Shown: piece after piece, positions 1 to 64,000 of the stretch | Position numbering within the stretch: position 1 is the stretch's first letter | Layout of the letters: each line of letters starts with the position of its first letter | Source of the DNA: Pelagerythrobacter marinus | Lineage (GTDB): Bacteria > Pseudomonadota > Alphaproteobacteria > Sphingomonadales > Sphingomonadaceae | Assembly: GCF_009827515.1 (NCBI RefSeq) | Contig: NZ_WTYO01000002.1 | Location: 1 to 64,000, forward strand | Direction: 5' to 3' | Length of the DNA: 64,000 nt | Notes under the pieces: generated by a model | Seen by the model: the letters and a program-made list of their open reading frames with translations, nothing else | The model's database searches: none | Told to the model about the DNA's origin: nothing | Program-made: the position numbers and the translations under genes

Positions 1-51
1 GTGCGGACGGTTACGCCGGGAGGAAAGGCAAGCGGACGGAACCGGCCGGTG

Positions 52-95
52 CCGCCTGGGCATCACAGGATTGCCACCTGGGCGTCACAGGGTTG
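52..95. repeat. 22-bp tandem duplication
   Basis: Two adjacent 22-bp copies (52-73 and 74-95) differ at three positions. The shared core reads CCTGGGC.TCACAGG.TTG. The unit is not a multiple of three and lies in non-coding DNA. Confidence 0.8.
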
Positions 96-200
96 CCTTG
101 GCAACATCCTTGCGAGTGGCGGGAGGGGTTGCCTTCAACCTCCCGCTCGGCCCTTCGAGGAATGCGAGGCGCGGACAGGGCCAGGGCTCGCGCTTGCCCC

Positions 201-232
201 GTCCGTTGGAACCAGCGTCCGTTGGAACCAGG
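201..232. repeat. 16-bp tandem duplication
   Basis: GTCCGTTGGAACCAG occurs twice in direct tandem (201-215 and 217-231). Only the final base of each 16-bp unit differs. It lies in the gene-free interval left of gshA. Confidence 0.85.
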
Positions 233-427
233 GTTCGTGTCGTTCGCGGCGTTGAGGGCCACCGCGAAGAGCGAACCCGGGTTCCCATGTCCTCGCATCC
301 CGGCACAGGGGTGCTTTATTGAGCGGTCACTAGCCCCCCGAGGCACCGGCCGTATGGACGAAGCGGCCAGACGTGACGCGTACACGCTTTGCCCCCGTCG
401 CTGTAGCCAGTCTGGACTGGCCCTCAC

Positions 428-456
428 CACATAACCAAAACGGTTAGAAATGTCAA
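428..456 (-). promoter_or_regulatory. leftward sigma70-type promoter
   Basis: On the minus strand a perfect -35 TTGACA (451-456) is followed after 17 bp by TATGTG (428-433), so transcription would start near 420 and run toward position 1. The same TATGTG -10 is seen in the rpsF promoter near 50.4 kb. No gene inside the window is served, so the target is presumably left of the window. Confidence 0.5.
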
Positions 457-521
457 GGAAAATGTGCCAGAGGCGATCCATGACCGAGCACCCGCGCAGG
501 CGGGGGCATTGACGATGGGCC

Positions 522-1892
522 CTAGAAGCTCTGTTCGTAAACCCGGGTCACGTCGCCGCCCCATTCGCCATGGTAGAGATCGAGCAGGCGCTGCGCGGGG
601 ACCTTGCCGCTGGCGACGCTCTCGTCGAGCGTTTCGAGGAAGCCGGTCTCGTTGTCGCCGCCGGTGTTGAGGCGGGCGCGGGCGGCGAGGCCCGCGCGCG
701 AGATGGCGAGCACGTCGCGCGCCAGTTCGCGCAGCGTGCCGCCGCCGGGAACGGGCGCGTCGAGCGCCAGCTTCGGCACCGCGTTTCGCAGCGCCTCGCG
801 CTCTTCCATCGTCCAGTCCTTCACCAGGTCCCACGCGGCGTCGAGCGCGGCCTGGTCGTAGAGCAGGCCGACCCAGAACGCGGGCAGGGCGCAGATCCGG
901 CTCCACGGCCCGCCGTCGGCCCCGCGCATTTCGAGGAAGCTTTTCAGCCGGACCTCGGGGAAGGCGGTGGAAAGGTGGTCCCACCAGTCGCCCTCGCGCG
1001 GTTTCTCCCCCGGCAGGGCGGGCAGCTTCCCGTCGAGGAAATCGCGGAAGCTCTGCCCCGCGGCGTCGATATATTTCCCGTCGCGGAAGACGAAGTACAT
1101 CGGCACGTCGAGCATGTAATCGACCCACCGTTCGTAGCCGAAGCCGTCTTCGAACACGAACGGCAACATGCCGGTGCGGTGCGGGTCGGTGTCCGACCAG
1201 ATGTGGCTGCGATAGGAAAGGAAGCCGTTGGGCTTGCCCTCGGTAAACGGCGAATTGGCGAACAGCGCGGTGGCGAGCGGCTGCAGCGCCAGGCCGACGC
1301 GGAACTTCTTCGCCATGTCCGCCTCGCTGCCATAGTCGAGGTTCACCTGGATCGTGCAGGTGCGCAGCATCATGTCGAGGCCGAGATTGCCGACCCGCGG
1401 CATGTGCCGGACCATGATGTCGTAACGCCCCTTGGGCATGATCGGCAGGTCATCGCGCGCCTTGTCGGGCCACATGCCGAGGCCGAGGAAGCCGACCCCG
1501 CAGCATTCGCCGATCGCCTTGACCTGTTCGAGGTGGCGGCCGGTCTCGTTGCAGGTTTCGTGCAGGTTTTCGAGCGGCGCGCCCGACAGTTCGAGCTGGC
1601 CGGCCGGCTCGAGGCTGACGGTGCCGTCGGCCCCGCGCATGGCAATGACCTTGCCGCCTTCCTCGACCGGTTCCCAGCCGAATTTTTCCAGGTTGAGCAG
1701 CAGGTCGCGAATGCCGCAGCTTTCGTCGTAGCTGGGCGCGTGGAAATCGCCGTGCTTGTAGACGAGCTTCTCGTGCTCGGTCCCGATGCGCCAGGCCTCG
1801 CGGGGTTTTTCACCCGCCTGCATCGGCGCGACCAGCTGGTCGCGGCTCTCGATAACCGGGTCTTCGGCGGCGGCGGCCTCGCGTGTGCTCAT
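522..1892 (-). CDS. gshA: glutamate-cysteine ligase
   Basis: Encodes the ATP-dependent ligase that joins glutamate and cysteine, the first step of glutathione synthesis in the cytoplasm. The 456-residue protein has the plant/alphaproteobacterial GCS2-type sequence: IGTEHEKLV near the N-terminus, then ALFANSPFTEGKPNG and RSHIWSDTDPHRTG, the ligand-binding segments conserved in this class. The open frame extends upstream through rsmE in another frame, but homology begins at the ATG at 1892 (MSTREAAAAEDP). No strong Shine-Dalgarno sequence is visible there. It lies just downstream of rsmE on the same strand with about 50 bp between them, so the two are probably cotranscribed, as in related genomes. 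Confidence 0.95.
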   Translation of the reverse strand: MSTREAAAAEDPVIESRDQLVAPMQAGEKPREAWRIGTEHEKLVYKHGDFHAPSYDESCGIRDLLLNLEKFGWEPVEEGGKVIAMRGADGTVSLEPAGQLELSGAPLENLHETCNETGRHLEQVKAIGECCGVGFLGLGMWPDKARDDLPIMPKGRYDIMVRHMPRVGNLGLDMMLRTCTIQVNLDYGSEADMAKKFRVGLALQPLATALFANSPFTEGKPNGFLSYRSHIWSDTDPHRTGMLPFVFEDGFGYERWVDYMLDVPMYFVFRDGKYIDAAGQSFRDFLDGKLPALPGEKPREGDWWDHLSTAFPEVRLKSFLEMRGADGGPWSRICALPAFWVGLLYDQAALDAAWDLVKDWTMEEREALRNAVPKLALDAPVPGGGTLRELARDVLAISRAGLAARARLNTGGDNETGFLETLDESVASGKVPAQRLLDLYHGEWGGDVTRVYEQSF

Positions 1893-1941
1893 TCGGCTGG
1901 AGTTAGGAAACCGGACCTTTCGTGGAAAGGAAATTATTCTT

Positions 1942-2703
1942 CTACGCCTGCGTTTCCGCGTGCCAGTCGCCGCAGGTCGCCATCCACAGCGCGGTGGCGG
2001 CAATGGCGGCGGTTTCGGCCCGCAGGATGCGCGGGCCGAGTGCCACCGGGCGCGCCGAGGGCAGGGCGCGGATCGCCTCGCGCTCGGCATCGTCGAAGCC
2101 GCCTTCGGGGCCGACCAGCAGCGCGGCCGGGCCGGGCGCCGCGGCAAAGGCGCGCGGGGCCGGAACGCCGCCCAGCTCGTCGGCGAAGAACAGCGTGCGC
2201 CCTTGCGGCCAGGCATCGAGAAGGGCGGCGAGATCGCGCGTCTCGGCCAGTTCGGGCAGGGCCGTGCGCCCGCATTGTTCGGCCGCCTCGACCATTCGGC
2301 GCTGCAGCCGCTCGGGATTGACCTTGCGCACGACCGAGCGGCGCATGGCGACCGGCACGAACCGGCGCACGCCCAGTTCGCAGGCCTTCTCCGCGACGAG
2401 GGCGAAGTTGTCGCGCTGGATCGGCGAGGCGCAGAGCCACAGGTCGGGCACGTCCTCGCGCGGGGCGAGGCGCTGTTCGACGACGACCGATCCCTTGCGC
2501 GCGTCGGCACGCGCGATGCGGGCGAGGTATTCGCCGGTGCGGTCGTCGAACAGGCGCACCGGGTCGCCTTCGCCGCGCCGCATCACGGCGACGAGATAGC
2601 GCGCCTGCGCCGGATCGAGCGCCACGGTAGCGCCCGGCGCGATTTCGCCGTCGATATATAGGCGCGGGGTCGAGCGGGGCGGCCAGGCGGGTGTCGCGGG
2701 CAT
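1942..2703 (-). CDS. rsmE: 16S rRNA (uracil1498-N3)-methyltransferase
   Basis: SPOUT-class methyltransferase that methylates U1498 of 16S rRNA with S-adenosylmethionine. An N-terminal PUA-like part (LYIDGEI through RLFDDRTGEYLARI) precedes the knotted SPOUT domain, which carries the diagnostic LLVGPEGGF loop and the C-terminal LGPRILRAETA motif. The length of about 253 residues is normal. A GTG at 2709 lies two codons upstream of the chosen ATG at 2703, and either could start the protein. It is followed by gshA on the same strand. A long palindromic element (2778-2893) lies between it and divergent ubiA. Confidence 0.95.
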   Translation of the reverse strand: MPATPAWPPRSTPRLYIDGEIAPGATVALDPAQARYLVAVMRRGEGDPVRLFDDRTGEYLARIARADARKGSVVVEQRLAPREDVPDLWLCASPIQRDNFALVAEKACELGVRRFVPVAMRRSVVRKVNPERLQRRMVEAAEQCGRTALPELAETRDLAALLDAWPQGRTLFFADELGGVPAPRAFAAAPGPAALLVGPEGGFDDAEREAIRALPSARPVALGPRILRAETAAIAATALWMATCGDWHAETQA

Positions 2704-2777
2704 GGGCACGCTCTAGCCGAGCGAGGGCGGCGATCAAGGCGCGATCGCGACTTTCGCCCGCCTCGCGAGGGGGCTAG

Positions 2778-2893
2778 GGTCGTTTTCGGCAAGGCTGAAG
2801 CGGCACCGGCCCGCACCCCTACCCGGTCACCCATGGAATACCCTGTCGTTGGGTGGCCGGGTGCGGGCCGGTGCGGTCTCAAGGAAAACGACC
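2778..2893. repeat. long interrupted palindromic element between rsmE and ubiA
   Basis: The outer arms are GGTCGTTTTC (2778-2787) and GAAAACGACC (2884-2893). The inner arms share GCACCGGCCCGCACCC and its complement, followed by GTCACCCA/TGGGTGGC. The central loop holds about 16 bp. As RNA this would fold into one long hairpin with small internal loops. It resembles the extragenic palindromic repeats scattered through sphingomonad genomes, but copy number cannot be judged from one window. It lies in the 5' region of both divergent genes. Confidence 0.75.
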
Positions 2894-2920
2894 AGTGAAA
2901 TCGACTCCAGGGCATCGGAC

Positions 2921-3823
2921 ATGAGCGACAATATCGTCCCCGACACCGAACACCGCGGGCTCGTCGCCCGCCTGCCGCAGGTCCCGCGCGACCTCGCGCA
3001 GCTCGGTCGGTTCGATCGCCCGATCGGCTGGTGGCTGCTGTTCTGGCCCTGCGCCTTCGGCGTCTGGCTGGCGGGGGCGGGCGCGCAATGGATGCTGCTC
3101 GCCTGGCTCCTGCTGGGCAGCGTGGCGATGCGCGCGGCGGGCTGCGTCTACAACGACATCGTCGATGCCGAGCTGGACCGGAAGGTCGCGCGCACCGCCG
3201 TGCGCCCGGTCGCCAGCGGGCGGATATCGAAACGCCTGGCCTGGGCCTGGCTGCTGGCGCTTTGCGCGGTGGGACTGATCGTCCTGCTCCAGCTGCGGTG
3301 GCAGGCGCAGGCCGTCGCGCTGGCGAGCCTGGCGCTGGTCGCCGCCTACCCGTTCATGAAGCGGATCACCTGGTGGCCCCAGGCCTGGCTGGGGCTGGTG
3401 TTCAGCTGGGGCGCGCCGGTCGGCTGGATCGCGCTGCGCGGCGACCACCTCGATGCCCTGGCCGCGCTCTATGCCGGCTGCGCGCTGTGGGTCGTCGGCT
3501 ACGACACGATCTACGCCTTGCAGGACCGGGAGGACGACGCGCTGGTCGGCATCCGGTCTTCCGCGCTGCGGCTGGGCGCGCGGGTCAGGCCCGGCGTGGC
3601 GCTGTTCTACGGCGGGGCGGTGGCCCTGTGGGCGCTCGCCTTCTGGCTGCTGCGCGGCGACTGGGTCGCGCTGCTGGCGCTGGCCCCGGCGGCGGCGCAT
3701 CTCGCCTGGCAGGTCGCGACGCTCGATCCCGCGCAGCCGGCCAACCCGCTCGACCGTTTCCGCTCGAACCGGTGGACCGGCGCGCTGGTCGCCGCCGCCT
3801 GCTTCGTCGTCGGCAATGCCTGA
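2921..3823 (+). CDS. ubiA: 4-hydroxybenzoate polyprenyltransferase
   Basis: Inner-membrane prenyltransferase that attaches the polyprenyl tail to 4-hydroxybenzoate in ubiquinone synthesis. The 300-residue protein is almost entirely transmembrane. It carries both Asp-rich metal/pyrophosphate motifs: NDIVDAELDRKVARTAVRP after the second helix and YALQDREDD in the second half. The start is taken at the ATG at 2921 (MSDNIVPDTEH). An in-frame ATG at 2849 would translate part of the upstream palindromic element and is unlikely to be used. Divergent from rsmE and convergent with the VOC gene. Confidence 0.95.
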   Translation: MSDNIVPDTEHRGLVARLPQVPRDLAQLGRFDRPIGWWLLFWPCAFGVWLAGAGAQWMLLAWLLLGSVAMRAAGCVYNDIVDAELDRKVARTAVRPVASGRISKRLAWAWLLALCAVGLIVLLQLRWQAQAVALASLALVAAYPFMKRITWWPQAWLGLVFSWGAPVGWIALRGDHLDALAALYAGCALWVVGYDTIYALQDREDDALVGIRSSALRLGARVRPGVALFYGGAVALWALAFWLLRGDWVALLALAPAAAHLAWQVATLDPAQPANPLDRFRSNRWTGALVAAACFVVGNA

Positions 3824-3829
3824 CGGCGA

Positions 3830-4201
3830 TCAGCCGTAACTGACCACCTCGAACTCGATCCCGTCCCAGTCGAGGAAGTAGAACCGGCGCCCCGGTTCGT
3901 AGTCGGCGTGGGAAAAGGGCTCCAGCCCGGCCTCGATCACGATCCGCTCGGCCGCGTCGAGATCGTCCACCAGCAGGCCGACGTGGTTGAGCGGCACGCC
4001 CTTGGCATAGCCGCCGCGGGCATCGGGATTGGTGTAGAGCGCGAGATAGGTCGCCTCGTCGCCGACGTGGATCGTTTCCCCGCCGAGCATCGCCGGCCCG
4101 CGCCAGCGCTCGTGCCAGCCGAGGAGTCTTTCGAACAGCGCGGCGCTGCGGTCGATATCGGTGACGGTGAGATTGGCGTGTTCGATCTGGCCCCTGGGCA
4201 T
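3830..4201 (-). CDS. VOC (glyoxalase/dioxygenase fold) family protein
   Basis: A 123-residue single vicinal-oxygen-chelate domain. IEHANLTVTDIDRSAALFERLLGW is the first beta-alpha-beta unit, and NHVGLLVDDLD with FYFLDWDGIEFEVV is the second, providing the usual His/Glu metal-ligand positions. Substrate unknown; relatives are glyoxalases, fosfomycin/bleomycin resistance proteins and dioxygenases. The ATG at 4201 has a perfect AGGAGG seven bases upstream. It is divergent from soxR, and its promoter has a 19-bp spacer containing the SoxR box. It is therefore probably a SoxR-activated gene (inference from operator placement). Confidence 0.85.
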   Translation of the reverse strand: MPRGQIEHANLTVTDIDRSAALFERLLGWHERWRGPAMLGGETIHVGDEATYLALYTNPDARGGYAKGVPLNHVGLLVDDLDAAERIVIEAGLEPFSHADYEPGRRFYFLDWDGIEFEVVSYG

Positions 4202-4262
4202 TGTGCACCTCCTTGGCTCGCGAGCGGCCCCTTGCCGCGCTTCGTGCGAATCGGTGCGGCGG

Positions 4263-4293
4263 ACAATGCAACTTCAACTTAAGTTGAGGTCAA
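4263..4293 (-). promoter_or_regulatory. SoxR operator and 19-bp-spacer promoter for the VOC gene
   Basis: The dyad CTTCAACTTAAGTTGAGG (4272-4289) is an 18-bp near-perfect palindrome of the SoxR-box type. For the leftward VOC gene it sits between a -35 TTGACC (4288-4293) and a weak -10 CATTGT (4263-4268) separated by 19 bp. This over-long spacing is typical of MerR/SoxR-activated promoters. The right half of the box also overlaps the rightward soxR -35. Confidence 0.85.
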
Positions 4294-4311
4294 GCGCGAA
4301 ATGCGCTAGCG
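4284..4311 (+). promoter_or_regulatory. soxR promoter
   Basis: TTGAGG (4284-4289), a 16-bp spacer and CTAGCG (4306-4311) place the transcription start at about 4318, essentially on the ATG at 4319. The mRNA is probably leaderless. The -35 lies inside the SoxR box, so SoxR should repress its own gene. Confidence 0.5.
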
Positions 4312-4318
4312 GCGAATC

Positions 4319-4810
4319 ATGCACGCAAGCGACCTCCTTCCCATCGGCGCCCTTGCCCGGCGCACCGGCCTTTCCCCCTCCGCGATTCGTTTCTACGAGG
4401 ACAAGGGGCTGGTCACCGCCCATCGCACCGGCGGCAACCAGCGCCGCTTCCTGCGTTCCGACATTCGGCGGCTGAGCTTCATCCTGATCGCGCAGAAGCT
4501 GGGCCTGACGCTGGAGGAGATCGCCGAACAGCTCGCCCGCCTGCCCGACGGGCGGACCCCGACCAGCTTCGACTGGTGGAAGATCAGCGAGGCGATCCGC
4601 GACCGGCTCGACCGGCGGATCGCGCAGCTCGAGGCGATGCGCGACAACCTCGACGGGTGCATCGGCTGCGGGTGCCTGAGCCTGAAGCATTGCAAGCTCT
4701 ACAATCCCGAAGACCGCGCGGGCGAGGCGGGGCCCGGCCCGCGCGTCCTGCGCCGGCTGGAAGCGGACGGGGAGGGCGAAAGGGCCGGCGCGCAGCAACC
4801 GCCGGCCTGA
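4319..4810 (+). CDS. soxR: redox-sensitive transcriptional activator SoxR
   Basis: MerR-family homodimeric regulator whose [2Fe-2S] cluster is oxidised by redox-cycling compounds. The 163-residue protein has the N-terminal winged helix (LPIGALARRTGLSPSAIRFY), a dimerisation helix, and the cluster motif CIGCGCLSLKHC with cysteines 114, 117, 119 and 125 in the CX2CXCX5C spacing of SoxR. The cluster loop continues into KLYNPED as in E. coli SoxR. The tail after residue 130 is Gly/Glu-rich and longer than usual. There is no soxS; the adjacent VOC gene is the likely direct target, as in many bacteria where SoxR regulates small detoxification genes directly. Confidence 0.95.
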   Translation: MHASDLLPIGALARRTGLSPSAIRFYEDKGLVTAHRTGGNQRRFLRSDIRRLSFILIAQKLGLTLEEIAEQLARLPDGRTPTSFDWWKISEAIRDRLDRRIAQLEAMRDNLDGCIGCGCLSLKHCKLYNPEDRAGEAGPGPRVLRRLEADGEGERAGAQQPPA

Positions 4811-4834
4811 CCGGCCGGGGCCGGCCACGAGCCG

Positions 4835-5692
4835 TCAGCGCCCCTGGTGGCGCGGCCCCTGGCGGAAGGCCCAGCGCAGCGCCTTGCCCATGCCCCACGT
4901 CGCCGCGCGCGCCGGAAGGGCGGCGAGGCCGGGCCGCTGGAGCCCCAGCATCGAGCGGGCGAACGGCGGGAGGAGGGCGACCGCCTCCGCCGCGAGCGTC
5001 GCCTGGAGCGCGGCCGGGGCAGCCTCGGGGCGCTGGGTCAGCACGAACTGCGCGACCTCGCGCGCCTCGGGCGAGGTGCGCAGCTCGCCCCGCAGCTCGG
5101 CGAAGATCGCCCGCGCTTCGGCCTCGCTTTCGGGCACCGGGGCCGCGCCCAGCGCGCGGGCGACGACGGCGAACTGGCGATAGTACTCGTCGCGCGCGGC
5201 CGGCGGCAGGGCCGGATCGACGTGGCGCAGGTAGGCGGCGAGGAAGCTGGTCGCTTCGGCCACGTGGACCCAGGCGAGCGTGCGCGGGTCGCGCGCCGAA
5301 TAGGGCGTGCCGTCGGGCAGCGTGCCGCCGACCCGTTCGTGGATCCGGTTGACCCGCGCGATCGCGGCGCGGGCATCGTCACGGTGGCCGAAGGTCGTGA
5401 CCGCGATGAAGCGCGCGGTGCGCCGCAGCCGCCCGTGCATGTCGTGGCGGAAATCCGAATGGTCGAGCACGCCCTGGAGCGCGTGGGGGTGGAGCATCTG
5501 CAGCAGGAGGCCGCGAATCCCGCCGACCATCATCCCGACGAGGTCGGCATGGACCAGCCGGATCGGCGTGTCGCGCGCGAACAGCGCCTCGTCCGAAGGG
5601 GGGACGGGCTGCTGGCCATCCTCGTTGAAGACCGCGCGCACCCGCCGGACGAGTTGCTCGCGCAGGCGCTGGGAAGGGAGCGGGGCGGCCAT
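4835..5692 (-). CDS. oxygenase MpaB family (DUF2236) protein
   Basis: A 285-residue DUF2236 protein. The family takes its name from the fungal oxygenase MpaB and the latex-clearing protein Lcp, haem proteins acting on prenyl chains. Visible family features are [39 protein letters not shown] near the N-terminus, with the conserved HP.A and DHS elements, then [30 protein letters not shown] and [11 protein letters not shown]. The start is set at the ATG at 5692, which has AGGCAGG just upstream; an in-frame ATG at 5722 would add ten residues. The substrate is unknown. It is divergent from cobS. Confidence 0.85.
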
Positions 5693-5792
5693 GCCTGCCT
5701 CTATAGCCTGGCGCGGCGGCAATGAAATCTCCGCCGCGCGCCGCGCGCGGCGCTTGCAGCGGTGCGGCCGCGCGTATAGTCACCCGCGCGAG

Positions 5793-6785
5793 ATGAACGA
5801 CATGACCGACAAGAGCTTCGACCACGCGAGCAAGACCGTAATCGCCGCACCCGACACCGAAGTCGACGTGCGCGAGACATTCGGGATCGACATCGACTGG
5901 AAAGTGCCCGCGTTCTCGAAGCCCGACGAACGCACGCCCGACCGCGACGATGCCTACGTGTTCGAACCGCAGACCACGATGGCGATCCTCGCCGGGTTCG
6001 CGCACAATCGCCGCGTGATGGTCCAGGGCTATCACGGCACGGGCAAGTCCACCCATATCGAACAGGTCGCCGCGCGGCTGAACTGGCCCTGCATCCGGAT
6101 CAACCTGGACGCGCATATCAGCCGGATCGACCTGGTCGGGCGCGATGCGATCGTTCTGCGCGACGGCCTGCAGGTGACCGAGTTCCGCGAAGGCCTGCTG
6201 CCCTGGGCGCTGCAGCACCCGGTGGCGCTGGTGTTCGACGAATACGACGCCGGCCGGCCGGACGTCATGTTCGTGATCCAGCGCGTGCTCGAACAGGCGG
6301 GCAAGCTGACCCTGCTCGACCAGAACCGGGTGATCCGCCCCGATCCCAATTTCCGCCTCTTCGCCACGGCCAACACGGTCGGCCTGGGCGACACGAGCGG
6401 CCTCTATCACGGCACCCAGGCGATCAACCAGGGGCAGATGGACCGCTGGAACATCGTCGTCGCGCTCAATTACCTGCCGGCCGAGACCGAGCAGGAGATC
6501 GTCGCGGCCAAGAACCCGGACAGCGATCCGAAGACGATCGCCGACATGATCAAGGTCGCCGACCTGACCCGTCAGGGTTTCATCAACGGCGACATCTCCA
6601 CGGTGATGAGCCCGCGCACGGTCATCACCTGGGCGGAGAATGCCGCGATCTTCAAGGACATCGGCTTCGCCTTCCGTCTCAGCTTCCTCAACAAGTGCGA
6701 CGAGGCGGAGCGGATGCTGGTGGCCGAGTATTACCAGCGCGTCTTCGGCGAGGAACTGCCGGAGAGCGTGGTTTCGGCGGCGTGA
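5793..6785 (+). CDS. cobS: cobaltochelatase subunit CobS (AAA+ ATPase)
   Basis: AAA+ ATPase of the aerobic cobalt chelatase CobNST, which inserts cobalt into hydrogenobyrinic acid a,c-diamide. The 330-residue product starts [10 protein letters not shown] (a second ATG nine bases on is equally possible). It has a Walker [10 protein letters not shown] at about residues 79-87, a Walker [12 protein letters not shown], and the sensor region [23 protein letters not shown]. Its usual partner cobT is not adjacent and is not found anywhere in the window. A GCTGTGTTA dyad lies directly downstream. The assignment to CobS rather than a generic MoxR-like ATPase rests on the full-length match to the CobS pattern. 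Confidence 0.9.
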
Positions 6786-6804
6786 CGGGTTGAAGCGGCG
6801 CCCG

Positions 6805-6828
6805 GCTGTGTTAAGTGTGTAACACAGC
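6805..6828. promoter_or_regulatory. perfect 9-bp dyad before the PBP gene
   Basis: GCTGTGTTA (6805-6813), a 6-base gap and TAACACAGC (6820-6828) form a perfect inverted repeat six bases before the ATG of the penicillin-binding protein. No T-run follows, so it does not read as an intrinsic terminator. It could be an operator or a translation-controlling hairpin. Confidence 0.6.
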
Positions 6829-6834
6829 AAGTCG

Positions 6835-9033
6835 ATGACCCGCATCCTTTCCTGGCTTTCGCGCAAGCGGCGCACCGATGGCGACGAGCCTGAGGGACCG
6901 GGATTCTACGCGTTGCAGGATGCCCCTGCCGGTGGCTGGTCCGACCCGGCGGGCGCGCCGGAATCCGCGCCGCGCGGGGGCGGCGCGATGCCGCGGGCCG
7001 GCGACCCCTGGGCCGAGCGGCTCGAACAGCTCGACCGCTATATCGAGGACGAGCCGAAGCGCGACCGCCGGCGACGGCGCTGGCGCTGGACGGTGCGGAT
7101 TGCGGCCGGGGGGCTGTTCGCCTTTATCCTCCTGGTCGGCTGGCTCGCGGTGACCGCGCCGCTGTCGCGCTCGCTCGAACCGATCGCGCCGCCGCAGCTG
7201 ACCCTGCTGGCATCGGACGGCACCCCGATCGCGCGCAACGGCGCGGTGGTGGACGAGCCGGTGCGCGCGGCCGACCTGCCACCGCACGTTATCGAGCCCT
7301 TCCTGGCGATCGAGGACCGGCGGTTCTACAGCCACTGGGGAATCGATCCGCGCGGCATCGCCCGGGCGCTGTGGTCCAACCTGACCGGCGGGCCGACCCA
7401 GGGCGGCAGCACGATCACCCAGCAACTGGCCAAGTTCACCTTCCTGACGCCCGAGCAGAGCCTGACGCGCAAGGCGCGCGAGGCGCTGATCGCGTTCTGG
7501 CTGGAAGCCTGGCTGAGCAAGGACGAGATCCTCGAACGGTACCTGTCGAACGCCTATTTCGGCGACAATACCTATGGCCTGCGCGCGGCCTCGCTCCATT
7601 ACTTCTACCGCCACCCGGAGAACCTCAAGCCCGAACAGGCCGCGATGCTGGCCGGGTTGCTCCAGGCCCCGTCGCGCCTCGCCCCGACGCGCAATTTCGA
7701 TTTGGCCGAGCGGCGGATGCGGCTGGTGGTCGCGGCGATGGTCGATGCCGGTTACCTGACCGCGGAGGAGGCGGGCCGCCTGCCGACCCCCCGGCTCGAC
7801 GTGCGCCGGCGCAACGAGCTGCCGACCGGGACCTATTTCGCCGACTGGGCCCTGCCCGAAGCGCGCAAGCTGACCGGCAATGGCTATTCGGAGCAGACGA
7901 TCGCGACCACGCTCGATTCGCGCCTGCAGGGCATTGCCCGCGACGTGATCGCCCGCGCGCCGCTGGGCACGGCGCAAGTCGCGCTGGTGGCGATGCGGCC
8001 GAATGGGGAGGTCGTAGCGATGATCGGCGGGCGCGATTACGCCAGGTCGCCGTTCAACCGGGCGACCCAGGCGCGGCGGCAGCCGGGCTCCACCTTCAAG
8101 CTGTTCGTCTATCTCGCCGCGCTGGAGGCGGGGATGTCGCCCGAGGACGCGATCGACAACAGCATGATCGAAACGGGCAGCTATCGCCCGCGCAATGCCA
8201 GTGGTTCCTATTCGCAGAGCCTGACGCTGGAACAGGCTTTCGCCCGGTCGAGCAACGTCGCCGCGGTGCGGCTGTTCGAACAGGTGGGGGGCGAGGCGGT
8301 GATCGACACGGCCCGCCGGCTGGGCGTTGCCTCGCCGCTGGCCGAGGGCGACCCCAGCCTGGCCCTGGGCACCTCGACCATGACGCTGATGGAACTGACC
8401 GCCGCCTATGCCGGGATCGCGGGCAATTCCTTCCCCGTGCGCCCCCACGCGTTCGTGGAGGAGGAGCCGGGCTGGTTCGACTGGCTGTGGAACGGGCGCG
8501 ACAGCCTCTCGCGCGGGCGGCACGAGGCGATCGAGCGCCTGCTGCGCAGCGCGATCAACCGCGGCACCGGGCGCGCGGCGATGCTGCGCGCGCCGAACTT
8601 CGGCAAGACGGGGACGACGCAGGACAACCGCGACGCGCTGTTCGTCGGCTATGCCGGCGATCTGGTGGTCGGGGTGTGGATCGGCAACGACGACAACTCG
8701 CCGCTCGCCGGGATCAGCGGCGGCGGCCTGCCGGCGCGGATCTGGCGCGACTTCATGGCCCGCGCGCTGGGCGAGACGCGTGCTCCCGCCCGCCCGCGCC
8801 CGACGCCGAGCCCCGATCCCGCCGGCCCTGTCCAGCCGCAGGACGTGCCGCAGATCGGCGATATCCCGCTGGGCGAGGGCGGTTCGCGCCTGCGCGTGGA
8901 TGGGGGCGGGGCGACCCTTTCGACCGAGGTCGGTGGAATGCCGGTCGATGTCAGGCTCGATCGCGACGGGCTGGCGCTCGAACCGGGCGCCGCGCCGCGC
9001 GACGATCCACCGCAGGACACCGCACCGCGCTAG
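6835..9033 (+). CDS. class A penicillin-binding protein (PBP1A/1C-like)
   Basis: Bifunctional peptidoglycan synthase of 732 residues anchored in the inner membrane. The order is: a basic, disordered cytoplasmic tail to about residue 85; one transmembrane helix (IAAGGLFAFILLVGWLAV); a GT51 transglycosylase domain with IEDRRFYSHWGID (catalytic Glu near 160) and QGGSTITQQLAK; and a transpeptidase domain with STFK (nucleophile Ser 419), SSN, and KTGTT (Lys 591). After residue about 650 comes a Pro/Arg-rich linker and a short C-terminal segment of unknown fold. All catalytic motifs are intact. It follows cobS by 49 bp but is functionally unrelated to it. Confidence 0.93.
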   Translation: MTRILSWLSRKRRTDGDEPEGPGFYALQDAPAGGWSDPAGAPESAPRGGGAMPRAGDPWAERLEQLDRYIEDEPKRDRRRRRWRWTVRIAAGGLFAFILLVGWLAVTAPLSRSLEPIAPPQLTLLASDGTPIARNGAVVDEPVRAADLPPHVIEPFLAIEDRRFYSHWGIDPRGIARALWSNLTGGPTQGGSTITQQLAKFTFLTPEQSLTRKAREALIAFWLEAWLSKDEILERYLSNAYFGDNTYGLRAASLHYFYRHPENLKPEQAAMLAGLLQAPSRLAPTRNFDLAERRMRLVVAAMVDAGYLTAEEAGRLPTPRLDVRRRNELPTGTYFADWALPEARKLTGNGYSEQTIATTLDSRLQGIARDVIARAPLGTAQVALVAMRPNGEVVAMIGGRDYARSPFNRATQARRQPGSTFKLFVYLAALEAGMSPEDAIDNSMIETGSYRPRNASGSYSQSLTLEQAFARSSNVAAVRLFEQVGGEAVIDTARRLGVASPLAEGDPSLALGTSTMTLMELTAAYAGIAGNSFPVRPHAFVEEEPGWFDWLWNGRDSLSRGRHEAIERLLRSAINRGTGRAAMLRAPNFGKTGTTQDNRDALFVGYAGDLVVGVWIGNDDNSPLAGISGGGLPARIWRDFMARALGETRAPARPRPTPSPDPAGPVQPQDVPQIGDIPLGEGGSRLRVDGGGATLSTEVGGMPVDVRLDRDGLALEPGAAPRDDPPQDTAPR

Positions 9034-9063
9034 TCATCCGGCGCGGAAGCCAGCCCCATTCCC

Positions 9064-9092
9064 GTCATGCCGAACTCGTTCGGGCATCCATC
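9064..9092. repeat. REP-like extragenic palindrome
   Basis: The segment GTCATGCCGAACTCG followed by TTCGGGCATCC is a near-palindrome (ATGCCGAA/TTCGGGCAT). It lies between the convergent PBP gene and purB. It closely resembles the CGTCATGCTGAAC...TTCAGCATCC family that I recall as frequent between genes in sphingomonads. Its copy number here is unknown. Confidence 0.55.
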
Positions 9093-9136
9093 GTGCCTCC
9101 GGGCGCCGTCGGCGCAGGAGGACGCGCGCGGCGGCC

Positions 9137-10447
9137 TCAGCCGAAGACGCGTTCGAACACCCGGTCCACCTGGCGGAAGTGGTAATCGAGGTCGAACTTC
9201 TCCTCCAGCTCGGCCTCGCCCAGCGCGGCGGTGACTTCGGCGTCCTGCTTCAACAGGTCGAGCAGCGCCAGTTCGCCGTCCGATTCCCACACTTTCATCG
9301 CGTTGCGCTGGACGATCGCATAGGCATCCTCGCGGCTGATCCCGGCCTGGGTCAGCGCCAGCAGGACGCGCTGCGAATGGACCAGCCCGCCCATGCGGTC
9401 GAGGTTCTTCTGCATCCGCTCGGGATAGACGACCAGCTTGTCGATCACGCCGGTCAGCCGTGCGAGCGCGAAGTCGAGCGTGATCGTCGCGTCGGGGCCG
9501 ATGAAGCGCTCGACCGAGGAATGGCTGATGTCGCGTTCGTGCCACAGCGCGACGTTTTCGAGCGCGGGCAGGGCATAGGCGCGAATCATGCGCGCCTGGC
9601 CGGTCAGGTTCTCGGTCAGGATCGGGTTGCGCTTGTGCGGCATCGCGCTCGAACCCTTCTGGCCGGGGGAGAAGTATTCCTCCGCCTCGAGCACCTCGGT
9701 CCGCTGGAGATGGCGGACCTCGACCGCGACGCGCTCGATCGACCCGGCGATCACCGCCAGGGTGGCGAAGAACATCGCGTGCCTGTCGCGCGGAATGACC
9801 TGGGTGGAAATCGGCTCGATCGCCAGGCCCAGCCGCTCGGCCACGTGCTCTTCCACCGCCGGATCGACATTGGCGAACGTGCCCACCGCGCCCGAAATGG
9901 CGCACGTCGCGATCTCCGCGCGCGCGGCGACCAGCCGCTGGCGGCAGCGGGCGAACTCGGCATAGGCCTGCGCCAGCTTGAGGCCGAAGGTCACCGGCTC
10001 GGCATGGATGCCGTGGCTGCGGCCGATGGTGGGGGTGTACTTGTGCTCTTCCGCGCGGCGGCGGATCGCGGCGAGCAGCAGGTCGAGGTCTTCCAGAAGG
10101 ATATCCGACGCGCGGGCGAGCTGCACCGCCAGGGTCGTGTCGAGCACGTCCGAACTGGTCATGCCCTGGTGCATGAAGCGGGCTTCATCGCCCACCTGCT
10201 CCGCCACCCAGGTGAGGAAGGCGATCACGTCGTGCTTGGTCACCGCCTCGATCGCGTCGATCGCGGGTACGTCGATCTTCGGGTCGGTCGCCCACCAGTC
10301 CCACAGCGCCTTCGCCGCGCTTTTCGGCACGACGCCCAGCTCGCCCAGCTTCTCGGTCGCGTGGGCCTCGATCTCGAACCAGATGCGATAGCGCGCCTCC
10401 GGCTCCCAGATCGCGGACATCGTGGGGCGGGCGTAACGGGGGACCAT
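9137..10447 (-). CDS. purB: adenylosuccinate lyase
   Basis: Fumarase/aspartase-superfamily enzyme catalysing two steps of purine synthesis: SAICAR to AICAR, and adenylosuccinate to AMP. The 436-residue protein shows [26 protein letters not shown] (catalytic His region TSSD), and the superfamily signature [10 protein letters not shown]. The open frame extends 30 codons further up, but the ATG at 10447 (MVPRYARP) has CCGGAG seven bases before it and matches the usual PurB N-terminus. A TTGCCA-15-TATAGC promoter lies just upstream. Convergent with the PBP gene, divergent from the transglutaminase gene. Confidence 0.96.
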
Positions 10448-10484
10448 GGCAAACTCCGGGCGGGAAAACGGGTGTCGCGGCGCG

Positions 10485-10511
10485 GCTATATGCGGGGAGG
10501 CCGATTGGCAA
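10485..10511 (-). promoter_or_regulatory. purB promoter
   Basis: On the minus strand, TTGCCA (10506-10511), a 15-bp spacer and TATAGC (10485-10490) lie about 40 bp before the purB ATG. The same bases contain a rightward TTGGCA (10505-10510) with TAGGGT 17 bp on (10528-10533), a candidate promoter for the divergent gene. The two -35 elements overlap. Confidence 0.5.
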
Positions 10512-10566
10512 CCCGCCAGATCGCGGGTAGGGTGCACGGCAGGGGAATTGCATCGCTGGGGGGCAC

Positions 10567-13365
10567 ATGCATCACGTGGTTCGTCTGATTGCCGGGGGAA
10601 TATCCGCGGCGGCGCTCGTCGCGCCTGCCTGGGCCGGGGAGGAGATCCTCTACCAGCCGGAGCCGGAATGGGTCGAGGTGGCCGAACTGCCCCCGGCGGA
10701 CAGCCACCAGGGCAAGCCGATGCGGCTGATCGAATCGCAGGTCCTGCTCGACGGCGGAACGGTGTGGGAGTTCAGGGACATCGCGCTGGCCTTCGAGACG
10801 CCCGAGATGCTGAGCCAGCTCGGCACCGTCTCGGCCAACTGGCTGCCGGACAAGGGCGACCTGATCGTCCATCGGATCGAGCTGGTGCGCGACGGGGAAA
10901 CGCTCGATGTCCTGGCCGACGGCGCGGGGTTCGAGGTGCTTCGCCGCGAGCGGCAGCTGGAACAACGCATCCTCGATGGCGGGCTGACCGCGACGCTGGC
11001 CGTCCCCGGCCTGCGCGTCGGCGATACGCTGCGGGTCGCCTACTCGGTCACGCGGCGCGACCAGGCGCTCGACGGGCAGATGGAATGGAGCTCCGAAATC
11101 CTTGCCGAGCCGCTGCCCGTCGCGAGCGGGCGGATCGTCCTCGCCTGGCCCGAAGGGCAGGCGGTGCAGCACCAGCTGCGCCGCGCGGACGGCGCGGCCC
11201 GGCTGACCCGCGAAGACGGGATGACGCGGCTGGCGATCGCCATGCCGCTGGCCGAACCGCCGGAGATGCCCGACGATGCGCCGGTGCGGTTCCGCCTCGC
11301 GCCCACCGTGCAGGCCGGCACGTTCGACAGCTGGGAAGCGGTTTCCGCCTCGATGGCGCCCTACTACGCGACCGAGGGGACGATCGCGCCCGGCGGCGCC
11401 ATCGCGCAGGAGCTCGACCGTATCCGCGCCGCGGAAAGCGACCCGCTCGCGCGCGCCGCGCTGGCCGTGCAGCTGGTGCAGGAAGAAGTCGGTTACCTGA
11501 TGAACGGCCTCGACGGGGGCAATTACCTGCCGCAATCCCCGGCCGAAACGTGGGAGAAGCGCTACGGCGATTGCAAGGCCAAGTCGCTCCTCCTGCTTGC
11601 CATGCTGCGCGAGCTGGGGATCGAGGCCGAGGCCGTGCTGGTCAGCACGACGATGGGCGATGCCATTCCCGAGCTTCTGCCCGTGCCGGGCAACTTCAAC
11701 CACGTGATCGTGCGCGCCGATATCGGCGGCGAGACGTACTGGCTCGACGGCACGAGCACGGGCACGCGCCTGCAGACGATGGCGGCGGTTCCGCGGTTCG
11801 GGCACGCGCTGCCGCTGCGCGAGGGCGGGGCCGGGCTCCAGCCGATTCCCGCGCGGCCCCTGCCGGTGCCGGGCCGCACCGTGCGCCTCGCGGTGGACCA
11901 GCGGGCCGGTATCGCCCTGCCGGCGCTGTTCGATCTCGAACTGACCGTGACCGGGCCCGATGCCTCGGCCTTCCGGATGCTGGCCCAGCTGGAAGACGGC
12001 GACCAGCGCGACGAGTTCATCCAGGGCGCGGCGACCGCGATCATCGGCGATCATCGCCAGATCGAGCGGTCGATCGCCTTCGACGACGAATCGGGCAGCG
12101 CGACGGTGACGGTCGAAGGGCTGATGACCACGCCGTGGAACATGCGCGACGGCCGTTACCGGCTGGAAATGCCCTATCTCCCCGCCGCGTCGTTCCGCTT
12201 CGACAACGACCGCGCGCGGGCCGAGTGGCGCGACCTGCCGGTAACGGTGAACGGGCCGCTGTTCTGGCGCACGCAGGTGGAATGGCTGCTGCCCGAAGAC
12301 GGGGCGGGGTTCACCGTGCGGGGGGAACCGGCGTTCGATCGCGAGATCGGCGGCAACCGGATTGTCTCCTCGGGCGGGATCGAGGGCGACCGGATCGCGA
12401 TCACGCAGGACGTGGTCAGCCACGCGTGGGAAATCCCGGCCAGCGAACTGCCCGCGACCAAGCGCGAGGCGATCCGCATGAAGCGCCGCCTGCCCACTTT
12501 CGTCGCGCCTGCCGACACCCGGCGCGCCTGGGACTATCGCGGCAGCGACCGGGCCATGCTGGAGGACCTGGAGCAGGCCTATGCCGTCCTGGTGGAGCGC
12601 GAGGACGACGACGAGGCCGGCGCCTTTACCAACCGCGCGATCTTCCGCGCCGGGGTCGGCGACTGGGACGGGGCGCTGGCCGACCTCGACGTCGCGCTGG
12701 AGCGCGAGCCCGCCGCCTGGCTTCACCGCCGGCGCGCCCAGGCCCGGCGGCAGCTCGGCGATCTCGAGGGCGCGCTGGCCGACCTCCAGGCGGCCGAAAC
12801 GCTCGATCCGGCCAATCCCGATCACTTCAAGCAGGTCGAGATCCTCGGCCAGCTCGGCCGCGGAGAGGAAGCGATCGCGCTGGCGCAGGACAGCGCGCTG
12901 GTCGCCAGCAATCCCGACTGGGGCGACATCCAGATCGCCTATGCCGAGGGCTGGGCCGGCCAGACCGAGGAAGGGCTCGAACGGCTGGCCGACCTGGTCG
13001 AGTTCGCCGCCCCCGGGTCGGAGGCGTTCAATGCCCTGTGCTGGTATTCCGGGATCTGGAACCGCGCGACGGACGAGACGCTGCCGGTCTGCCTCAAGGC
13101 CGTGGAACAGTCGGCCGGCGGGATCGGCGCGCTCGACAGCCGGGCCATGGTCCTGTTCCGCCTGGGCGAGGCGGAAGGCGCGCTGACCGATCTCGACAAG
13201 GTGCTCGCCGCCTCGCCGGACGAACATGCCTCGCGCTACATGCGCGGGATCGTGCGGCTGCAACTGGGCGACGCCGGCGGGCGCGAGGACATCGCGGTAG
13301 CGCTCGCGGCCGAGCCGGCGCTCGAGGCGGTCTATCGCGCATACGGCATCGCCCCGCCGCGCTGA
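10567..13365 (+). CDS. secreted DUF3857 / transglutaminase / TPR protein
   Basis: A 932-residue exported protein. Residues 1-23 are a signal peptide ending AWAG. A DUF3857 beta-rich domain follows to about 270, then a transglutaminase-like core with an intact triad: Cys336 in KRYGDCKAKS, His379 in NFNHVIV and Asp394 in YWLDGT. A second beta domain spans about 430-640. From about 670 to the end the sequence is alpha-helical with TPR-like repeats (NRAIFRAGVGDWDGALADLDVAL, RRQLGDLEGALADLQAAETLDP). Such proteins are common in Bacteroidetes and sphingomonads. Their substrate is not known; a periplasmic peptidase or cross-linking role is inferred from the triad. Confidence 0.85.
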   Translation: MHHVVRLIAGGISAAALVAPAWAGEEILYQPEPEWVEVAELPPADSHQGKPMRLIESQVLLDGGTVWEFRDIALAFETPEMLSQLGTVSANWLPDKGDLIVHRIELVRDGETLDVLADGAGFEVLRRERQLEQRILDGGLTATLAVPGLRVGDTLRVAYSVTRRDQALDGQMEWSSEILAEPLPVASGRIVLAWPEGQAVQHQLRRADGAARLTREDGMTRLAIAMPLAEPPEMPDDAPVRFRLAPTVQAGTFDSWEAVSASMAPYYATEGTIAPGGAIAQELDRIRAAESDPLARAALAVQLVQEEVGYLMNGLDGGNYLPQSPAETWEKRYGDCKAKSLLLLAMLRELGIEAEAVLVSTTMGDAIPELLPVPGNFNHVIVRADIGGETYWLDGTSTGTRLQTMAAVPRFGHALPLREGGAGLQPIPARPLPVPGRTVRLAVDQRAGIALPALFDLELTVTGPDASAFRMLAQLEDGDQRDEFIQGAATAIIGDHRQIERSIAFDDESGSATVTVEGLMTTPWNMRDGRYRLEMPYLPAASFRFDNDRARAEWRDLPVTVNGPLFWRTQVEWLLPEDGAGFTVRGEPAFDREIGGNRIVSSGGIEGDRIAITQDVVSHAWEIPASELPATKREAIRMKRRLPTFVAPADTRRAWDYRGSDRAMLEDLEQAYAVLVEREDDDEAGAFTNRAIFRAGVGDWDGALADLDVALEREPAAWLHRRRAQARRQLGDLEGALADLQAAETLDPANPDHFKQVEILGQLGRGEEAIALAQDSALVASNPDWGDIQIAYAEGWAGQTEEGLERLADLVEFAAPGSEAFNALCWYSGIWNRATDETLPVCLKAVEQSAGGIGALDSRAMVLFRLGEAEGALTDLDKVLAASPDEHASRYMRGIVRLQLGDAGGREDIAVALAAEPALEAVYRAYGIAPPR

Positions 13366-13421
13366 TCGCGCCGATCTCGCCCAATCTTGAAAGGGGGGCC
13401 GGGGCAGCGGGCAAGCGCCGA

Positions 13422-13457
13422 TTGACTCATTCATAACTGCGTGGTTATGAATGAGTC
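13422..13457 (+). promoter_or_regulatory. ArsR operator overlapping its own promoter
   Basis: GACTCATTCATAAC (13424-13437) and GTTATGAATGAGTC (13444-13457) form a perfect 14-bp inverted repeat around a 6-bp gap. It overlaps a -35 TTGACT (13422-13427) and, 17 bp on, a -10 TTATGA (13445-13450). Its last base touches the GTG start at 13458. The predicted transcription start falls on or next to that GTG, so the mRNA should be leaderless. A dimeric repressor bound here would block the promoter. Confidence 0.85.
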
Positions 13458-13802
13458 GTGCCCGCCGATGCGCCTCCCGCAAGCCCCGCGAGGGACCAGG
13501 TCTTCCGCGCGCTGGCGGATGGCAGCCGGCGCGCGCTGTTCGAACGCCTGTGCCGCGAAGGGGAACTGACGGTCGCCCGCCTGACCGATGGCGCGGGGAT
13601 CTCGCAACCGGCGGTCTCGCGGCATCTCGCGGTCCTGAAGGAAGGCGGCCTGGTCGAGGCCCGCCCGGCGGGCCGCGCGACATTCTACCGAGCGCGCGCG
13701 GACCGGCTCGCCCCGCTCGACGACTGGACCCGCGAAATGCGCGCGACCTGGCACGCGCGGCTCCACGCGCTCGACGATGTCTTGCGAAGGATGGACAATT
13801 GA
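13458..13802 (+). CDS. ArsR-family transcriptional regulator
   Basis: A 114-residue winged-helix repressor of the SdpR-like ArsR group (no metal-binding cysteines). The helix-turn-helix is LTVARLTDGAGISQPAVSRHLAVLKEGGLV. The start is GTG at 13458, immediately after the operator-like dyad, with no room for a Shine-Dalgarno sequence. It is the first gene of five whose starts and stops overlap. ArsR plus SRPBCC is a widespread two-gene pairing in which the repressor controls its SRPBCC partner. Autoregulation is inferred from the operator position. Confidence 0.9.
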   Translation: MPADAPPASPARDQVFRALADGSRRALFERLCREGELTVARLTDGAGISQPAVSRHLAVLKEGGLVEARPAGRATFYRARADRLAPLDDWTREMRATWHARLHALDDVLRRMDN

Positions 13803-14209
13803 CCCCAGGCGACGACCGGACCCGCACCCTGACGATCGAACGCGAGTTCGCCCACCCGCCCGAACGCGTCTGGCGCGCCCTGACGCAGAGCGAGCTGCTG
13901 GCCGAATGGATCATGCCCAACGATTTCCGGGCCGAGACGGGCGCGCGCTTCGCGATGGATGCCGAATGGGGCCGGGTCGAAGGCGAGGTCCTCGAGGTCG
14001 AGCCGCAGCGCCGGCTGCGCTATACCTGGAACGGCCCCGAACTGCGCAGCGAGGTCGAATGGACGCTGGAGCCGGCTGCCGAGGGAACCCGCCTGACGCT
14101 GGAACAGACCGGGTTCCGGCCGCAGGATCGACAGGCCTATTACGGCGCGCGCGCAGGCTGGCCGCGCTTTCTCAAGGCTCTCGACGCATTGCTCGAAAGG
14201 ATTGGCTGA
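13799..14209 (+). CDS. SRPBCC (AHSA1-like) domain protein
   Basis: A 136-residue START-like fold protein with a hydrophobic ligand cavity. The N-terminal RTLTIEREFAHPPERVWRALTQSELLAEWIMP and the C-terminal TRLTLEQTGFRP...GWPRFLKALDALLERI are typical of the AHSA1/SRPBCC family. Translation most likely starts at the TTG at 13799, which overlaps the ArsR stop codon (TTGA) and has GAAGG eight bases upstream; no ATG is available near the domain start. The ligand is unknown. It is coupled to the preceding ArsR gene and to the next small membrane protein (TGATG overlap). Confidence 0.85.
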   Translation: MTPGDDRTRTLTIEREFAHPPERVWRALTQSELLAEWIMPNDFRAETGARFAMDAEWGRVEGEVLEVEPQRRLRYTWNGPELRSEVEWTLEPAAEGTRLTLEQTGFRPQDRQAYYGARAGWPRFLKALDALLERIG

Positions 14210-14406
14210 TGCCCGCAACGATCAGGAAATGGCACCGCTGGATATCGATGGCCTTCGTCGCTCTCGTCGCCGCGATCTTCCTGCTCCAGGCGCTGACGAC
14301 GCCGCCCGAATGGCTTTACTACACGCCGCTGCCGTTCCTCCTGGGGCTGATTGCATCCGGCATGTACATGTGGTTCCGCCCGGCGCGGCCGGGAGCCGCG
14401 AAATGA
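14209..14406 (+). CDS. small two-helix membrane protein
   Basis: A 65-residue protein with two predicted transmembrane segments: WISMAFVALVAAIFLLQAL and YYTPLPFLLGLIASGMYMWF. Its start overlaps the stop of the SRPBCC gene (TGATG) and its stop overlaps the next start (ATGA), so translation is coupled through the operon. I do not recognise a named family. Its position suggests it works with the SRPBCC and DUF1801 proteins, but no function can be assigned. Confidence 0.75.
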   Translation: MPATIRKWHRWISMAFVALVAAIFLLQALTTPPEWLYYTPLPFLLGLIASGMYMWFRPARPGAAK

Positions 14407-14816
14407 GCGACGAGGGCGAGCCGAAGCTGCTGGCCGGGGGCAATCCCCAGATCCCGAAGGGGGAGGGGGATGCCCCGGTCCAGGCCTATATCGCCGCCAT
14501 GCCCGGATGGAAGAAACCGATCGGCGAGGCGCTCGACGCGGCGATCGTGCGCGAGGTGCCCGGGGTGCAGAAGGCGGTGAAGTGGAACACCCCGTTCTAC
14601 GGTGTCGAGCAGGGGTGCTGGTTCGCCTCGTTCCATTGTTTCGACCGTTACGTGAAAGTCACCTTCTTTCGCGGCGGGTCGCTCGAACCCCAGCCGCCCG
14701 AGACCTCGAAATACCCCGAGGTTCGCTATTGCCACTTTCACGAAGGCGAACGGCCCGGCGAGCGGTTTGCCGACTGGATCAGGCAGGCCGCCGCCCTTCC
14801 GGGAGAGAAGCTGTGA
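14403..14816 (+). CDS. DUF1801 domain protein (first copy)
   Basis: A 137-residue DUF1801 protein (YdhG-like, frataxin-resembling fold). Visible family pattern: VQAYIAAMPGWKKPIGEALDAAIVREVPGVQKAVKWNTPFYGV, then a beta-sheet with YVKVTFFRGGSL and a C-terminal helix FADWIRQAA. The family is often found beside ArsR-SRPBCC operons; the biochemical role is unsettled. It starts within the stop codon of the previous gene (ATGA), and the next gene starts within its own stop (GTGA). Confidence 0.85.
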   Translation: MSDEGEPKLLAGGNPQIPKGEGDAPVQAYIAAMPGWKKPIGEALDAAIVREVPGVQKAVKWNTPFYGVEQGCWFASFHCFDRYVKVTFFRGGSLEPQPPETSKYPEVRYCHFHEGERPGERFADWIRQAAALPGEKL

Positions 14817-15199
14817 CCGGCGCGCGCGACGCGAAAGCAGGCGATCGGGCCGGCGACTGGCGCCAGGAAACGCTCGCCCGGGTGCGCGCGATCGTCCTCG
14901 CCGCCGACCCGGCCATCGTGGAAGAGGTGAAGTGGCGCAAGCCCTCCAACCCCGCGGGCGTGCCGACCTGGACCTGCGAGGGCATCGTCTGCACGGGCGA
15001 GACATATCGCGACAAGGTCAAGCTGACTTTCGCGCGCGGCGCGGCGCTGGCCGATCCGCACGGGCTGTTCAACGCGGGGCTGGAAGGCAAGGTCCGCCGC
15101 GCGATCGACCTGCGCGAAGGCGACGAGCCGGACGAGGCCGCGCTTACCGCGCTGGTGCGCGAGGCGGTGGCCGCCAACCGCGCCCGGGCGGCCGGCTGA
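14813..15199 (+). CDS. DUF1801 domain protein (second copy)
   Basis: A 128-residue DUF1801-type protein, diverged from the gene before it: TLARVRAIVLAADPAIVEEVKWRKPSNPAGVPTW carries the K-W-R-K-P signature where the first copy has K-W-N-T-P. It starts at GTG 14813 overlapping the preceding stop (GTGA). Last gene of the ArsR-led operon. Two distinct DUF1801 paralogues in one operon suggest a heteromeric or two-substrate role, which is inference. Confidence 0.85.
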   Translation: MTGARDAKAGDRAGDWRQETLARVRAIVLAADPAIVEEVKWRKPSNPAGVPTWTCEGIVCTGETYRDKVKLTFARGAALADPHGLFNAGLEGKVRRAIDLREGDEPDEAALTALVREAVAANRARAAG

Positions 15200-15355
15200 C
15201 CGGGCCTGCGCCGCGCCCAGCCGGTCGGGGGCGCGCGCTTCGATTGACAGCCGGGGCGGCCGCGTCCACCTAGCCGCCCGTCACGACCGACCGAGAACGA
15301 GGGGCCAAGTGGACAGGCCGGGGCGGTTCGGCCGCTCCCCGCCCGGCAAGACGCG

Positions 15356-16579
15356 ATGATCGAACTTCCGACTTTCGAGGACCTGGGCCTGACCGGCCTT
15401 GCCCCGACGGCCGAGATGGTCGTCGGCCTGTGCATCCTGGCGGCGCTGGCCTGGCTGGGCAACTTCGTCGCCAAGAAGATCATCCTGCGCATCCTGATCG
15501 CGCGGGTCCTGCCGCAGGACGGGCCGAGCCCGCGCAAGGTCGTCGCCTATCTCGCCAATATCGTGCCCACGGTGATCGTCGCCTACGGCGTGGGCGCGGT
15601 GCCGCATCTCGCGCCCGGAATCGCATCGGTGATCGCGAACGTCGCCAACGGGGTGACGATCCTGGTCATCGCCATGGCGATCAGCGCGGCGCTCAGCTTC
15701 GTCAACGCGCTTTACGAACAGCGCCCCGAAAGCGCGAGCCGCCCGATCAAGGGCTATGTCCAGGTGCTGAAGATCGTCGTCTATTCGGGCGCGGCGATCC
15801 TGATCGTCGCGGTGCTGATCGAACAGTCGCCGCTCCTCCTCCTCTCGGGCCTCGGCGCGATGGCGGCGGTGGTCCTGCTGGTGTTCAAGGACACGATCCT
15901 TTCGCTCGTCGCCTCGGTCCAGCTCACGTCGAACGACCTGCTGCGGGTGGGCGACTGGATCGAGATGCCCCAGGCCGGGGCCGACGGCGACGTGATCGAT
16001 ATCGCGCTGCACACGGTGAAAGTGCAGAATTTCGACAAGACGATCGTCTCGATCCCGACCCACCGGCTGATTTCGGAAAGCTACAGGAACTGGCGCGGGA
16101 TGTCCGAATCGGGCGGGCGGCGGATCAAGCGGCCGATCTTCATCGACCAGAACTCGATCCGGTTCCTCGAAGCCGAGGAGATCGCGCGGCTGAAGCGGGT
16201 CGCGCTGATCGCGGACTACCTCGCCGACAAGGAACGCGAGCTGGGCGAATGGAACGCCGGGCTGGGCGAGGCGGGGCGCGAGGCGGTGAACGCGCGCCGG
16301 GCGACCAACGTGGGCACGTTCCGCGCCTATGTCCTCGCCTATCTGCGCGCCCATCCGCGGGTTTCCCCGGCGATGACGCTGATGGTGCGCCAGCGCGAGC
16401 CGGGGCCGCAGGGCCTGCCGCTGGAGATCTACTGCTTCACCGACACGACCGCGTGGCTCGAATACGAACGGATCCAGTCGGACATCTTCGATCACCTGCT
16501 GGCGATCCTGCCCGAGTTCGGCCTGCGGATATTCCAGCAGCCGAGCGGCCTCGATTTCCGCACGCTGGCGGAAGGCTAG
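15356..16579 (+). CDS. mechanosensitive channel, MscS family (YbdG/MscM-like)
   Basis: A 407-residue inner-membrane channel. Five hydrophobic segments precede the pore-lining helix and the beta domain (LTSNDLLRVGDWIEMPQAGADGDVIDIALHTVKVQNFDKTIVSIPTHRLIS). The pore helix region GLGAMAAVVLLVFKDTILSLVASVQL is Gly/Ala-rich as in MscS. Length and the extended C-terminal cytoplasmic part match the YbdG miniconductance type rather than the roughly 280-residue MscS. Expected role: release of solutes on osmotic downshock. A TTGACA at about 15244 could be the -35, but no convincing -10 is visible at normal spacing. Tail-to-tail with radC. Confidence 0.9.
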   Translation: MIELPTFEDLGLTGLAPTAEMVVGLCILAALAWLGNFVAKKIILRILIARVLPQDGPSPRKVVAYLANIVPTVIVAYGVGAVPHLAPGIASVIANVANGVTILVIAMAISAALSFVNALYEQRPESASRPIKGYVQVLKIVVYSGAAILIVAVLIEQSPLLLLSGLGAMAAVVLLVFKDTILSLVASVQLTSNDLLRVGDWIEMPQAGADGDVIDIALHTVKVQNFDKTIVSIPTHRLISESYRNWRGMSESGGRRIKRPIFIDQNSIRFLEAEEIARLKRVALIADYLADKERELGEWNAGLGEAGREAVNARRATNVGTFRAYVLAYLRAHPRVSPAMTLMVRQREPGPQGLPLEIYCFTDTTAWLEYERIQSDIFDHLLAILPEFGLRIFQQPSGLDFRTLAEG

Positions 16580-16605
16580 CGCGCCGGCCGCCGCGGGGCC
16601 TCGGG

Positions 16606-17421
16606 TCAGATCAATCCTTTCGCGCGCAGGCTGGCATGGCCTTCGCGCCCCACGATCACGTGGTCGTGGACGACGATCCCCAGCAGGCGGCCGGCCTCCG
16701 CGATCCGGCGGGTGACCTGGATGTCGGCCTGGCTCGGCGCGGGGTTTCCGCTGGGGTGGTTGTGGACCAGGATCAGCGCGCTCGCGCCCACGTCCAGCGC
16801 GCGCCTGACCACCTCGCGCGGGTGAATCGCCGCCTCGTCGATCGAACCGTCGCCGACATGGTAATCGAGGATCAGGCGGTTGCGCGTGTCGAGATAGAGC
16901 ACGCGGACCCGCTCCACCGTCAGGTGCGCCATGTCGATCGTCAGGTAATCGAGCAGCGCCTGCCACGATCCCAGAACCGGCTTTCGCTCGACTTCGCCGC
17001 GGGCCATGCGCCGGGCGGCGAGGGCGGTGGCCTTGAGCATGGCGGTGCCCGTCTCGCCCATGCCCTTGACCCGGGCCAGCGCGGCGGGATCGGCGTTGAG
17101 CACCGCGGGTAGCGAGCCGAACCGGTCGAGCAGCGCCTTTGCCAGCGGCTTGGTGTCGCCGCGCGGATTGGCGGCGAAAAGGAGATATTCGAGCACTTCG
17201 TAATCGGCCAGCGCCTCCGCCCCGCCGGCAAGCAGGCGCCGGCGCAGCCGCGCGCGGTGGCCCAGGCCCGCGTGGGCCGGCGTCTTGCCGGGCGGCTTGT
17301 TCCCCCCTTGCGGCAATGGCTCCCCCTCTTGCGCCGGAGTGCGACCCCAGATGTCGCGTCCTCTTGGGTTGCGCCCCTTCGGTTGCGATCCCCCGGGGCG
17401 CGATCCCCAACCGCCATGCAT
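16606..17421 (-). CDS. radC: RadC family JAB/MPN-domain protein
   Basis: A 271-residue RadC. The N-terminal helix-hairpin-helix region (LADYEVLEYLLFAANPRGDTKPLAKALLDRFGSL, then VKGMGETGTAMLKA) leads to the JAB domain with the metal motif HNHPSGNPAPSQAD and the conserved IHPREVVRRAL. RadC proteins were once linked to DNA repair; their true substrate is not established. The start is uncertain: the ATG at 17421 (MHGGWGSRPGG) is chosen because the frame upstream overlaps the divergent ydbH-like gene. The first 60 residues are low complexity. Confidence 0.9.
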   Translation of the reverse strand: MHGGWGSRPGGSQPKGRNPRGRDIWGRTPAQEGEPLPQGGNKPPGKTPAHAGLGHRARLRRRLLAGGAEALADYEVLEYLLFAANPRGDTKPLAKALLDRFGSLPAVLNADPAALARVKGMGETGTAMLKATALAARRMARGEVERKPVLGSWQALLDYLTIDMAHLTVERVRVLYLDTRNRLILDYHVGDGSIDEAAIHPREVVRRALDVGASALILVHNHPSGNPAPSQADIQVTRRIAEAGRLLGIVVHDHVIVGREGHASLRAKGLI

Positions 17422-17456
17422 TGCCTTTGCCGGGCGATGCGCGCAAGTGGAGCACG

Positions 17457-20400
17457 ATGGCGCTGGCCGAGGACGAGAACGAGGAAAGGCCGGATTCGGC
17501 GGCATCGGGCCGGCGCGCTCCGCGCTGGCGCGTGCGCCTGTCGCTGTTCCTGCTCGCGCTGGTGGCAAGCGCGATCGCGGTCCTGTGGTTCTCGCGCGAG
17601 CGGATCGCGCAGGACGTGATCGCCGGGATGCTGGAAGACCACGACCTCCCCGCGCAGTACGAGATCGAGAGCATCGGGCCCGAACGCCAGGTGCTGCGCA
17701 ACGTCGTGATCGGCGACCCTGCGCGGCCCGACCTCACGATCGCGCGAGTCGTGGTCAACTTGCGCTATCGCTTCGGCACGCCGGCGATCGGCCGGGTGGA
17801 GCTCGACCGGGCGCGCCTTTTCGGGCGGCTGACGGGCGGGCGGCTGAGCTTCGGCACGCTCGACCGGGTGCTCTTCGCCGACAGCGACGCGCGCGCCGGG
17901 CTGCCCGACCTCGACTTGCGGCTGGTGGACGGTCGCGCGCTGATCGAAAGCGATTACGGGCCGGTCGGGATCAAGGCCGCGGGCGAGGGGGAACTCGACG
18001 ACGGCTTCGATGGCCACCTCGCCGCGGTCGCGCCGCGAATCGCCGCCGGAGAATGCCGGGCCGAAGACGCGACGCTCTACGGTCGCCTGACCACCGCCGC
18101 CGGCCGGCCGAGCTTCGACGGGCCGCTGCGCGTGGCGCGCCTCGCCTGCGCGGGCGAGGGCCCGGCGGTGGAGAATCTCGCGCTCGCGCTGGAGGCGACG
18201 GGCGATGCCGACCTCGTCGGCTACGACGGCCGCGCCCGCCTCGCGTCCGGCCGTGCCACGCTGGGCGGCGCGCGGCTGAACGGGCTGAACGCCAACCTGC
18301 GCGCCAGCTGGCGCGATGCGCGGCTGACGGCGCGCTATTCGCTGGTCGGCCGCGGTCTCGCCCATCCGCAGGCGCAGTTCGCCGTCCTCACCGCCAAGGG
18401 CGGCCTGCGCGCGCGCGACGGGTTTCGGCGGGTCGAGATCGACGCCGACCTCGAAGGCAACGGCCTGCGCATGGGGCGGGCCGTTTCCGACGCGCTGGCG
18501 GCCGTCACCCGCGACGGCGGCGACACGCTGCTCGCGCCGCTCGCCCGCCGGATGGCCGACGCTCTCCGGCGCGAGGAGCGCGGCAGCCGGCTCGCCGGGC
18601 AACTGACCTGGCGCAGGACCGGCGAGGCGGTGACCGCCGTCGTCCCCAGCGCCAGCCTGCGCGGGGGCAGCGGGGAAACGCTGCTCGCCCTCTCGCGCGT
18701 GCACTACCTGGGCGGCGCGGGGCGCGCGCCGCGCATCGCCGGCAATTTCCGCACCGGGGGCAGGGGCCTGCCGCGCATGGTCGGGCGGATGGAGCAGCTC
18801 GGCGGCCGCGATACCGTGCTGCGGATGCGGATGGCCGAATACGCGGCCGGCGATTCGCGGGTCGCCCTGCCCGAGCTCGTGCTAGCCCAGGGCGCGGGCG
18901 GGCAGCTCGGCTTTTCCGGCCGCGCGGTCGTCTCGGGCGCCTTGCCGGGCGGCGCGGCGCGGGCGCTGGTCGTGCCGCTCGACGGCAACTGGTCGCCCGC
19001 GCGCGGCCTCGCGCTGTGGCACGACTGCGCCGATTTCCGGTTCGAACGGCTGGAGATGGCCGACCTCGTGCTCGAACGCCGCGGCCTGCGGCTCTGTCCG
19101 CCGCGCAATGCGCCGATCCTTGCCTACGATGCGCGCGGGCTGCGGCTGGCGGCAGGCACGCCGTCGCTCGACCTGGCGGGGGAGCTGGCGGGCACGGCGA
19201 TCCGCATCGAATCGGGCCCGGTCGGCTTCGCCTGGCCCGGCAATCTCAGCGCGCGCGACCTCGACATCTCGCTCGGCCCGGTCGAGGAAGCGAACCGGTT
19301 CCGCGTCAGCCAGGTCGGCGCGACGCTGGGCAGCGCGATCGAGGGGACTTTCGCCGATGCCGACGTCGCGCTGTTCGCCGTCCCGCTCGACTTGCGCGAG
19401 ACGCGCGGCCGCTGGCGCTATGCCGGCGGCGTCTTCGCGATCGAGGACGGCGCCTTCGTCCTCGAAGACCGCAGCGAGCAGGACCGCTTCCGCCCGCTGG
19501 TCGCGCGCGGGGCGCGGCTTGCGCTGGAGGACAACGTGATCCGCGCCGACGCCCTGCTGCGCGAACCGCGCAGCGACCGCGCGGTCGTCGATGTCGCAGT
19601 CGTCCACGACCTGGCGCGCGGGGCGGGCCATGCCGATCTCGACGTCGACGCGCTGCGGTTCGACGAGGCGCTCCAGCCCGACATGCTGAGCGAACTGGCC
19701 CTGGGCGTGATCGCCAATACCCGCGGCGTGGTGCGCGGGACCGGGCGGATCGCGTGGGACGGGGACGGGGTGACGAGCGGCGGGCGCTTCTCGAGCGAGG
19801 GGCTGGACTTCGCCGCCGCCTTCGGCCCGGTGCGCGGCGCGGCGGGCACGATCGTCTTTTCCGACCTCCTCGACCTGACCACCGTGCCGGGCCAGCGGCT
19901 GCGCGTCGAATCGGTCAACCCGGGGGTCGAGGCGACGGGGGGCGAAGTCGAATTCGCCTTGCGCGAGGGCCAGTTCCTGTCGATCGCCGGCGGGACCTGG
20001 CCCTTCATGGGCGGCACGCTGACCCTGCGCCCGGTGGACCTGAACATCGGCGCGAGCGAACGGCGCGCCTATGTCTTCGTGATCGAGGGCCTCGACGCGG
20101 CGACTTTCGTCCAGCAGCTCGATCTCGGCAATATCCACGCCACCGGCACGTTCGACGGCGAACTGCCGATCGTCTTCGACGCGGCCGGGAACGGCCGGAT
20201 CGAGGGCGGCCGCCTGGTCTCGCGCGCGCCGGGCGGCAGCGTGTCCTATGTCGGCGAACTGACATACGAGGACCTGTCGCCGGTGGCCAATTTCGCCTTC
20301 GACGCGCTGCGTTCGCTCGATTACCGGCGGATGGTGGTGGAAATGAACGGCAGCCTCTCGGGCGAGATCGTGACCGAGCTGCGCTTCGAGGGGGTGAGCC

Positions 20401-20696
20401 AGGGGGAAGGGACGAGCAAGAACCTCGTCACCCGCCAGATCGCCGGGCTGCCGCTCGAATTCCGCGTCAACATCCGCGCCGCCTTCACCCAGTTGCTGAC
20501 CAATCTCCGGTCGCTCTACGATCCGGCCTTCGTGCGCGACCCGCGCGAGCTGGGGCTGCTGTCCGACGACGGCGAGCGGCTGCAGCCCGCGCCCGGGCCG
20601 GTGGGCGGGGGCAGTCCGCCCGCCGATTCCCTGCCTGCCGATTCCCGGCCCGCCGATTCACCCGTTCAGACCCAGGAAAGCGAGACAATGCCATGA
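17457..20696 (+). CDS. ydbH: YdbH-family intermembrane phospholipid transport protein
   Basis: A 1079-residue AsmA-like bridge protein. A single N-terminal transmembrane helix (LSLFLLALVASAIAVLWF) is followed by a long periplasmic beta-rich region expected to form a hydrophobic groove. The C-terminal DUF/YdbH part contains GGTWPFMGGTLTLRPVDLNI and GNIHATGTFDGELPIVFD. In E. coli, YdbH acts redundantly with TamB and YhdP to move phospholipids to the outer membrane and works with the lipoprotein YnbE. The next gene is exactly that lipoprotein, followed by YdbL. The last 40 residues are Pro/Asp-rich. The stop overlaps the ynbE start (ATGA). Confidence 0.9.
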   Translation: MALAEDENEERPDSAASGRRAPRWRVRLSLFLLALVASAIAVLWFSRERIAQDVIAGMLEDHDLPAQYEIESIGPERQVLRNVVIGDPARPDLTIARVVVNLRYRFGTPAIGRVELDRARLFGRLTGGRLSFGTLDRVLFADSDARAGLPDLDLRLVDGRALIESDYGPVGIKAAGEGELDDGFDGHLAAVAPRIAAGECRAEDATLYGRLTTAAGRPSFDGPLRVARLACAGEGPAVENLALALEATGDADLVGYDGRARLASGRATLGGARLNGLNANLRASWRDARLTARYSLVGRGLAHPQAQFAVLTAKGGLRARDGFRRVEIDADLEGNGLRMGRAVSDALAAVTRDGGDTLLAPLARRMADALRREERGSRLAGQLTWRRTGEAVTAVVPSASLRGGSGETLLALSRVHYLGGAGRAPRIAGNFRTGGRGLPRMVGRMEQLGGRDTVLRMRMAEYAAGDSRVALPELVLAQGAGGQLGFSGRAVVSGALPGGAARALVVPLDGNWSPARGLALWHDCADFRFERLEMADLVLERRGLRLCPPRNAPILAYDARGLRLAAGTPSLDLAGELAGTAIRIESGPVGFAWPGNLSARDLDISLGPVEEANRFRVSQVGATLGSAIEGTFADADVALFAVPLDLRETRGRWRYAGGVFAIEDGAFVLEDRSEQDRFRPLVARGARLALEDNVIRADALLREPRSDRAVVDVAVVHDLARGAGHADLDVDALRFDEALQPDMLSELALGVIANTRGVVRGTGRIAWDGDGVTSGGRFSSEGLDFAAAFGPVRGAAGTIVFSDLLDLTTVPGQRLRVESVNPGVEATGGEVEFALREGQFLSIAGGTWPFMGGTLTLRPVDLNIGASERRAYVFVIEGLDAATFVQQLDLGNIHATGTFDGELPIVFDAAGNGRIEGGRLVSRAPGGSVSYVGELTYEDLSPVANFAFDALRSLDYRRMVVEMNGSLSGEIVTELRFEGVSQGEGTSKNLVTRQIAGLPLEFRVNIRAAFTQLLTNLRSLYDPAFVRDPRELGLLSDDGERLQPAPGPVGGGSPPADSLPADSRPADSPVQTQESETMP

Positions 20697-20953
20697 TCCC
20701 CGCCGAATTGACTGCCCGCTGCGCGGCTGCGACAACCCTGGCGATGCAGGGGGGAGCGCGGCCAATCACGCGGGCGATCCGTTCGCTGGTGCTGGTAACG
20801 GCCGGCGCGGCGGCACTGGGCGGCTGCATCTCGGTGGAGGCGCCCGAACGGCCGATCGTGATCGAGCTGAATATCAACATCCGGCAGGAAGTGATCTATC
20901 GCCTCGCGGCAGACGCGGGCAACACGATCGAGGAAAACGCGGACATCTTCTGA
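20693..20953 (+). CDS. ynbE: YnbE-family outer-membrane lipoprotein
   Basis: A short lipoprotein of at most 86 residues. The lipobox is AALGGC, followed by ISVEAPERPIVIELNINIRQEVIYRL and ending NADIF, very like E. coli YnbE in both the PITIN.N..I core and the DLF-type tail. The ATG at 20693 overlaps the ydbH stop. A later ATG at 20744 would give a more normal signal peptide, so the first 17 residues may not be translated. In E. coli, YnbE oligomerises and completes the YdbH bridge at the outer membrane. Confidence 0.85.
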   Translation: MIPAELTARCAAATTLAMQGGARPITRAIRSLVLVTAGAAALGGCISVEAPERPIVIELNINIRQEVIYRLAADAGNTIEENADIF

Positions 20954-20964
20954 TGGGAACCGGC

Positions 20965-21366
20965 ATGAAAACGACATTGACCCGCAAGCTCTCGCTCGCC
21001 GCAGCCGCTTTCGCGCTGGCGGGCGGGGCGATCCTGGCCACCCCGGCGCAGGCGCAGCGCGATCCGGCCTACGAGGCCGCGCGCGCCGCCGGCAAGGTGG
21101 GCGAACGGATGGACGGCTATCTCGGCATCGTCGGCACCGCCACGCCCGATCTCCAGCGCATGGTCAACGACATCAATATCAAGCGTCGCGCGGTCTATGC
21201 CCAGCGGGCGCAGGCCGCCAATGCGACGGTGGAGGAATATGCGCTGACCGCCGGCTGCATCGCGATCGCGAAGACCGTTCCGGGGGAGAAGTACCAGGCG
21301 CCCGACGGTTCGTGGCAGACGCGCACCGGCGCGCCGCCGCAGCGCGACAGCCGCTGCCCGGCCTGA
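20965..21366 (+). CDS. ydbL: YdbL family (DUF1318) periplasmic protein
   Basis: About 133 residues. A signal peptide (MKTTLTRKLSLAAAAFALAGG to AQAQ) precedes a DUF1318 domain: GKVGERMDGYLGIV and the conserved VNDINIKRRAVYAQRA. The ATG at 20965 is preferred because it has GGGAA seven bases upstream and gives a clean signal peptide; an in-frame ATG at 20953 overlaps the ynbE stop. In E. coli, YdbL is thought to keep YnbE from over-oligomerising on YdbH. The conserved three-gene order supports all three assignments. Confidence 0.88.
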   Translation: MKTTLTRKLSLAAAAFALAGGAILATPAQAQRDPAYEAARAAGKVGERMDGYLGIVGTATPDLQRMVNDINIKRRAVYAQRAQAANATVEEYALTAGCIAIAKTVPGEKYQAPDGSWQTRTGAPPQRDSRCPA

Positions 21367-21405
21367 TCGCGCGCCGCGCAGGCCCCGGCCGGGGCAAGCC
21401 GCCGA

Positions 21406-21434
21406 TTGACTCGCCAAAAGGGGCGGCCTAAGGG
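21406..21434 (+). promoter_or_regulatory. promoter of the ATP synthase F0 operon
   Basis: TTGACT (21406-21411), a 17-bp spacer and TAAGGG (21429-21434) lie about 60 bp before the atpI ATG. No other gene lies between. Confidence 0.5.
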
Positions 21435-21493
21435 GGCGGCGCCCTCGGCGGGCAGGTGTTGCGCATGTCGCGGATTCCCCTAAGGAACACGGC

Positions 21494-21829
21494 ATGAGCG
21501 ACGAAAAGCCCGCACGAGAACCAATCGCCGAGGATGCGCGCATCGACGCGCTCGAAGAGCGGCTCAAGGCCGCACGCGAGCGCGAAGACAACCGCAACCG
21601 GCCGCAGGTCCAGGGTGCCGATGCGAATTACCGCAGCGGCAACCGGGTCCTGGCGGATCTTCTCGGCGGTATTCTCGGCGGCCTCGTGCTCGGTTGGTTG
21701 GTCGATACCTTCGCCGGCACGTCGCCCTGGGGTCTGTTGGCCGGCCTGTTCCTCGGGATAGTGGTGGCCTTCAGGAACATTTTCCGGATGGCGAACACGC
21801 GCTCCGACGACTCCTCGACCGAGGGGTAG
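21494..21829 (+). CDS. atpI: ATP synthase protein I (AtpI)
   Basis: A 111-residue small membrane protein at the head of the F0 operon. A charged N-terminus (residues 1-45, DALEERLKAAREREDN) precedes two transmembrane helices: LADLLGGILGGLVLGWLVDTF and WGLLAGLFLGIVVAFRNIF. The Gly-rich first helix is typical of AtpI. The protein is believed to help assemble the c-ring or carry Mg2+, and is not part of the mature enzyme. It is followed 41 bp later by atpB. Confidence 0.9.
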   Translation: MSDEKPAREPIAEDARIDALEERLKAAREREDNRNRPQVQGADANYRSGNRVLADLLGGILGGLVLGWLVDTFAGTSPWGLLAGLFLGIVVAFRNIFRMANTRSDDSSTEG

Positions 21830-21869
21830 CCGCGAGCGCGAATGTTCATGAGGTAGGGACGTAACAGCC

Positions 21870-22658
21870 GTGGCAGCCGAACCGGCAAAGGTCGACCCGA
21901 TGTACCAGTTCACGATCGAGCCGATGTTCGGCTCGCAGAACTGGGAACTGGCGGGCTATAACATCGCCTTCACCAACAGCGCGCTGTGGATGCTGATCAC
22001 GACCGTGATCCTGGGCATCTTCGTATGGGGCGGGACGAAGCGCCAGCTCGTGCCCGGCCGCTGGCAGATGGCGGTCGAAACCTTCACCGGTTTCATCGAC
22101 GACATGCTGGAAGCGAACATCGGCAAGGCCGGGCGCAAGTACGTGCCCTATGTCTTCTCGCTGTTCATGTTCATTCTCTTCGCCAACCTCCTCGGCCTCC
22201 TGCCGCTCGGCGTGGTCGGCCTCCACCCGTTCACTTTCACCAGCCATTTCACGATCACCGGCGTCCTGGCCGCGATCAGTTTCTCGATCGTCCTGATCGT
22301 CGGCTTCTGGAAGCACGGTTTTCATTTCTTCAGCCTGTTCGTCCCGCACGGGACCCCGCTGCCGATGATCCCGGCGATTTTCCTGATCGAACTGGTCAGC
22401 TTCGCCGTACGCCCGTTCAGCCTCGCGCTGCGGCTGTTCGTCGCGATGATGGCCGGTCACGTCCTGCTGGAGGTGCTTTCCAGCTTCGTGATCGACGGCA
22501 CCAATGCCGGCGTCGGTTTCGCCGCGCTGGTCGGCCTGCCCAGCTTCCTGCTGATGATCGGCATCTGCGCGCTGGAAATCCTGGTCGCGGGCATCCAGGC
22601 CTACGTGTTCGCTCTCCTGACGTCGCTCTACATCAACGACGCCGAGAACCTTCACTGA
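21870..22658 (+). CDS. atpB: F0F1 ATP synthase subunit a
   Basis: The proton-channel subunit of F0. The 262-residue polytopic protein has five to six transmembrane segments. The essential Arg lies in FSLALRLFVAMMAGHVLLEVL (helix near residue 190), and there is a conserved C-terminal IQAYVFALLTSLYINDAENLH. The start is GTG at 21870 with AGGTAGGG upstream; an ATG ten codons on is a possible alternative. It lies between atpI and atpE. Confidence 0.96.
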   Translation: MAAEPAKVDPMYQFTIEPMFGSQNWELAGYNIAFTNSALWMLITTVILGIFVWGGTKRQLVPGRWQMAVETFTGFIDDMLEANIGKAGRKYVPYVFSLFMFILFANLLGLLPLGVVGLHPFTFTSHFTITGVLAAISFSIVLIVGFWKHGFHFFSLFVPHGTPLPMIPAIFLIELVSFAVRPFSLALRLFVAMMAGHVLLEVLSSFVIDGTNAGVGFAALVGLPSFLLMIGICALEILVAGIQAYVFALLTSLYINDAENLH

Positions 22659-22705
22659 GTTTTACCAACCCGAATTAACGTATTCGATCCAAAGGAGTTT
22701 TTGAA

Positions 22706-22933
22706 ATGGACGTAGAAGCTGCAAAGCTGGTTGGCGCCGGTCTCGCCGCTATCGGTGCGGGCATGGCCGCGATCGGTGTGGGTAACGTGTTCGGCTCGTT
22801 CCTCGAAAGCGCGCTGCGCAACCCGGGTGCCGCCGACGGCCAGCAGGGCCGCCTGTTCATCGGCTTCGCCGCTGCCGAGCTTCTCGGCCTGCTGGCGTTC
22901 GTCGTGGCGATGATCCTGATCTTCGTCGCCTGA
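22706..22933 (+). CDS. atpE: F0F1 ATP synthase subunit c
   Basis: Rotor-ring proteolipid of 75 residues: two helices joined by the polar loop RNPGAADGQQGRL. The ion-binding carboxylate is Glu58 in GFAAAELLGLLAF. No extra Na+ ligand pattern is seen, so proton coupling is expected. AAAGGAG lies eight bases before the ATG, and the preceding spacer is AT-rich, both favouring strong translation as needed for the multicopy ring. A strong hairpin follows the stop at once. Confidence 0.97.
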   Translation: MDVEAAKLVGAGLAAIGAGMAAIGVGNVFGSFLESALRNPGAADGQQGRLFIGFAAAELLGLLAFVVAMILIFVA

Positions 22934-22949
22934 TCGACCGATACCCGTC

Positions 22950-22987
22950 GCCGGCCGGGCCAGCCCCGGCCGGCACGCCTTTTTCCG
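22950..22987 (+). terminator. hairpin plus T-tract after atpE (intra-operon)
   Basis: GCCGGCCGGG (22950-22959) pairs perfectly with CCCGGCCGGC (22965-22974) across a 5-base loop, followed five bases later by a run of five T. The stem-to-T gap is longer than in an ideal intrinsic terminator. It may act as a leaky terminator or as an RNA-stabilising end that favours atpE mRNA. This is inference. Confidence 0.5.
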
Positions 22988-23010
22988 CCTGACTTCCGGG
23001 ACGTGCTTCG

Positions 23011-23505
23011 ATGCCCCAGATAGCCCAGCTCGCAGATACCTATTCCAGCCAGATCTTCTGGCTGCTGGTGTTCTTCGGGATCGTCTTCTTCGTTGTCGGC
23101 CGGGGCATGGTGCCCAAGGTGATGGACACCGTTTCCCAGCGCGACAGCCAGATCGCCGCCGATCTTGCCGCTGCCGAGGCCGCGCGCAGCCAGGCGGACG
23201 AGGAAGAGGAAGCCTGGCGCAAGCGCGAGAACGAGAATCGCGCCGCCGCGCAGGCCCTGGTCGCCCAGGCCAAGGCGGATGCGGCCGCGGCCAGCGAAAA
23301 GAAGCTTTCGGCGGCGCAGAAGCGCCTCGATACCAAGCTGGCCAAGGCCGAAGCCGAGATTGCCGATGCGCGCAAGACGGCCCTGGCCGAAGTGGAAGAC
23401 GTGGCGGCCGATGCGGCCCGCGACATCGTCCAGCGCCTTGCCGGGGCCAGCGTGACCCCGGCCAGCGCCAAGAAGGCCGTGAAGGAGGCCCTGAGCCATG
23501 GCTAA
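23011..23505 (+). CDS. F0F1 ATP synthase subunit b'
   Basis: Peripheral-stalk subunit of 164 residues. One N-terminal transmembrane helix (IFWLLVFFGIVFFVVG) is followed by a long Ala/Glu/Lys-rich coiled coil to the C-terminus. Alphaproteobacteria and photosynthetic bacteria carry two different b subunits, b and b', which form a heterodimer. This first copy has the b' character, with a short N-terminus before the helix. It overlaps the next gene by eight bases. Confidence 0.92.
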   Translation: MPQIAQLADTYSSQIFWLLVFFGIVFFVVGRGMVPKVMDTVSQRDSQIAADLAAAEAARSQADEEEEAWRKRENENRAAAQALVAQAKADAAAASEKKLSAAQKRLDTKLAKAEAEIADARKTALAEVEDVAADAARDIVQRLAGASVTPASAKKAVKEALSHG

Positions 23506-24061
23506 CACGCCGGAAGTGTTCACGACCGACGAGACCGAGGCGCAGACCGTGATCGAACACGGTTCGGCCGAACACGTCGAGCCGGAGCTGTTCGGGCTGG
23601 CCCCGTTCCAGATCGTCGCGGTGGCGATGACCGTGCTGATCCTGATCGCGGTGTGGAAGAAAGTCCCCGGCATGATCGTCGGCGGGCTCGACAACAAGAT
23701 CGCCGCGATCCGCCAGCAGCTCGACGAGGCGAAGACCCTTCGCGCCGAGGCCGAGGCCCTGCGCGACGAGTATCGCCGCAAGGTCGCCGGGGCGGAGAAG
23801 GACGCCGAGGCGATGCTCGACAACGCGCGCCGCGAAGCCGACGCGATCCTCGCCAAGGCGGAAGACGACAGCAAGGCGATGGTCGAACGGCGCAAGCGGA
23901 TGGCCGAAGACAAGATCGCCGCGGCCGAGCGCGAGGCGGTGGAGGACGTGCGCAACCGCGCCGCCGCCGCCGCTGCCGAGGCTTCGCGCAAGCTGATCGC
24001 GCAGAAGCACGACGCCGACGCCGATCGCAAGCTGGCGGACGAACTGATCGCCAGCCTCTGA
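23498..24061 (+). CDS. atpF: F0F1 ATP synthase subunit b
   Basis: Second peripheral-stalk subunit, 187 residues. A 35-residue acidic N-terminal extension (TTDETEAQTVIEHGSAEHVEPE) precedes the single transmembrane helix (FQIVAVAMTVLILIAVWKKV) and a long coiled coil. The F1 genes (delta, alpha, gamma, beta, epsilon) are not in this window, consistent with the split operon of alphaproteobacteria. The last five codons lie in the first unit of a 14-bp tandem repeat that continues past the stop. Confidence 0.93.
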   Translation: MANTPEVFTTDETEAQTVIEHGSAEHVEPELFGLAPFQIVAVAMTVLILIAVWKKVPGMIVGGLDNKIAAIRQQLDEAKTLRAEAEALRDEYRRKVAGAEKDAEAMLDNARREADAILAKAEDDSKAMVERRKRMAEDKIAAAEREAVEDVRNRAAAAAAEASRKLIAQKHDADADRKLADELIASL

Positions 24062-24114
24062 TCGCCAACCTCTGATCGCCAACCTCTGATCGCCAGCCCC
24101 TGATCGCCAGCCTG
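24045..24114. repeat. 14-bp tandem repeat, five copies, across the atpF stop
   Basis: Five head-to-tail units of TGATCGCCAACCTC, with minor variants, start at 24045, 24059, 24073, 24087 and 24101. The first unit encodes the last residues of subunit b, and the TGA opening the second unit is the stop codon. Later copies are untranslated. Copy-number change would not alter the protein as long as at least one further unit follows. Confidence 0.95.
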
Positions 24115-24189
24115 CGGGCACCGCGCGCCGGCAAACGCCGGAACGATAGAAGGGCCGTGTGCTTCTTCCTGTGAAGACAGGAGAATCAC

Positions 24190-24807
24190 ATGGCCCTTTC
24201 CGCAATTGCCCTCAACTGCACGCTCAAGTCCTCCGGCGACGAGGCGAGCTCGACCGACGCGATGATTGCGGTGCTGCGCGATGCCTTCGCCCGGCACGAC
24301 GTTACGCTGTCCGAAACGCTGCGCATCGCCGATTACAACGTCCTGCCCGGCGTCACGTCCGACGAGGGGGAGGGCGACGACTGGCCGCGGTTGCGGGAAA
24401 AGATCCTCGCCCACGACATCCTCGTCTTCGGCGGCCCGATCTGGCTGGGCCAGATCAGCTCGATCGCCAAGCGCGTGCTCGAACGGATGGACGCTTTCTT
24501 GAGCGAGACCGACGAGAAGGGGCGGATGCCCAGCTATTCCAAGGTCGCCGTCGCGGCGATCGTCGGCAACGAGGACGGCGCGCACTGGGCCTCGTCCCAG
24601 CTGTTCCAGTCGCTCAACGACACCGGGTGGACGATCCCCGCCGCCGCGGCCTGTTACTGGGTTGGCGAAGCGATGGGATCGACCGACTTCAAGGACCTCG
24701 ACCAAGTTCCCGACAAGGTGTCCGAAACCGCCGCGATGGTGGCCGGCAATGCCGCGCACCTCGCCGGCCTGCTGAAGGACAGCCCCTACCCCGGGCAGGA
24801 AGGCTGA
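24190..24807 (+). CDS. flavodoxin-fold / NADPH-dependent FMN reductase-like protein
   Basis: A 205-residue flavodoxin-like protein. The N-terminal IALNCTLKSSGDEASSTDAM matches the phosphate-binding loop of the FMN reductase family. HDILVFGGPIWLGQISSIAKRVLERMD is the second flavin loop (GPIWLG), followed by VAAIVGNEDGAHW. It probably binds FMN and reduces quinones, azo dyes or metal chelates; the substrate is unknown. A clear AGGAGA lies six bases before the ATG. Monocistronic between atpF and convergent gloB. Confidence 0.85.
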   Translation: MALSAIALNCTLKSSGDEASSTDAMIAVLRDAFARHDVTLSETLRIADYNVLPGVTSDEGEGDDWPRLREKILAHDILVFGGPIWLGQISSIAKRVLERMDAFLSETDEKGRMPSYSKVAVAAIVGNEDGAHWASSQLFQSLNDTGWTIPAAAACYWVGEAMGSTDFKDLDQVPDKVSETAAMVAGNAAHLAGLLKDSPYPGQEG

Positions 24808-24819
24808 GCGCGCGCGCCG

Positions 24820-25575
24820 TCAGAACGCGTCCTTCGCGGCGCGCAGCGCGGCGAAAGTCTCGTGCGGGGCGTTGCCGCCCCAGCGATCGCGCAGGCCCGC
24901 GTCGTCGGCGCGGAGGAAGGGATTGGTCTCCAGCTCGCGCGAAAGCGGCATGGGCACGGTCGGTTCGCCTTTGGCGCGGCGCCGATCGATTTCCTCGGCA
25001 TAACGGCGCAGGGCGGTATTGTCCGGGTCTGCATGGAGCGCGAAGCGCGCGTTGGCCTGGGTATATTCGTGCGCGCAATAGAGCGTGGTGTCGCGCGGAA
25101 GGGCCCTGATCCGCTCCAGGCTGGCCCAGAACTGTTCGGCCGTGCCCTCGAACATGCGCCCGCAGCCGAGCGCGAAGACGCTGTCGCCGACGAAGGCCAT
25201 GCCGGCATCGGGCAGGTGATAGGCGACGTGCCCCTGCGTATGCCCGCCGACGTCGATCACCTGCGCCTCGTGCGTGCCGAGCGTGACCCGGTCGCCATCG
25301 GCCACGACACGATCGATCGGGGACAGCTTCTCCACTTCGCGCGGGGCGACGACCGTGGCGCCGGTCGCTTCGACGATCGCCGCGTTCCCGCCGGCATGGT
25401 CGGGGTGCCAGTGGGTGTTCCAGACCTGGGTGATGCGCCAGCCCTTCGCCGCCGCCTGGCGCAGGTATTCCGCGCCGTCGGGGGTGTCGATGCAGGCGGT
25501 TTCGCCGCTGGCGGGATCGTGCAGCAGGTAGCCGTAATTGTCGCCGAGACAGGGGAACTGGTGAACGTCGAGCAT
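24820..25575 (-). CDS. gloB: hydroxyacylglutathione hydrolase (glyoxalase II)
   Basis: Metallo-beta-lactamase-fold enzyme that hydrolyses S-lactoylglutathione to lactate and glutathione, the second step of methylglyoxal detoxification. The 251-residue protein has THWHPDH (residues 54-60) for the binuclear metal site, DVGGHTQGHVAYH, FVGDSVFALGCGRMFEG, and the C-terminal glutathione-binding helix region (TNPFLRADD). The start is taken at the ATG at 25575 (MLDVHQFPCLGDNYGYLL), the usual GloB N-terminus. It fits with gshA in this window, which makes the required glutathione. Confidence 0.95.
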   Translation of the reverse strand: MLDVHQFPCLGDNYGYLLHDPASGETACIDTPDGAEYLRQAAAKGWRITQVWNTHWHPDHAGGNAAIVEATGATVVAPREVEKLSPIDRVVADGDRVTLGTHEAQVIDVGGHTQGHVAYHLPDAGMAFVGDSVFALGCGRMFEGTAEQFWASLERIRALPRDTTLYCAHEYTQANARFALHADPDNTALRRYAEEIDRRRAKGEPTVPMPLSRELETNPFLRADDAGLRDRWGGNAPHETFAALRAAKDAF

Positions 25576-25608
25576 GGCGCCCATCCTAGGCCGGTGGCGC
25601 GCCATAGG

Positions 25609-25641
25609 AAAGGCCCGCCTGCCGCGGGGCAGACGGGCCTT
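25609..25641 (-). terminator. rpsA terminator hairpin
   Basis: On the minus strand, AAGGCCCG.CTGCC pairs with GGCAG.CGGGCCTTT across a short loop with one mismatch, followed by TTTCC. A second GC hairpin (25653-25677) lies between it and the rpsA stop. The pair separates rpsA from gloB. Confidence 0.65.
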
Positions 25642-25687
25642 CCGACAGGTTCGGCACCCCCGCCCTCGCGGGGGCGCCGGTCCCGGA

Positions 25688-27388
25688 TCAGTCTTTCTTC
25701 TTCAGCGCTTCGCCGAGGATGTCGCCGAGCGACGCGCCGCTGTCGGACGAACCGAACTGCGCCACGGCTTCCTTCTCTTCGGCGATCTGGCGCGCCTTGA
25801 TCGAGAAGTTCGGCTTCTTCGAACGGTCGAACCCGGTGACCATGGCATCGACCTTCTGGCCCGGCTGGAACCGGTCGGGGCGCTGCTCGTCGCGGTCGCG
25901 GCCGAGGTCCGAACGCTTGATGAAGCCGGTCGCACCGTCTTCGCCGACCTGCACTTCCAGTCCACCGTCGCGCACTTCGAGCACGGTGACGGTGACGGTT
26001 TCGCCCTTGCGCAGGCTGCCCGAAGCGCCCGCCTCGCTCGGCGCACCCTTTTCGAGCTGCTTCATGCCCAGGCTGATGCGTTCCTTGTCGACATCGACGT
26101 CGAGAACGACCGCCTCGACCTGTTCACCCTTGCGGTGCAGCGCCAGCGCGTCTTCGCCCGAGATGCCCCAGGCGATGTCCGACATGTGGACCATGCCGTC
26201 CACGTCGCCGTCGAGGCCCACGAACAGGCCGAACTCGGTGGCGTTCTTGACTTCGCCCTCGACCTTCGAGCCGATCGGGTGCTTCTCCGCGAATTCTTCC
26301 CACGGATTGCGCTGGGCCTGCTTGAGGCCGAGCGAGATGCGGCGCTTCTCGCTGTCCACTTCCAGCACCATGACTTCGACTTCCTGCGAGGTCGAAACGA
26401 TCTTGCCCGGGTGGACGTTCTTCTTGGTCCAGCTCATCTCGGACACGTGGACGAGACCCTCGATGCCCGGCTCCAGCTCCACGAAGGCGCCGTATTCGGT
26501 GATGTTGGTGACGGTGCCGGTCAGCTTCGCGCCGACCGGGTACTTGGCGCCGACGCCTTCCCACGGATCGCTTTCGAGCTGCTTCATGCCCAGGCTGATG
26601 CGCTGGGTTTCCTCGTTGATGCGGATGATCTGGACGGTGACCGTCTGGCCGATCTCGATGATCTCGCTCGGGTGGTTGACCCGCTTGTAGCTCATGTCGG
26701 TGACGTGGAGGAGGCCGTCGATCCCGCCCAGGTCCACGAAGGCGCCGTAGTCGGTGATGTTCTTGACGACGCCGTCGATCACCTGGCCTTCGGACAGCTT
26801 GTCGATCAGCTCGCTGCGCTGTTCGGCGCGGGTTTCTTCCAGCACCGCGCGGCGCGAGACGACGATGTTGCCGCGGCGGCGATCCATCTTCAGGATCTGG
26901 AACGGCTGCGGCATGTCCATCAGCGGGGTAACGTCGCGCACGGGGCGGATGTCCACCTGGCTGCCGGGCAGGAAGGCCACGGCGCCGTCGAGGTCGACGG
27001 TGAAGCCGCCCTTGACCCGGCCGAAGATGCGCCCTTCGACGCGCTTGCCTTCGCCGAATTCGTTTTCGAGCTTGTCCCAGGCGGCTTCGCGGCGGGCGCG
27101 GTCGCGGCTGAGCATCGCCTCGCCCTCGGCGTTCTCGACGCGGTCGACGTAGACTTCGACTTCGCTGCCGACTTCGAGCCCGTGCTCGTCATCGACGCGC
27201 ATGAATTCCTTGAGGTTGACGCGGCCTTCGCTCTTCAGGCCGACGTCGATCACGGCCATGCCGTTTTCGATCGCGGTAACGGTGCCCTTGACGACGCGGC
27301 CTTCGAAGCCTTCGTCGCCGGCGCCGCCGAGCTGTTCGTTGAGCAGCGCCTCGAAATCGGCGCGCGTGGGATTGGCGGAAGTTGCCAT
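25688..27388 (-). CDS. rpsA: 30S ribosomal protein S1
   Basis: RNA-binding ribosomal protein of 566 residues built from repeated S1 (OB-fold) domains. At least four strong repeats carry the AFVDLGG.DGLLHVTDMS / GAFVELEPGIEGLVHVSEMSW type sequence, each ending in QRISLGMKQLE or KRRISLGLKQ. The ATG at 27388 (MATSANPTRADFEALL) is chosen; 38 further in-frame codons upstream lack homology. In alphaproteobacteria the usual neighbours are aroA and cmk. Here cmk lies 3.7 kb upstream, separated by an autotransporter and a small secreted protein. Confidence 0.97.
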   Translation of the reverse strand: MATSANPTRADFEALLNEQLGGAGDEGFEGRVVKGTVTAIENGMAVIDVGLKSEGRVNLKEFMRVDDEHGLEVGSEVEVYVDRVENAEGEAMLSRDRARREAAWDKLENEFGEGKRVEGRIFGRVKGGFTVDLDGAVAFLPGSQVDIRPVRDVTPLMDMPQPFQILKMDRRRGNIVVSRRAVLEETRAEQRSELIDKLSEGQVIDGVVKNITDYGAFVDLGGIDGLLHVTDMSYKRVNHPSEIIEIGQTVTVQIIRINEETQRISLGMKQLESDPWEGVGAKYPVGAKLTGTVTNITEYGAFVELEPGIEGLVHVSEMSWTKKNVHPGKIVSTSQEVEVMVLEVDSEKRRISLGLKQAQRNPWEEFAEKHPIGSKVEGEVKNATEFGLFVGLDGDVDGMVHMSDIAWGISGEDALALHRKGEQVEAVVLDVDVDKERISLGMKQLEKGAPSEAGASGSLRKGETVTVTVLEVRDGGLEVQVGEDGATGFIKRSDLGRDRDEQRPDRFQPGQKVDAMVTGFDRSKKPNFSIKARQIAEEKEAVAQFGSSDSGASLGDILGEALKKKD

Positions 27389-27559
27389 AGAGTTGGTGAT
27401 CCTGTTCACGTTTTGCTTCCGGCCACCGGTTTTACCGGGGTCTTTCACCGCTTCCGCCGCACTATTGCGACGGCTGGCGGGGCAAGAGGGCCGCTGCCGC
27501 ACGGGCCGGATGCCTTCGCGCGGGTCCTGTCAATCGAACGATCAAGAGAACGGGCGCGC

Positions 27560-27587
27560 GCCTAGATCACGCGCGGGCAGATTGCAA
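27560..27587 (-). promoter_or_regulatory. rpsA promoter with long leader
   Basis: On the minus strand, TTGCAA (27582-27587), a 16-bp spacer and CTAGGC (27560-27565) would start transcription about 165 bases before the rpsA ATG. The long untranslated leader is compatible with the autoregulation known for S1, but no specific structure is claimed. Confidence 0.5.
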
Positions 27588-27627
27588 GGTTTTTGGGCCG
27601 GGCCGCCGGCGGTGCGAGCCGCGCGGA

Positions 27628-28077
27628 TCAGAGTTTGGAAATTATGCCGTAGGCCGCGTCGTCGGTCCGCTTGCCCACGGCCGTGCTGCCGCGCGGGCAG
27701 CCGGTGGCCGCGAGCGCCGTGCCGAGGTGCGCGCGGGCCCGCGCGATCGAGGCCTTGAGCGCGGCCCCGTCTTGCCCGCGCGCGGCCTCGAGCAGCGAGC
27801 GGGCACGGTCGAGCTCGGCCCGTATCGCCGCGTCGTCGCGGCACTTGACCGTCAGCGTCCGGCCCAGCCGCGCGCGGTCCATGGCCTGGCGCTGGGCCTG
27901 CGCGCCGACGCGGTCGGCGGGGCTGGCCTCTTCACCGTCTTCGCCAAGCGCCTCCTCGTCGGCGTCCTGGGTCTTGGTCTGGGTAACGGCGATCAGCTTG
28001 TCGATGCCGCTTTTCTGCGCCTGCGCGGCGGTGGCGGGTGCGGCGAGCGCTGCGGCCGCGAGCACGATGCGAAGCAT
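27628..28077 (-). CDS. small secreted hypothetical protein
   Basis: A 149-residue protein with a clear signal peptide (MLRIVLAAAALAAPATAAQAQ). The mature part has a charged linker (TKTQDADEEALGEDGEEASP) and a helical second half with two cysteines (VKC and GCPRG), possibly a disulphide. I do not recognise a family. It lies upstream of rpsA on the same strand but has its own gap of about 240 bp, so cotranscription is doubtful. Confidence 0.6.
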   Translation of the reverse strand: MLRIVLAAAALAAPATAAQAQKSGIDKLIAVTQTKTQDADEEALGEDGEEASPADRVGAQAQRQAMDRARLGRTLTVKCRDDAAIRAELDRARSLLEAARGQDGAALKASIARARAHLGTALAATGCPRGSTAVGKRTDDAAYGIISKL

Positions 28078-28253
28078 TGTCCGATCCTTTCTGCTGCCCG
28101 CCCGTGCATAGCACGAAACGCCCGGAGGCGGGAGCGAAGGGAGCGAGGTGCGAAGTGTGCCGTGCAACGAATTGATAACGCTTGCCCGTCAGCGTCCCCC
28201 GGTGAAGCGCCGGCGCGAAGACCGGCCGCCAGCGGTGCAGGGGAGAAATCGAT

Positions 28254-31076
28254 ATGCGTGCAATGGCCGATCGTCGTCGCAACGGGGCGCTCGCCGGGGG
28301 GCTGCCCCGCCGGGCGGGGCACAGGCCCTGGCTGATGGCGGGCGCGGCCGGCATTGCGCTGTGCCACGCGGCGCCGGCGCAGGCGGACTGCGACTTCGTG
28401 CCCACGGCGGGCGACGACACTTACGTCTGCGACAGCGGCAGCTCGGCCGGCGGCCTCGACGATTTCGGCGGCGACAACACGCTGACTTTCCCGGCCGGCG
28501 GATCGGGGACGGTCGCTGGCGACGTGAACTTCGGCGGCGGGGCCGATGCGATCGTCATGGAATCGGGCACGATCGCGGACGCCGTCCACCAGGGCGACGG
28601 CGACGACCGGTTCGAGATCGCCGAAGGCACGGTGACCGGCAATGTCCAGCAGGGCGACGGGCTGGACGACTTTGCGATGACCGGCGGCCAGATCGATTCG
28701 CTCAACCAGGGCGGGGATCTCGACACGTTCTTCATGTCGGGCGGTCGGATCGTCGATGCCTTCGACGACGGCGATCACGCCGTCATGACCGGGGGCCGGA
28801 TCGGCCGGGTCAACCTGAAGCTGGCCGACAACGTGTTCGACATGTCGGGCGGGACGATCGATCGCAACCTCGTCGCGGGCTTCGGCGACGACACGATCGT
28901 CCTCTCGGGCGGCACGATCGGCGGCAATATCAGCGTTTCGGGCGGAACCGACAGCGTCACGATCACCGGCGGCTCCGTCGGCGGGGAAATCCGCATGAGC
29001 TCGGGTGACGATCTGCTGACCTGGGACGGGGGCGGCATCGTCCACGGCGCGATCGACATGAGCCGCGACGACGACAGCGCCGTGCTCGCCAACCTGACCG
29101 ACGCGAACCTTGGCGCCGTGCCCGAAATCGCGGGCGGCGACGGGGTGGATGCGCTGACGCTCGCCAACGTGACGACCGGCGAAGTCGCGCGCTTCACCGG
29201 CTGGGAAACGATCGCGCTGACCGACGATACCGAGATCGCCTTTGCCGGCACGCTCGTGCTGGGTGACGTGGGCACCGGCACCGGGACCCTGACGATCGAT
29301 GCTTCCAGCACGCTGTTCGGCGGCGGCGGGCACGCCGGCGTGGCGGGGTTCGCCGCGGGCGCGACGGCCATGCTGGTCAACGCCGGGCGGATCGACCTGA
29401 CCGGTGGCGGTTCCGGCCCCGGCGACACCTTCACCGTGGCCGGCGATTACGTGGGGGAGGGCGGCCTGTTGCTGCTCGACACGGTCCTGGGCGACGACAG
29501 CTCGCTGTCGGACCGGCTGGTGATCGACGGGGGCACCGCGACCGGCACGACCGGCGTGACGATCCTCAACGCCGGCGGCGCGGGCGCCGAAACGACCGCC
29601 GACGGCATCCTGGTGGTCGAGGCGCTCAACGGGGCGAGCACGGCCAGCGGGGCATTCGCGCTCAATCACCGGGTCGCGATCGGCGCGTTCGAGTATTTCC
29701 TCTTTCGCGGCGGCCTGTCGAACGGCACGGGAGAGAACTGGTATCTGCGCTCGACCCTGGCGAACCCGCCGGCCGACGTGGCGCAGCCCGAGCCGGCGCC
29801 GGCGCCGCCGCCCAACCAGCCGCCCCCTCCGCCGCCGCCGCCGGTCGCACCGGAGCCGCCGGCCCCGCCGCCGGCACCGGTTCCGCCGCCGCCGCCGCTG
29901 CCGCCCGAGCCGACCCCGGCGGACCCCGATCCGGTCGATCCCGCGCCCCCGGTCGAAGAGGGCGCCCCGCCGCCGCCCGCGCCGCCACCGCCCGCACCTG
30001 CGCCGCAGCCCGATCCCCCGCCGCCGCCGCCGCCCGTGCCGGAAGACCCCGCGCCGGTGCCGGTGGCCGGGGCCCCGGTCGCGCCGCCCACCCCCGGCGC
30101 CACCGCCGACACGCGCGAGATCGTGCCGCTCTATCGGCCCGAAGTCCCGGCCTTCGTCGCGCCGGTCGCGGTCATGCATCACCTGTCGCACCTGTCGCTC
30201 GGTACGTTTCACGAGCGGCGCGGCGAGCAAGGGATCTTGCGCGGCGGGGGCATCCTGCCCGCGACCTGGGGCCGGCTGTTCGCCGAGGACAGCGAGATCA
30301 AGTGGCGCGGCGACGTCGCGCCCTCGTTCGACGGCGATTTCTCGGGCTTCCAGGTCGGCCAGGACCTCGTCGGCCTGGGCGGGGAAGGGGGCGACACGCT
30401 GCGCCTCGGCATCTTCGGCGGCCGGATCACCGGCGACGGCACGGTGCGCGGCCGCTCGATCGGCTGGAACGATCTCACTGTCGGACAGGTCGAGGTGCGC
30501 AGCACGACGCTGGCCGGATATGCCAGCGTGGTCGGGGCCGATGGCTGGTACGTCGATGCGGTCTTCGCGCACAACTGGTTCGAAGGCGGCGCCTCGGCCG
30601 ATACGGGCATGGCGATCGACCTCGACGGGACCGGGCTCGCCGCCACGCTGGAGGCCGGTTACCCGCTCGCGCTCTCGCCCCGCTGGACCCTCGAGCCGCA
30701 GGCCCAGATCGAGTGGCGCGAGGTGCGGCTGGACGACCGCGAGGACGCCTTCTCCACGATCGGCTACGCGCGCGGCGACGCGTTGGCCGGGCGTCTCGGC
30801 CTGCGGCTGGCGGGCGACTATGGCGAGGGCGGGGCGCGGATACTGCCCTATGTCCACGCCAGCGTGCTGCACGGCCTTTCGGGCAGCCAGGCGGTGCGGT
30901 TCGGCAGCGATGCGATCCGGACCGACTTCGACCGCACCGCGTTCGAGGGCGGGGCCGGCGTCGTCGCCCGGCTGGGCAATGTCGCGCTGCACCTGAAGGG
31001 CGATTACGCGCTCGACGCGGGCGGCCCGCGCAACCGGCGGCTGAGCGGCACGGCGGGGCTGACGATCGCCTGGTGA
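28254..31076 (+). CDS. autotransporter with proline-rich linker
   Basis: A 940-residue type V secretion protein. A long, Arg-rich signal peptide (to about residue 45, ending APAQAD) precedes a passenger of about 450 residues made of short Gly/Asp-rich repeats (GGTIGGNISVSGGTDSVTI, MTGGRI, MSGGTI), consistent with a beta-helix. Residues about 503-618 are an extreme Pro/Ala linker. The last ~300 residues are an autotransporter beta-barrel ending in an aromatic residue (TIAW). The passenger has no recognisable enzyme motif, so an adhesin or surface role is likely. GGGGAG lies before the ATG. It interrupts the usual cmk-rpsA neighbourhood. Confidence 0.85.
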   Translation: MRAMADRRRNGALAGGLPRRAGHRPWLMAGAAGIALCHAAPAQADCDFVPTAGDDTYVCDSGSSAGGLDDFGGDNTLTFPAGGSGTVAGDVNFGGGADAIVMESGTIADAVHQGDGDDRFEIAEGTVTGNVQQGDGLDDFAMTGGQIDSLNQGGDLDTFFMSGGRIVDAFDDGDHAVMTGGRIGRVNLKLADNVFDMSGGTIDRNLVAGFGDDTIVLSGGTIGGNISVSGGTDSVTITGGSVGGEIRMSSGDDLLTWDGGGIVHGAIDMSRDDDSAVLANLTDANLGAVPEIAGGDGVDALTLANVTTGEVARFTGWETIALTDDTEIAFAGTLVLGDVGTGTGTLTIDASSTLFGGGGHAGVAGFAAGATAMLVNAGRIDLTGGGSGPGDTFTVAGDYVGEGGLLLLDTVLGDDSSLSDRLVIDGGTATGTTGVTILNAGGAGAETTADGILVVEALNGASTASGAFALNHRVAIGAFEYFLFRGGLSNGTGENWYLRSTLANPPADVAQPEPAPAPPPNQPPPPPPPPVAPEPPAPPPAPVPPPPPLPPEPTPADPDPVDPAPPVEEGAPPPPAPPPPAPAPQPDPPPPPPPVPEDPAPVPVAGAPVAPPTPGATADTREIVPLYRPEVPAFVAPVAVMHHLSHLSLGTFHERRGEQGILRGGGILPATWGRLFAEDSEIKWRGDVAPSFDGDFSGFQVGQDLVGLGGEGGDTLRLGIFGGRITGDGTVRGRSIGWNDLTVGQVEVRSTTLAGYASVVGADGWYVDAVFAHNWFEGGASADTGMAIDLDGTGLAATLEAGYPLALSPRWTLEPQAQIEWREVRLDDREDAFSTIGYARGDALAGRLGLRLAGDYGEGGARILPYVHASVLHGLSGSQAVRFGSDAIRTDFDRTAFEGGAGVVARLGNVALHLKGDYALDAGGPRNRRLSGTAGLTIAW

Positions 31077-31134
31077 CCGCGCCGCCGGCCCGGCGCGTTG
31101 GCCTGGCCCGGGCAAGCCGGGCGGTCCAGCCGGC

Positions 31135-31761
31135 CTAGGCGGCGTCCAGCGCGGTCCGCGCCGCTTCGATCGCGGCGGCGATCGCCTGGTCGCGGTCGAG
31201 CGCGGAAGTATCGATCACCAGCGCGTCGGGCGCGGCGACCAGCGGGGCATCCTTGCGCTCCATGTCGCGCGCGTCGCGGCGGCGCAGGTTGGCGGCGATG
31301 TCCTCCAGCGTCGCCTCCGCGCCGCGGTCGTGCATTTCCTGCCACCGGCGGAGCGCGCGCGCCTCGACGCTGGCGGTCACGAACAGCTTCACTTGCGCTT
31401 CCGGTGCGATCACCGTGCCGATGTCGCGCCCGTCGAGCACGGCGCCGCCGGGGCGCGTGGCGAACGTGCGCTGCCGTTCGAACAGCGCCTGGCGCACGAC
31501 CGGGTGGATCGAGACCCGGCTCGCCAGCCCGCCGGTATCCTCGTCGCGCAAGTGCGGATCGGCCAGCAGCGCATCGGGAAAGGCGGTTGCCGCCAGCGCG
31601 TCGGCCGGATCGTCCGGGTCGCCCCCGTCGAGGAAGACCTGCCGCCCGACCGCGCGGTAGAGCAGCCCGGTGTCGAGATGCGGCAGGCCGAAATGCGCGG
31701 CCAGCGCGCGCGCGATCGTGCCCTTGCCCGAGGCGGTGGGGCCATCGACTGCGATGATCAT
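31135..31761 (-). CDS. cmk: cytidylate kinase
   Basis: Phosphorylates CMP and dCMP using ATP. The 208-residue protein has the P-loop GPTASGKGT at residues 6-14, [11 protein letters not shown] for nucleotide binding, [15 protein letters not shown], and the lid [14 protein letters not shown]. The ATG at 31761 overlaps the stop of the upstream CBU_0592-like gene (ATGA), so translation is coupled. In relatives cmk follows aroA directly; here two genes (one on each strand) stand between. Confidence 0.95.
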
Positions 31762-32126
31762 TGCCGTTCTCCTTTCCCGGCGGCCGTGCGGGCCGCGGGG
31801 CGCCGCGCGAAGAAGGCCTTGACCAGGCCGTAGACCGCGATCGCGGCCCAGAACCCTTCGAGCACCAGGCTGGCGAGGTTGGTATAGACCAGCAGCGAGA
31901 TCGTCAGCAGCGCCGCGCCGAGCAGGTTCGTGCCGTGCTGCACGAACGGGTCGGGATTGTCGCGCACGGTCTGGTAGGCATAGGCCGCGATGATGCAGGC
32001 CATTCCGGCGAAGCCGATGTAATTGGCCAGCTCCGGCCCGGGGTAGGGCAGGCCCAGTTCGGCGCCGAGCGACCAGGCCGGCGTGGCCTGGCTGCCTTCG
32101 GGAATGCCGTTGCCGGCCATGGTCAT
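31758..32126 (-). CDS. CBU_0592-like membrane protein
   Basis: A 122-residue membrane protein. [57 protein letters not shown] matches the CBU_0592 domain: a Y/G-rich first helix, an SL..N..S centre and a W....GL end. It has three predicted helices. The function is unknown. The start is at ATG 32126 with AGGAG eight bases upstream; an ATG two codons later is an alternative. It overlaps cmk by four bases and is divergent from the sugE gene. Confidence 0.8.
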
Positions 32127-32216
32127 TGCTGTCGCTCCTGCAAATTGCGCGGGCCGCGCGATCGGCTGCGGGGCCCGTTGGGATCCCGTTCGGGCCCTTA
32201 AAGACCCGTTCAAGGA

Positions 32217-32244
32217 TTGAGAACCGCAAAGGCGCACCCTATCT
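32217..32244 (+). promoter_or_regulatory. sugE promoter sharing a motif with the hsp20 promoter
   Basis: TTGAGA (32217-32222), 15 bp and CCTATCT (32238-32244). The stretch GCGCACCCTATCTGGCA closely matches the hsp20 promoter on the other strand at 56.2 kb (GCGCATCCTATCTGGCA). The form TTGA-N14/15-CCTATCT resembles alphaproteobacterial RpoH promoters, but a sigma70 reading with -10 TATCTG and a 16-17 bp spacer is also possible. Confidence 0.5.
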
Positions 32245-32294
32245 GGCAGGCGCGCCGGCCACGTCCGCGCGTGCCCCCTCGCGGGCGATCAAGA

Positions 32295-32338
32295 CCGGGA
32301 CGGCCCGGCAGTCGCTGCAATGGAACGAAGGGGCTGCC
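32295..32338 (+). promoter_or_regulatory. sugE leader hairpins (possible guanidine-II-like element)
   Basis: CCGGG-ACGG-CCCGG (32295-32308) is a perfect 5-bp stem with an ACGR tetraloop, the hallmark of each hairpin of the guanidine-II (mini-ykkC) riboswitch that often precedes sugE/gdx genes. Overlapping it, GGCAG (32307-32311) can pair with CTGCC (32334-32338), enclosing the Shine-Dalgarno GAAGGGG. The required second ACGR hairpin is not convincing: the upstream candidate has an ACGT loop and weak pairing. Only a tentative call. Confidence 0.3.
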
Positions 32339-32659
32339 ATGGCCTGGATATTTCTGTTTGTCGCCGGCCTGCTGGAAACGGTCTGGGCCTATTCGATGAA
32401 GCTTTCTGACGGGTTCACCCGGCCGGTCGCCTCGATCGTCACGATCGTCGCCATGATCTTCAGCTTCGCCCTCCTGGCCCTGGCCATGCGGGCGCTGCCG
32501 CTGGGCACGGCCTATACGATCTGGACCGGGATCGGGGCGGTCGGGGCTTTCGTGCTCGGCATCGTCCTGCTGGGCGAGGCGGTGACGCCGATGCGCCTGT
32601 TCGCCGCGGGCCTGATCGTCTCGGGCATCGTGCTGATGAAGCTGTCCAGCCCGGCGTGA
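32339..32659 (+). CDS. sugE: SMR-family guanidinium exporter SugE/Gdx
   Basis: Small multidrug resistance protein of 106 residues with four transmembrane helices. The first helix carries the essential Glu13 ([17 protein letters not shown]), and [22 protein letters not shown] is the SMR signature helix. It is far closer to E. coli SugE/Gdx than to EmrE, notably [18 protein letters not shown] and the start MAWIFL. Gdx proteins export guanidinium in exchange for protons. The start at ATG 32339 has GAAGGGG five bases before it. Divergent from the CBU_0592-like gene, convergent with aroA. Confidence 0.92.
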
Positions 32660-32663
32660 TGCG

Positions 32664-34127
<1,464 letters not shown>

Positions 34128-34182
34128 TTACACTTTCGGATTTCTGCCCCGTCGTGGCGGCGGGCGACGTTAAGGATTGACA

Positions 34183-34509
34183 ATGGCCAAGCCAGAATGG
34201 GGCACGAAGCGTACGTGCCCGAAGTGCGGTGAACGTTTCTACGACCTGGGCAAGGACGACCCGGTCACCTGCATCGAGTGCGGCGAGGAATGGACCCCCG
34301 AACCGGTGCTGAAGACCAAGCAGCCGATTCCGTTCGAGGAAGAGGAAAAGAAGGACAAGGAAGCCGACAGCGACCTGGGCGGCGACGACCTCGAGGATAT
34401 CGACGTCGACGACGATCAGGATTCGCCCGACAACGAGGTGGATCTCGGCGGCGACGACGATCTCGGCGTTTCCAAGGGCAAGGGCGACGACGAAGAGGAA
34501 GACAGCTGA
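34183..34509 (+). CDS. FYDLN-acid family protein (TIGR02300)
   Basis: A 108-residue protein of the FYDLN-acid family, specific to alphaproteobacteria. The N-terminus WGTKRTCPKCGERFYDLGKDDP holds a zinc-ribbon-like CxxC, and a second CxxC follows (TCIECGEEW). The rest is extremely acidic, Asp/Glu-rich and probably disordered. The function is unknown. The start at ATG 34183 has AAGGA seven bases upstream; a TTG two codons earlier is less likely. It is followed by a hairpin pair (34540-34580) and tRNA-Ala. Confidence 0.92.
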   Translation: MAKPEWGTKRTCPKCGERFYDLGKDDPVTCIECGEEWTPEPVLKTKQPIPFEEEEKKDKEADSDLGGDDLEDIDVDDDQDSPDNEVDLGGDDDLGVSKGKGDDEEEDS

Positions 34510-34539
34510 ACTTTTCCGCGAAATCGCACTTGCCAAGCC

Positions 34540-34580
34540 GGGCCGCTCTCAATAAAGGGCGGCCCTCCCGCTTCGGCGGG
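34540..34580. terminator. twin hairpins between the FYDLN gene and tRNA-Ala
   Basis: GGGCCGC (34540-34546) pairs with GCGGCCC (34559-34565), followed at once by CCCGC-TTCG-GCGGG (34567-34580) with a stable UUCG-type loop. There is no T-run, so termination is possible but not assured. Confidence 0.4.
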
Positions 34581-34620
34581 CCGGTTCGCCACCCAGTGCG
34601 CGCCGGAACATGACTGGAAC

Positions 34621-34696
<76 letters not shown>

Positions 34697-34881
34697 GTTA
34701 CCGGATCTGCCGACATCCGGCCATCGGGGCCTTCGCGCCGCCGCTGACCGGATCTCGACATACCCGGATAGGAATTTGGGTTTACAAGGGGTTCGCCCCA
34801 CGCTGGCCGACGAGGTTTCGTCCGCCGGCGTTTTTCGCGTTTGGCCCGCCGACCGGGCCGCAGACCTTTATGGAGTAGGCG

Positions 34882-36315
34882 ATGTTCGACAACCTGTCCG
34901 ACCGGCTCGGCAACGTGTTCGACCGCCTGCGTGGTCGCGGGGCGCTGTCGGAACAGGACGTGCGCGATGCGATGCGCGAAGTGCGCGTCGCGCTGCTCGA
35001 AGCCGACGTCGCGCTGCCGGTCGTGCGCCGCTTCATCGATGCCGTGACCGAGAAGGCGATCGGGACCGAGGTTCTCAAGTCGGTCACCCCCGGCCAGCAA
35101 GTCGTCAAGATCGTCAACGACGAGCTGGTCGAGATGCTCGGCGGGGAAGAGGTCGAAGGCCTCACGCTCGAGGCGAAGCCCCCGGTCGTGATCATGATGG
35201 TCGGCCTCCAGGGCTCGGGCAAGACCACGACGACCGCCAAGCTGGGCAAGCTGCTGAAGGAACGTCACGGCAAGAAGGCCCTGATGGCCTCGCTCGACGT
35301 CAATCGCCCCGCGGCGCAGGAGCAGCTGGCGGTGCTGGGCGAGCAGGTGAGCGTGGCGACGCTGCCGATCGTCGCCGGGCAGCAGCCGGTCGATATCGCC
35401 CGCCGGGCGATGGAATCGGCGAAGCTGCAATCGGCCGACGTCCTCCTGCTCGACACCGCCGGCCGCCTGCACGTGGACGAGGCATTGATGGCCGAGATGA
35501 AGGCCGTCGCCGGCGTCTCCACGCCGACCGAGGTCCTGCTGGTGGTCGATTCGCTGACCGGGCAGGACGCGGTCAACGTCGCCAGAAGCTTCACCGAGGA
35601 AGTGCCGCTGACCGGCGTCGTGCTGACCCGGATGGACGGCGATGCGCGCGGCGGCGCCGCGCTCTCGATGCGGCATGTCACGGGCAAGCCGATCAAGTTC
35701 GCCGGCACGGGCGAGAAGCTCGACGCGATCGAGGCCTTCGATCCCAAGCGCGTGGCCGGCCGCATCCTCGGCATGGGCGACGTCGTCAGCCTGGTCGAGA
35801 AGGCGGCGGCGACGATCAAGGAGGAAGAGGCCGAGGCCATGGCCAAGCGCATGGCCAAGGGGCAGTTCGACCTCAACGACCTGCGCACCCAGCTGCGCCA
35901 GATGCAGAACATGGGCGGCCTGGGAATGCTGGCCGGGATGCTGCCCGGGATGAAGAAGGCCAAGGCGGCGCTGTCGCAGTCGGGGATGGACGACAAGGTC
36001 CTTGTCCACATGGACGCGATCATCGGGTCGATGACGCCCAAGGAACGCGCCAACCCGGCGCTGATGAACGCCAAGCGCAAGAAGCGCGTCGCGGCCGGCA
36101 GCGGCCTGCAGGTGCAGGACGTGAACAAGCTGCTCAAGATGCACCAGGAAATGAGCCGCGCGATGAAGCAGATCAAGAAGATGGGTGGCCTCAAGGGGCT
36201 CGGCGCGCTGCTGGGCAGCGGCGGCATGGGCGCCGCCATGCCCGGCCTGGGCGGCCCGGGCGCGGGGCCGGGCGGGATGCCTGGGCTTCCCGGCCTCCCT
36301 GGATCGAAGAAATAA
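34882..36315 (+). CDS. ffh: signal recognition particle protein Ffh
   Basis: SRP54 GTPase that binds the signal sequence and 4.5S RNA and delivers nascent membrane proteins to FtsY. The 477-residue protein has the N domain, a G domain (GLQGSGKTTTTAKL, DVNRPAAQEQL, LLDTAGRLHVDE, TRMDGDARGG), and a methionine-rich M domain (LRQMQNMGGLGMLAGMLPGMKK). It ends in a Gly/Met/Pro-rich tail. It heads the ffh-rpsP-rimM cluster, 40 bp from rpsP. Confidence 0.97.
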   Translation: MFDNLSDRLGNVFDRLRGRGALSEQDVRDAMREVRVALLEADVALPVVRRFIDAVTEKAIGTEVLKSVTPGQQVVKIVNDELVEMLGGEEVEGLTLEAKPPVVIMMVGLQGSGKTTTTAKLGKLLKERHGKKALMASLDVNRPAAQEQLAVLGEQVSVATLPIVAGQQPVDIARRAMESAKLQSADVLLLDTAGRLHVDEALMAEMKAVAGVSTPTEVLLVVDSLTGQDAVNVARSFTEEVPLTGVVLTRMDGDARGGAALSMRHVTGKPIKFAGTGEKLDAIEAFDPKRVAGRILGMGDVVSLVEKAAATIKEEEAEAMAKRMAKGQFDLNDLRTQLRQMQNMGGLGMLAGMLPGMKKAKAALSQSGMDDKVLVHMDAIIGSMTPKERANPALMNAKRKKRVAAGSGLQVQDVNKLLKMHQEMSRAMKQIKKMGGLKGLGALLGSGGMGAAMPGLGGPGAGPGGMPGLPGLPGSKK

Positions 36316-36355
36316 TTCGTTTATTCAGAAATTTACTTTGGAAAGGTAACGTACA

Positions 36356-36835
36356 ATGGCAATTGCACTTCGTCTCTCGCGCGGTGGCGCGAAGAAGCGG
36401 CCCTATTACCGCATCGTCGCGGCCGACAGCCGCAAGCCGCGCGACGGCCGCTACCTGGAGCAGATCGGGACCTACAATCCGCTGCTCGCCAAGGACGACG
36501 AGAAGCGCGTCCAGCTGAACGAGGACCGCGCCCGTTACTGGCTGAGCGTCGGTGCCCAGCCGAGCGACCGCGTCGCCCGCTTCCTCGACGCCGCCGGTAT
36601 CCGCGAGCGTGCCGCGCGCAACAACCCGAACAAGGCCGAGCCGGGCGAGAAGGCCAAGGAACGCGCCGAGGAAAAGGCCGCGAAGCTGGCCGAGGCCGAG
36701 GAAGCCAAGAAGGCGGCCGAGGAAGAGGCCAAGGCCGCTGCCGAAGCACCGGCCGAGGAAGCGCCGGCCGAGGACGCTGCTGGCGAGGAAGCGCCGGCCG
36801 CCGACGAATCGAGCGAAGAGAAGTCGGAAGGCTGA
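36356..36835 (+). CDS. rpsP: 30S ribosomal protein S16
   Basis: Small-subunit protein with the core [21 protein letters not shown]...[20 protein letters not shown] in the first ~85 residues. The 159-residue length is about twice the E. coli protein because of a C-terminal tail of Lys/Ala/Glu-rich helix turning into an acidic Ala/Pro/Glu segment, typical of alphaproteobacterial S16. An AAAGGT Shine-Dalgarno precedes the ATG. Confidence 0.97.
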
Positions 36836-36845
36836 GCGCCTCGCG

Positions 36846-37334
36846 ATGAACGACAGGCCCGTCACCCTTGCCGCCGTCGCCGGCGCGCATGGCGTGACGG
36901 GCGAAGTCCGCCTCAAGCTGTTCGGCGACGGGGTGGATTCGCTGCGCGCGCACGAGGCCTTCAACGATGGCGCGCTGACATTGCTGAAAGTCCGCAGCGA
37001 CAGGAAGGGCGGGGCGATCGCCCGCTTCGCCGAGGTTGCCGATCGTGCCGCGGCCGAGCGCCTGCGCGGCACCGCCCTCACCGTTCCACGCAGCGCGCTG
37101 CCCGCGCTCGACGACGGCGAGTACTACCACGCCGACCTGCTGGGCCTTTCCGCCCAGACCGAGGGTGGCGAGCCGCTCGGCACCGTCGTCGCGGTCGAGA
37201 ACTTCGGCGCGACCGACCTGGTCGAGATCGAGCGGCCCGATGGCAAGCGGTTCATGGTGCCGCTGATCGACGCGGCCGTTCCCGGCTGGGACGCGGCGCG
37301 CCTGGTCGTCGCCGCCGCTTTCGCGGAGCAATAG
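36846..37334 (+). CDS. rimM: ribosome maturation factor RimM
   Basis: 16S processing factor that binds S19 during 30S head assembly. The 162-residue protein has the RimM N-terminal barrel (LAAVAGAHGVTGEVRLKLFG) and a PRC-barrel second half (YYHADLLGLSAQT...VPLIDAAVPGWDAARLVV). It lies ten bases after rpsP. In most bacteria trmD follows directly; here a lipoprotein gene and an antisense oxidoreductase gene intervene. Confidence 0.95.
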   Translation: MNDRPVTLAAVAGAHGVTGEVRLKLFGDGVDSLRAHEAFNDGALTLLKVRSDRKGGAIARFAEVADRAAAERLRGTALTVPRSALPALDDGEYYHADLLGLSAQTEGGEPLGTVVAVENFGATDLVEIERPDGKRFMVPLIDAAVPGWDAARLVVAAAFAEQ

Positions 37335-37389
37335 CCGGCACCCGGCGAGATTTTGCGGAACTGCGGCGCTGCTCCCTCGCTGAAAGGGC

Positions 37390-37917
37390 ATGATACAGCG
37401 ACCGATCGTGACCGCCTTGCCCTTCCTCCTCGCGCTTGCCGCCTGCGGCGCGCCGGAACCCTCCGGCGAACCGGCCGATGCCGGTGCCGACACCGATGCC
37501 GGCGCGATTGACGATATCGACCGCCCGGCAGGCTCTCCCGACAACGCGCCGGCGGAGCCTGCGCGCGATCGCGACCCGGCGCGGACCGGCAGCATTCCGC
37601 TCACCGCGTCCTACGTGCGTGGTTCGTGGGTCGCCAAGGGCGTCGAGGCCGACTGCGACCGGCCCGATTTCCAGGTCCGCGCCAATCGCGGCGGCGACCA
37701 CGTGATCGAAACCAGCGTCAACGGCATCCCCGCCACCGGGCGCGTCGCCCTGGGCGAAGACCCGGCCCTGCGCTGGGACGAGGGGATTCCGCCGCTTCCG
37801 ATCGCGGCGCGCGGCCCCGACGGGCTAGCCGTCATGCCGTCGTCCGGCGAACGCGAGGTGACGCTCGCCGGTCAGCCGATCACCGGGGACGGCGTGGTCT
37901 TCGTCAAGTGCGGCTGA
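37390..37917 (+). CDS. putative lipoprotein of unknown function
   Basis: A 175-residue predicted lipoprotein. The signal peptide ends in the lipobox LAACG at residue 19, followed by a disordered Ala/Asp/Glu/Pro segment to about residue 65. A small beta-rich domain then contains two cysteines (EADC near 97 and KCG at the end) and is likely periplasmic. I do not recognise a family. It lies between rimM and trmD and overlaps the 3' end of the opposing oxidoreductase gene by 14 bases. Confidence 0.7.
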   Translation: MIQRPIVTALPFLLALAACGAPEPSGEPADAGADTDAGAIDDIDRPAGSPDNAPAEPARDRDPARTGSIPLTASYVRGSWVAKGVEADCDRPDFQVRANRGGDHVIETSVNGIPATGRVALGEDPALRWDEGIPPLPIAARGPDGLAVMPSSGEREVTLAGQPITGDGVVFVKCG

Positions 37918-38830
37918 CGGGCTGACGGCGGAGCGGGCGTTCGCGCGCCAGGTGGTTGCGGATCGTCGTCGCGGCGACCCCGGCCTGGCCCATCGCGTGG
38001 CTGATCTGGTCGAGCCCGATCACCACGTCGCCGGCAGCGAACAGGCCGGGCACGCTCGTTTCCAGGTGATCGTCGACCGCGATACAGCCATCCTCGCTCG
38101 TCCCGGCCCCGGCCAGCCCCGCCAGCTCGGAGCGGACATGGGTGCCGAGCGCCGGATAGACGCTTTCGAAGGACATGCGCCGTTCGGCCGTGTCGAAAGC
38201 CAGCCGATCGCCCTCGATCGCGAAGCCGCCGCAGGGGCCGGGAACGCGGGCGATCCCCGCGTCGTCGAGCCGGGCCGAGCACTCCGCGTCGAGGTCGTGG
38301 TCGCCGTGGGGGCTGACGAGCGTCAGATCGGCGGTGAAGCCGCGCAGGAACAGCGCTTCCGCCGTGCCATGCTTTCCGGTGCCGATCACCGCGACCTTGC
38401 GGTCGGTGACCTCGTATCCGTCGCAGACCGGGCAATAGCGGATCAGCCCGCGAGCGAGCGCGGCGTCGTGCAGCTCGTCGGCCAGGGCATCGGGCCGGCG
38501 GTTGACGACCCCGGTGGCGAGCAGGACGGTGCGCGCGGTAAAGGTTCCCGCCGCGGTGCCCACGGTGAAGCGGTCGCCGGCCTTGGCCAGATGCTCGACC
38601 CGCGTTTCCTCGCGCAGGGCGCCGTACTTGCGCGCCTGCGCGTTCATCCGGCGCAGAAGCTCCTTGCCCGCGATCCCGTCGGGATAGCCGGCATGGTTGT
38701 GGGTGCACGGTATCCAGGCCGCGCGGCTGGTGCCGCAGTCGAACAGCCGGATCGAGAGATGATAGCGCGCGAGATAGATCGCCGCGGTCAGGCCGGCCGG
38801 GCCGGCGCCGATGATGATGCAGTCGTCCAT
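37904..38830 (-). CDS. FAD-dependent oxidoreductase, thioredoxin-reductase-like
   Basis: A 308-residue flavoprotein. It has an FAD-binding IIIGAGPAGLTAAIYLAR, a central NAD(P) domain VAVIGTGKHGTAEALFL, a redox-type CPVCDG (Cys133, Cys136) where thioredoxin reductase has CATCDG, and an FAD C-terminal motif VPGLFAAGDVVIGLDQISHAMGQAG. The spacing fits the low-molecular-weight thioredoxin reductase family, but the CPVC motif and the sequence around it suggest a different partner. The electron acceptor is unknown. It is encoded opposite to the ribosomal cluster, between rimM and trmD. Confidence 0.85.
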   Translation of the reverse strand: MDDCIIIGAGPAGLTAAIYLARYHLSIRLFDCGTSRAAWIPCTHNHAGYPDGIAGKELLRRMNAQARKYGALREETRVEHLAKAGDRFTVGTAAGTFTARTVLLATGVVNRRPDALADELHDAALARGLIRYCPVCDGYEVTDRKVAVIGTGKHGTAEALFLRGFTADLTLVSPHGDHDLDAECSARLDDAGIARVPGPCGGFAIEGDRLAFDTAERRMSFESVYPALGTHVRSELAGLAGAGTSEDGCIAVDDHLETSVPGLFAAGDVVIGLDQISHAMGQAGVAATTIRNHLARERPLRRQPVSRT

Positions 38831-38872
38831 CCTGCTTGCTAATCCCCTTCCGCCTGGCGCATGGGCGTGGTC

Positions 38873-39715
38873 ATGACTTTTGCCGCCACCATTCTAACGC
38901 TCTATCCCGAGATGTTTCCCGGGCCGCTCGGCGTTTCGCTGGCCGGGCGCGCGCTGGAGCGGGGCGACTGGGCCTGCGAGAGCGTGCAGATCCGCGATTT
39001 CGCCACCGACCGGCACCGCACGGTGGACGACACGCCGGCCGGGGGCGGGGCGGGCATGGTGCTGAAGGCCGACGTGCTGGCGAGGGCGCTGGATTCGGTG
39101 CTGGCGAAGCCCTCTCCCCTCCGGTGGAGAGCGTTGGGAGAGGGGGCCGCGGCACAGGTAGCGGGCGACCCCCTCCCCCCGACCCTCTCCCGTGAAGGGG
39201 AGGGAGAGAGGCCCATCCTCGCCATGACGCCGCGCGGCGAGCCGATCACGCAGGCGCGGATTCGCGAGCTGGCGGCGGGCCCGGGCGTGGTGATCCTGTG
39301 CGGCCGGTTCGAGGGGTTCGACGAGCGCCTGTTCGAAGCGCGGCCGCAGATCGAGCAGGTCAGTCTCGGCGACGTGGTGCTCTCGGGCGGAGAGCCGGCC
39401 GCGCTGGCGATTCTCGACGCTTGCATTCGCCTGCTTCCGGGCGTAATGGGCGCGGCTTCGAGCGGGGCCGAGGAATCCTTCGAGGAAGGGCTTCTCGAAT
39501 ACCCGCAATATACCCGACCTGTCGAATGGGAAGGGCGCAGGATCCCTGAAGTGCTGCGATCGGGGGATCATGCGAAGATCGCGGCGTGGCGCAGGCAACG
39601 CAGCGAGGATGACACACGGTCACGCAGGCCGGACCTTTGGGAGCGTTACTGTGACGCTCGGGACCGACCTGCCTCTGGCGCGCAGCGAAAAGACGTAGGA
39701 AGACCAGGCAAATGA
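38873..39715 (+). CDS. trmD: tRNA (guanine37-N1)-methyltransferase with 33-residue insertion
   Basis: SPOUT enzyme that methylates G37 of tRNAs reading CNN codons. The 280-residue protein shows [39 protein letters not shown], the knot region [13 protein letters not shown] and [11 protein letters not shown], and YTRPVEWEG. Residues 80-112, between the GMVLK helix and [11 protein letters not shown], do not belong to the family. They are encoded by a 99-bp palindromic element at 39110-39208, inserted in frame. The ATG at 38873 fits the family N-terminus better than the one at 38861. It overlaps rplS by four bases (ATGA). Confidence 0.93.
39110..39208. repeat. 99-bp palindromic element inside trmD
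   Basis: CCCTCTCCC occurs at 39110-39118 and again at 39183-39191. Its exact complement GGGAGAGGG is at 39136-39144, and a near-complement GGGGAGGGAGAG is at 39197-39208. Two hairpins therefore flank a GC-rich centre. The length is a multiple of three with no stop in the trmD frame. Such CT/GA-rich palindromes are normally extragenic; here the element is translated. Origin as a transposed REP-like unit is inference. Confidence 0.85.
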
Positions 39716-40086
39716 ACCTGATCCAGCAGCTCGAGGCCGAAGCCATCGAGAACCTCGGGAAGGACATTCCCGAATTCCGCGCCGGCGACACCGTGCGCGT
39801 CGGCGTGAAGGTCGTCGAAGGCACGCGCGAGCGTGTGCAGAATTTCGAAGGCGTGGTGATCGCCCGTTCGAACCGCGGCATGGGTTCGAACTTCACCGTG
39901 CGCAAGATGAGCTTCGGCGAAGGCGTGGAGCGCGTGTTCCCGCTCTATTCGCCGGTCGTGGACAGCATTACCGTGGTTCGCCGCGGCGTCGTGCGCCGGG
40001 CGAAGCTCTACTACCTGCGCGGCCGCACCGGTAAATCGGCCCGCATCGCCGAGCGCCGCGACAGTCGCCCGACCGCGAAGGCCTGA
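39712..40086 (+). CDS. rplS: 50S ribosomal protein L19
   Basis: Large-subunit protein at the subunit interface. The 124-residue sequence shows [56 protein letters not shown] and [25 protein letters not shown], all family hallmarks. It starts within the trmD stop codon (ATGA). A clear intrinsic terminator follows at 40113-40152. Confidence 0.97.
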
Positions 40087-40112
40087 CAGCCTCCGACCGG
40101 GAACGAGACAAG

Positions 40113-40152
40113 CGAAGGGGCGCTCCGGCACAGGGTCGGGGCGCCCCTTTTG
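40113..40152 (+). terminator. rplS intrinsic terminator
   Basis: AGGGGCGC (40116-40123) pairs with GCGCCCCT (40141-40148), directly followed by TTT. This is a textbook stem and T-tract ending the trmD-rplS transcript. Confidence 0.85.
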
Positions 40153-40179
40153 CTTGGCCCGGCACAATTTCAATTGCGG

Positions 40180-40206
40180 TTGCGCGCGCCCCGCGGGGCG
40201 CTAGGC
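40180..40206 (+). promoter_or_regulatory. asd promoter
   Basis: TTGCGC (40180-40185), 15 bp and CTAGGC (40201-40206), about 30 bp before the asd ATG. The CTAGGC -10 is the same as that before rpsA. Confidence 0.4.
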
Positions 40207-40235
40207 ACGCGACCGGAACCAGCTAGGAGCAGCAG

Positions 40236-41261
40236 ATGGGATATCGGGTGGCAATCGTCGGCGCGACCGGGAACGTCGGGCGCGAGATGATGCAGATTCT
40301 CGCCGAGCGCGAGTTTCCCTGCGACGAAGTGGCCGCGGTGGCCAGCTCGCGTTCGGTGGGGACCGAGGTCGAATTCGGTGACACCGGCAAGATGCTCAAG
40401 TGCAAGAACATCGAGCATTTCGATTTCACCGGCTGGGACATCGCCCTGTTCGCCGCCGGCAGCGGCCCGGCGAAGGAATATGCGCCCAAGGCGGCCGCCG
40501 CCGGCTGCGTGGTGATCGACAATTCCTCGCTCTACCGGATGGAGCCGGACGTGCCGCTGATCGTGCCGGAGGTGAACCCCGACGCGATCGACGGCTATAC
40601 CGCGCGCAACATCATCGCCAATCCCAACTGCTCGACCGCGCAGCTCGTCGTCGCGCTCAAGCCGCTGCACGACGCGGCGACGATCAAGCGGGTCGTCGTC
40701 AGCACGTACCAGTCGGTGTCCGGCGCGGGGAAAGCGGGGATGGACGAGCTGTTCGAACAGAGCCGCGCGATCTTCGTCGGCGACCCGGTCGATCCGAAGA
40801 AGTTCACCAAGCAGATCGCCTTCAACGTCATCCCGCACATCGACGTCTTCTTGGACGACGGTTCGACCAAGGAAGAATGGAAGATGGTGGTCGAGACCAA
40901 GAAGATCCTCGATCCGAAGGTGAAGCTCAACGCCACCTGCGTGCGTGTGCCGGTCTTCGTCGGCCATTCCGAAGCGGTCAATATCGAGTTCGAGAGCGAG
41001 CTTTCGGCCGAGGCGGCGATGGATATCCTGCGCGAGGCGCCGGGAATCATGCTCGTCGACAAGCGCGAGGACGGCGGATACGTCACCCCGGTCGAGAGCG
41101 CGGGCGACGGCGCGACCTATATCAGCCGCGTGCGCGAAGACCCTACGGTCGAGAACGGCCTGACGCTGTGGTGCGTCAGCGACAACCTGCGCAAGGGCGC
41201 CGCGCTCAACGCGGTGCAGATCGCCGAACTGCTCGGCCGGCGGCACCTGAAGAAGGGGTGA
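40236..41261 (+). CDS. asd: aspartate-semialdehyde dehydrogenase
   Basis: NADP-dependent enzyme of the Asp-family amino acid and diaminopimelate pathway. The 341-residue protein has an N-terminal VAIVGATGNVGREMMQIL Rossmann motif, an SSRSVG loop, the catalytic Cys132 in NPNCSTAQ, and LNATCVRVPVFVGHSE in the second domain. Length and motifs are normal. It is probably cotranscribed with the following DsbA-fold isomerase gene (32-bp gap). Confidence 0.96.
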   Translation: MGYRVAIVGATGNVGREMMQILAEREFPCDEVAAVASSRSVGTEVEFGDTGKMLKCKNIEHFDFTGWDIALFAAGSGPAKEYAPKAAAAGCVVIDNSSLYRMEPDVPLIVPEVNPDAIDGYTARNIIANPNCSTAQLVVALKPLHDAATIKRVVVSTYQSVSGAGKAGMDELFEQSRAIFVGDPVDPKKFTKQIAFNVIPHIDVFLDDGSTKEEWKMVVETKKILDPKVKLNATCVRVPVFVGHSEAVNIEFESELSAEAAMDILREAPGIMLVDKREDGGYVTPVESAGDGATYISRVREDPTVENGLTLWCVSDNLRKGAALNAVQIAELLGRRHLKKG

Positions 41262-41293
41262 CGCGCGCCGGGCCTTGCGGCACAAGGCGCCGC

Positions 41294-41941
41294 ATGACCC
41301 TGTCCGCCGAACTCTATTTCAGCTTCCGCAGCCCGTACAGCTACCTCGCCATCGGCCGCTATCGCGCGATGGCGAGGGACTGCGCGGTGGATATCTCGCT
41401 GCGTCCCGTCTATCCGCTGGCCATCCGTCAGCCGGATTTCTTCGAGCGCAATCATCCGAACTGGCTGCAATACACCTTTCTCGACATGGCGCGCGTGGCA
41501 CAGTTCCACGACATCCCCTTCGCCCTGCCGCGCCCCGATCCGATCGTGCAGGACGTGGCGACCCGCCGGATCGCGCCCGAGCAGCCCTATATCCGCCGGA
41601 TCACGCGGCTGGGGCAGGCGGCGGCGCGGCGGGGCCGGGGGTTGGCCTTCGCGCACGAGGCCGCGCAGCTGATCTGGGGCGGGGCGGAAAACTGGCACGA
41701 GGGCGATCACCTCGCCGGGGCGGCAGAGCGGGCCGGGCTCGACCTCGCCGAGCTGGACCGCGAGGTGGCGGCCGAGCCCGAAACGCTCGACGCCGAGATC
41801 GCGGCGAACCAGCAGGCGCTGGAGGATGCCGGCCACTGGGGCGTGCCGACGCTGGTTTTCGACGGCGAGCCGTTCTTCGGGCAGGACCGGATCGCCATCG
41901 CCCGGTGGAGGATGGAGCAGAAGGGACTGGAGAAACGATGA
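41294..41941 (+). CDS. DsbA-fold 2-hydroxychromene-2-carboxylate isomerase-like protein
   Basis: A 215-residue thioredoxin-fold protein of the HCCA isomerase / kappa-GST group. The N-terminal LYFSFRSPYSYLAIGRYRAM has the SPYS motif (Ser in place of the redox Cys) that binds glutathione. The C-terminus GHWGVPTLVFDGEPFFGQDRI is the cis-Pro region and final beta-alpha unit. The true substrate is unknown and may be any glutathione-linked isomerisation or transfer. Its stop overlaps the next start (ATGA). A diverged copy of its 3' end is found again at 42449-42541. Confidence 0.88.
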   Translation: MTLSAELYFSFRSPYSYLAIGRYRAMARDCAVDISLRPVYPLAIRQPDFFERNHPNWLQYTFLDMARVAQFHDIPFALPRPDPIVQDVATRRIAPEQPYIRRITRLGQAAARRGRGLAFAHEAAQLIWGGAENWHEGDHLAGAAERAGLDLAELDREVAAEPETLDAEIAANQQALEDAGHWGVPTLVFDGEPFFGQDRIAIARWRMEQKGLEKR

Positions 41942-42375
41942 CCGCGATGCTGACCGAACATCCGCCCCGCCGCCTGGCGGGCCTGGCATGGGAAGGAACA
42001 TATGCCGAGGCGGCGGCGGGCGCCATTCGCCGACTGATGGAGGAGCTGGAGAGCAAGCTGGGAGAGCGCCCGGAGACGCTCTGGGGCGTTTCGTGGGAGG
42101 ATCGCCCCGACGGCTTCCGCCATTTCGTCGGGATTGAATCGGAAGAGGTCGTGCCGGGGCTGGAGAGCCTCGATCTGCCTGCCCTGTCCAGCCTGAGCGC
42201 CGACCACGCGGGCGGCGACGCCACCGGCGTCTATGGCGAATTGCAGGCGACGCGCGACGCGCGCGGCCTGGCCCGGCGGCCCGGCGGGCCGGACATGCTC
42301 GACGAACATCACCGCGACGGATCGCCGCCGATGCGCGCGCACCTCGTCGTCTCGCAGCGCGACAGCGATCGATAG
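41938..42375 (+). CDS. GyrI-like small-molecule-binding domain protein
   Basis: A 145-residue protein resembling the stand-alone effector-binding (GyrI/AraC-type) domain. RLAGLAWEGTYAEAAAGAIRRLMEELESKLG and LWGVSWEDRPDGFRHFVGIESEE are the usual beta-alpha-beta units, with acidic residues lining a pocket. No DNA-binding domain is attached. The ligand is unknown. It is translationally coupled to the preceding isomerase gene. Downstream lies a chimeric gene remnant. Confidence 0.7.
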   Translation: MTAMLTEHPPRRLAGLAWEGTYAEAAAGAIRRLMEELESKLGERPETLWGVSWEDRPDGFRHFVGIESEEVVPGLESLDLPALSSLSADHAGGDATGVYGELQATRDARGLARRPGGPDMLDEHHRDGSPPMRAHLVVSQRDSDR

Positions 42376-42382
42376 GTCCGGC

Positions 42383-42541
42383 ATGGGCGAGCTTTCACAC
42401 CAGACGGTCACCGCGTTCGACGGCACCGAGCTGGCCGTTGGGGTGCCCACGCTGGTTATCGACGGGGAGCCGTTCTTCGGCCAGGACCGGATCGCAATGG
42501 CGCAATGGCGGATGGAACAGAAAGGGCTTGTGGAACGGTGA
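42383..42541 (+). pseudogene. chimeric remnant: hydrolase 5' end fused to isomerase 3' end
   Basis: A 52-codon frame. Its first ~19 residues end FDGTELAV, matching the N-terminus of the alpha/beta hydrolase at 43273 (FDGTELAV). From there on, GVPTLVIDGEPFFGQDRIA and WRMEQKGL match the C-terminus of the DsbA-fold isomerase at 41845-41941 (GVPTLVFDGEPFFGQDRIA). At DNA level the join falls after TTCGACGGCACCGA.CTGGCCGT. It is too short to fold as either parent. It reads as a recombination scar directly before the low-GC orphan gene. Confidence 0.85.
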
Positions 42542-43269
42542 ACTGGGAGAGATTTTTCTTCTGTCTCGGTCGTTTCAACGCGGTGGCCATTGCGTTGATC
42601 GTGATCGGATCCGCGATCCTGATGTTGCTTTCTGGCTATTGGCCATACTCAGATGATAGCCGGACCGAGGGAAGACCCTACGGTTCGGAACACAACAAAA
42701 TCTCTCGGTTGATAGGGCAAGGGATCGACACCGCTGACGGTCAACTCGTTGCATACTACGAGGAAGGCGATGACAATGAACGCGATGATCTTGGAGGAGT
42801 TACGCTAGTGAATCCAAAATCGGGCGAATCTGTCGAACTTGCGGTGAGCCCACAAGATTCGCTCATAATGTTCGAACTGATCTTCGATCATGGGGGTGAA
42901 GAGCCCAAGGTTGTCGGTTACGTAGCTTCGGTCGCGAGTTCTTCTCAGTATCCTCAGGGGCGAGCCGATTTGATCGTTGGCGCTTTGCCTGCGATGACCC
43001 GCACTGTAGTCGCAGAAGATGTACGGTACGTCGATCTGCCGACAGTTCGAGGCAACAATACGGTCGGAATGATTGTCTGGCCCACAGAAGATGACGCGAA
43101 GGTGATTGGTGTCGACTTGATCACTGGACGAATCATCGACAGCGCAAAAATCGCACTGCCAGCACCTCGATCGAACACGCTGTCGCACGGACCTGGCGTT
43201 GCCGACGATCCCGGGTTACGGCGTGATCCGGGATACGGTAGGGCTCCGGTGAGTGTCTTTGAACACTGA
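42538..43269 (+). CDS. low-GC membrane-anchored orphan protein
   Basis: A 243-residue protein starting at GTG 42538, overlapping the stop of the chimeric remnant (GTGA). One N-terminal transmembrane helix (FNAVAIALIVIGSAILMLLSGYW) is followed by a soluble beta-rich domain (GGVTLVNPKSGESVELAV, VVGYVASVASSSQYPQGRADLIVGALPAMTRTVVAE), probably periplasmic. I do not recognise a family. Base composition is visibly less GC-rich than both flanks (close to half by eye), and codon choice differs, suggesting recent acquisition. It lies between the scar and the intact hydrolase. Confidence 0.75.
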   Translation: MNWERFFFCLGRFNAVAIALIVIGSAILMLLSGYWPYSDDSRTEGRPYGSEHNKISRLIGQGIDTADGQLVAYYEEGDDNERDDLGGVTLVNPKSGESVELAVSPQDSLIMFELIFDHGGEEPKVVGYVASVASSSQYPQGRADLIVGALPAMTRTVVAEDVRYVDLPTVRGNNTVGMIVWPTEDDAKVIGVDLITGRIIDSAKIALPAPRSNTLSHGPGVADDPGLRRDPGYGRAPVSVFEH

Positions 43270-43272
43270 CCC

Positions 43273-44037
43273 ATGGATCGAATGGATACGCAAAGAAGTT
43301 TTTCGTTTTCTTCGTTCGACGGCACCGAACTGGCCGTCCACCGGATGGGAGCGGGGCGCCCGGTCCTGCTGCTCCACGGCCTGTTCTCGAGCGCGGAGAT
43401 GAACTGGGTCCGCTTCGGCCACGCGGGCAAGCTGGCGGACGCGGGGTTCGAGGCGATCATGCCCGACTTGCGCGCGCACGGGGCAAGCGGCAAGCCGCAC
43501 GACCCGGAAAGCTATCCGCCCGGTGTCCTGGCGCGCGATGTCGCGGCGCTGGTCGCCGCGCTGGAGCTGGACGATTACGATCTCGTCGGGTTCTCGCTCG
43601 GCGCCCGCACCGCGGCCCGTTCCGTGATCGAGGGGCAGCGCCCTCGCCGCCTGGTGCTGGCCGGCATGGGGCTGGAGGGGCTGGCCGGGTGGAATCGCCG
43701 GGCCGCCTATTTCATCGATGCGATCGACCGTTTCGACCAGGTGAAGCGCGGCGATCCCGCCTTCATGCCGGTCAGTTTCATGAAGACGATGAAGATCGAC
43801 CGCGTCGCCGCGCGGCTGCTGTTGCAGGCGGTGGACGACACCGACCCGGGGGAACTGGCGCGGATCACGATGCCCACGCTCGTCCTGTGCGGGGACAAGG
43901 ACGACGACAACGGCTCCGCCGAACGGCTGGCGGCGACTTTGCCCGATGCCCGCCACGTCACGATTCCCGGCACGCACATGGGCTCGGTAACCGAGGGGGC
44001 GCTGGGCGACGAACTGGTCGCCTTTCTCGGCGGCTGA
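43273..44037 (+). CDS. alpha/beta hydrolase
   Basis: A 254-residue hydrolase. It has an HGLFSS oxyanion strand (VLLLHGLFSSAEMNW), the nucleophile elbow GFSLGA (Ser108), the acid region LVLCGDKDDD, and the final His in PGTHMGSV. The catalytic triad therefore looks intact. The substrate is unknown; the sequence resembles esterase/3-oxoadipate enol-lactonase-like enzymes. Its first ~20 residues recur in the upstream chimeric remnant. The start may be the ATG at 43273 or 43282. Confidence 0.85.
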   Translation: MDRMDTQRSFSFSSFDGTELAVHRMGAGRPVLLLHGLFSSAEMNWVRFGHAGKLADAGFEAIMPDLRAHGASGKPHDPESYPPGVLARDVAALVAALELDDYDLVGFSLGARTAARSVIEGQRPRRLVLAGMGLEGLAGWNRRAAYFIDAIDRFDQVKRGDPAFMPVSFMKTMKIDRVAARLLLQAVDDTDPGELARITMPTLVLCGDKDDDNGSAERLAATLPDARHVTIPGTHMGSVTEGALGDELVAFLGG

Positions 44038-44149
44038 GGTTCCGGCTGGCGGGCCGACGCGCCTATCGGCTTGATTCACCTCGCGCTGCGGCTAACAAAC
44101 CGGTATCTGCGGAAACCGCATTGCCGATCGAGAGAGGACCGCCACCGCC

Positions 44150-45997
<1,848 letters not shown>

Positions 45998-46058
45998 GCG
46001 TGCCGGCGGGCGGGTGCGGCGGCCGGGCGATGCGCGCTTGAGCGGCCCGGAAACGCGC

Positions 46059-46502
46059 ATGGCGACGGTGGGCTGGCGCGAGCTGGTCCACCTGCCCGAA
46101 CTGGGGCTGCACAATGTCCCGGCCAAGATCGACACGGGGGCGCGGACATCCTCGCTCCATGGCGTCGTGCTGGAGAAGTTCGCACGCGACGGCGCGGAAT
46201 ACGTGCGTTTCGCGGTCGATTTTGAACGCCAGCACGTCCGCCAGGTGTGCGAGGCGGTGCACGTCGACAGGCGCGGCATCACCAGTTCCAACGGCAAGAC
46301 CCAGTTTCGCTATGTCATCAAGACGCCACTGAGGATCGGTAATCTCGAATTCCGTGCCGAGATCAGCCTTGCCGATCGTTCGGACATGAAATTCCCGATG
46401 CTTGTCGGCCGTTCTGCGCTAAGGTGCCGGTTCGTCGTCGACTCGGGGCATTCGTGGCTTCAAACCCCCGGGCTCGAGGTGGAAAAAGGCTACAAACCAT
46501 GA
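46059..46502 (+). CDS. rimB: RimB-type retropepsin-like protease (RimK/LysX partner)
   Basis: A 147-residue protein of the ATP-grasp-associated retropepsin-like family (often annotated ATP-dependent zinc protease). The catalytic-type motif is [12 protein letters not shown] (Asp25), followed by strands and a C-terminal [16 protein letters not shown]. Members of this family sit next to rimK. In Pseudomonas the RimABK system uses the protease RimB together with RimK in controlling ribosomal protein S6 modification. The ATG at 46059 is preferred; 15 further in-frame codons upstream lack homology. It is ten bases before rimK. No rimA is present. Confidence 0.85.
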
Positions 46503-46512
46503 TCTTGCAGCC

Positions 46513-47418
46513 ATGAAAATCGCCATGCTCGCGCGCAATGCGGAACTCTATTCGCACCGGCGACTGGTCGAGGCGGCGGAGGAGCGGGGGCACACGCTCG
46601 ACATTCTCAACACCTTGCGCTGTACCGTCCATATCGCCAGCCACCGGCCGACCGTCAGCTACAACGGCGAAACGGTGAGCGGATATGACGCGGTGATCCC
46701 GCGCATCGGCGCATCGATCACCAATTACGGCCTGGCGATCCTGCGCCAGTTCGAGATGGCCGGGGTCTGGCCGCTGAACGAAAGCGTCGCGATCGGGCGC
46801 AGCCGCGACAAGCTGCGTTCGATGCAGATCCTTGCCAAGCATGGCCTCGGCCTGCCGCTGACCGCCTTCGCCCACGATCCGAAGCAGACCGGGGAAGTGA
46901 TCCGGTCGGTCAAGGGGCCGCCGGTGGTGATCAAGCTGCTGGAGGGGACGCAGGGGATCGGCGTCGTCCTGGCCGAGACGGAAGCGAGCGCGAAGTCGGT
47001 GATCGAGGCGTTCCGCGGGGCCAACGTCAACATCCTGGTGCAGGAATTCATCAAGGAAGCCGGCGGCACCGATATCCGCGCGCTGGTGCTCGGGGGCAAG
47101 GTGGTCGCCGCGATGCAGCGCACCGGCGCCCCCGACGATTTCCGGTCCAACCTCCACCGGGGTGGCAGTGCGAAGCTGATCAAGATCACGCCCGAAGAAC
47201 GCTCGACCGCGGTGCGCGCCGCGCGCAAGATGGGCCTCAACGTCTGCGGCGTGGACATGTTGCGCAGCGATCACGGCCCGGTGATCATGGAAGTCAATTC
47301 CTCGCCCGGTCTCGAGGGGATCGAGGCCGCGACGGGCAAGGACATCGCCGGCATGATCATCGATTTCGTCGCCGCCAATGCCAAGGCCTGGAAAACCAGG
47401 ACGAAGGGGAAGGGGTGA
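46513..47418 (+). CDS. rimK: RimK-type ribosomal protein S6 glutamate ligase
   Basis: ATP-grasp ligase of 301 residues. The E. coli homologue adds glutamates to the C-terminus of ribosomal protein S6. It shows [80 protein letters not shown], and the Mg-binding [12 protein letters not shown]. It is very close to E. coli RimK, so ligase activity is likely. However, the S6 encoded nearby at 49.9 kb ends in Asp with a basic tail, so the target or the number of added residues may differ. Confidence 0.92.
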
Positions 47419-47481
47419 GGGAACCTCTCTCCGTCGCCCGGGCCTGATCCGGCGGCGACGGCAAGGCCGGCATCCAGCGCC

Positions 47482-48921
47482 TTACCGGAACGGCGGTTCG
47501 TTGAACGCCCTCAGCTTGCGCGAGTGCAGGCGGTTGCCTTCCTCGCGCAGGAGGCGGCAGGTCGTGACGCCGATCTGCATGTGGGCGGCGATGGCTTCTT
47601 CGTAGAACTTGTTCGCCTGGCCGGGCAGCTTGATCTCGCCGTGGAGCGGCTTGTCCGACACGCACAGGAGCGTGCCGTAGGGGACGCGGAAGCGATAGCC
47701 CTGGGCGGCGATGGTGGCGCTTTCCATGTCGATCCCGACCGCGCGGCTGAGCGAGAGGCGGCGGGCCGACTGGGTATAGCGCAGTTCCCAGTTGCGATCG
47801 TCGGTCGTCACCACGGTGCCGGTGCGCATTCGCCGCTTGAGGTTGGCCCCGTGCGTTCCGCTGACGTCCTCCGCCGCCTTGGCGAGCGCCTGCTGGACTT
47901 CGGCGATCGCGGGCAGCGGGATCTCGGGCGGCAGGACGGGGTCGAGCACGTGGTCGTCGCGCAAGTAGGCATGGGCGAGCACGTAGTCGCCGATCTTCTG
48001 GCTCGGCCGCAGGCCGCCGCAGTGTCCGATCATCAGCCACGCCTCGGGCCGCAGCACGGCCAGGTGGTCGCAGATCGTCTTGGCGTTCGACGGGCCGACG
48101 CCGATGTTGACCAGGGTGATCCCGCCGCGGTTCTTGCCGATCAGGTGATAGGCGGGCATCTGGTGCCGGCGCCATGCGGTGTCCGACAGCTCGGCCCGGG
48201 CATTCTCGCGCGGGGTGTCGATATAGAGCCCGCCGGCCCCGGCGAGCGCGGTGCAGTCGTCGTTGCCCAGCTGCGCGCCGGCCCAGTCCACGAACTCGTC
48301 GACGTAGCGGTGATAGTTGGTGAAGAGGATGAAGCGCTGGAAATGCGCCGGGTCGGTGCCGGTATAGTGCGCGAGGCGCGCGAGGCTGAAATCGGTCCGC
48401 AGCCCGTCGAACAGCGACAGGGGGAACGGATCGCCCGGCGCGCCCAGCTCGTAGCCGTCGGCGATCTCGTCGCCGATGTCGGCCAGCTCGGTCGCGGGGA
48501 AATGCCGCGCCAGCTCGTTGGGGCTGATGCCGGCCAGCTCGGCCCCGGCATCGCCGTCGAGCACGTAGGGAAAGGGGATTTCCTGGCGCGAGGCGCCGAC
48601 TTCGCAATCGACGTCGTAATCGCTGGCGATCAGGCGCAGCTGTTCGGCCAGGTAGTCGGCGAAAAGCCGGGGCCGGGTGACGGTCGTGGCATAGATCCCC
48701 GGGGCGTTGAGCCGGCCGTAGGCGCGGCTGCTGTCGGCCGGGCGGGCCCCGCCACGGAAGCGCAGGCGAATCTCGGGGTAGGCATAGCTGCCGTCGCTGC
48801 GCTTTTCGGGCTTGGGCAGGGTGCCCTCGCGCGCGAAGGCGACGATATCGGCGCGGAGCCGTTCGACCGACTCGTCGTAGAGCCGGATCAGGTCTTCGAT
48901 GATCTTTTCGGGTGATTCCAT
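47482..48921 (-). CDS. amn: AMP nucleosidase
   Basis: Cleaves AMP to adenine and ribose-5-phosphate. The 479-residue protein has the N-terminal Amn domain (KIIEDLIRLYDESVERLRADI, RLRFRGGARPADSSRAYGRL) and a C-terminal nucleoside-phosphorylase-like domain with ITLVNIGVGPSNAKTICDHLAVLRPEAWLMIGHCGGLR and GIDMESATIAAQGYRFRVPYGTLLCVSDKPLHGE. Length and both domains match E. coli Amn. The start is taken at the ATG at 48921 (MESPEKIIEDL). Convergent with rimK. Confidence 0.95.
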   Translation of the reverse strand: MESPEKIIEDLIRLYDESVERLRADIVAFAREGTLPKPEKRSDGSYAYPEIRLRFRGGARPADSSRAYGRLNAPGIYATTVTRPRLFADYLAEQLRLIASDYDVDCEVGASRQEIPFPYVLDGDAGAELAGISPNELARHFPATELADIGDEIADGYELGAPGDPFPLSLFDGLRTDFSLARLAHYTGTDPAHFQRFILFTNYHRYVDEFVDWAGAQLGNDDCTALAGAGGLYIDTPRENARAELSDTAWRRHQMPAYHLIGKNRGGITLVNIGVGPSNAKTICDHLAVLRPEAWLMIGHCGGLRPSQKIGDYVLAHAYLRDDHVLDPVLPPEIPLPAIAEVQQALAKAAEDVSGTHGANLKRRMRTGTVVTTDDRNWELRYTQSARRLSLSRAVGIDMESATIAAQGYRFRVPYGTLLCVSDKPLHGEIKLPGQANKFYEEAIAAHMQIGVTTCRLLREEGNRLHSRKLRAFNEPPFR

Positions 48922-48977
48922 CGGGGGCAGATAGCGCCGCCCGCGTGACAATTCAAAGTCCGCCGGCCAGCCGCATG

Positions 48978-49015
48978 AAAAAAGGCGCGACCCTGTGAAG
49001 GGCCGCGCCTTTTTC
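48978..49015 (-). terminator. rplI-operon terminator (works in both directions)
   Basis: AAAAGGCGCG and CGCGCCTTTT form the stem around a short loop that itself can pair (CCCT/AGGG). On the minus strand it is followed by a T-run, ending the rpsF-rpsR-rplI transcript. A T-run on the other strand makes it symmetrical. Confidence 0.85.
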
Positions 49016-49047
49016 GATTGTTCCGGGCTTGCGCCGGGCGCGGGAGA

Positions 49048-49689
49048 TCAGCTTTCGCCGGTCTCTTCCTCGGCCGCGGCTTCGCCTTCGCCGGCATCCT
49101 GTTCGAGCATGTCGGCCGGGATCTCGCCCGGTTCGAGCGTCGGATCGACGGCATTGGCCTGGGCCATTTCCTCGATTTCCTTCTGCTCGTCTTCGAACAT
49201 CTGCGCGATCACGTCGATGCCCTGGCTCTGCAGTTCGGCCTCGTCCTCCGAGCGGGCCACGTTGGCCTTGACGGTGACGTGAACTTCCGGATGCAGCGTG
49301 ATCGTGACATCGTGCATGCCGATGGTCTTGATCGGGTGGCCCATGACGACCTGGCGCTTGTCGATCTCGTGGCCCTTGTCGGCCAGGCCGGTCACGATAT
49401 CGCGCACGTTGACCGACCCGTAGAGCTGGCCGGCATTGGACGAGGCACGGATCAGGACGATCTCGACGCCGTCGATCTTTTCGCCCTGCTTCTCGGCCTC
49501 GCCACGACGTTCCGCGTTTTCCTTCTCCAGGCGTTCACGGTTCGCTTCGAAGACCTTGCGGTTCGCGTCGTTGGCGCGCAGCGCCTTCTTCTGCGGCAGG
49601 AGGAAGTTGCGGGCGTAGCCGTCCTTGACGGTCACGACATCGCCGATGTTGCCCAGGTTGCCGATGCGTTCGAGGAGGATGATGTCCAT
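49048..49689 (-). CDS. rplI: 50S ribosomal protein L9
   Basis: Large-subunit protein of 213 residues. The N-terminal domain [37 protein letters not shown] is highly conserved, followed by the long connecting helix and a C-terminal domain ([17 protein letters not shown]). A C-terminal acidic extension of about 60 residues (from DEAELQSQ to EEETGES) is longer than in E. coli and typical of alphaproteobacteria. Last gene of the rpsF-rpsR-rplI operon. Confidence 0.97.
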
Positions 49690-49702
49690 GTCTATTCTCC
49701 TC

Positions 49703-49927
49703 TCACTTCACGACGTAGGGCAGCAGGCCGATGTGCCGCGCGCGCTTGATCGCCTTGGCGAGTTCGCGCTGCTTCTTGGCACTGACGGCGGTGATGCGGC
49801 TGGGCACGATCTTGCCCCGTTCGGACATGAAACCCTGGAGCAGGCGCACGTCCTTGTAATCGATCTTCGGCGCGTTCTTGCCCGCGAACGGGCAGGACTT
49901 GCGGCGGCGGAAAAACGGACGGGCCAT
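49703..49927 (-). CDS. rpsR: 30S ribosomal protein S18
   Basis: A 74-residue protein, [14 protein letters not shown] followed by [25 protein letters not shown] and [18 protein letters not shown]. It forms a heterodimer with S6 on the 30S platform. The open frame continues upstream without homology; the ATG at 49927 overlaps the rpsF stop by one base (TGATG), so the two subunits are translated together. Confidence 0.97.
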
Positions 49928-50292
49928 CAGTCGCGCTCCTCGCGGTCGGCGCGACGCTTGCGGTCGCGGTCGCTCTTGCGCATCATCACGCTGGGGCCGC
50001 TCTCGTGCTCTTCGACGCGCACGGTCATGTAGCGGATGACGTCTTCGTTGATACGGGTCTGGCGCTCCAGTTCCTCGACAACGGAGCCGGGGCCCTCGAT
50101 GTTGAGCAGCACGAAGTGCGCCTTGCGGTTGCGGTCGATCTTGTACGCGAGGCTCTTGAGGCCCCAGGTCTCGGTCTTGGTGACCTTGCCGTCGTTCTTC
50201 TCGACGATTTCGGTGGCGGTTGCCGCCAGCGCGTCGACCTGGCTCTGGCTCAGGTCCTGCCGCGCGAGAAAGACATGCTCGTAGAGAGCCAT
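49927..50292 (-). CDS. rpsF: 30S ribosomal protein S6
   Basis: A 121-residue protein. The core [46 protein letters not shown] and [13 protein letters not shown] is the S6 ferredoxin-like fold. The C-terminal tail of about 28 residues is strongly basic ([17 protein letters not shown]) and ends in Asp, unlike the Glu-Glu ending of E. coli S6, which is the RimK acceptor. A promoter and a 5'-end hairpin lie upstream. Confidence 0.97.
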
Positions 50293-50367
50293 GCTTCGCT
50301 TCCTTCACTCTGCAATGCCGATCGCTGGCTGATCCGCGGGATTGCGGGGCCCCTCCGGCTTTCTTCT

Positions 50368-50404
50368 TTCCTGCCGGGCGACTGCGGTCGCCGGGCGGCA
50401 GGAA
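50368..50404 (-). promoter_or_regulatory. hairpin at the 5' end of the rpsF operon mRNA
   Basis: On the minus strand, TTCCTGCCG pairs with CGGCAGGAA, and GGCGAC with GTCGCC, around a CGCA loop. A three-base CCC bulge sits on the 5' side beside a CCG. It begins at the predicted transcription start and ends about 76 bases before rpsF. A bulged stem with conserved CCG is the known form of the S6:S18-binding autoregulatory leader found in several phyla. Whether this one binds S6:S18 is inference. Confidence 0.6.
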
Positions 50405-50410
50405 GGCGCG

Positions 50411-50438
50411 CACATAGCGGCCTGGGCGCGGAATGCAA
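50411..50438 (-). promoter_or_regulatory. rpsF operon promoter
   Basis: On the minus strand, TTGCAT (50433-50438), a 16-bp spacer and TATGTG (50411-50416) predict a start near 50404, exactly where the leader hairpin begins. Confidence 0.6.
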
Positions 50439-50510
50439 GGCCAAGGTTGGGCTTGTGCCGGCCGGTGGCTCGCGGCAGGGCAGGGGAAAGCTTGCGAAAC
50501 AGGAGGTTCG

Positions 50511-51455
50511 ATGCCCGGCGGACTGGTGGCCCTGCTCGATGACGTTTCCGTGATTGCCCGCACGGCGGCCGCCTCGATCGACGATGTCGGCGTGGCGGCG
50601 AGCCGCGCGGGCACGAAGGCGGCCGGGGTCGTGATCGACGACGCGGCGGTCACGCCTTCCTATGTCACCGGGCTTTCGCCCGCGCGCGAGTTGCCGATCA
50701 TCTGGAAGATCACCAAGGGCAGCTTCAGGAACAAGCTGCTGATCCTGCTGCCCGGCGCCCTGCTGCTCAGCGAGTTCCTGCCGGCGGCGATCATCTTCGT
50801 CCTCATGCTCGGCGGGGCCTATCTCAGCTACGAAGGGGCGGAGAAAGTCCTGGAGAAGCTGGGCGGCGCGAAGCACGGGAAGACGCTGGACGATCCGATC
50901 GAGGACCCGGCCGCGTTCGAGAAGAAGCGCGTGTCGGGCGCGATCCGCACCGATCTGATCCTGTCGGCGGAGATCATGGCGATCACGCTCAACGAAGTCG
51001 CGGTCGAGACATTCCTCACCCGCGCGGCGGTCCTCGCGCTGGTCGGCGCGGTCATAACCGTGGTCGTCTACGGCTCGGTCGCGCTGATCGTGAAGATGGA
51101 CGACGTCGGCCTGCACCTGGCGGGTCGCGAATCGACGCTCTCGCGCCGGGTCGGCCGGTTCCTCCTGGCCGCGATGCCGAAACTGCTCGTCGCGCTCTCG
51201 CTGATCGGGACGGTCGCGATGCTCTGGGTCGGGGGCGGGATCATCCTTCACGGGCTGCACGAACTGGGCCTGCACGCCCCGGCCGACTGGGCCCACGCGG
51301 TGCAGCACGCGGTCGAAGGGGCGACCGGCGCGCTATCGGGCATCCTGGGCTGGGCGACTTACGCGGCCCTGTCGGCCCTGTTCGGCCTCGTCCTCGGCGG
51401 CGCGATCGCCTTCGTTCTGCACAAGGTCCTGGGCCTGGGGGGCGAGGCGCACTAG
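50511..51455 (+). CDS. DUF808 inner-membrane protein (YedI-like)
   Basis: A 314-residue DUF808 protein. The N-terminus [47 protein letters not shown] is characteristic. It is followed by several transmembrane segments ([76 protein letters not shown]) and a cytoplasmic GVGLH-type loop. The function is unknown. AGGAGG lies four bases before the ATG, deciding the start at 50511. It overlaps the convergent MurC-like gene by four bases. Confidence 0.88.
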
Positions 51456-52876
51456 AGGCGGGCGAGCAGGTCGCGCGCGAACGTTCCCAGCGTGTCGTCG
51501 CGCGCGCCCATGATCACCACCCGGTCGCCCGGGCGCGCGATCGACACGATCCGGTCGCCGCAGGCCTTGCGCGAGGGGATATATTCGGCCTCTCCCCCGG
51601 CTTCCTCGATCAGGCGCACGATCCGCTCGCTGCCCTGGCTGCGATCGACCGTGCCGCCGAAATAGACCGGATCGCACAGGATCGTCCGGTCTTCGGCGGC
51701 AAGCTCGCGCGCGAAAGTTTCGGCCAGTTCGGCCCCCATCTGGCGCAAGGGGCCATAGCCGTGGGGCTGGAAGAAGGCGATCACCCGCCCTTCGTGCGCC
51801 TTCAGCGTCCGCAGGGTGGCGGCGCATTTTTCGGGGTTGTGCCCGAAGTCGTCGATCACGGTGATGCCGCTGGCGGAAATGCCGACCATGTCGAACCGGC
51901 GCGCGAGACCGCGGAAATCCGCCAGCGCGGCAACCGCGGCGGCCACCGGCACGCCGGCGGCCGCGGCGGCGGCAATCGCCGCCAGCGCATTCGACAGGTT
52001 GTGCCGGCCCGGCATGTTCAGCGTCAGCGCGTGTTCGCTGCCGTCGTGGCGATCGACGACCAGCGCGGCCTGGCGGATCGGCCCTTCGGCGACCGAACCG
52101 GGCACGACCCCGATCTGCGCCTTTTCCTGCGCGATCCCGAACGTGATCACCTCGTTCGCGCGCGGCAGGAGGGCCAGGGCCTCCTCGTCGTCGGCATTGA
52201 TCACCGCGATCCGGCTGCGGCCGAGGAAGTCGCCGAACAGCTGGCGCAGTTCGTCCATTTCCTTGTGGTCGAGGCTGACGTTTAGCAGCGCGCCGATCGC
52301 CGGGCGATAGAGCGCGATCGACCCGTCGCTCTCGTCCACTTCGCTGACATAGATGCTCTTCCCGCCGACGAGCGCGCTCGCATTGGGCCGTTCGTCGGAT
52401 ACGAAGTTCTTCATCACCGCGCCGTTCATCACCGTGGGATCGCGGCCCACGGCGTGCATGATCCATCCCAGCATCCCGGTCACGGTGGACTTCCCGCTCG
52501 TCCCCGCCACGGCCAGCCCGGCGCCGGCGGTGTTGAACAGGATCGAGTTGAGCTGCGCGCGGCTCATCCGAAGGCAGCCCAGTTCGTTGGCCCGGACGAT
52601 CTCGGGCACGCTGTCCTCGACCGCGGCCGAGGCGACCAGGATCTGCCGGTCGGAGACGATGCCGCTGCCGTCCTGCGGGTGCAGCGCGAATCCCTGGCTT
52701 TCGAGGGCCGCGAACTTGGCCGGCGTGCGCCCCTGGTCGCGGCTGCGGTCGCTGCCGGCGACTTCGGCCCCGCGCCCCTTCACGATTTGGGCCAGCGGCA
52801 ACATGCCCGATCCGCCGATCCCGCAGAAAAAGAACGGGCGGGCGAAAAGCTCTTCGGTCGTGGGGATTTCATGCAT
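51452..52876 (-). CDS. MurC-like Mur ligase family protein
   Basis: A 474-residue Mur ligase. It has an N-terminal Rossmann FFFCGIGGSGMLPLA, the ATP loop GTSGKST (residues 125-131) where true MurC and Mpl have GTHGKT, VDESDGSI, NVSLDHKEMDE, a central HNLSNALAA, and a C-terminal DDFGHNPEKCAATL and FFQPHGYGPLRQM. Both MurC (Q-P-H-R) and Mpl signatures are altered, and the gene is outside any cell-wall cluster. It may be an alternative MurC, an Mpl-like recycling ligase, or a ligase with another amide product. Divergent from secG. Confidence 0.85.
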   Translation of the reverse strand: MHEIPTTEELFARPFFFCGIGGSGMLPLAQIVKGRGAEVAGSDRSRDQGRTPAKFAALESQGFALHPQDGSGIVSDRQILVASAAVEDSVPEIVRANELGCLRMSRAQLNSILFNTAGAGLAVAGTSGKSTVTGMLGWIMHAVGRDPTVMNGAVMKNFVSDERPNASALVGGKSIYVSEVDESDGSIALYRPAIGALLNVSLDHKEMDELRQLFGDFLGRSRIAVINADDEEALALLPRANEVITFGIAQEKAQIGVVPGSVAEGPIRQAALVVDRHDGSEHALTLNMPGRHNLSNALAAIAAAAAAGVPVAAAVAALADFRGLARRFDMVGISASGITVIDDFGHNPEKCAATLRTLKAHEGRVIAFFQPHGYGPLRQMGAELAETFARELAAEDRTILCDPVYFGGTVDRSQGSERIVRLIEEAGGEAEYIPSRKACGDRIVSIARPGDRVVIMGARDDTLGTFARDLLARL

Positions 52877-52944
52877 CGCGCGGGTTGGTATTCAGTTGTC
52901 GGGGCCGATACAAGCGCGCTCGACCGCGCGGGCCAATCGGCGGC

Positions 52945-52972
52945 TTGCCCCGCCGCGTCACAATCCCTAGAT
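52945..52972 (+). promoter_or_regulatory. secG promoter
   Basis: TTGCCC (52945-52950), 16 bp and CTAGAT (52967-52972), about 55 bp before the secG ATG. Confidence 0.4.
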
Positions 52973-53028
52973 GCCGGGCGCAGACAGTGCCGCGCGCCCC
53001 GCGCCGGCGAACCGATCGAGATTGATAG

Positions 53029-53406
53029 ATGTCCCTGTTCCTTTTCCTCTTCGTGCTCCAGGCGATTGTCGCCGCCGCCCTGGTCGGCGTGGTCCTGATG
53101 CAGCGGTCCGAAGGCGGCGGCCTCGGCATCGGCGGCAGCCCGACCGGGCTGATGAGCGCGAGGGGCGCGGCCGATTTCCTGTCGCGCGCGACCAAGTGGC
53201 TGGCGATCCTGTTCGTCGCCCTGTCGATCGCGCTGGCGGCGATCGCCGCCGAATCGGGCGGGCAGGACAGCATTACCTCGACCCTGGATCGCTCGCTCCC
53301 GGCCGATCCGCTGGGCCAGGCCGCGGGCGGCACGGCTCAGCCGACGGCACCGGCGGCCGATCCGGCGCCCGGTGCCGACGATCCGCTCGCCGGCGCGAGC
53401 GAATAA
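53029..53406 (+). CDS. secG: preprotein translocase subunit SecG
   Basis: Small SecYEG subunit of 125 residues with two transmembrane helices (LFLFVLQAIVAAALVGVVLMQ and LAILFVALSIALAAIAAES) and the conserved loop QRSEGGGLGIGGSPTGLMSARGAADFLSRAT. The Ala/Pro/Asp-rich tail after residue 85 is typical of alphaproteobacteria. It is followed 91 bp later by pyrG, the usual neighbour in this group. Confidence 0.95.
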   Translation: MSLFLFLFVLQAIVAAALVGVVLMQRSEGGGLGIGGSPTGLMSARGAADFLSRATKWLAILFVALSIALAAIAAESGGQDSITSTLDRSLPADPLGQAAGGTAQPTAPAADPAPGADDPLAGASE

Positions 53407-53497
53407 CCCCGCAATCGCAGGAAATGTGGATTGCGGGCCATGGCCCGCCGCATTCCGCTTGCCCCGACTCCACTCGCACGCTTAAGGCCCGACTCCC

Positions 53498-55132
53498 ATG
53501 GCGCGGTACATTTTCATCACCGGCGGCGTGGTTTCATCGCTCGGCAAAGGTCTCATGGCGGCCAGCCTCGGCGCGCTCCTCCAGGCGCGCGGCTACAAGG
53601 TCCGCATTCGCAAGTTCGACCCCTATCTGAACGTCGATCCGGGGACGATGAGCCCCTATCAGCACGGCGAAGTCTACGTCACCGACGACGGGGCGGAGAC
53701 CGACCTCGATCTGGGGCATTACGAACGCTTCACCGGCGTTTCCGCGCGCCAGAGCGACAACGTCACCTCGGGCCGGATCTACCAGCAGATCATCGCGCGC
53801 GAACGGCGCGGCGACTACCTGGGCGCGACGGTCCAGGTGATCCCCCACGTCACCGACGCAATCAAGGAATTCGCGCTGGCCGACCAGGGCGATCACGATT
53901 TCATCCTGTGCGAGATCGGCGGCACGGTCGGCGACATCGAATCACTGCCGTTCATGGAGGCGATCCGCCAGCTCAGGAACGAGCTGGAACCGGACCAGAC
54001 GCTCAGCGTCCATGTCACGCTGGTCCCCTATATCGCGGCGGCCGGCGAGTTGAAGACCAAGCCGACGCAGCATTCGGTCCGCGAACTCGCCAGCCTGGGG
54101 ATCAAGCCCGACGTGCTGCTGTGCCGCTGTGAACACCCGCTGCCCGACAGCGAGCGGCGCAAGATCGCGCAGTTCTGCAACGTGCGGCAGGAATCGGTTA
54201 TCCCCGCGCTCGACGCGTCGTCGATCTACGCGGTGCCGCTGCAATACCATGCCGAGGGGCTGGACGGCGAGGTCCTGCGCGGTTTCGGCATTACCGACGC
54301 GCCGCAGCCCGATCTCGCCGCCTGGCACGATATCGTCGACCGCTACGAAAACCCCGAGGGCGAGGTGACGATCGGCGTCGTGGGCAAGTACGTCGGCCTG
54401 CCCGATGCCTACAAGTCGCTGAACGAGGCGCTCGTCCACGGCGGCCTGGCCAACCGGGCCAAGGTCAATATCCGCTGGATCGACGCCGAAGTCTTCGAAG
54501 AGGACGACGCAGAGATCGCCGCCCGGCTGGAGCCGCTGCACGGCATCCTCGTGCCCGGCGGGTTCGGCGAGCGCGGGTCGGAAGGGAAGATCGCCAGCGT
54601 CCGCTTCGCCCGCGAACGCAAGGTGCCGTTCTTCGGGATCTGCCTGGGGATGCAGATGGCCTGCATCGAGGGCGCGCGCAGCGGCGGGCATCACGCGGCC
54701 TCCTCGACCGAGTTCGGCGAAACGGCCGAGCCGGTCGTCGGCATCATCACCGAGTGGATGAGCGAGGAGGGCCTGCAGAAGCGCGAAGTGGGCGGCGACC
54801 TCGGCGGAACGATGCGCCTCGGCGCCTACGAGGCGCGCCTGACAGAGGGCAGCCGCGTCTCGCAGATCTACGGCGGGGCGACCGATATTTCGGAGCGTCA
54901 TCGCCACCGCTACGAGGTGAACTCCGCTTATCGCGAGCCGCTGGAGAAGGGCGGGCTGATCTTCTCGGGCATGTCGCCCGACGGGCTGTTGCCCGAGATC
55001 GTCGAGCGGGCCGACCACCCCTGGTTCGTCGGCGTCCAGTTCCACCCGGAGCTGAAATCCAAGCCGTTCGATCCCCATCCGCTGTTCGCCGGGTTCGTCG
55101 CCGCCGCGCTCGACCAGTCGCGCCTCGTCTGA
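53498..55132 (+). CDS. pyrG: CTP synthase
   Basis: Makes CTP from UTP, ATP and glutamine. The 544-residue protein has the amidoligase domain [56 protein letters not shown], and a C-terminal class I glutamine amidotransferase with [10 protein letters not shown], the nucleophile in GICLGMQMA, and [10 protein letters not shown]. All catalytic motifs are intact and the length is normal. A gene-free interval of about 480 bp follows. Confidence 0.98.
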
Positions 55133-55565
55133 CCGAAAGCACCGGGGAACGCCCCCGGCCAGCGCGTAAAGCCCGGTCGGCACGGCCACGTGGGACGCGC
55201 AATATCCCGTGCGATACTGGCACAGCGGGTTAACAAAGGTTGCGTGCGCGCTTTACTTTTGGCGCGATTGGCGCAAGGTGCAGGGGCAGGGCCTCGGGCC
55301 CGAATGCACGGCAATTCGCACGCCGGACGCGTGCGACCTGGCTTGCCACGAACTTGATCGTCTTCTGCGACCCGGACGATCCAGTCACCGGGCAGGGCGG
55401 CGCTTGCGTCGCGGGGGCAGGCTTTCGGGCCTGCCCCCAACGGTCCGCCCCGCTGCCCATTGCACAAGTATATCGCCCGTGAAGGCAGGCGCCGCACAGA
55501 GGCCCGCGCGCCGCGTCACGGGCCCGATGACCTGGGCGGGCACGCCTTCCTTGCGGAATCGAAGC
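55133..55565. other. gene-free interval between pyrG and hsp20
   Basis: No convincing protein frame. It contains a rightward promoter-like pair, TTAACA (55230-55235)-16-TTTACT (55252-55257), and further on a perfect 10-bp hairpin GGGGGCAGGC/GCCTGCCCCC with loop TTTCGG (55413-55438). A small RNA of about 180 bases bounded by these would be possible, but no RNA family is recognised and the hairpin lacks a T-tract. Confidence 0.45.
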
Positions 55566-55606
55566 GAAAAAGGGGGGAGCGCACCCCGCCGGGGCAGGGT
55601 GCGCCT
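55566..55606 (-). terminator. hsp20 terminator
   Basis: On the minus strand, GCGCACCC (55604-55597) pairs with GGGTGCGC (55586-55579), followed by a C-run and TTTTT. It lies five bases after the hsp20 stop. Confidence 0.8.
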
Positions 55607-55610
55607 TCGG

Positions 55611-56108
55611 TCAGGCCGCGTCGGCGGCCTTTTCCGGCTCGTCGCCGTCGCCATCCTTGTCGTCGCGGACGACTTCGAGCGTCTTCTGCCCGTTCACGGC
55701 GATCTTCTTGGGCTTCATCGCCTCGGGCACTTCGCGGACGAGGTCGATCGCCAGGAGGCCGTCTTCGAGGCGGGCATTTTCCACCCGGACGAAATCGGCC
55801 AGTTCGAACCGGCGTTCGAAGCCGCGATTGGCAATGCCGAGATGGAGCATTTCGGCATCGTCTTCGCCCTCTTCACGCTTCCGACCCTGGATCACGAGCA
55901 GGTTCTGCTGGGCGGTGATGTCCAGGTCGCCGGGGCGGAAACCCGCGACGGCGAGCGTGATGCGGTAATTGTCTTCGCCGCGCCGCTCGATGTTGAACGG
56001 CGGGTAGTTGTCGCCCGAATTGCTGCGGGCCTGCCGTTCGAGCAGGTCGAACAGGCGATCGAACCCGACGGTCGAGCGGCGATAGGGGCTGAAATCGAAA
56101 CGGTTCAT
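55611..56108 (-). CDS. Hsp20-family small heat shock protein
   Basis: ATP-independent holding chaperone of 165 residues, IbpA type. The N-terminal MNRFDFSPYRRSTVGFDRLFDLLE precedes the alpha-crystallin domain (NYPPFNIERRGEDNYRITLAVAGFRPGDLDI, LLVIQGRKR, FERRFELADFVRVENARLEDGLLAIDL) and a C-terminal VPEAMKPKKIAVN. The start at ATG 56108 has AAGGAGG ten bases upstream, set inside an RNA-thermometer-like hairpin. An in-frame ATG at 56165 would translate the leader and is rejected. Divergent from grxC. Confidence 0.95.
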   Translation of the reverse strand: MNRFDFSPYRRSTVGFDRLFDLLERQARSNSGDNYPPFNIERRGEDNYRITLAVAGFRPGDLDITAQQNLLVIQGRKREEGEDDAEMLHLGIANRGFERRFELADFVRVENARLEDGLLAIDLVREVPEAMKPKKIAVNGQKTLEVVRDDKDGDGDEPEKAADAA

Positions 56109-56208
56109 CGAAACAAATCCTCCTTGGAGCAATTTGACACTGTGTGGGGCCCGGCTATCCGGCACCCCGTTCGATTGGAGGGCACGTCCATTGCGGCACG
56201 CGCCTCCA
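56109..56208 (-). promoter_or_regulatory. ROSE-like RNA thermometer in the hsp20 leader
   Basis: The last hairpin of the leader (56115-56135) pairs AAATTGCTCC with GGAGGATTT, so the AGGAGG ribosome-binding site is locked by a UUGCU anti-Shine-Dalgarno with one bulged G. This is the signature of ROSE elements upstream of alphaproteobacterial hsp20 genes. A second hairpin, GGGG..CCGG-ATAG-CCGG.CCCC (56146-56168), precedes it. The ~100-nt leader length from the promoter also fits. Melting at high temperature would free the ribosome-binding site. Confidence 0.85.
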
Positions 56209-56214
56209 CTTGCC

Positions 56215-56241
56215 AGATAGGATGCGCTGCGACCCGTTCAA
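56215..56241 (-). promoter_or_regulatory. hsp20 promoter (RpoH-like)
   Basis: On the minus strand, CCTTGAAC (TTGAAC at 56236-56241), 14 bp and CCTATCT (56215-56221). CTTGAA with a short spacer and CCTATCT fits alphaproteobacterial heat-shock sigma factor RpoH. Near-identical spacer and -10 bases recur before sugE. Confidence 0.65.
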
Positions 56242-56276
56242 GGGCCTTAGCAGCGGGGAAGAATCGAGGATATTCA

Positions 56277-56540
56277 ATGGCTACGCCCAAAGTCGACATC
56301 TATACCAAGTTCGGTTGCGGCTACTGCTACCGTGCCAAGCGCCTGCTCGACGACAAGGGCGTGGATTATACCGAGTACGATATCACGATGGGCGGCCCCG
56401 ACCGCGAAGAGATGGCCCGTCGCGCCCCGGCCGCCCGCACCGTGCCGCAGATCTTTATCGGCGAGGTTCACGTCGGCGGCTCGGACGAGCTTCATGCGCT
56501 CGAACGCGAAGGCAAGCTCGACGACCTGCTCGCCGGATGA
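56277..56540 (+). CDS. grxC: glutaredoxin 3
   Basis: An 87-residue dithiol glutaredoxin: VDIYTKFGCGYCYRAKRLL with the active site C14-G-Y-C17, the cis-Pro RTVPQIFIGEVHVGGSDEL that binds glutathione, and a C-terminal helix. It reduces protein and glutathione mixed disulphides using glutathione, which gshA in this window supplies. Its stop overlaps the nitrilase start (ATGA), so the two are coupled, an arrangement common in sphingomonads. Confidence 0.96.
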   Translation: MATPKVDIYTKFGCGYCYRAKRLLDDKGVDYTEYDITMGGPDREEMARRAPAARTVPQIFIGEVHVGGSDELHALEREGKLDDLLAG

Positions 56541-57397
56541 CGCGGATTGCGCTGTTCCAGATGACCGCGGGAATCGATCCCGCGCAGAACGCCGCGGCGA
56601 TCGTGGATGCCGTGCGCCAGGCCGGGGGGGAAGGGGCCGAAATGCTCTTCACGCCCGAGATGTCCGGCCTTCTCGACCGCGATCGCAAGCGTGCCGCCGC
56701 GGCAATCGCGCGCGAGGACCAAGACCGGGTGCTGGCCGCCGTGCGCGAGGAAGCTGCCGCGCAGGGGATCTGGGTCGCGCTCGGCTCGCTCGCCGTCGCG
56801 CTCGACCCCGCGGCGGAAGGGGCGGGGGCGGGCGCAGTCCGTGGCGCCGAGGCGCCCCGCTGGGCCAATCGCAGTTACCTCGTCGGTCCCGACGGCGCCA
56901 TCGCCGCCCGTTACGACAAGATTCACATGTTCGACGTCGATCTCGCGAGCGGGGAAAGCTGGCGCGAATCGAACGCCTACCGCCCCGGCGACCGGGTGGT
57001 GACCGCCACCACGCCGCTGGGCCGGCTGGGGCTGGCGGTCTGTTACGACTTGCGCTTTCCCGCGCTGTTCGACGCGCTGGGCCGCGCCGGGTGCGACGCG
57101 ATCGCGATCCCCGCGGCTTTCACCGTCCCCACCGGCCGGGCGCACTGGCACGTGCTCCAGCGTGCCCGCGCGATCGAGGCCAGCGCTTTCGTCGTGGCCG
57201 CGGCCCAGGTCGGCCGCCACGCCGACGGCCGCCGGACCTATGGCCACAGCCTGGTCGTCGACCCCTGGGGCGAAGTCCTGCTCGACATGGGCGGGGAGGA
57301 GGCCGGGCTCGGCTTCGCGGAGATCGATCCGGCGCGGATCGCGGAGGCCCGTCGCCAGGTGCCCAGCCTTGCCAACCGCCGCGAAATCCTTGAGTAG
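56537..57397 (+). CDS. carbon-nitrogen hydrolase (Nit1/Nit2-type)
   Basis: A 286-residue nitrilase-superfamily amidase with an intact Glu-Lys-Cys triad: Glu41 in FTPEMSG, Lys128 in YDKIHMFDVD and Cys169 in LAVCYDLRFPALF. This group (Nit1/Nit2, YafV relatives) includes deaminated-glutathione amidase and omega-amidase. Its coupling to grxC supports a deaminated-glutathione repair role, which is inference. A 26-residue Ala/Gly-rich insertion (around 85-110) is unusual for the family. Confidence 0.88.
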   Translation: MTRIALFQMTAGIDPAQNAAAIVDAVRQAGGEGAEMLFTPEMSGLLDRDRKRAAAAIAREDQDRVLAAVREEAAAQGIWVALGSLAVALDPAAEGAGAGAVRGAEAPRWANRSYLVGPDGAIAARYDKIHMFDVDLASGESWRESNAYRPGDRVVTATTPLGRLGLAVCYDLRFPALFDALGRAGCDAIAIPAAFTVPTGRAHWHVLQRARAIEASAFVVAAAQVGRHADGRRTYGHSLVVDPWGEVLLDMGGEEAGLGFAEIDPARIAEARRQVPSLANRREILE

Positions 57398-57406
57398 CGC
57401 GCCGCG

Positions 57407-57868
57407 ATGATCGTTTTCGACCTTTCCTGCATCGAGGGCCACCGGTTCGAAGGGTGGTTCGGTTCCTCGGACGACTTTGCCGATCAGCAGGCGCGCGGCC
57501 TCGTCGCCTGCCCGCAATGCGGATCGGACAAGGTGGCGAAGGCCCCGATGGCGCCCGCGGTTCCGGCCAAGGGCAACCAGCGCGAAGAGCGGCCCGCGCC
57601 CCGCCGGCAGGTGACGAACGGCGAGATCCCGCCCGAAGTCCGCAAGGCGATGAAGGCGCTGGCCCGCGCCCAGGCGAAGGCGCTGGAGAACAGCAAGTGG
57701 GTGGGCGACAGTTTCGCCGAGCAATCGCGCGCCATGCATTACGGCGAGAAGGACCTGGAGGCGATCCACGGCAAGGCCACGTTGAAGGAAGCGCAGGAAC
57801 TGCTCGACGAGGGAATCTCGGTCGCCCCGTTGCCGTTCCCGGTGGCCGAGCCGGACGAACTCAACTGA
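57407..57868 (+). CDS. DUF1178 family protein
   Basis: A 153-residue protein typical of alpha- and betaproteobacteria. The N-terminus MIVFDLSCIEGHRFEGWFGSSDDFADQQARGLVACPQCGS has cysteines (SCIEGH, CPQCG) suggesting a zinc-binding site, and the C-terminal half is helical (EVRKAMKALARAQAKALENSKWVGDSFAEQSRAMHYGE). The function is unknown. It follows the nitrilase gene by nine bases and probably belongs to the grxC operon. Confidence 0.92.
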   Translation: MIVFDLSCIEGHRFEGWFGSSDDFADQQARGLVACPQCGSDKVAKAPMAPAVPAKGNQREERPAPRRQVTNGEIPPEVRKAMKALARAQAKALENSKWVGDSFAEQSRAMHYGEKDLEAIHGKATLKEAQELLDEGISVAPLPFPVAEPDELN

Positions 57869-57908
57869 TTGCCAGCCAGCGCCCCGTCCCCTAAACGGCG
57901 TGCCGCGT

Positions 57909-57985
57909 GCGCCCGTAGCTCAGTCGGATAGAGCATCGGATTCCTAATCCGGGGGCCACAGGTTCGAATCCTGTCGGGCGCACCA
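57909..57985 (+). tRNA. tRNA-Arg (anticodon CCT)
   Basis: A complete 77-base cloverleaf. Acceptor stem GCGCCCG/CGGGCGC (perfect), D arm GCTCAGTCGGATAGAGC, anticodon stem TCGGA/TCCGG with loop TTCCTAA (anticodon CCT), T arm with GGTTCGAATCC, and an encoded ACCA end. It lies 40 bp after the DUF1178 gene. No integrase or att duplication is seen at its 3' end. Confidence 0.97.
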
Positions 57986-58000
57986 CCGCCATCCTGCCGT

Positions 58001-58975
58001 TCAGCCCGACTGTCCCGGGCCGATCCCGGTCATTTCCGCCGAGAGATCCCACAGGCGCCGGGCGGCCGCTTCGTCGGTGGCGTAAGGCTTCACTCCCTCC
58101 AGGGTCGCTTCCGCCGTGTCGTTCCGCCGCGCGACATCGCAGTCCTCGCAATAGAGACCGCCGAGGCCGGCGAGCAGGGGCGACGTCGCGGCCCAGACCT
58201 GCGTTGCCGCCCCCTGCGCGGGGCTCTTGAACGTCGGGTCGGCGGGGTTGCCGTCGCGGTCGATCCAGCCCGCCGCGACCATCTCGTCGCGGCCGACATG
58301 GCGCAGGAGCGGGGTGAAGATCTTGCCCGGGTGGACCGAGAAGGCGCGGATTCCCCGCTCGCGGCCGAGCCGGTCGAGATGAACCGCGAACAGGGCATTG
58401 GCGGTCTTGGACTGGGCGTAGGCCAGCCACTTGTCGTAGCCGGCTTCGAAATGCAGGTCGTCCCACCGCGCGGGTGAGTAGTGATGGCCGGCCGAAGACA
58501 CCGAGACCACCCGTGCCCCATCGGCAAGCAGGGGCCAGACCAGGTTCGTCAGCGCGAAGTGGCCGAGGTGGTTGATCGCGAAGTGCGCGTCCCATCCCGG
58601 GCCCAGCCGGGTTTCGGGGCAGGCCATCACGCCGGCATTGTTGACCAGGATGTCGATTGCCGCGCCGTTCTTCCCGCCTGCCCCGGCATAGTGGCTCGCG
58701 AAACGGCGTACGCTGGCCAGGTCGGCCAGATCGAGCCTTGCCACCGTCACCCTGGCGAGGCCGCGGGTCGCGGATCGCGCGGCGGCCGTGTCGCGCGCGG
58801 CGACGATCACGTCGGCGCCAGCTTCGGCCAGCGCCCGGGTCGTCTCCAGCCCCAGGCCGGAATGGCCCCCGGTCACGACCGCTCTTTGGCCGCCGAGGTC
58901 GATGCCGGCGAGGACATCGCCCGCGGTCGAACGGGCGCCGAAGCCGCTGCCCAGTGGATGCTGCCTGTCTGTCAT
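58001..58975 (-). CDS. short-chain dehydrogenase/reductase (retinol-dehydrogenase-like)
   Basis: A 324-residue SDR enzyme. The cofactor loop is VTGGHSGLGLETTRALAEAGADVI (TGxxxGxG), followed by LDLADLASVR, ILVNNAGVMACP, the catalytic SSAGHHYSPARWDD...YAQSK (Ser and YxxxK), and VHPGKIFTPL. The long C-terminus and the NNAGVM/WDDLHF patterns match the WWOX/retinol-dehydrogenase-like SDRs. The substrate is unknown. The ATG at 58975 is chosen; the frame upstream overlaps the divergent AraC gene's leader. That AraC regulator is its likely controller. Confidence 0.9.
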   Translation of the reverse strand: MTDRQHPLGSGFGARSTAGDVLAGIDLGGQRAVVTGGHSGLGLETTRALAEAGADVIVAARDTAAARSATRGLARVTVARLDLADLASVRRFASHYAGAGGKNGAAIDILVNNAGVMACPETRLGPGWDAHFAINHLGHFALTNLVWPLLADGARVVSVSSAGHHYSPARWDDLHFEAGYDKWLAYAQSKTANALFAVHLDRLGRERGIRAFSVHPGKIFTPLLRHVGRDEMVAAGWIDRDGNPADPTFKSPAQGAATQVWAATSPLLAGLGGLYCEDCDVARRNDTAEATLEGVKPYATDEAAARRLWDLSAEMTGIGPGQSG

Positions 58976-59058
58976 GGGGATTCTCCGGTCAGTCGGTGCG
59001 CCGCCGCGGCTCGGCCGACACGCGGTGGCGAAGATGGCGCTCGGCACACGGACGATCC

Positions 59059-60021
59059 ATGCGCTATGGTCCGCGACTCTTTCGCGAGCATTCGGAACAC
59101 CCCCTGGACCCTCTATCGGATATCCTTTCCCTGCTGCGGCCGCGGACGGCGGTCAGCGCCGGCCTGCGCGCGGGCGGGGACTGGGCGATCCGGTTCCCGG
59201 GGCATGAAGGGGTGAAGTTCAACGCCGTTATCCACGGGGCCTGCTGGGTATCGGTGGACGGCGCCGAACCGCGGCGGATCGCGGCCGGGGATTGCTTCCT
59301 GCTGACGCGCGGGAGGCCGTTCCGCATGGCGACGGACCTCTCGCTGCCCGAGGTCGAATCGGCCCGGATCTACGACCGCGCCAGCGACGGCATCGCCACC
59401 TTCCAGGGCGGGCAGGACTTCTTCCTCGTCGGCGGGCGCTTCGCTTTCGACGGCGATCACGCCGGCCTGCTGTTCGGCGAACTTCCGGCGATCGTCCATG
59501 TCAGCCGGGCGAGCGACCAGGCGGCCGTGCTGCGCTGGTCGCTGGCCCAGCTGGCCACCGAACTGGCCGAGGGCGCGCCCGGCAGCAGGCTGATGGGCGA
59601 TCACCTGGCGCAGATCATGCTGCTCCAGGTCTTGCGCTTGTGGCTGTCCGGGGGGCGGGGATCGGGCTGGCTCGCGGCCCTTGCCGACCCGCGCCTCGGC
59701 CGCGCGCTGCGCGCCATCCACGGCGAGCCGGCGCGGCGCTGGACCCTGGCCGATCTGGCCGCGGCCGCCGGCATGTCGCGGACCAGTTTTGCAGAGCGGT
59801 TTCGCCGCGTCGTCGGCCGCACGCCGTTCGATTACCTCGCTCGCTGGCGGATGCAGCTTGCCGCGGACCGCTTGCGGCGCAGCGGGGATAGCGTGGCGAC
59901 GATCGGCTACGCGGCAGGCTATGCTTCCGAAGGGGCCTTCAGCGCGGCCTTCCGCCGCACGATGGGCTGTACGCCGAGCGCCTATCGCCGCGGCGCGCAG
60001 CCGGAGCAGTCCTGCGGCTGA
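59059..60021 (+). CDS. AraC-family transcriptional regulator
   Basis: A 320-residue regulator. An N-terminal cupin-like effector domain (DPLSDILSLLRPRTAVSAGLRAGGDWAIRF..., VIHGACWVSVDG, GDCFLLTRGRPF) of the AraC_binding_6 type is followed by the C-terminal double helix-turn-helix (WTLADLAAAAGMSRTSFAERFRRVVGRTPFDYLARWRMQLAADRL and GDSVATIGYAAGYASEGAFSAAFRRTMGCTPSAYRR). It is divergent from the SDR gene with an 83-bp shared intergenic region, suggesting it regulates that enzyme. Confidence 0.92.
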   Translation: MRYGPRLFREHSEHPLDPLSDILSLLRPRTAVSAGLRAGGDWAIRFPGHEGVKFNAVIHGACWVSVDGAEPRRIAAGDCFLLTRGRPFRMATDLSLPEVESARIYDRASDGIATFQGGQDFFLVGGRFAFDGDHAGLLFGELPAIVHVSRASDQAAVLRWSLAQLATELAEGAPGSRLMGDHLAQIMLLQVLRLWLSGGRGSGWLAALADPRLGRALRAIHGEPARRWTLADLAAAAGMSRTSFAERFRRVVGRTPFDYLARWRMQLAADRLRRSGDSVATIGYAAGYASEGAFSAAFRRTMGCTPSAYRRGAQPEQSCG

Positions 60022-60030
60022 GTGGCCGGG

Positions 60031-60558
60031 TCAGTCCTCCGGGCCCAGCGCCGGGTCGAGATCGCGCGGGCGGATGAAGTGGACCAGCCGGCCGCAATCG
60101 GCCTTCAGGTCGGCCCAGTCGTCGATATCGAGTTCGAGCACGGCGAAGGCAGCCGTCGGATACTTCACGGCCGCCTCGTCGAACAGGCGGTCTTCGGCGG
60201 AAGGGGGGACGAGCGCGAACAGCGTTTCCTGCAGGCCCGGGTTGTGTCCGGTGACGAGGACCCGGTCCGCATCGCCCGCCTTTTCCCGCACGACGTCGAG
60301 GATCGTGTCGCCGCCGGCGAGGTAGAGGCGCTGGTCGAATGCAGGCTCGATCGCGGGCAGCGCGGCTTCCAGCGTGCGGCGGACGCGTTCCGCCGGGCTG
60401 GCGATCAGCGCGTCCCACTCCGGCCAGCGCGCGCCGATATGGCGGCCGATCAGCCGCGCGCCCTTGCGGCCGCGTTCGTTGAGCCCGCGGTCGAAATCGC
60501 GTTTGCCCACGTCGTCCCAGTCCGACTTGGCATGGCGCAACAATCCCAGGATTTTCAC
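60031..60558 (-). CDS. SixA-like phosphohistidine phosphatase
   Basis: A 175-residue histidine-phosphatase-family protein. The catalytic RHA motif is ILGLLRHAKSDW, the second His is in VLVTGHNPGLQET, and acidic and basic residues complete the pocket. The size and KSDW continuation match SixA-type phosphohistidine phosphatases rather than phosphoglycerate mutases. The start is GTG at 60558, overlapping the helicase stop by four bases, so the two are translationally coupled. Confidence 0.9.
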   Translation of the reverse strand: MKILGLLRHAKSDWDDVGKRDFDRGLNERGRKGARLIGRHIGARWPEWDALIASPAERVRRTLEAALPAIEPAFDQRLYLAGGDTILDVVREKAGDADRVLVTGHNPGLQETLFALVPPSAEDRLFDEAAVKYPTAAFAVLELDIDDWADLKADCGRLVHFIRPRDLDPALGPED

Positions 60559-63305
60559 GACGGCTGGCGGTCCTCTGCTTGGCTGTCTGCCCCGGCCCCT
60601 GAAACACCCGCGGCCACGCGTTGTAAAGCTTCCGCCAGCGTCAGCCTGATGACAGGCGTGCCGGCGGGGAAGGCGGAGAGCAGCCGACTGGGGAAGGCGG
60701 GCGAGAGGACGACGAAGTGGCCGCTGTCGTCGCGCGAGCGAATCAGGCGGCCGAAGGCCTGGGCCAGCCGCGCCCTGATGATCCGGTCGTCGTAGGCGGA
60801 GCCGCCGTGGGCCGCGCGGCGCGCGCGGTGCAGGATGTCGGGGCGGGGCCAGGGCACCTGTTCCATCACCACGCAGCGCAGCGAGCGCCCGGGCACGTCC
60901 ACCCCGTCGCGCAGGGCGTCGGTCCCCAGCAGGCTGGCGGCGGGATCGTCGCGGAAGATGTCCACCAGCGTGCCGGTGTCGATCGGGTCCACGTGCTGGG
61001 CATAGAGCGGCAGGCCCGCCCGGGCGAGGCGGTCGGCGATTCGTCCGTGCACCGCGCGCAGGCGGCGAACCGCGGTGAACAGGCCAAGGACGCCGCCGCC
61101 CGCGGCCTCTATCAGCCGGGCATAGGCCCCGGCGAGGCCCGGCATGTCCCCGCGCCGCACGTCGGTGACGATCAGGACTTCGGCCCGCGCGGCATAGTCG
61201 AACGGGCTTTCCGCGTGGCTGCGCATCGGCTCGATCTCGATATGGCGCGCGCCCGAGCGTTCGATCGCGCTTTCCCAGTCCTCGCCGTCGCGCAAGGTCG
61301 CGCTGGTCAGCATGACGCCGTGCGCAGGCTCCAGCACGACGCGGGCGAAAGGCTTCATCGGGTCGAGCCAGCGGCGGTGGATGCCGACGTCGAACTCGCG
61401 CGCGCCCGCATCGTTCGGGCTGCGATCGACCGCGAGCCAGTCCACGAACTCGGGATCGGCGGGCCCGCCCAGCCGGTCGAGCAGCGCCTCCCATGCCAGG
61501 ACCAGGTCGATCCGCCAGGCGAGCGAGTGCCGCGCGCCCTCGATCCGGGCGCGGCCCTGGCCGTCCAGCCAGTTGGGCGGGTCCTCGACGATCGCCTCCA
61601 GCCGCGCGCCCAGGCGGGCGAGGGGGTGGCGGATCGCGGCGAGGGCGGCGCGCGCATCCTGCGCGGCCTCGATCACGTTGCCCGGCAGCCCGGCGGCCTC
61701 GGTCTCGATGCCATAGCCGGCTTCCTGCCCGCCGCTTTCGTCGCGGGCATAGACGCAGCCGCGCACCGCGGCGAGAAGCCGCTCGAGCGCGCCCAGCGGC
61801 TCGCCCTCCTGCAGCCGTTGCAGCCAGCCGTCGGCGGGCAGCGCGCGGGCCGCCTCCAGCGCGGCCTCGATCGCCTCGCCCCCGGCCTCGTCGTAGCTGG
61901 CGACATCGGCCAGCCGCGCGGCCAGCCCGCGCCGGCGGCCGCGATTCTTGCGTTCCGGCCCGACGATCCAGCGGCGCAGCTCGATCGTTTCCTGCCCGGT
62001 CAGGGCGGCAGCAAAGGTGCTGTCCGCCGCATCGAAGACATGGTGCCCCTCGTCGAACACGATCCGCGTTGGGCGCTGTCCCTGGTCGCGCCCGCTGCCG
62101 AACCCGGCGCGCGCGGCGTTGATCATCACCAGGGCATGGTTGGCAATCACGAGGTCGGCCCGGGCCGAGGCGCGCGCCGCGCGCTCGATGAAGCATTTCC
62201 GGTAGTGCGGGCAGCCGGCATAGACGCATTCGCCTCGCTGGTCGGTGAGCGCGGCGATGCCCCGCTTGCGGAACAGCGTGCCCAGCCAGCCGGGCAGGTC
62301 GCCGCCGATCATGTCGCCGTCCCGGCTATAGGCGGCCCAGCGAGCGACCAGGTGGGCCAGGATCGCGGCGCGCCCGGCGAACCCGCCTTGCAGCGCGTCC
62401 TCGAGGTTGAGCAGGCAGAGATAGTTCTCGCGCCCCTTGCGCACGACGACCGGTTGCGTTCCGTCCGCCCGGCGCTCGGGCCAGGCCCGTCGGCTCTCGC
62501 CGCGCAACTGGCGCTGGAGGTTCTTGGTGTAAGTCGAGACCCAGACCGTGCCGCCCGCCGCCGCGGCCCAGAGCGAGGCCGGGGCGAGATAGCCCAGCGT
62601 CTTGCCGATCCCGGTGCCGGCCTGCGCCAGCAGGACATGCGGCGCACCGCGCCCGGCGCGCGGGGCGAAGACCTTGCCCACGTCGCGCGCGTAGCTGTGC
62701 TGCCCCTCGCGCCGCTCGGCTCCGCTGCCGGTCAGGTGCGCCAGCTGGCCTTCGATCTCGGCTTCCTCGATCAGGACCTGGCCGGGCGCCGGGCGGTCGG
62801 GTGCCTCCTCCCATTCGGGCAGGCGGGAGAAGAGCCATTTCTCCGCCCGTTCGGGGCGCGCGACGTGGGCTGCCAGCACCTGCGCCCAGGGCCAGCGAAG
62901 CCGCACGAGCGATTGCAGCGACGACCAGGCCCCCTCGCGCTCGGCCCAGTCGTCGGCCCCGCACCGCGCGAGCAGGACACCGGCGGCGCGTTGCAGCAAG
63001 CCGGGCACGTCGTCGTCGGTTTCGGGCACCTCCAGGTCGAGCGCGTGGGCCAGGCCCTTGGGCGTCGGCACGCAGAAACGCGCGGGATGGACGAATGCGA
63101 ACAGCTCCAGCAGGTCGAGCCCGGAGAGATCGGGATAGCCCAGCCGCGTCGCGACGAGCGGGGCATTGACGATCAGCACCGGCGTATCGGCCGCGGCCAT
63201 GATCGCTTCCCCCTTGGAACAGCCGCGCGTGGGCCCCTCGGGCTCGCGCAGCCAGGTGCCGGCGTGGCTCGCGTGGAGCGCGGGAAGCGTCAGTTGCGGG
63301 GGCAT
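60555..63305 (-). CDS. DinG/XPD-like ATP-dependent DNA helicase
   Basis: A 916-residue superfamily 2 helicase of the iron-sulphur DinG/XPD type. After an N-terminal extension of about 200 residues (ADTPVLIVNAPLVATRLGYPDLSGLDLLELFAFVHP, an exonuclease-like remnant), it has Walker A AQAGTGIGKTLGYLAP at about 228-238, four candidate cluster cysteines (ENYLCLLN, GECVYAGCPHYRKC), the DEAH-type VFDEGHHVFDAADS, and C-terminal motifs TSATLRDGEDW and SLLGTDALRDGVDVPG plus QAFGRLIRS. The start is set at ATG 63305 (MPPQLTLPALHASHAG), the usual N-terminus. Its stop overlaps the sixA-like start. Confidence 0.9.
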   Translation of the reverse strand: MPPQLTLPALHASHAGTWLREPEGPTRGCSKGEAIMAAADTPVLIVNAPLVATRLGYPDLSGLDLLELFAFVHPARFCVPTPKGLAHALDLEVPETDDDVPGLLQRAAGVLLARCGADDWAEREGAWSSLQSLVRLRWPWAQVLAAHVARPERAEKWLFSRLPEWEEAPDRPAPGQVLIEEAEIEGQLAHLTGSGAERREGQHSYARDVGKVFAPRAGRGAPHVLLAQAGTGIGKTLGYLAPASLWAAAAGGTVWVSTYTKNLQRQLRGESRRAWPERRADGTQPVVVRKGRENYLCLLNLEDALQGGFAGRAAILAHLVARWAAYSRDGDMIGGDLPGWLGTLFRKRGIAALTDQRGECVYAGCPHYRKCFIERAARASARADLVIANHALVMINAARAGFGSGRDQGQRPTRIVFDEGHHVFDAADSTFAAALTGQETIELRRWIVGPERKNRGRRRGLAARLADVASYDEAGGEAIEAALEAARALPADGWLQRLQEGEPLGALERLLAAVRGCVYARDESGGQEAGYGIETEAAGLPGNVIEAAQDARAALAAIRHPLARLGARLEAIVEDPPNWLDGQGRARIEGARHSLAWRIDLVLAWEALLDRLGGPADPEFVDWLAVDRSPNDAGAREFDVGIHRRWLDPMKPFARVVLEPAHGVMLTSATLRDGEDWESAIERSGARHIEIEPMRSHAESPFDYAARAEVLIVTDVRRGDMPGLAGAYARLIEAAGGGVLGLFTAVRRLRAVHGRIADRLARAGLPLYAQHVDPIDTGTLVDIFRDDPAASLLGTDALRDGVDVPGRSLRCVVMEQVPWPRPDILHRARRAAHGGSAYDDRIIRARLAQAFGRLIRSRDDSGHFVVLSPAFPSRLLSAFPAGTPVIRLTLAEALQRVAAGVSGAGADSQAEDRQPS

Positions 63306-63503
63306 GGCGCGACGATGCGACAGGGGGAACGGAATGTAAACATCGCAGGAGCGCCCGATCGCGGCCGGCGCGCGGGGCGGCGCTGCCACCGCACGGCCCG
63401 GCGCTGGCCCGGGCGCGAAACCCTTGAAAACCAAGGCCCGGTGCCCCGGCCCGCCCGATCGGGCCGGGAACGCCCGGCCTCGCTGGCGCGTTTATGCCGC
63501 GAG

Positions 63504-64000
63504 ATGACCAGACCGGCCCCATACCTTCCGCAGGTCGCGCGTGCAGCGGCGCTGGCGGCCGCCGCCTTCGCCTCGCCCGCGCTGGCCCAGCCCGATGCAC
63601 CGGCCGCGCAAGCCGACACGATCGTGCTGCAGATGCCGGTGGCCCCGCCGGCCGCTTCCGCCCCGGTGCCGGCAACGCCGCTGCCGCTCAACGCGGCCGA
63701 GGCGCAGCACCAGCCGTTCCTGCTCGAATTGCCCGCCCACGGCATCGACCCGGCCGCCCGGGCCTCGGCGGACCTCCCGGAGGCGAACGAAGGCGCGCGG
63801 GCCCGTGTCGCGGCATCGGAAGGGACGGACACCGCGGCCGGCCCCGCGATCGAACCCGGCCTCCGGGTCGCGGCGGCGCAGTCCGTGGGGCCCGCCGCCC
63901 CGGCGACGGGCGATACCGCGATCCTGCCCACGCCGGACAGCACCCCGCCGGCGGCCACCGCCTCGCCCGCTGCCACGCCGGTGGAGCCCGCGCAGAACGG
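63504..64000 (+). CDS. 5' part of a secreted Ala/Pro-rich protein (runs off the window)
   Basis: An open frame from ATG 63504 to the right edge with no stop. It begins MTRPAPYLPQVARAAALAAA, then a signal-peptide cleavage region SPALAQ. The mature part is Ala/Pro/Thr-rich (PVAPPAASAPVPATPLPLN) and looks disordered. No domain is visible in the ~165 residues seen. The intergenic region before it contains CCTTG-AAAAC-CAAGG (63422-63436) and a GGCCCG/CGGGCC hairpin. Function unknown. Confidence 0.6.
   Translation, partial: MTRPAPYLPQVARAAALAAAAFASPALAQPDAPAAQADTIVLQMPVAPPAASAPVPATPLPLNAAEAQHQPFLLELPAHGIDPAARASADLPEANEGARARVAASEGTDTAAGPAIEPGLRVAAAQSVGPAAPATGDTAILPTPDSTPPAATASPAATPVEPAQN

Follow-up and report, generated by a model that had tools for sequence, protein, structure and literature searches.

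The trmD gene of a Pelagerythrobacter genome (Erythrobacteraceae; 3.0 Mb) contains a small palindromic doublet inside its reading frame, and the protein linker that this doublet enlarges is filled by unrelated palindromic families in many genera. The gene lies within the window, that is, the whole stretch of 64,000 nucleotides analyzed here. The explanation that best accounts for the data as a whole, and that we consider likely, is that REPIN-like selfish doublets are tolerated in permissive protein loops and perhaps sheltered there. Palindromes within genes (Rickettsia) and REP dimers within genes (Erythrobacter litoralis) are already known, the new part being the serial colonization of one essential loop by unrelated families. 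This amounts to a replicated natural experiment, in which related bacteria have received dozens of peptides of unrelated origin, about 30-50 residues in length, at one loop of a single essential enzyme. Moreover, a known curiosity, repeats translated inside proteins, becomes a testable matter of tolerance, of benefit and of what moves REP-like elements where the genome has no RAYT.

The palindromic insert of trmD

The insert-bearing gene (38873-39715, forward strand) encodes a tRNA (guanosine(37)-N1)-methyltransferase. Its ORF scores 280.4 bits against NCBIfam NF000648 (curated equivalog cut-off of 220) and 238.7 bits against TIGR00088 (cut-off of 195), and matches Pfam PF01746. The start at 38873 was set by alignment with the PDB chain 3ief_A, the alternative start being an ATG at 38861. 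Between 34882 and 39715, ffh- and rimM-like genes are found 5' of trmD, with a FAD-dependent oxidoreductase-like gene on the opposite strand (37904-38830) between rimM and trmD; after trmD comes rplS (39712-40086, forward strand), whose start overlaps the trmD stop. All these neighbors were named by eye.

The insert (39110-39208, forward strand) comprises 99 bp and corresponds to residues 80-112 of the ORF. It is an inverted pair of CCCTCTCCC palindromes, in frame and free of stops, which adds 33 codons. The left arm (39110-39146, forward strand) is a decayed form of CCCTCTCCCCTTCAGGGGAGAGGG plus TTGGGAGAGGGGG, whose intact form is present in P. rhizovicinus (loci L022/L082). A spacer of 22 bp (39147-39168, forward strand) separates it from the right arm (39169-39208, forward strand), which is inverted with respect to the left one. 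The arrangement is that of a REPIN, two palindromes inverted around a spacer and capable of forming a hairpin, decayed in the window copy. The spacer is near-identical in P. rhizovicinus and different in P. aerophilus (G001) and in genome G003; therefore, at least the window genome and P. rhizovicinus share one insertion. The window has a single occurrence of the right-palindrome motif, against a mean of 0.01 in shuffled sequences, and a repeat search of the window reported no inverted pair in 39110-39208 because the palindromes are decayed. Inspection by eye of the stem ends of the window element showed neither a GTAG nor a CGTC tag, GTAG being present in its spacer. Within the mismatch limits used, the window contains no palindromes of types B, C and D, described below. 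As RNA, the window insert folds with a z score of -3.2 (102 nt) or -2.2 (whole linker), and the less decayed copy of P. rhizovicinus with -6.9 and -6.1, respectively. As DNA with its flanks, the fold of the window copy is unexceptional (z of -1.15).

Three other identities of the insert were considered and ruled out. The region 37500-41500 gives no Rfam match at the gathering threshold, which excludes a known structured RNA. An assembly artefact or a pseudogene is excluded by the presence of the same type, with the frame kept, in the separate assemblies of five members of the genus. Finally, a lineage-specific TrmD domain is incompatible with unrelated sequences that interchange at the site and with the same palindromes found outside genes.

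In the window TrmD, the linker that receives the insert has 38 residues, compared with mostly 5, 6 or 8 in insert-less relatives of the family. In genome G006, from the same genus, it has 5 residues (PAGRP), hence the 33 extra residues of the window protein. The linker is bounded by a 20-residue segment on the N-terminal side and by PILAMTPRG on the C-terminal side. In two of the PDB alignments listed, the match is interrupted between query residues 76/77 and 112, and the PDB chain 7kff is aligned across the insert as one stretch. An AlphaFold2 model built from an alignment of 37 sequences (mean pLDDT of 64.6, pTM of 0.60) matches TrmD structures (3ief, Z of 22.9, rmsd of 1.4 over 151 residues) and places the insert between the helix 66-78 and the strand 115-124, just before PILAMTPRG. 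Residues 85-110 have pLDDT values under 50, and the two lowest blocks (pLDDT of 33 and 37) belong to the insert. Since the C-terminal half of the model is also poor (blocks with pLDDT of 38-54), a low pLDDT is not special to the insert, and the disordered loop predicted there is weakly suggested by it. These results agree with the preliminary description of the sequence, which proposed an in-frame, stop-free stretch of 99 bp in trmD: the ORF lies above the NCBIfam cut-offs for TrmD, the insertion point is a short linker in insert-less relatives, as had been claimed, and the predicted structure has the insert as a loop, as had been expected. The location given there, between two conserved knot segments, is corrected to one between the helix 66-78 and the strand 115-124.

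At the protein level, pN/pS values of the insert are 1.35, 0.76 and 0.67 in three Pelagerythrobacter pairs, compared with 0.19, 0.29 and 0.12 for the rest of the gene, with about 31 synonymous sites behind the constraint estimate. This indicates a protein sequence that changes nearly neutrally, as would be expected of a passenger that has to stay in frame but in which the identity of the residues is of little importance. Judging from the open frame, the insert would be translated as part of TrmD, and the enzyme would be able to work with it.

Occupancy of the linker in the genus and the family

Within Pelagerythrobacter, the window insert type is carried by the window genome, P. rhizovicinus (G005), P. 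aerophilus (G001), G003 and G004. G002 has an unrelated doublet, of type B (ATCCTCCCCGGGACGGGGAGGGGGACC), in the same linker, and in G006 the linker is empty; neither type-A nor type-C palindromes were found in the G006 genome. The type is thus present in five of the seven members of the genus (one of the seven with the unrelated doublet and one empty), but this is not one event specific to a strain or a genus: unrelated palindromic families occupy the same linker in many genera. Nor do distant relatives have the same 33 residues. Inserts of this kind can also break assemblies: that of G004 is cut at the trmD insert (L078/L079), and its other contig ends also carry type-A palindromes.

To cover the family, 173 trmD loci, duplicates included, were read. 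The linker is complete in 164 of them, of which 151 are different, and the nine others are five insert-less loci and four pieces of G004. Of the 151 non-redundant loci, 47 have a linker that is filled and spans 35-96 residues, in a sample partly biased towards inserts because 80 named contigs were ranked by similarity to an insert-bearing query. An insert-blind search, with a query devoid of the insert, covered 249 family genomes: TrmD was matched in 247 and an insert was read in at least 28 of these. Linkers of 15 (L103) and 22 residues (G057) were not counted as inserts.

By eye, the 47 inserts fall into five broad groups, A-like (20), B (12), C (CTTCGACAGGCTCAGGACGAACGG, 11), D (3) and F (1), with ten finer labels. 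The RNA fold has a z score of -2 or lower in 43 of the 47 and of -3 or lower in 37; the four without an exceptional fold (L185, L027, L029 and L087) are presumably decayed. All lie in the same linker, and in the subset of inserts compared the point of entry varies from the very start of the linker to some 35 bp in. The trmD frame is kept and stop-free in 47/47 inserts, against only 12 to 28 open inserts for any one of the five remaining frames, in a locus search that demanded a stop-free stretch and passed over the nine loci mentioned above. A preference for hydrophilic frames was not shown (used versus other open frames, p of 0.16). In one locus (L161), a type-B element is read in a frame other than that of the remaining B inserts and is still open, which shows that a given element allows more than one translation.

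A quick one-gene TrmD tree (127 rows, linker left out) was used to count the changes of state by parsimony. With the full tree and all labels, 36 changes are obtained, and a conservative count, in which look-alike types are merged and branches under 95 are collapsed, gives 20. Scoring only presence or absence requires 22 changes when the tree is kept whole, and this number drops to 8 once branches under 95 are collapsed. The label of L161 has a small effect: moving it from a label merged with the A-like types to B lowers the finer-label count, taken at 95, by one (26 to 25), with no effect on the merged count of 20. Moreover, states are mixed inside 12 GTDB genus codes, which implies at least 16 changes by our own tally (A-like types merged and each genus assumed to be one clade), and 10 of these 12 codes include empty sites, most of them judged from match length. 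These counts, together with the mixed states within genera, lead to the conclusion that the linker has been filled many times.

Copies outside trmD and relation to known repeats

The window genome has four further clear copies of the element, a count that refers to clear loci with weaker pattern matches left out, and all four were judged intergenic from ORFs read by eye. The early proposal of a palindromic repeat inside trmD, much as in Rickettsia, and of a kind otherwise located between genes, is therefore supported: an inverted doublet is present, and the further copies looked for in the genome exist and were judged intergenic. Of the two outcomes that would have spoken against it, the same residues in distant relatives and a genome devoid of related copies, neither was obtained. 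None of the four is co-located with a copy among the 20 retrieved from P. rhizovicinus and P. aerophilus, a comparison that covered these 20 copies and would miss decayed ones at orthologous sister sites, whereas the trmD insert is shared. Nonetheless, each of the six intergenic copies in P. aerophilus has its counterpart in P. rhizovicinus, so intergenic copies also persist between close species.

Other protein genes also carry such inserts. In P. rhizovicinus, ligA has a type-A doublet in frame, and the same LigA loop is filled in 11 of 40 genomes, by types that by eye are A, A2, A4, C, D, E and G-like. This set is enriched, because 29 of its 40 genomes carry a trmD insert; 10 of the ligA inserts occur among these 29 and one among the 11 without (G143, where the gene is split between contigs, was left unassigned). 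Type C is found at one loop of HisF in 4/40 genomes (the G004 loop was left out), the insert-less state of LigA and HisF being judged from split matches. HrpB has a type-C insert in one genome examined (G120). Then, as in the Rickettsia palindromic elements (RPEs), there is in-frame insertion into conserved protein genes, namely trmD, ligA, hisF and hrpB. Both trmD and ligA are essential genes, and the pattern in trmD and the DNA ligase gene is a natural test of the tolerance of essential proteins to selfish DNA.

Most doublets looked at are outside genes. Among the type-C doublets outside trmD (12 in G120 and 20 in G008), a coding-like ORF, scored by codon usage, spans 4 of the 32, with family support in 2 of the 32. 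Spanning ORFs at L211 and L237, which have no family match, were not counted as in-gene copies. For type A outside trmD, the copy is in a gene at 1 of 14 fetched places in G005 (ligA) and at 0 of 6 in G001. Type-C half-sites are commoner in genomes with a trmD insert (29 versus 11 genomes, p of 4.5e-4). Their number ranges from 0 to 149 per genome across the 40 family genomes, with similar numbers on each strand, and at the listed places in G120 and G008 head-to-head pairs are commoner than singles. The two separate type-C pieces in hrpB of G120 (L217) are one doublet and one single half-site. In sufS of G228 (L252), an in-frame type-C doublet lies at or just 5' of the SufS N-terminus; as it is possibly ahead of the true start, it was not counted as an in-gene copy.

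The window element resembles REPINs in being an inverted doublet with dispersed, mostly extragenic copies. REPINs are described as multi-copy and mostly extragenic elements, in which short palindromes paired in inverted orientation fold into one long hairpin, and are tied to RAYT transposases (Bertels and Rainey 2011; PMC3116915). However, the RAYT domain PF01797 gave no match in the window genome, and among the 40 genomes it is matched in 5 and absent from 35. The element is called REPIN-like because it has the inverted-doublet anatomy but its genome gave no match to the RAYT domain.

The RPEs are palindromic repeats of about 100-150 bp that lie in frame in conserved protein genes, at solvent-exposed places (PMC3767692, PMC2229807, PMC10969869). 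The window element is also palindromic and in frame in a conserved protein gene, but it belongs to another lineage, and in the present case a single linker, in one essential gene, is filled by unrelated families across many genera. PMC3767692 describes rickettsial orthologues with an insert at the same locus. It also notes a biotin ligase gene in which Wolbachia elements and an RPE-4-like sequence share one region, and leaves the matter of hotspots open. For GTAG/CGTC REPs, Di Nocera et al. (2013; PMC3733652) report dimers inside ORFs, including those of Erythrobacter litoralis and S. alaskensis (tRNA synthetases, TruB), a dimer in a DNA ligase of O. terrae, and different REPs at about the same site in recB of two Xanthomonas species; they also state that CGTC REPs have no transposase of their own. 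The likeness lies in dimers inside genes, DNA ligase included; a possible difference, in the stem ends of the window element, where no such tag was seen by eye. The sections of PMC3733652 consulted, its supplementary list of intragenic REPs aside, do not name TrmD, nor do they describe a loop that is occupied serially in many genera. Our literature search, with most subscription papers outside its coverage, found no paper on TrmD with such repeats and none on serial colonization of one essential-enzyme loop by many unrelated families across a bacterial family.

Origin of the inserts and alternative explanations

The 99 bp would represent a non-autonomous element of small size, built from short palindromes as an inverted doublet, that is or was probably mobile. 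Its entry into trmD would date from an ancestor common at least to the window genome and P. rhizovicinus, at the loop between the helix and the strand leading to the MTPRG segment, and there it would be transcribed and translated as a disordered loop tolerated by the enzyme. Tolerance, target choice or retention may underlie the recurrence at one loop. Most likely, three causes combine to fill the linker so frequently: the family would carry many palindromic families, the loop would accept almost any in-frame stop-free peptide, and clean deletion from an essential gene would be hard, so that an insert would outlive many intergenic copies. One observation points weakly to retention, namely the 0/4 co-located intergenic copies against the shared trmD insert; the 6/6 intergenic copies common to the two sister species speak against it. 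A stronger version, put forward tentatively and somewhat short of even chances, would make the TrmD and LigA loops refuges: since an in-frame selfish palindrome in such a loop would not be easily deleted without killing the cell, the sites would be refilled by unrelated families, which would serially rewrite a loop of an essential protein.

Recurrence could also reflect site choice rather than tolerance, if the linker DNA of trmD (and also of ligA and hisF) were the preferred target of a moving enzyme. Five broad groups of elements in a linker of 5-8 residues when empty are what such a preference would give, and by a rough estimate, which takes a target of about 30 bp in some 300 kb of tolerant sequence and genomes with tens of doublets each, the proportion of genomes hit should be well below 1%, compared with the 28 or more of 247 found. 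However, this expected rate ignores retention, the point of entry varies by up to some 35 bp, no common motif is seen by eye at the trmD, ligA and hisF sites, and one preference would have to be common to unrelated families, all of which makes target choice unlikely as the main cause.

Selection could instead have kept a useful insert, its mRNA hairpin or protein loop tuning the amount or activity of TrmD. The strong RNA hairpins predicted in most inserts, and a type present in five of seven Pelagerythrobacter species, would accord with it. Nonetheless, a near-neutral protein change, a decayed palindrome in the window copy, unrelated sequences that substitute for each other and common empty relatives make a function of this kind rather improbable.

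It is also quite doubtful that one ancient insertion marked the site and that later palindromes replaced or entered it, with few true new insertions. The stacking seen in trmD of G223 (L188), where a linker of 96 residues holds a D-type doublet and then C-type units, is what such a history would leave behind, but states are mixed within the 12 GTDB genus codes, 10 of them including empty sites, and the empty linkers read are short and clean. Finally, skipping of the palindrome by the ribosome or its removal from the mRNA, so that it never becomes protein, is scarcely credible despite the strong predicted hairpins, because the trmD frame is open in all 47 inserts, as against 12 to 28 for each other frame, in a search that demanded a stop-free stretch and whose nine passed-over loci are insert-less (five) or pieces of G004 (four).
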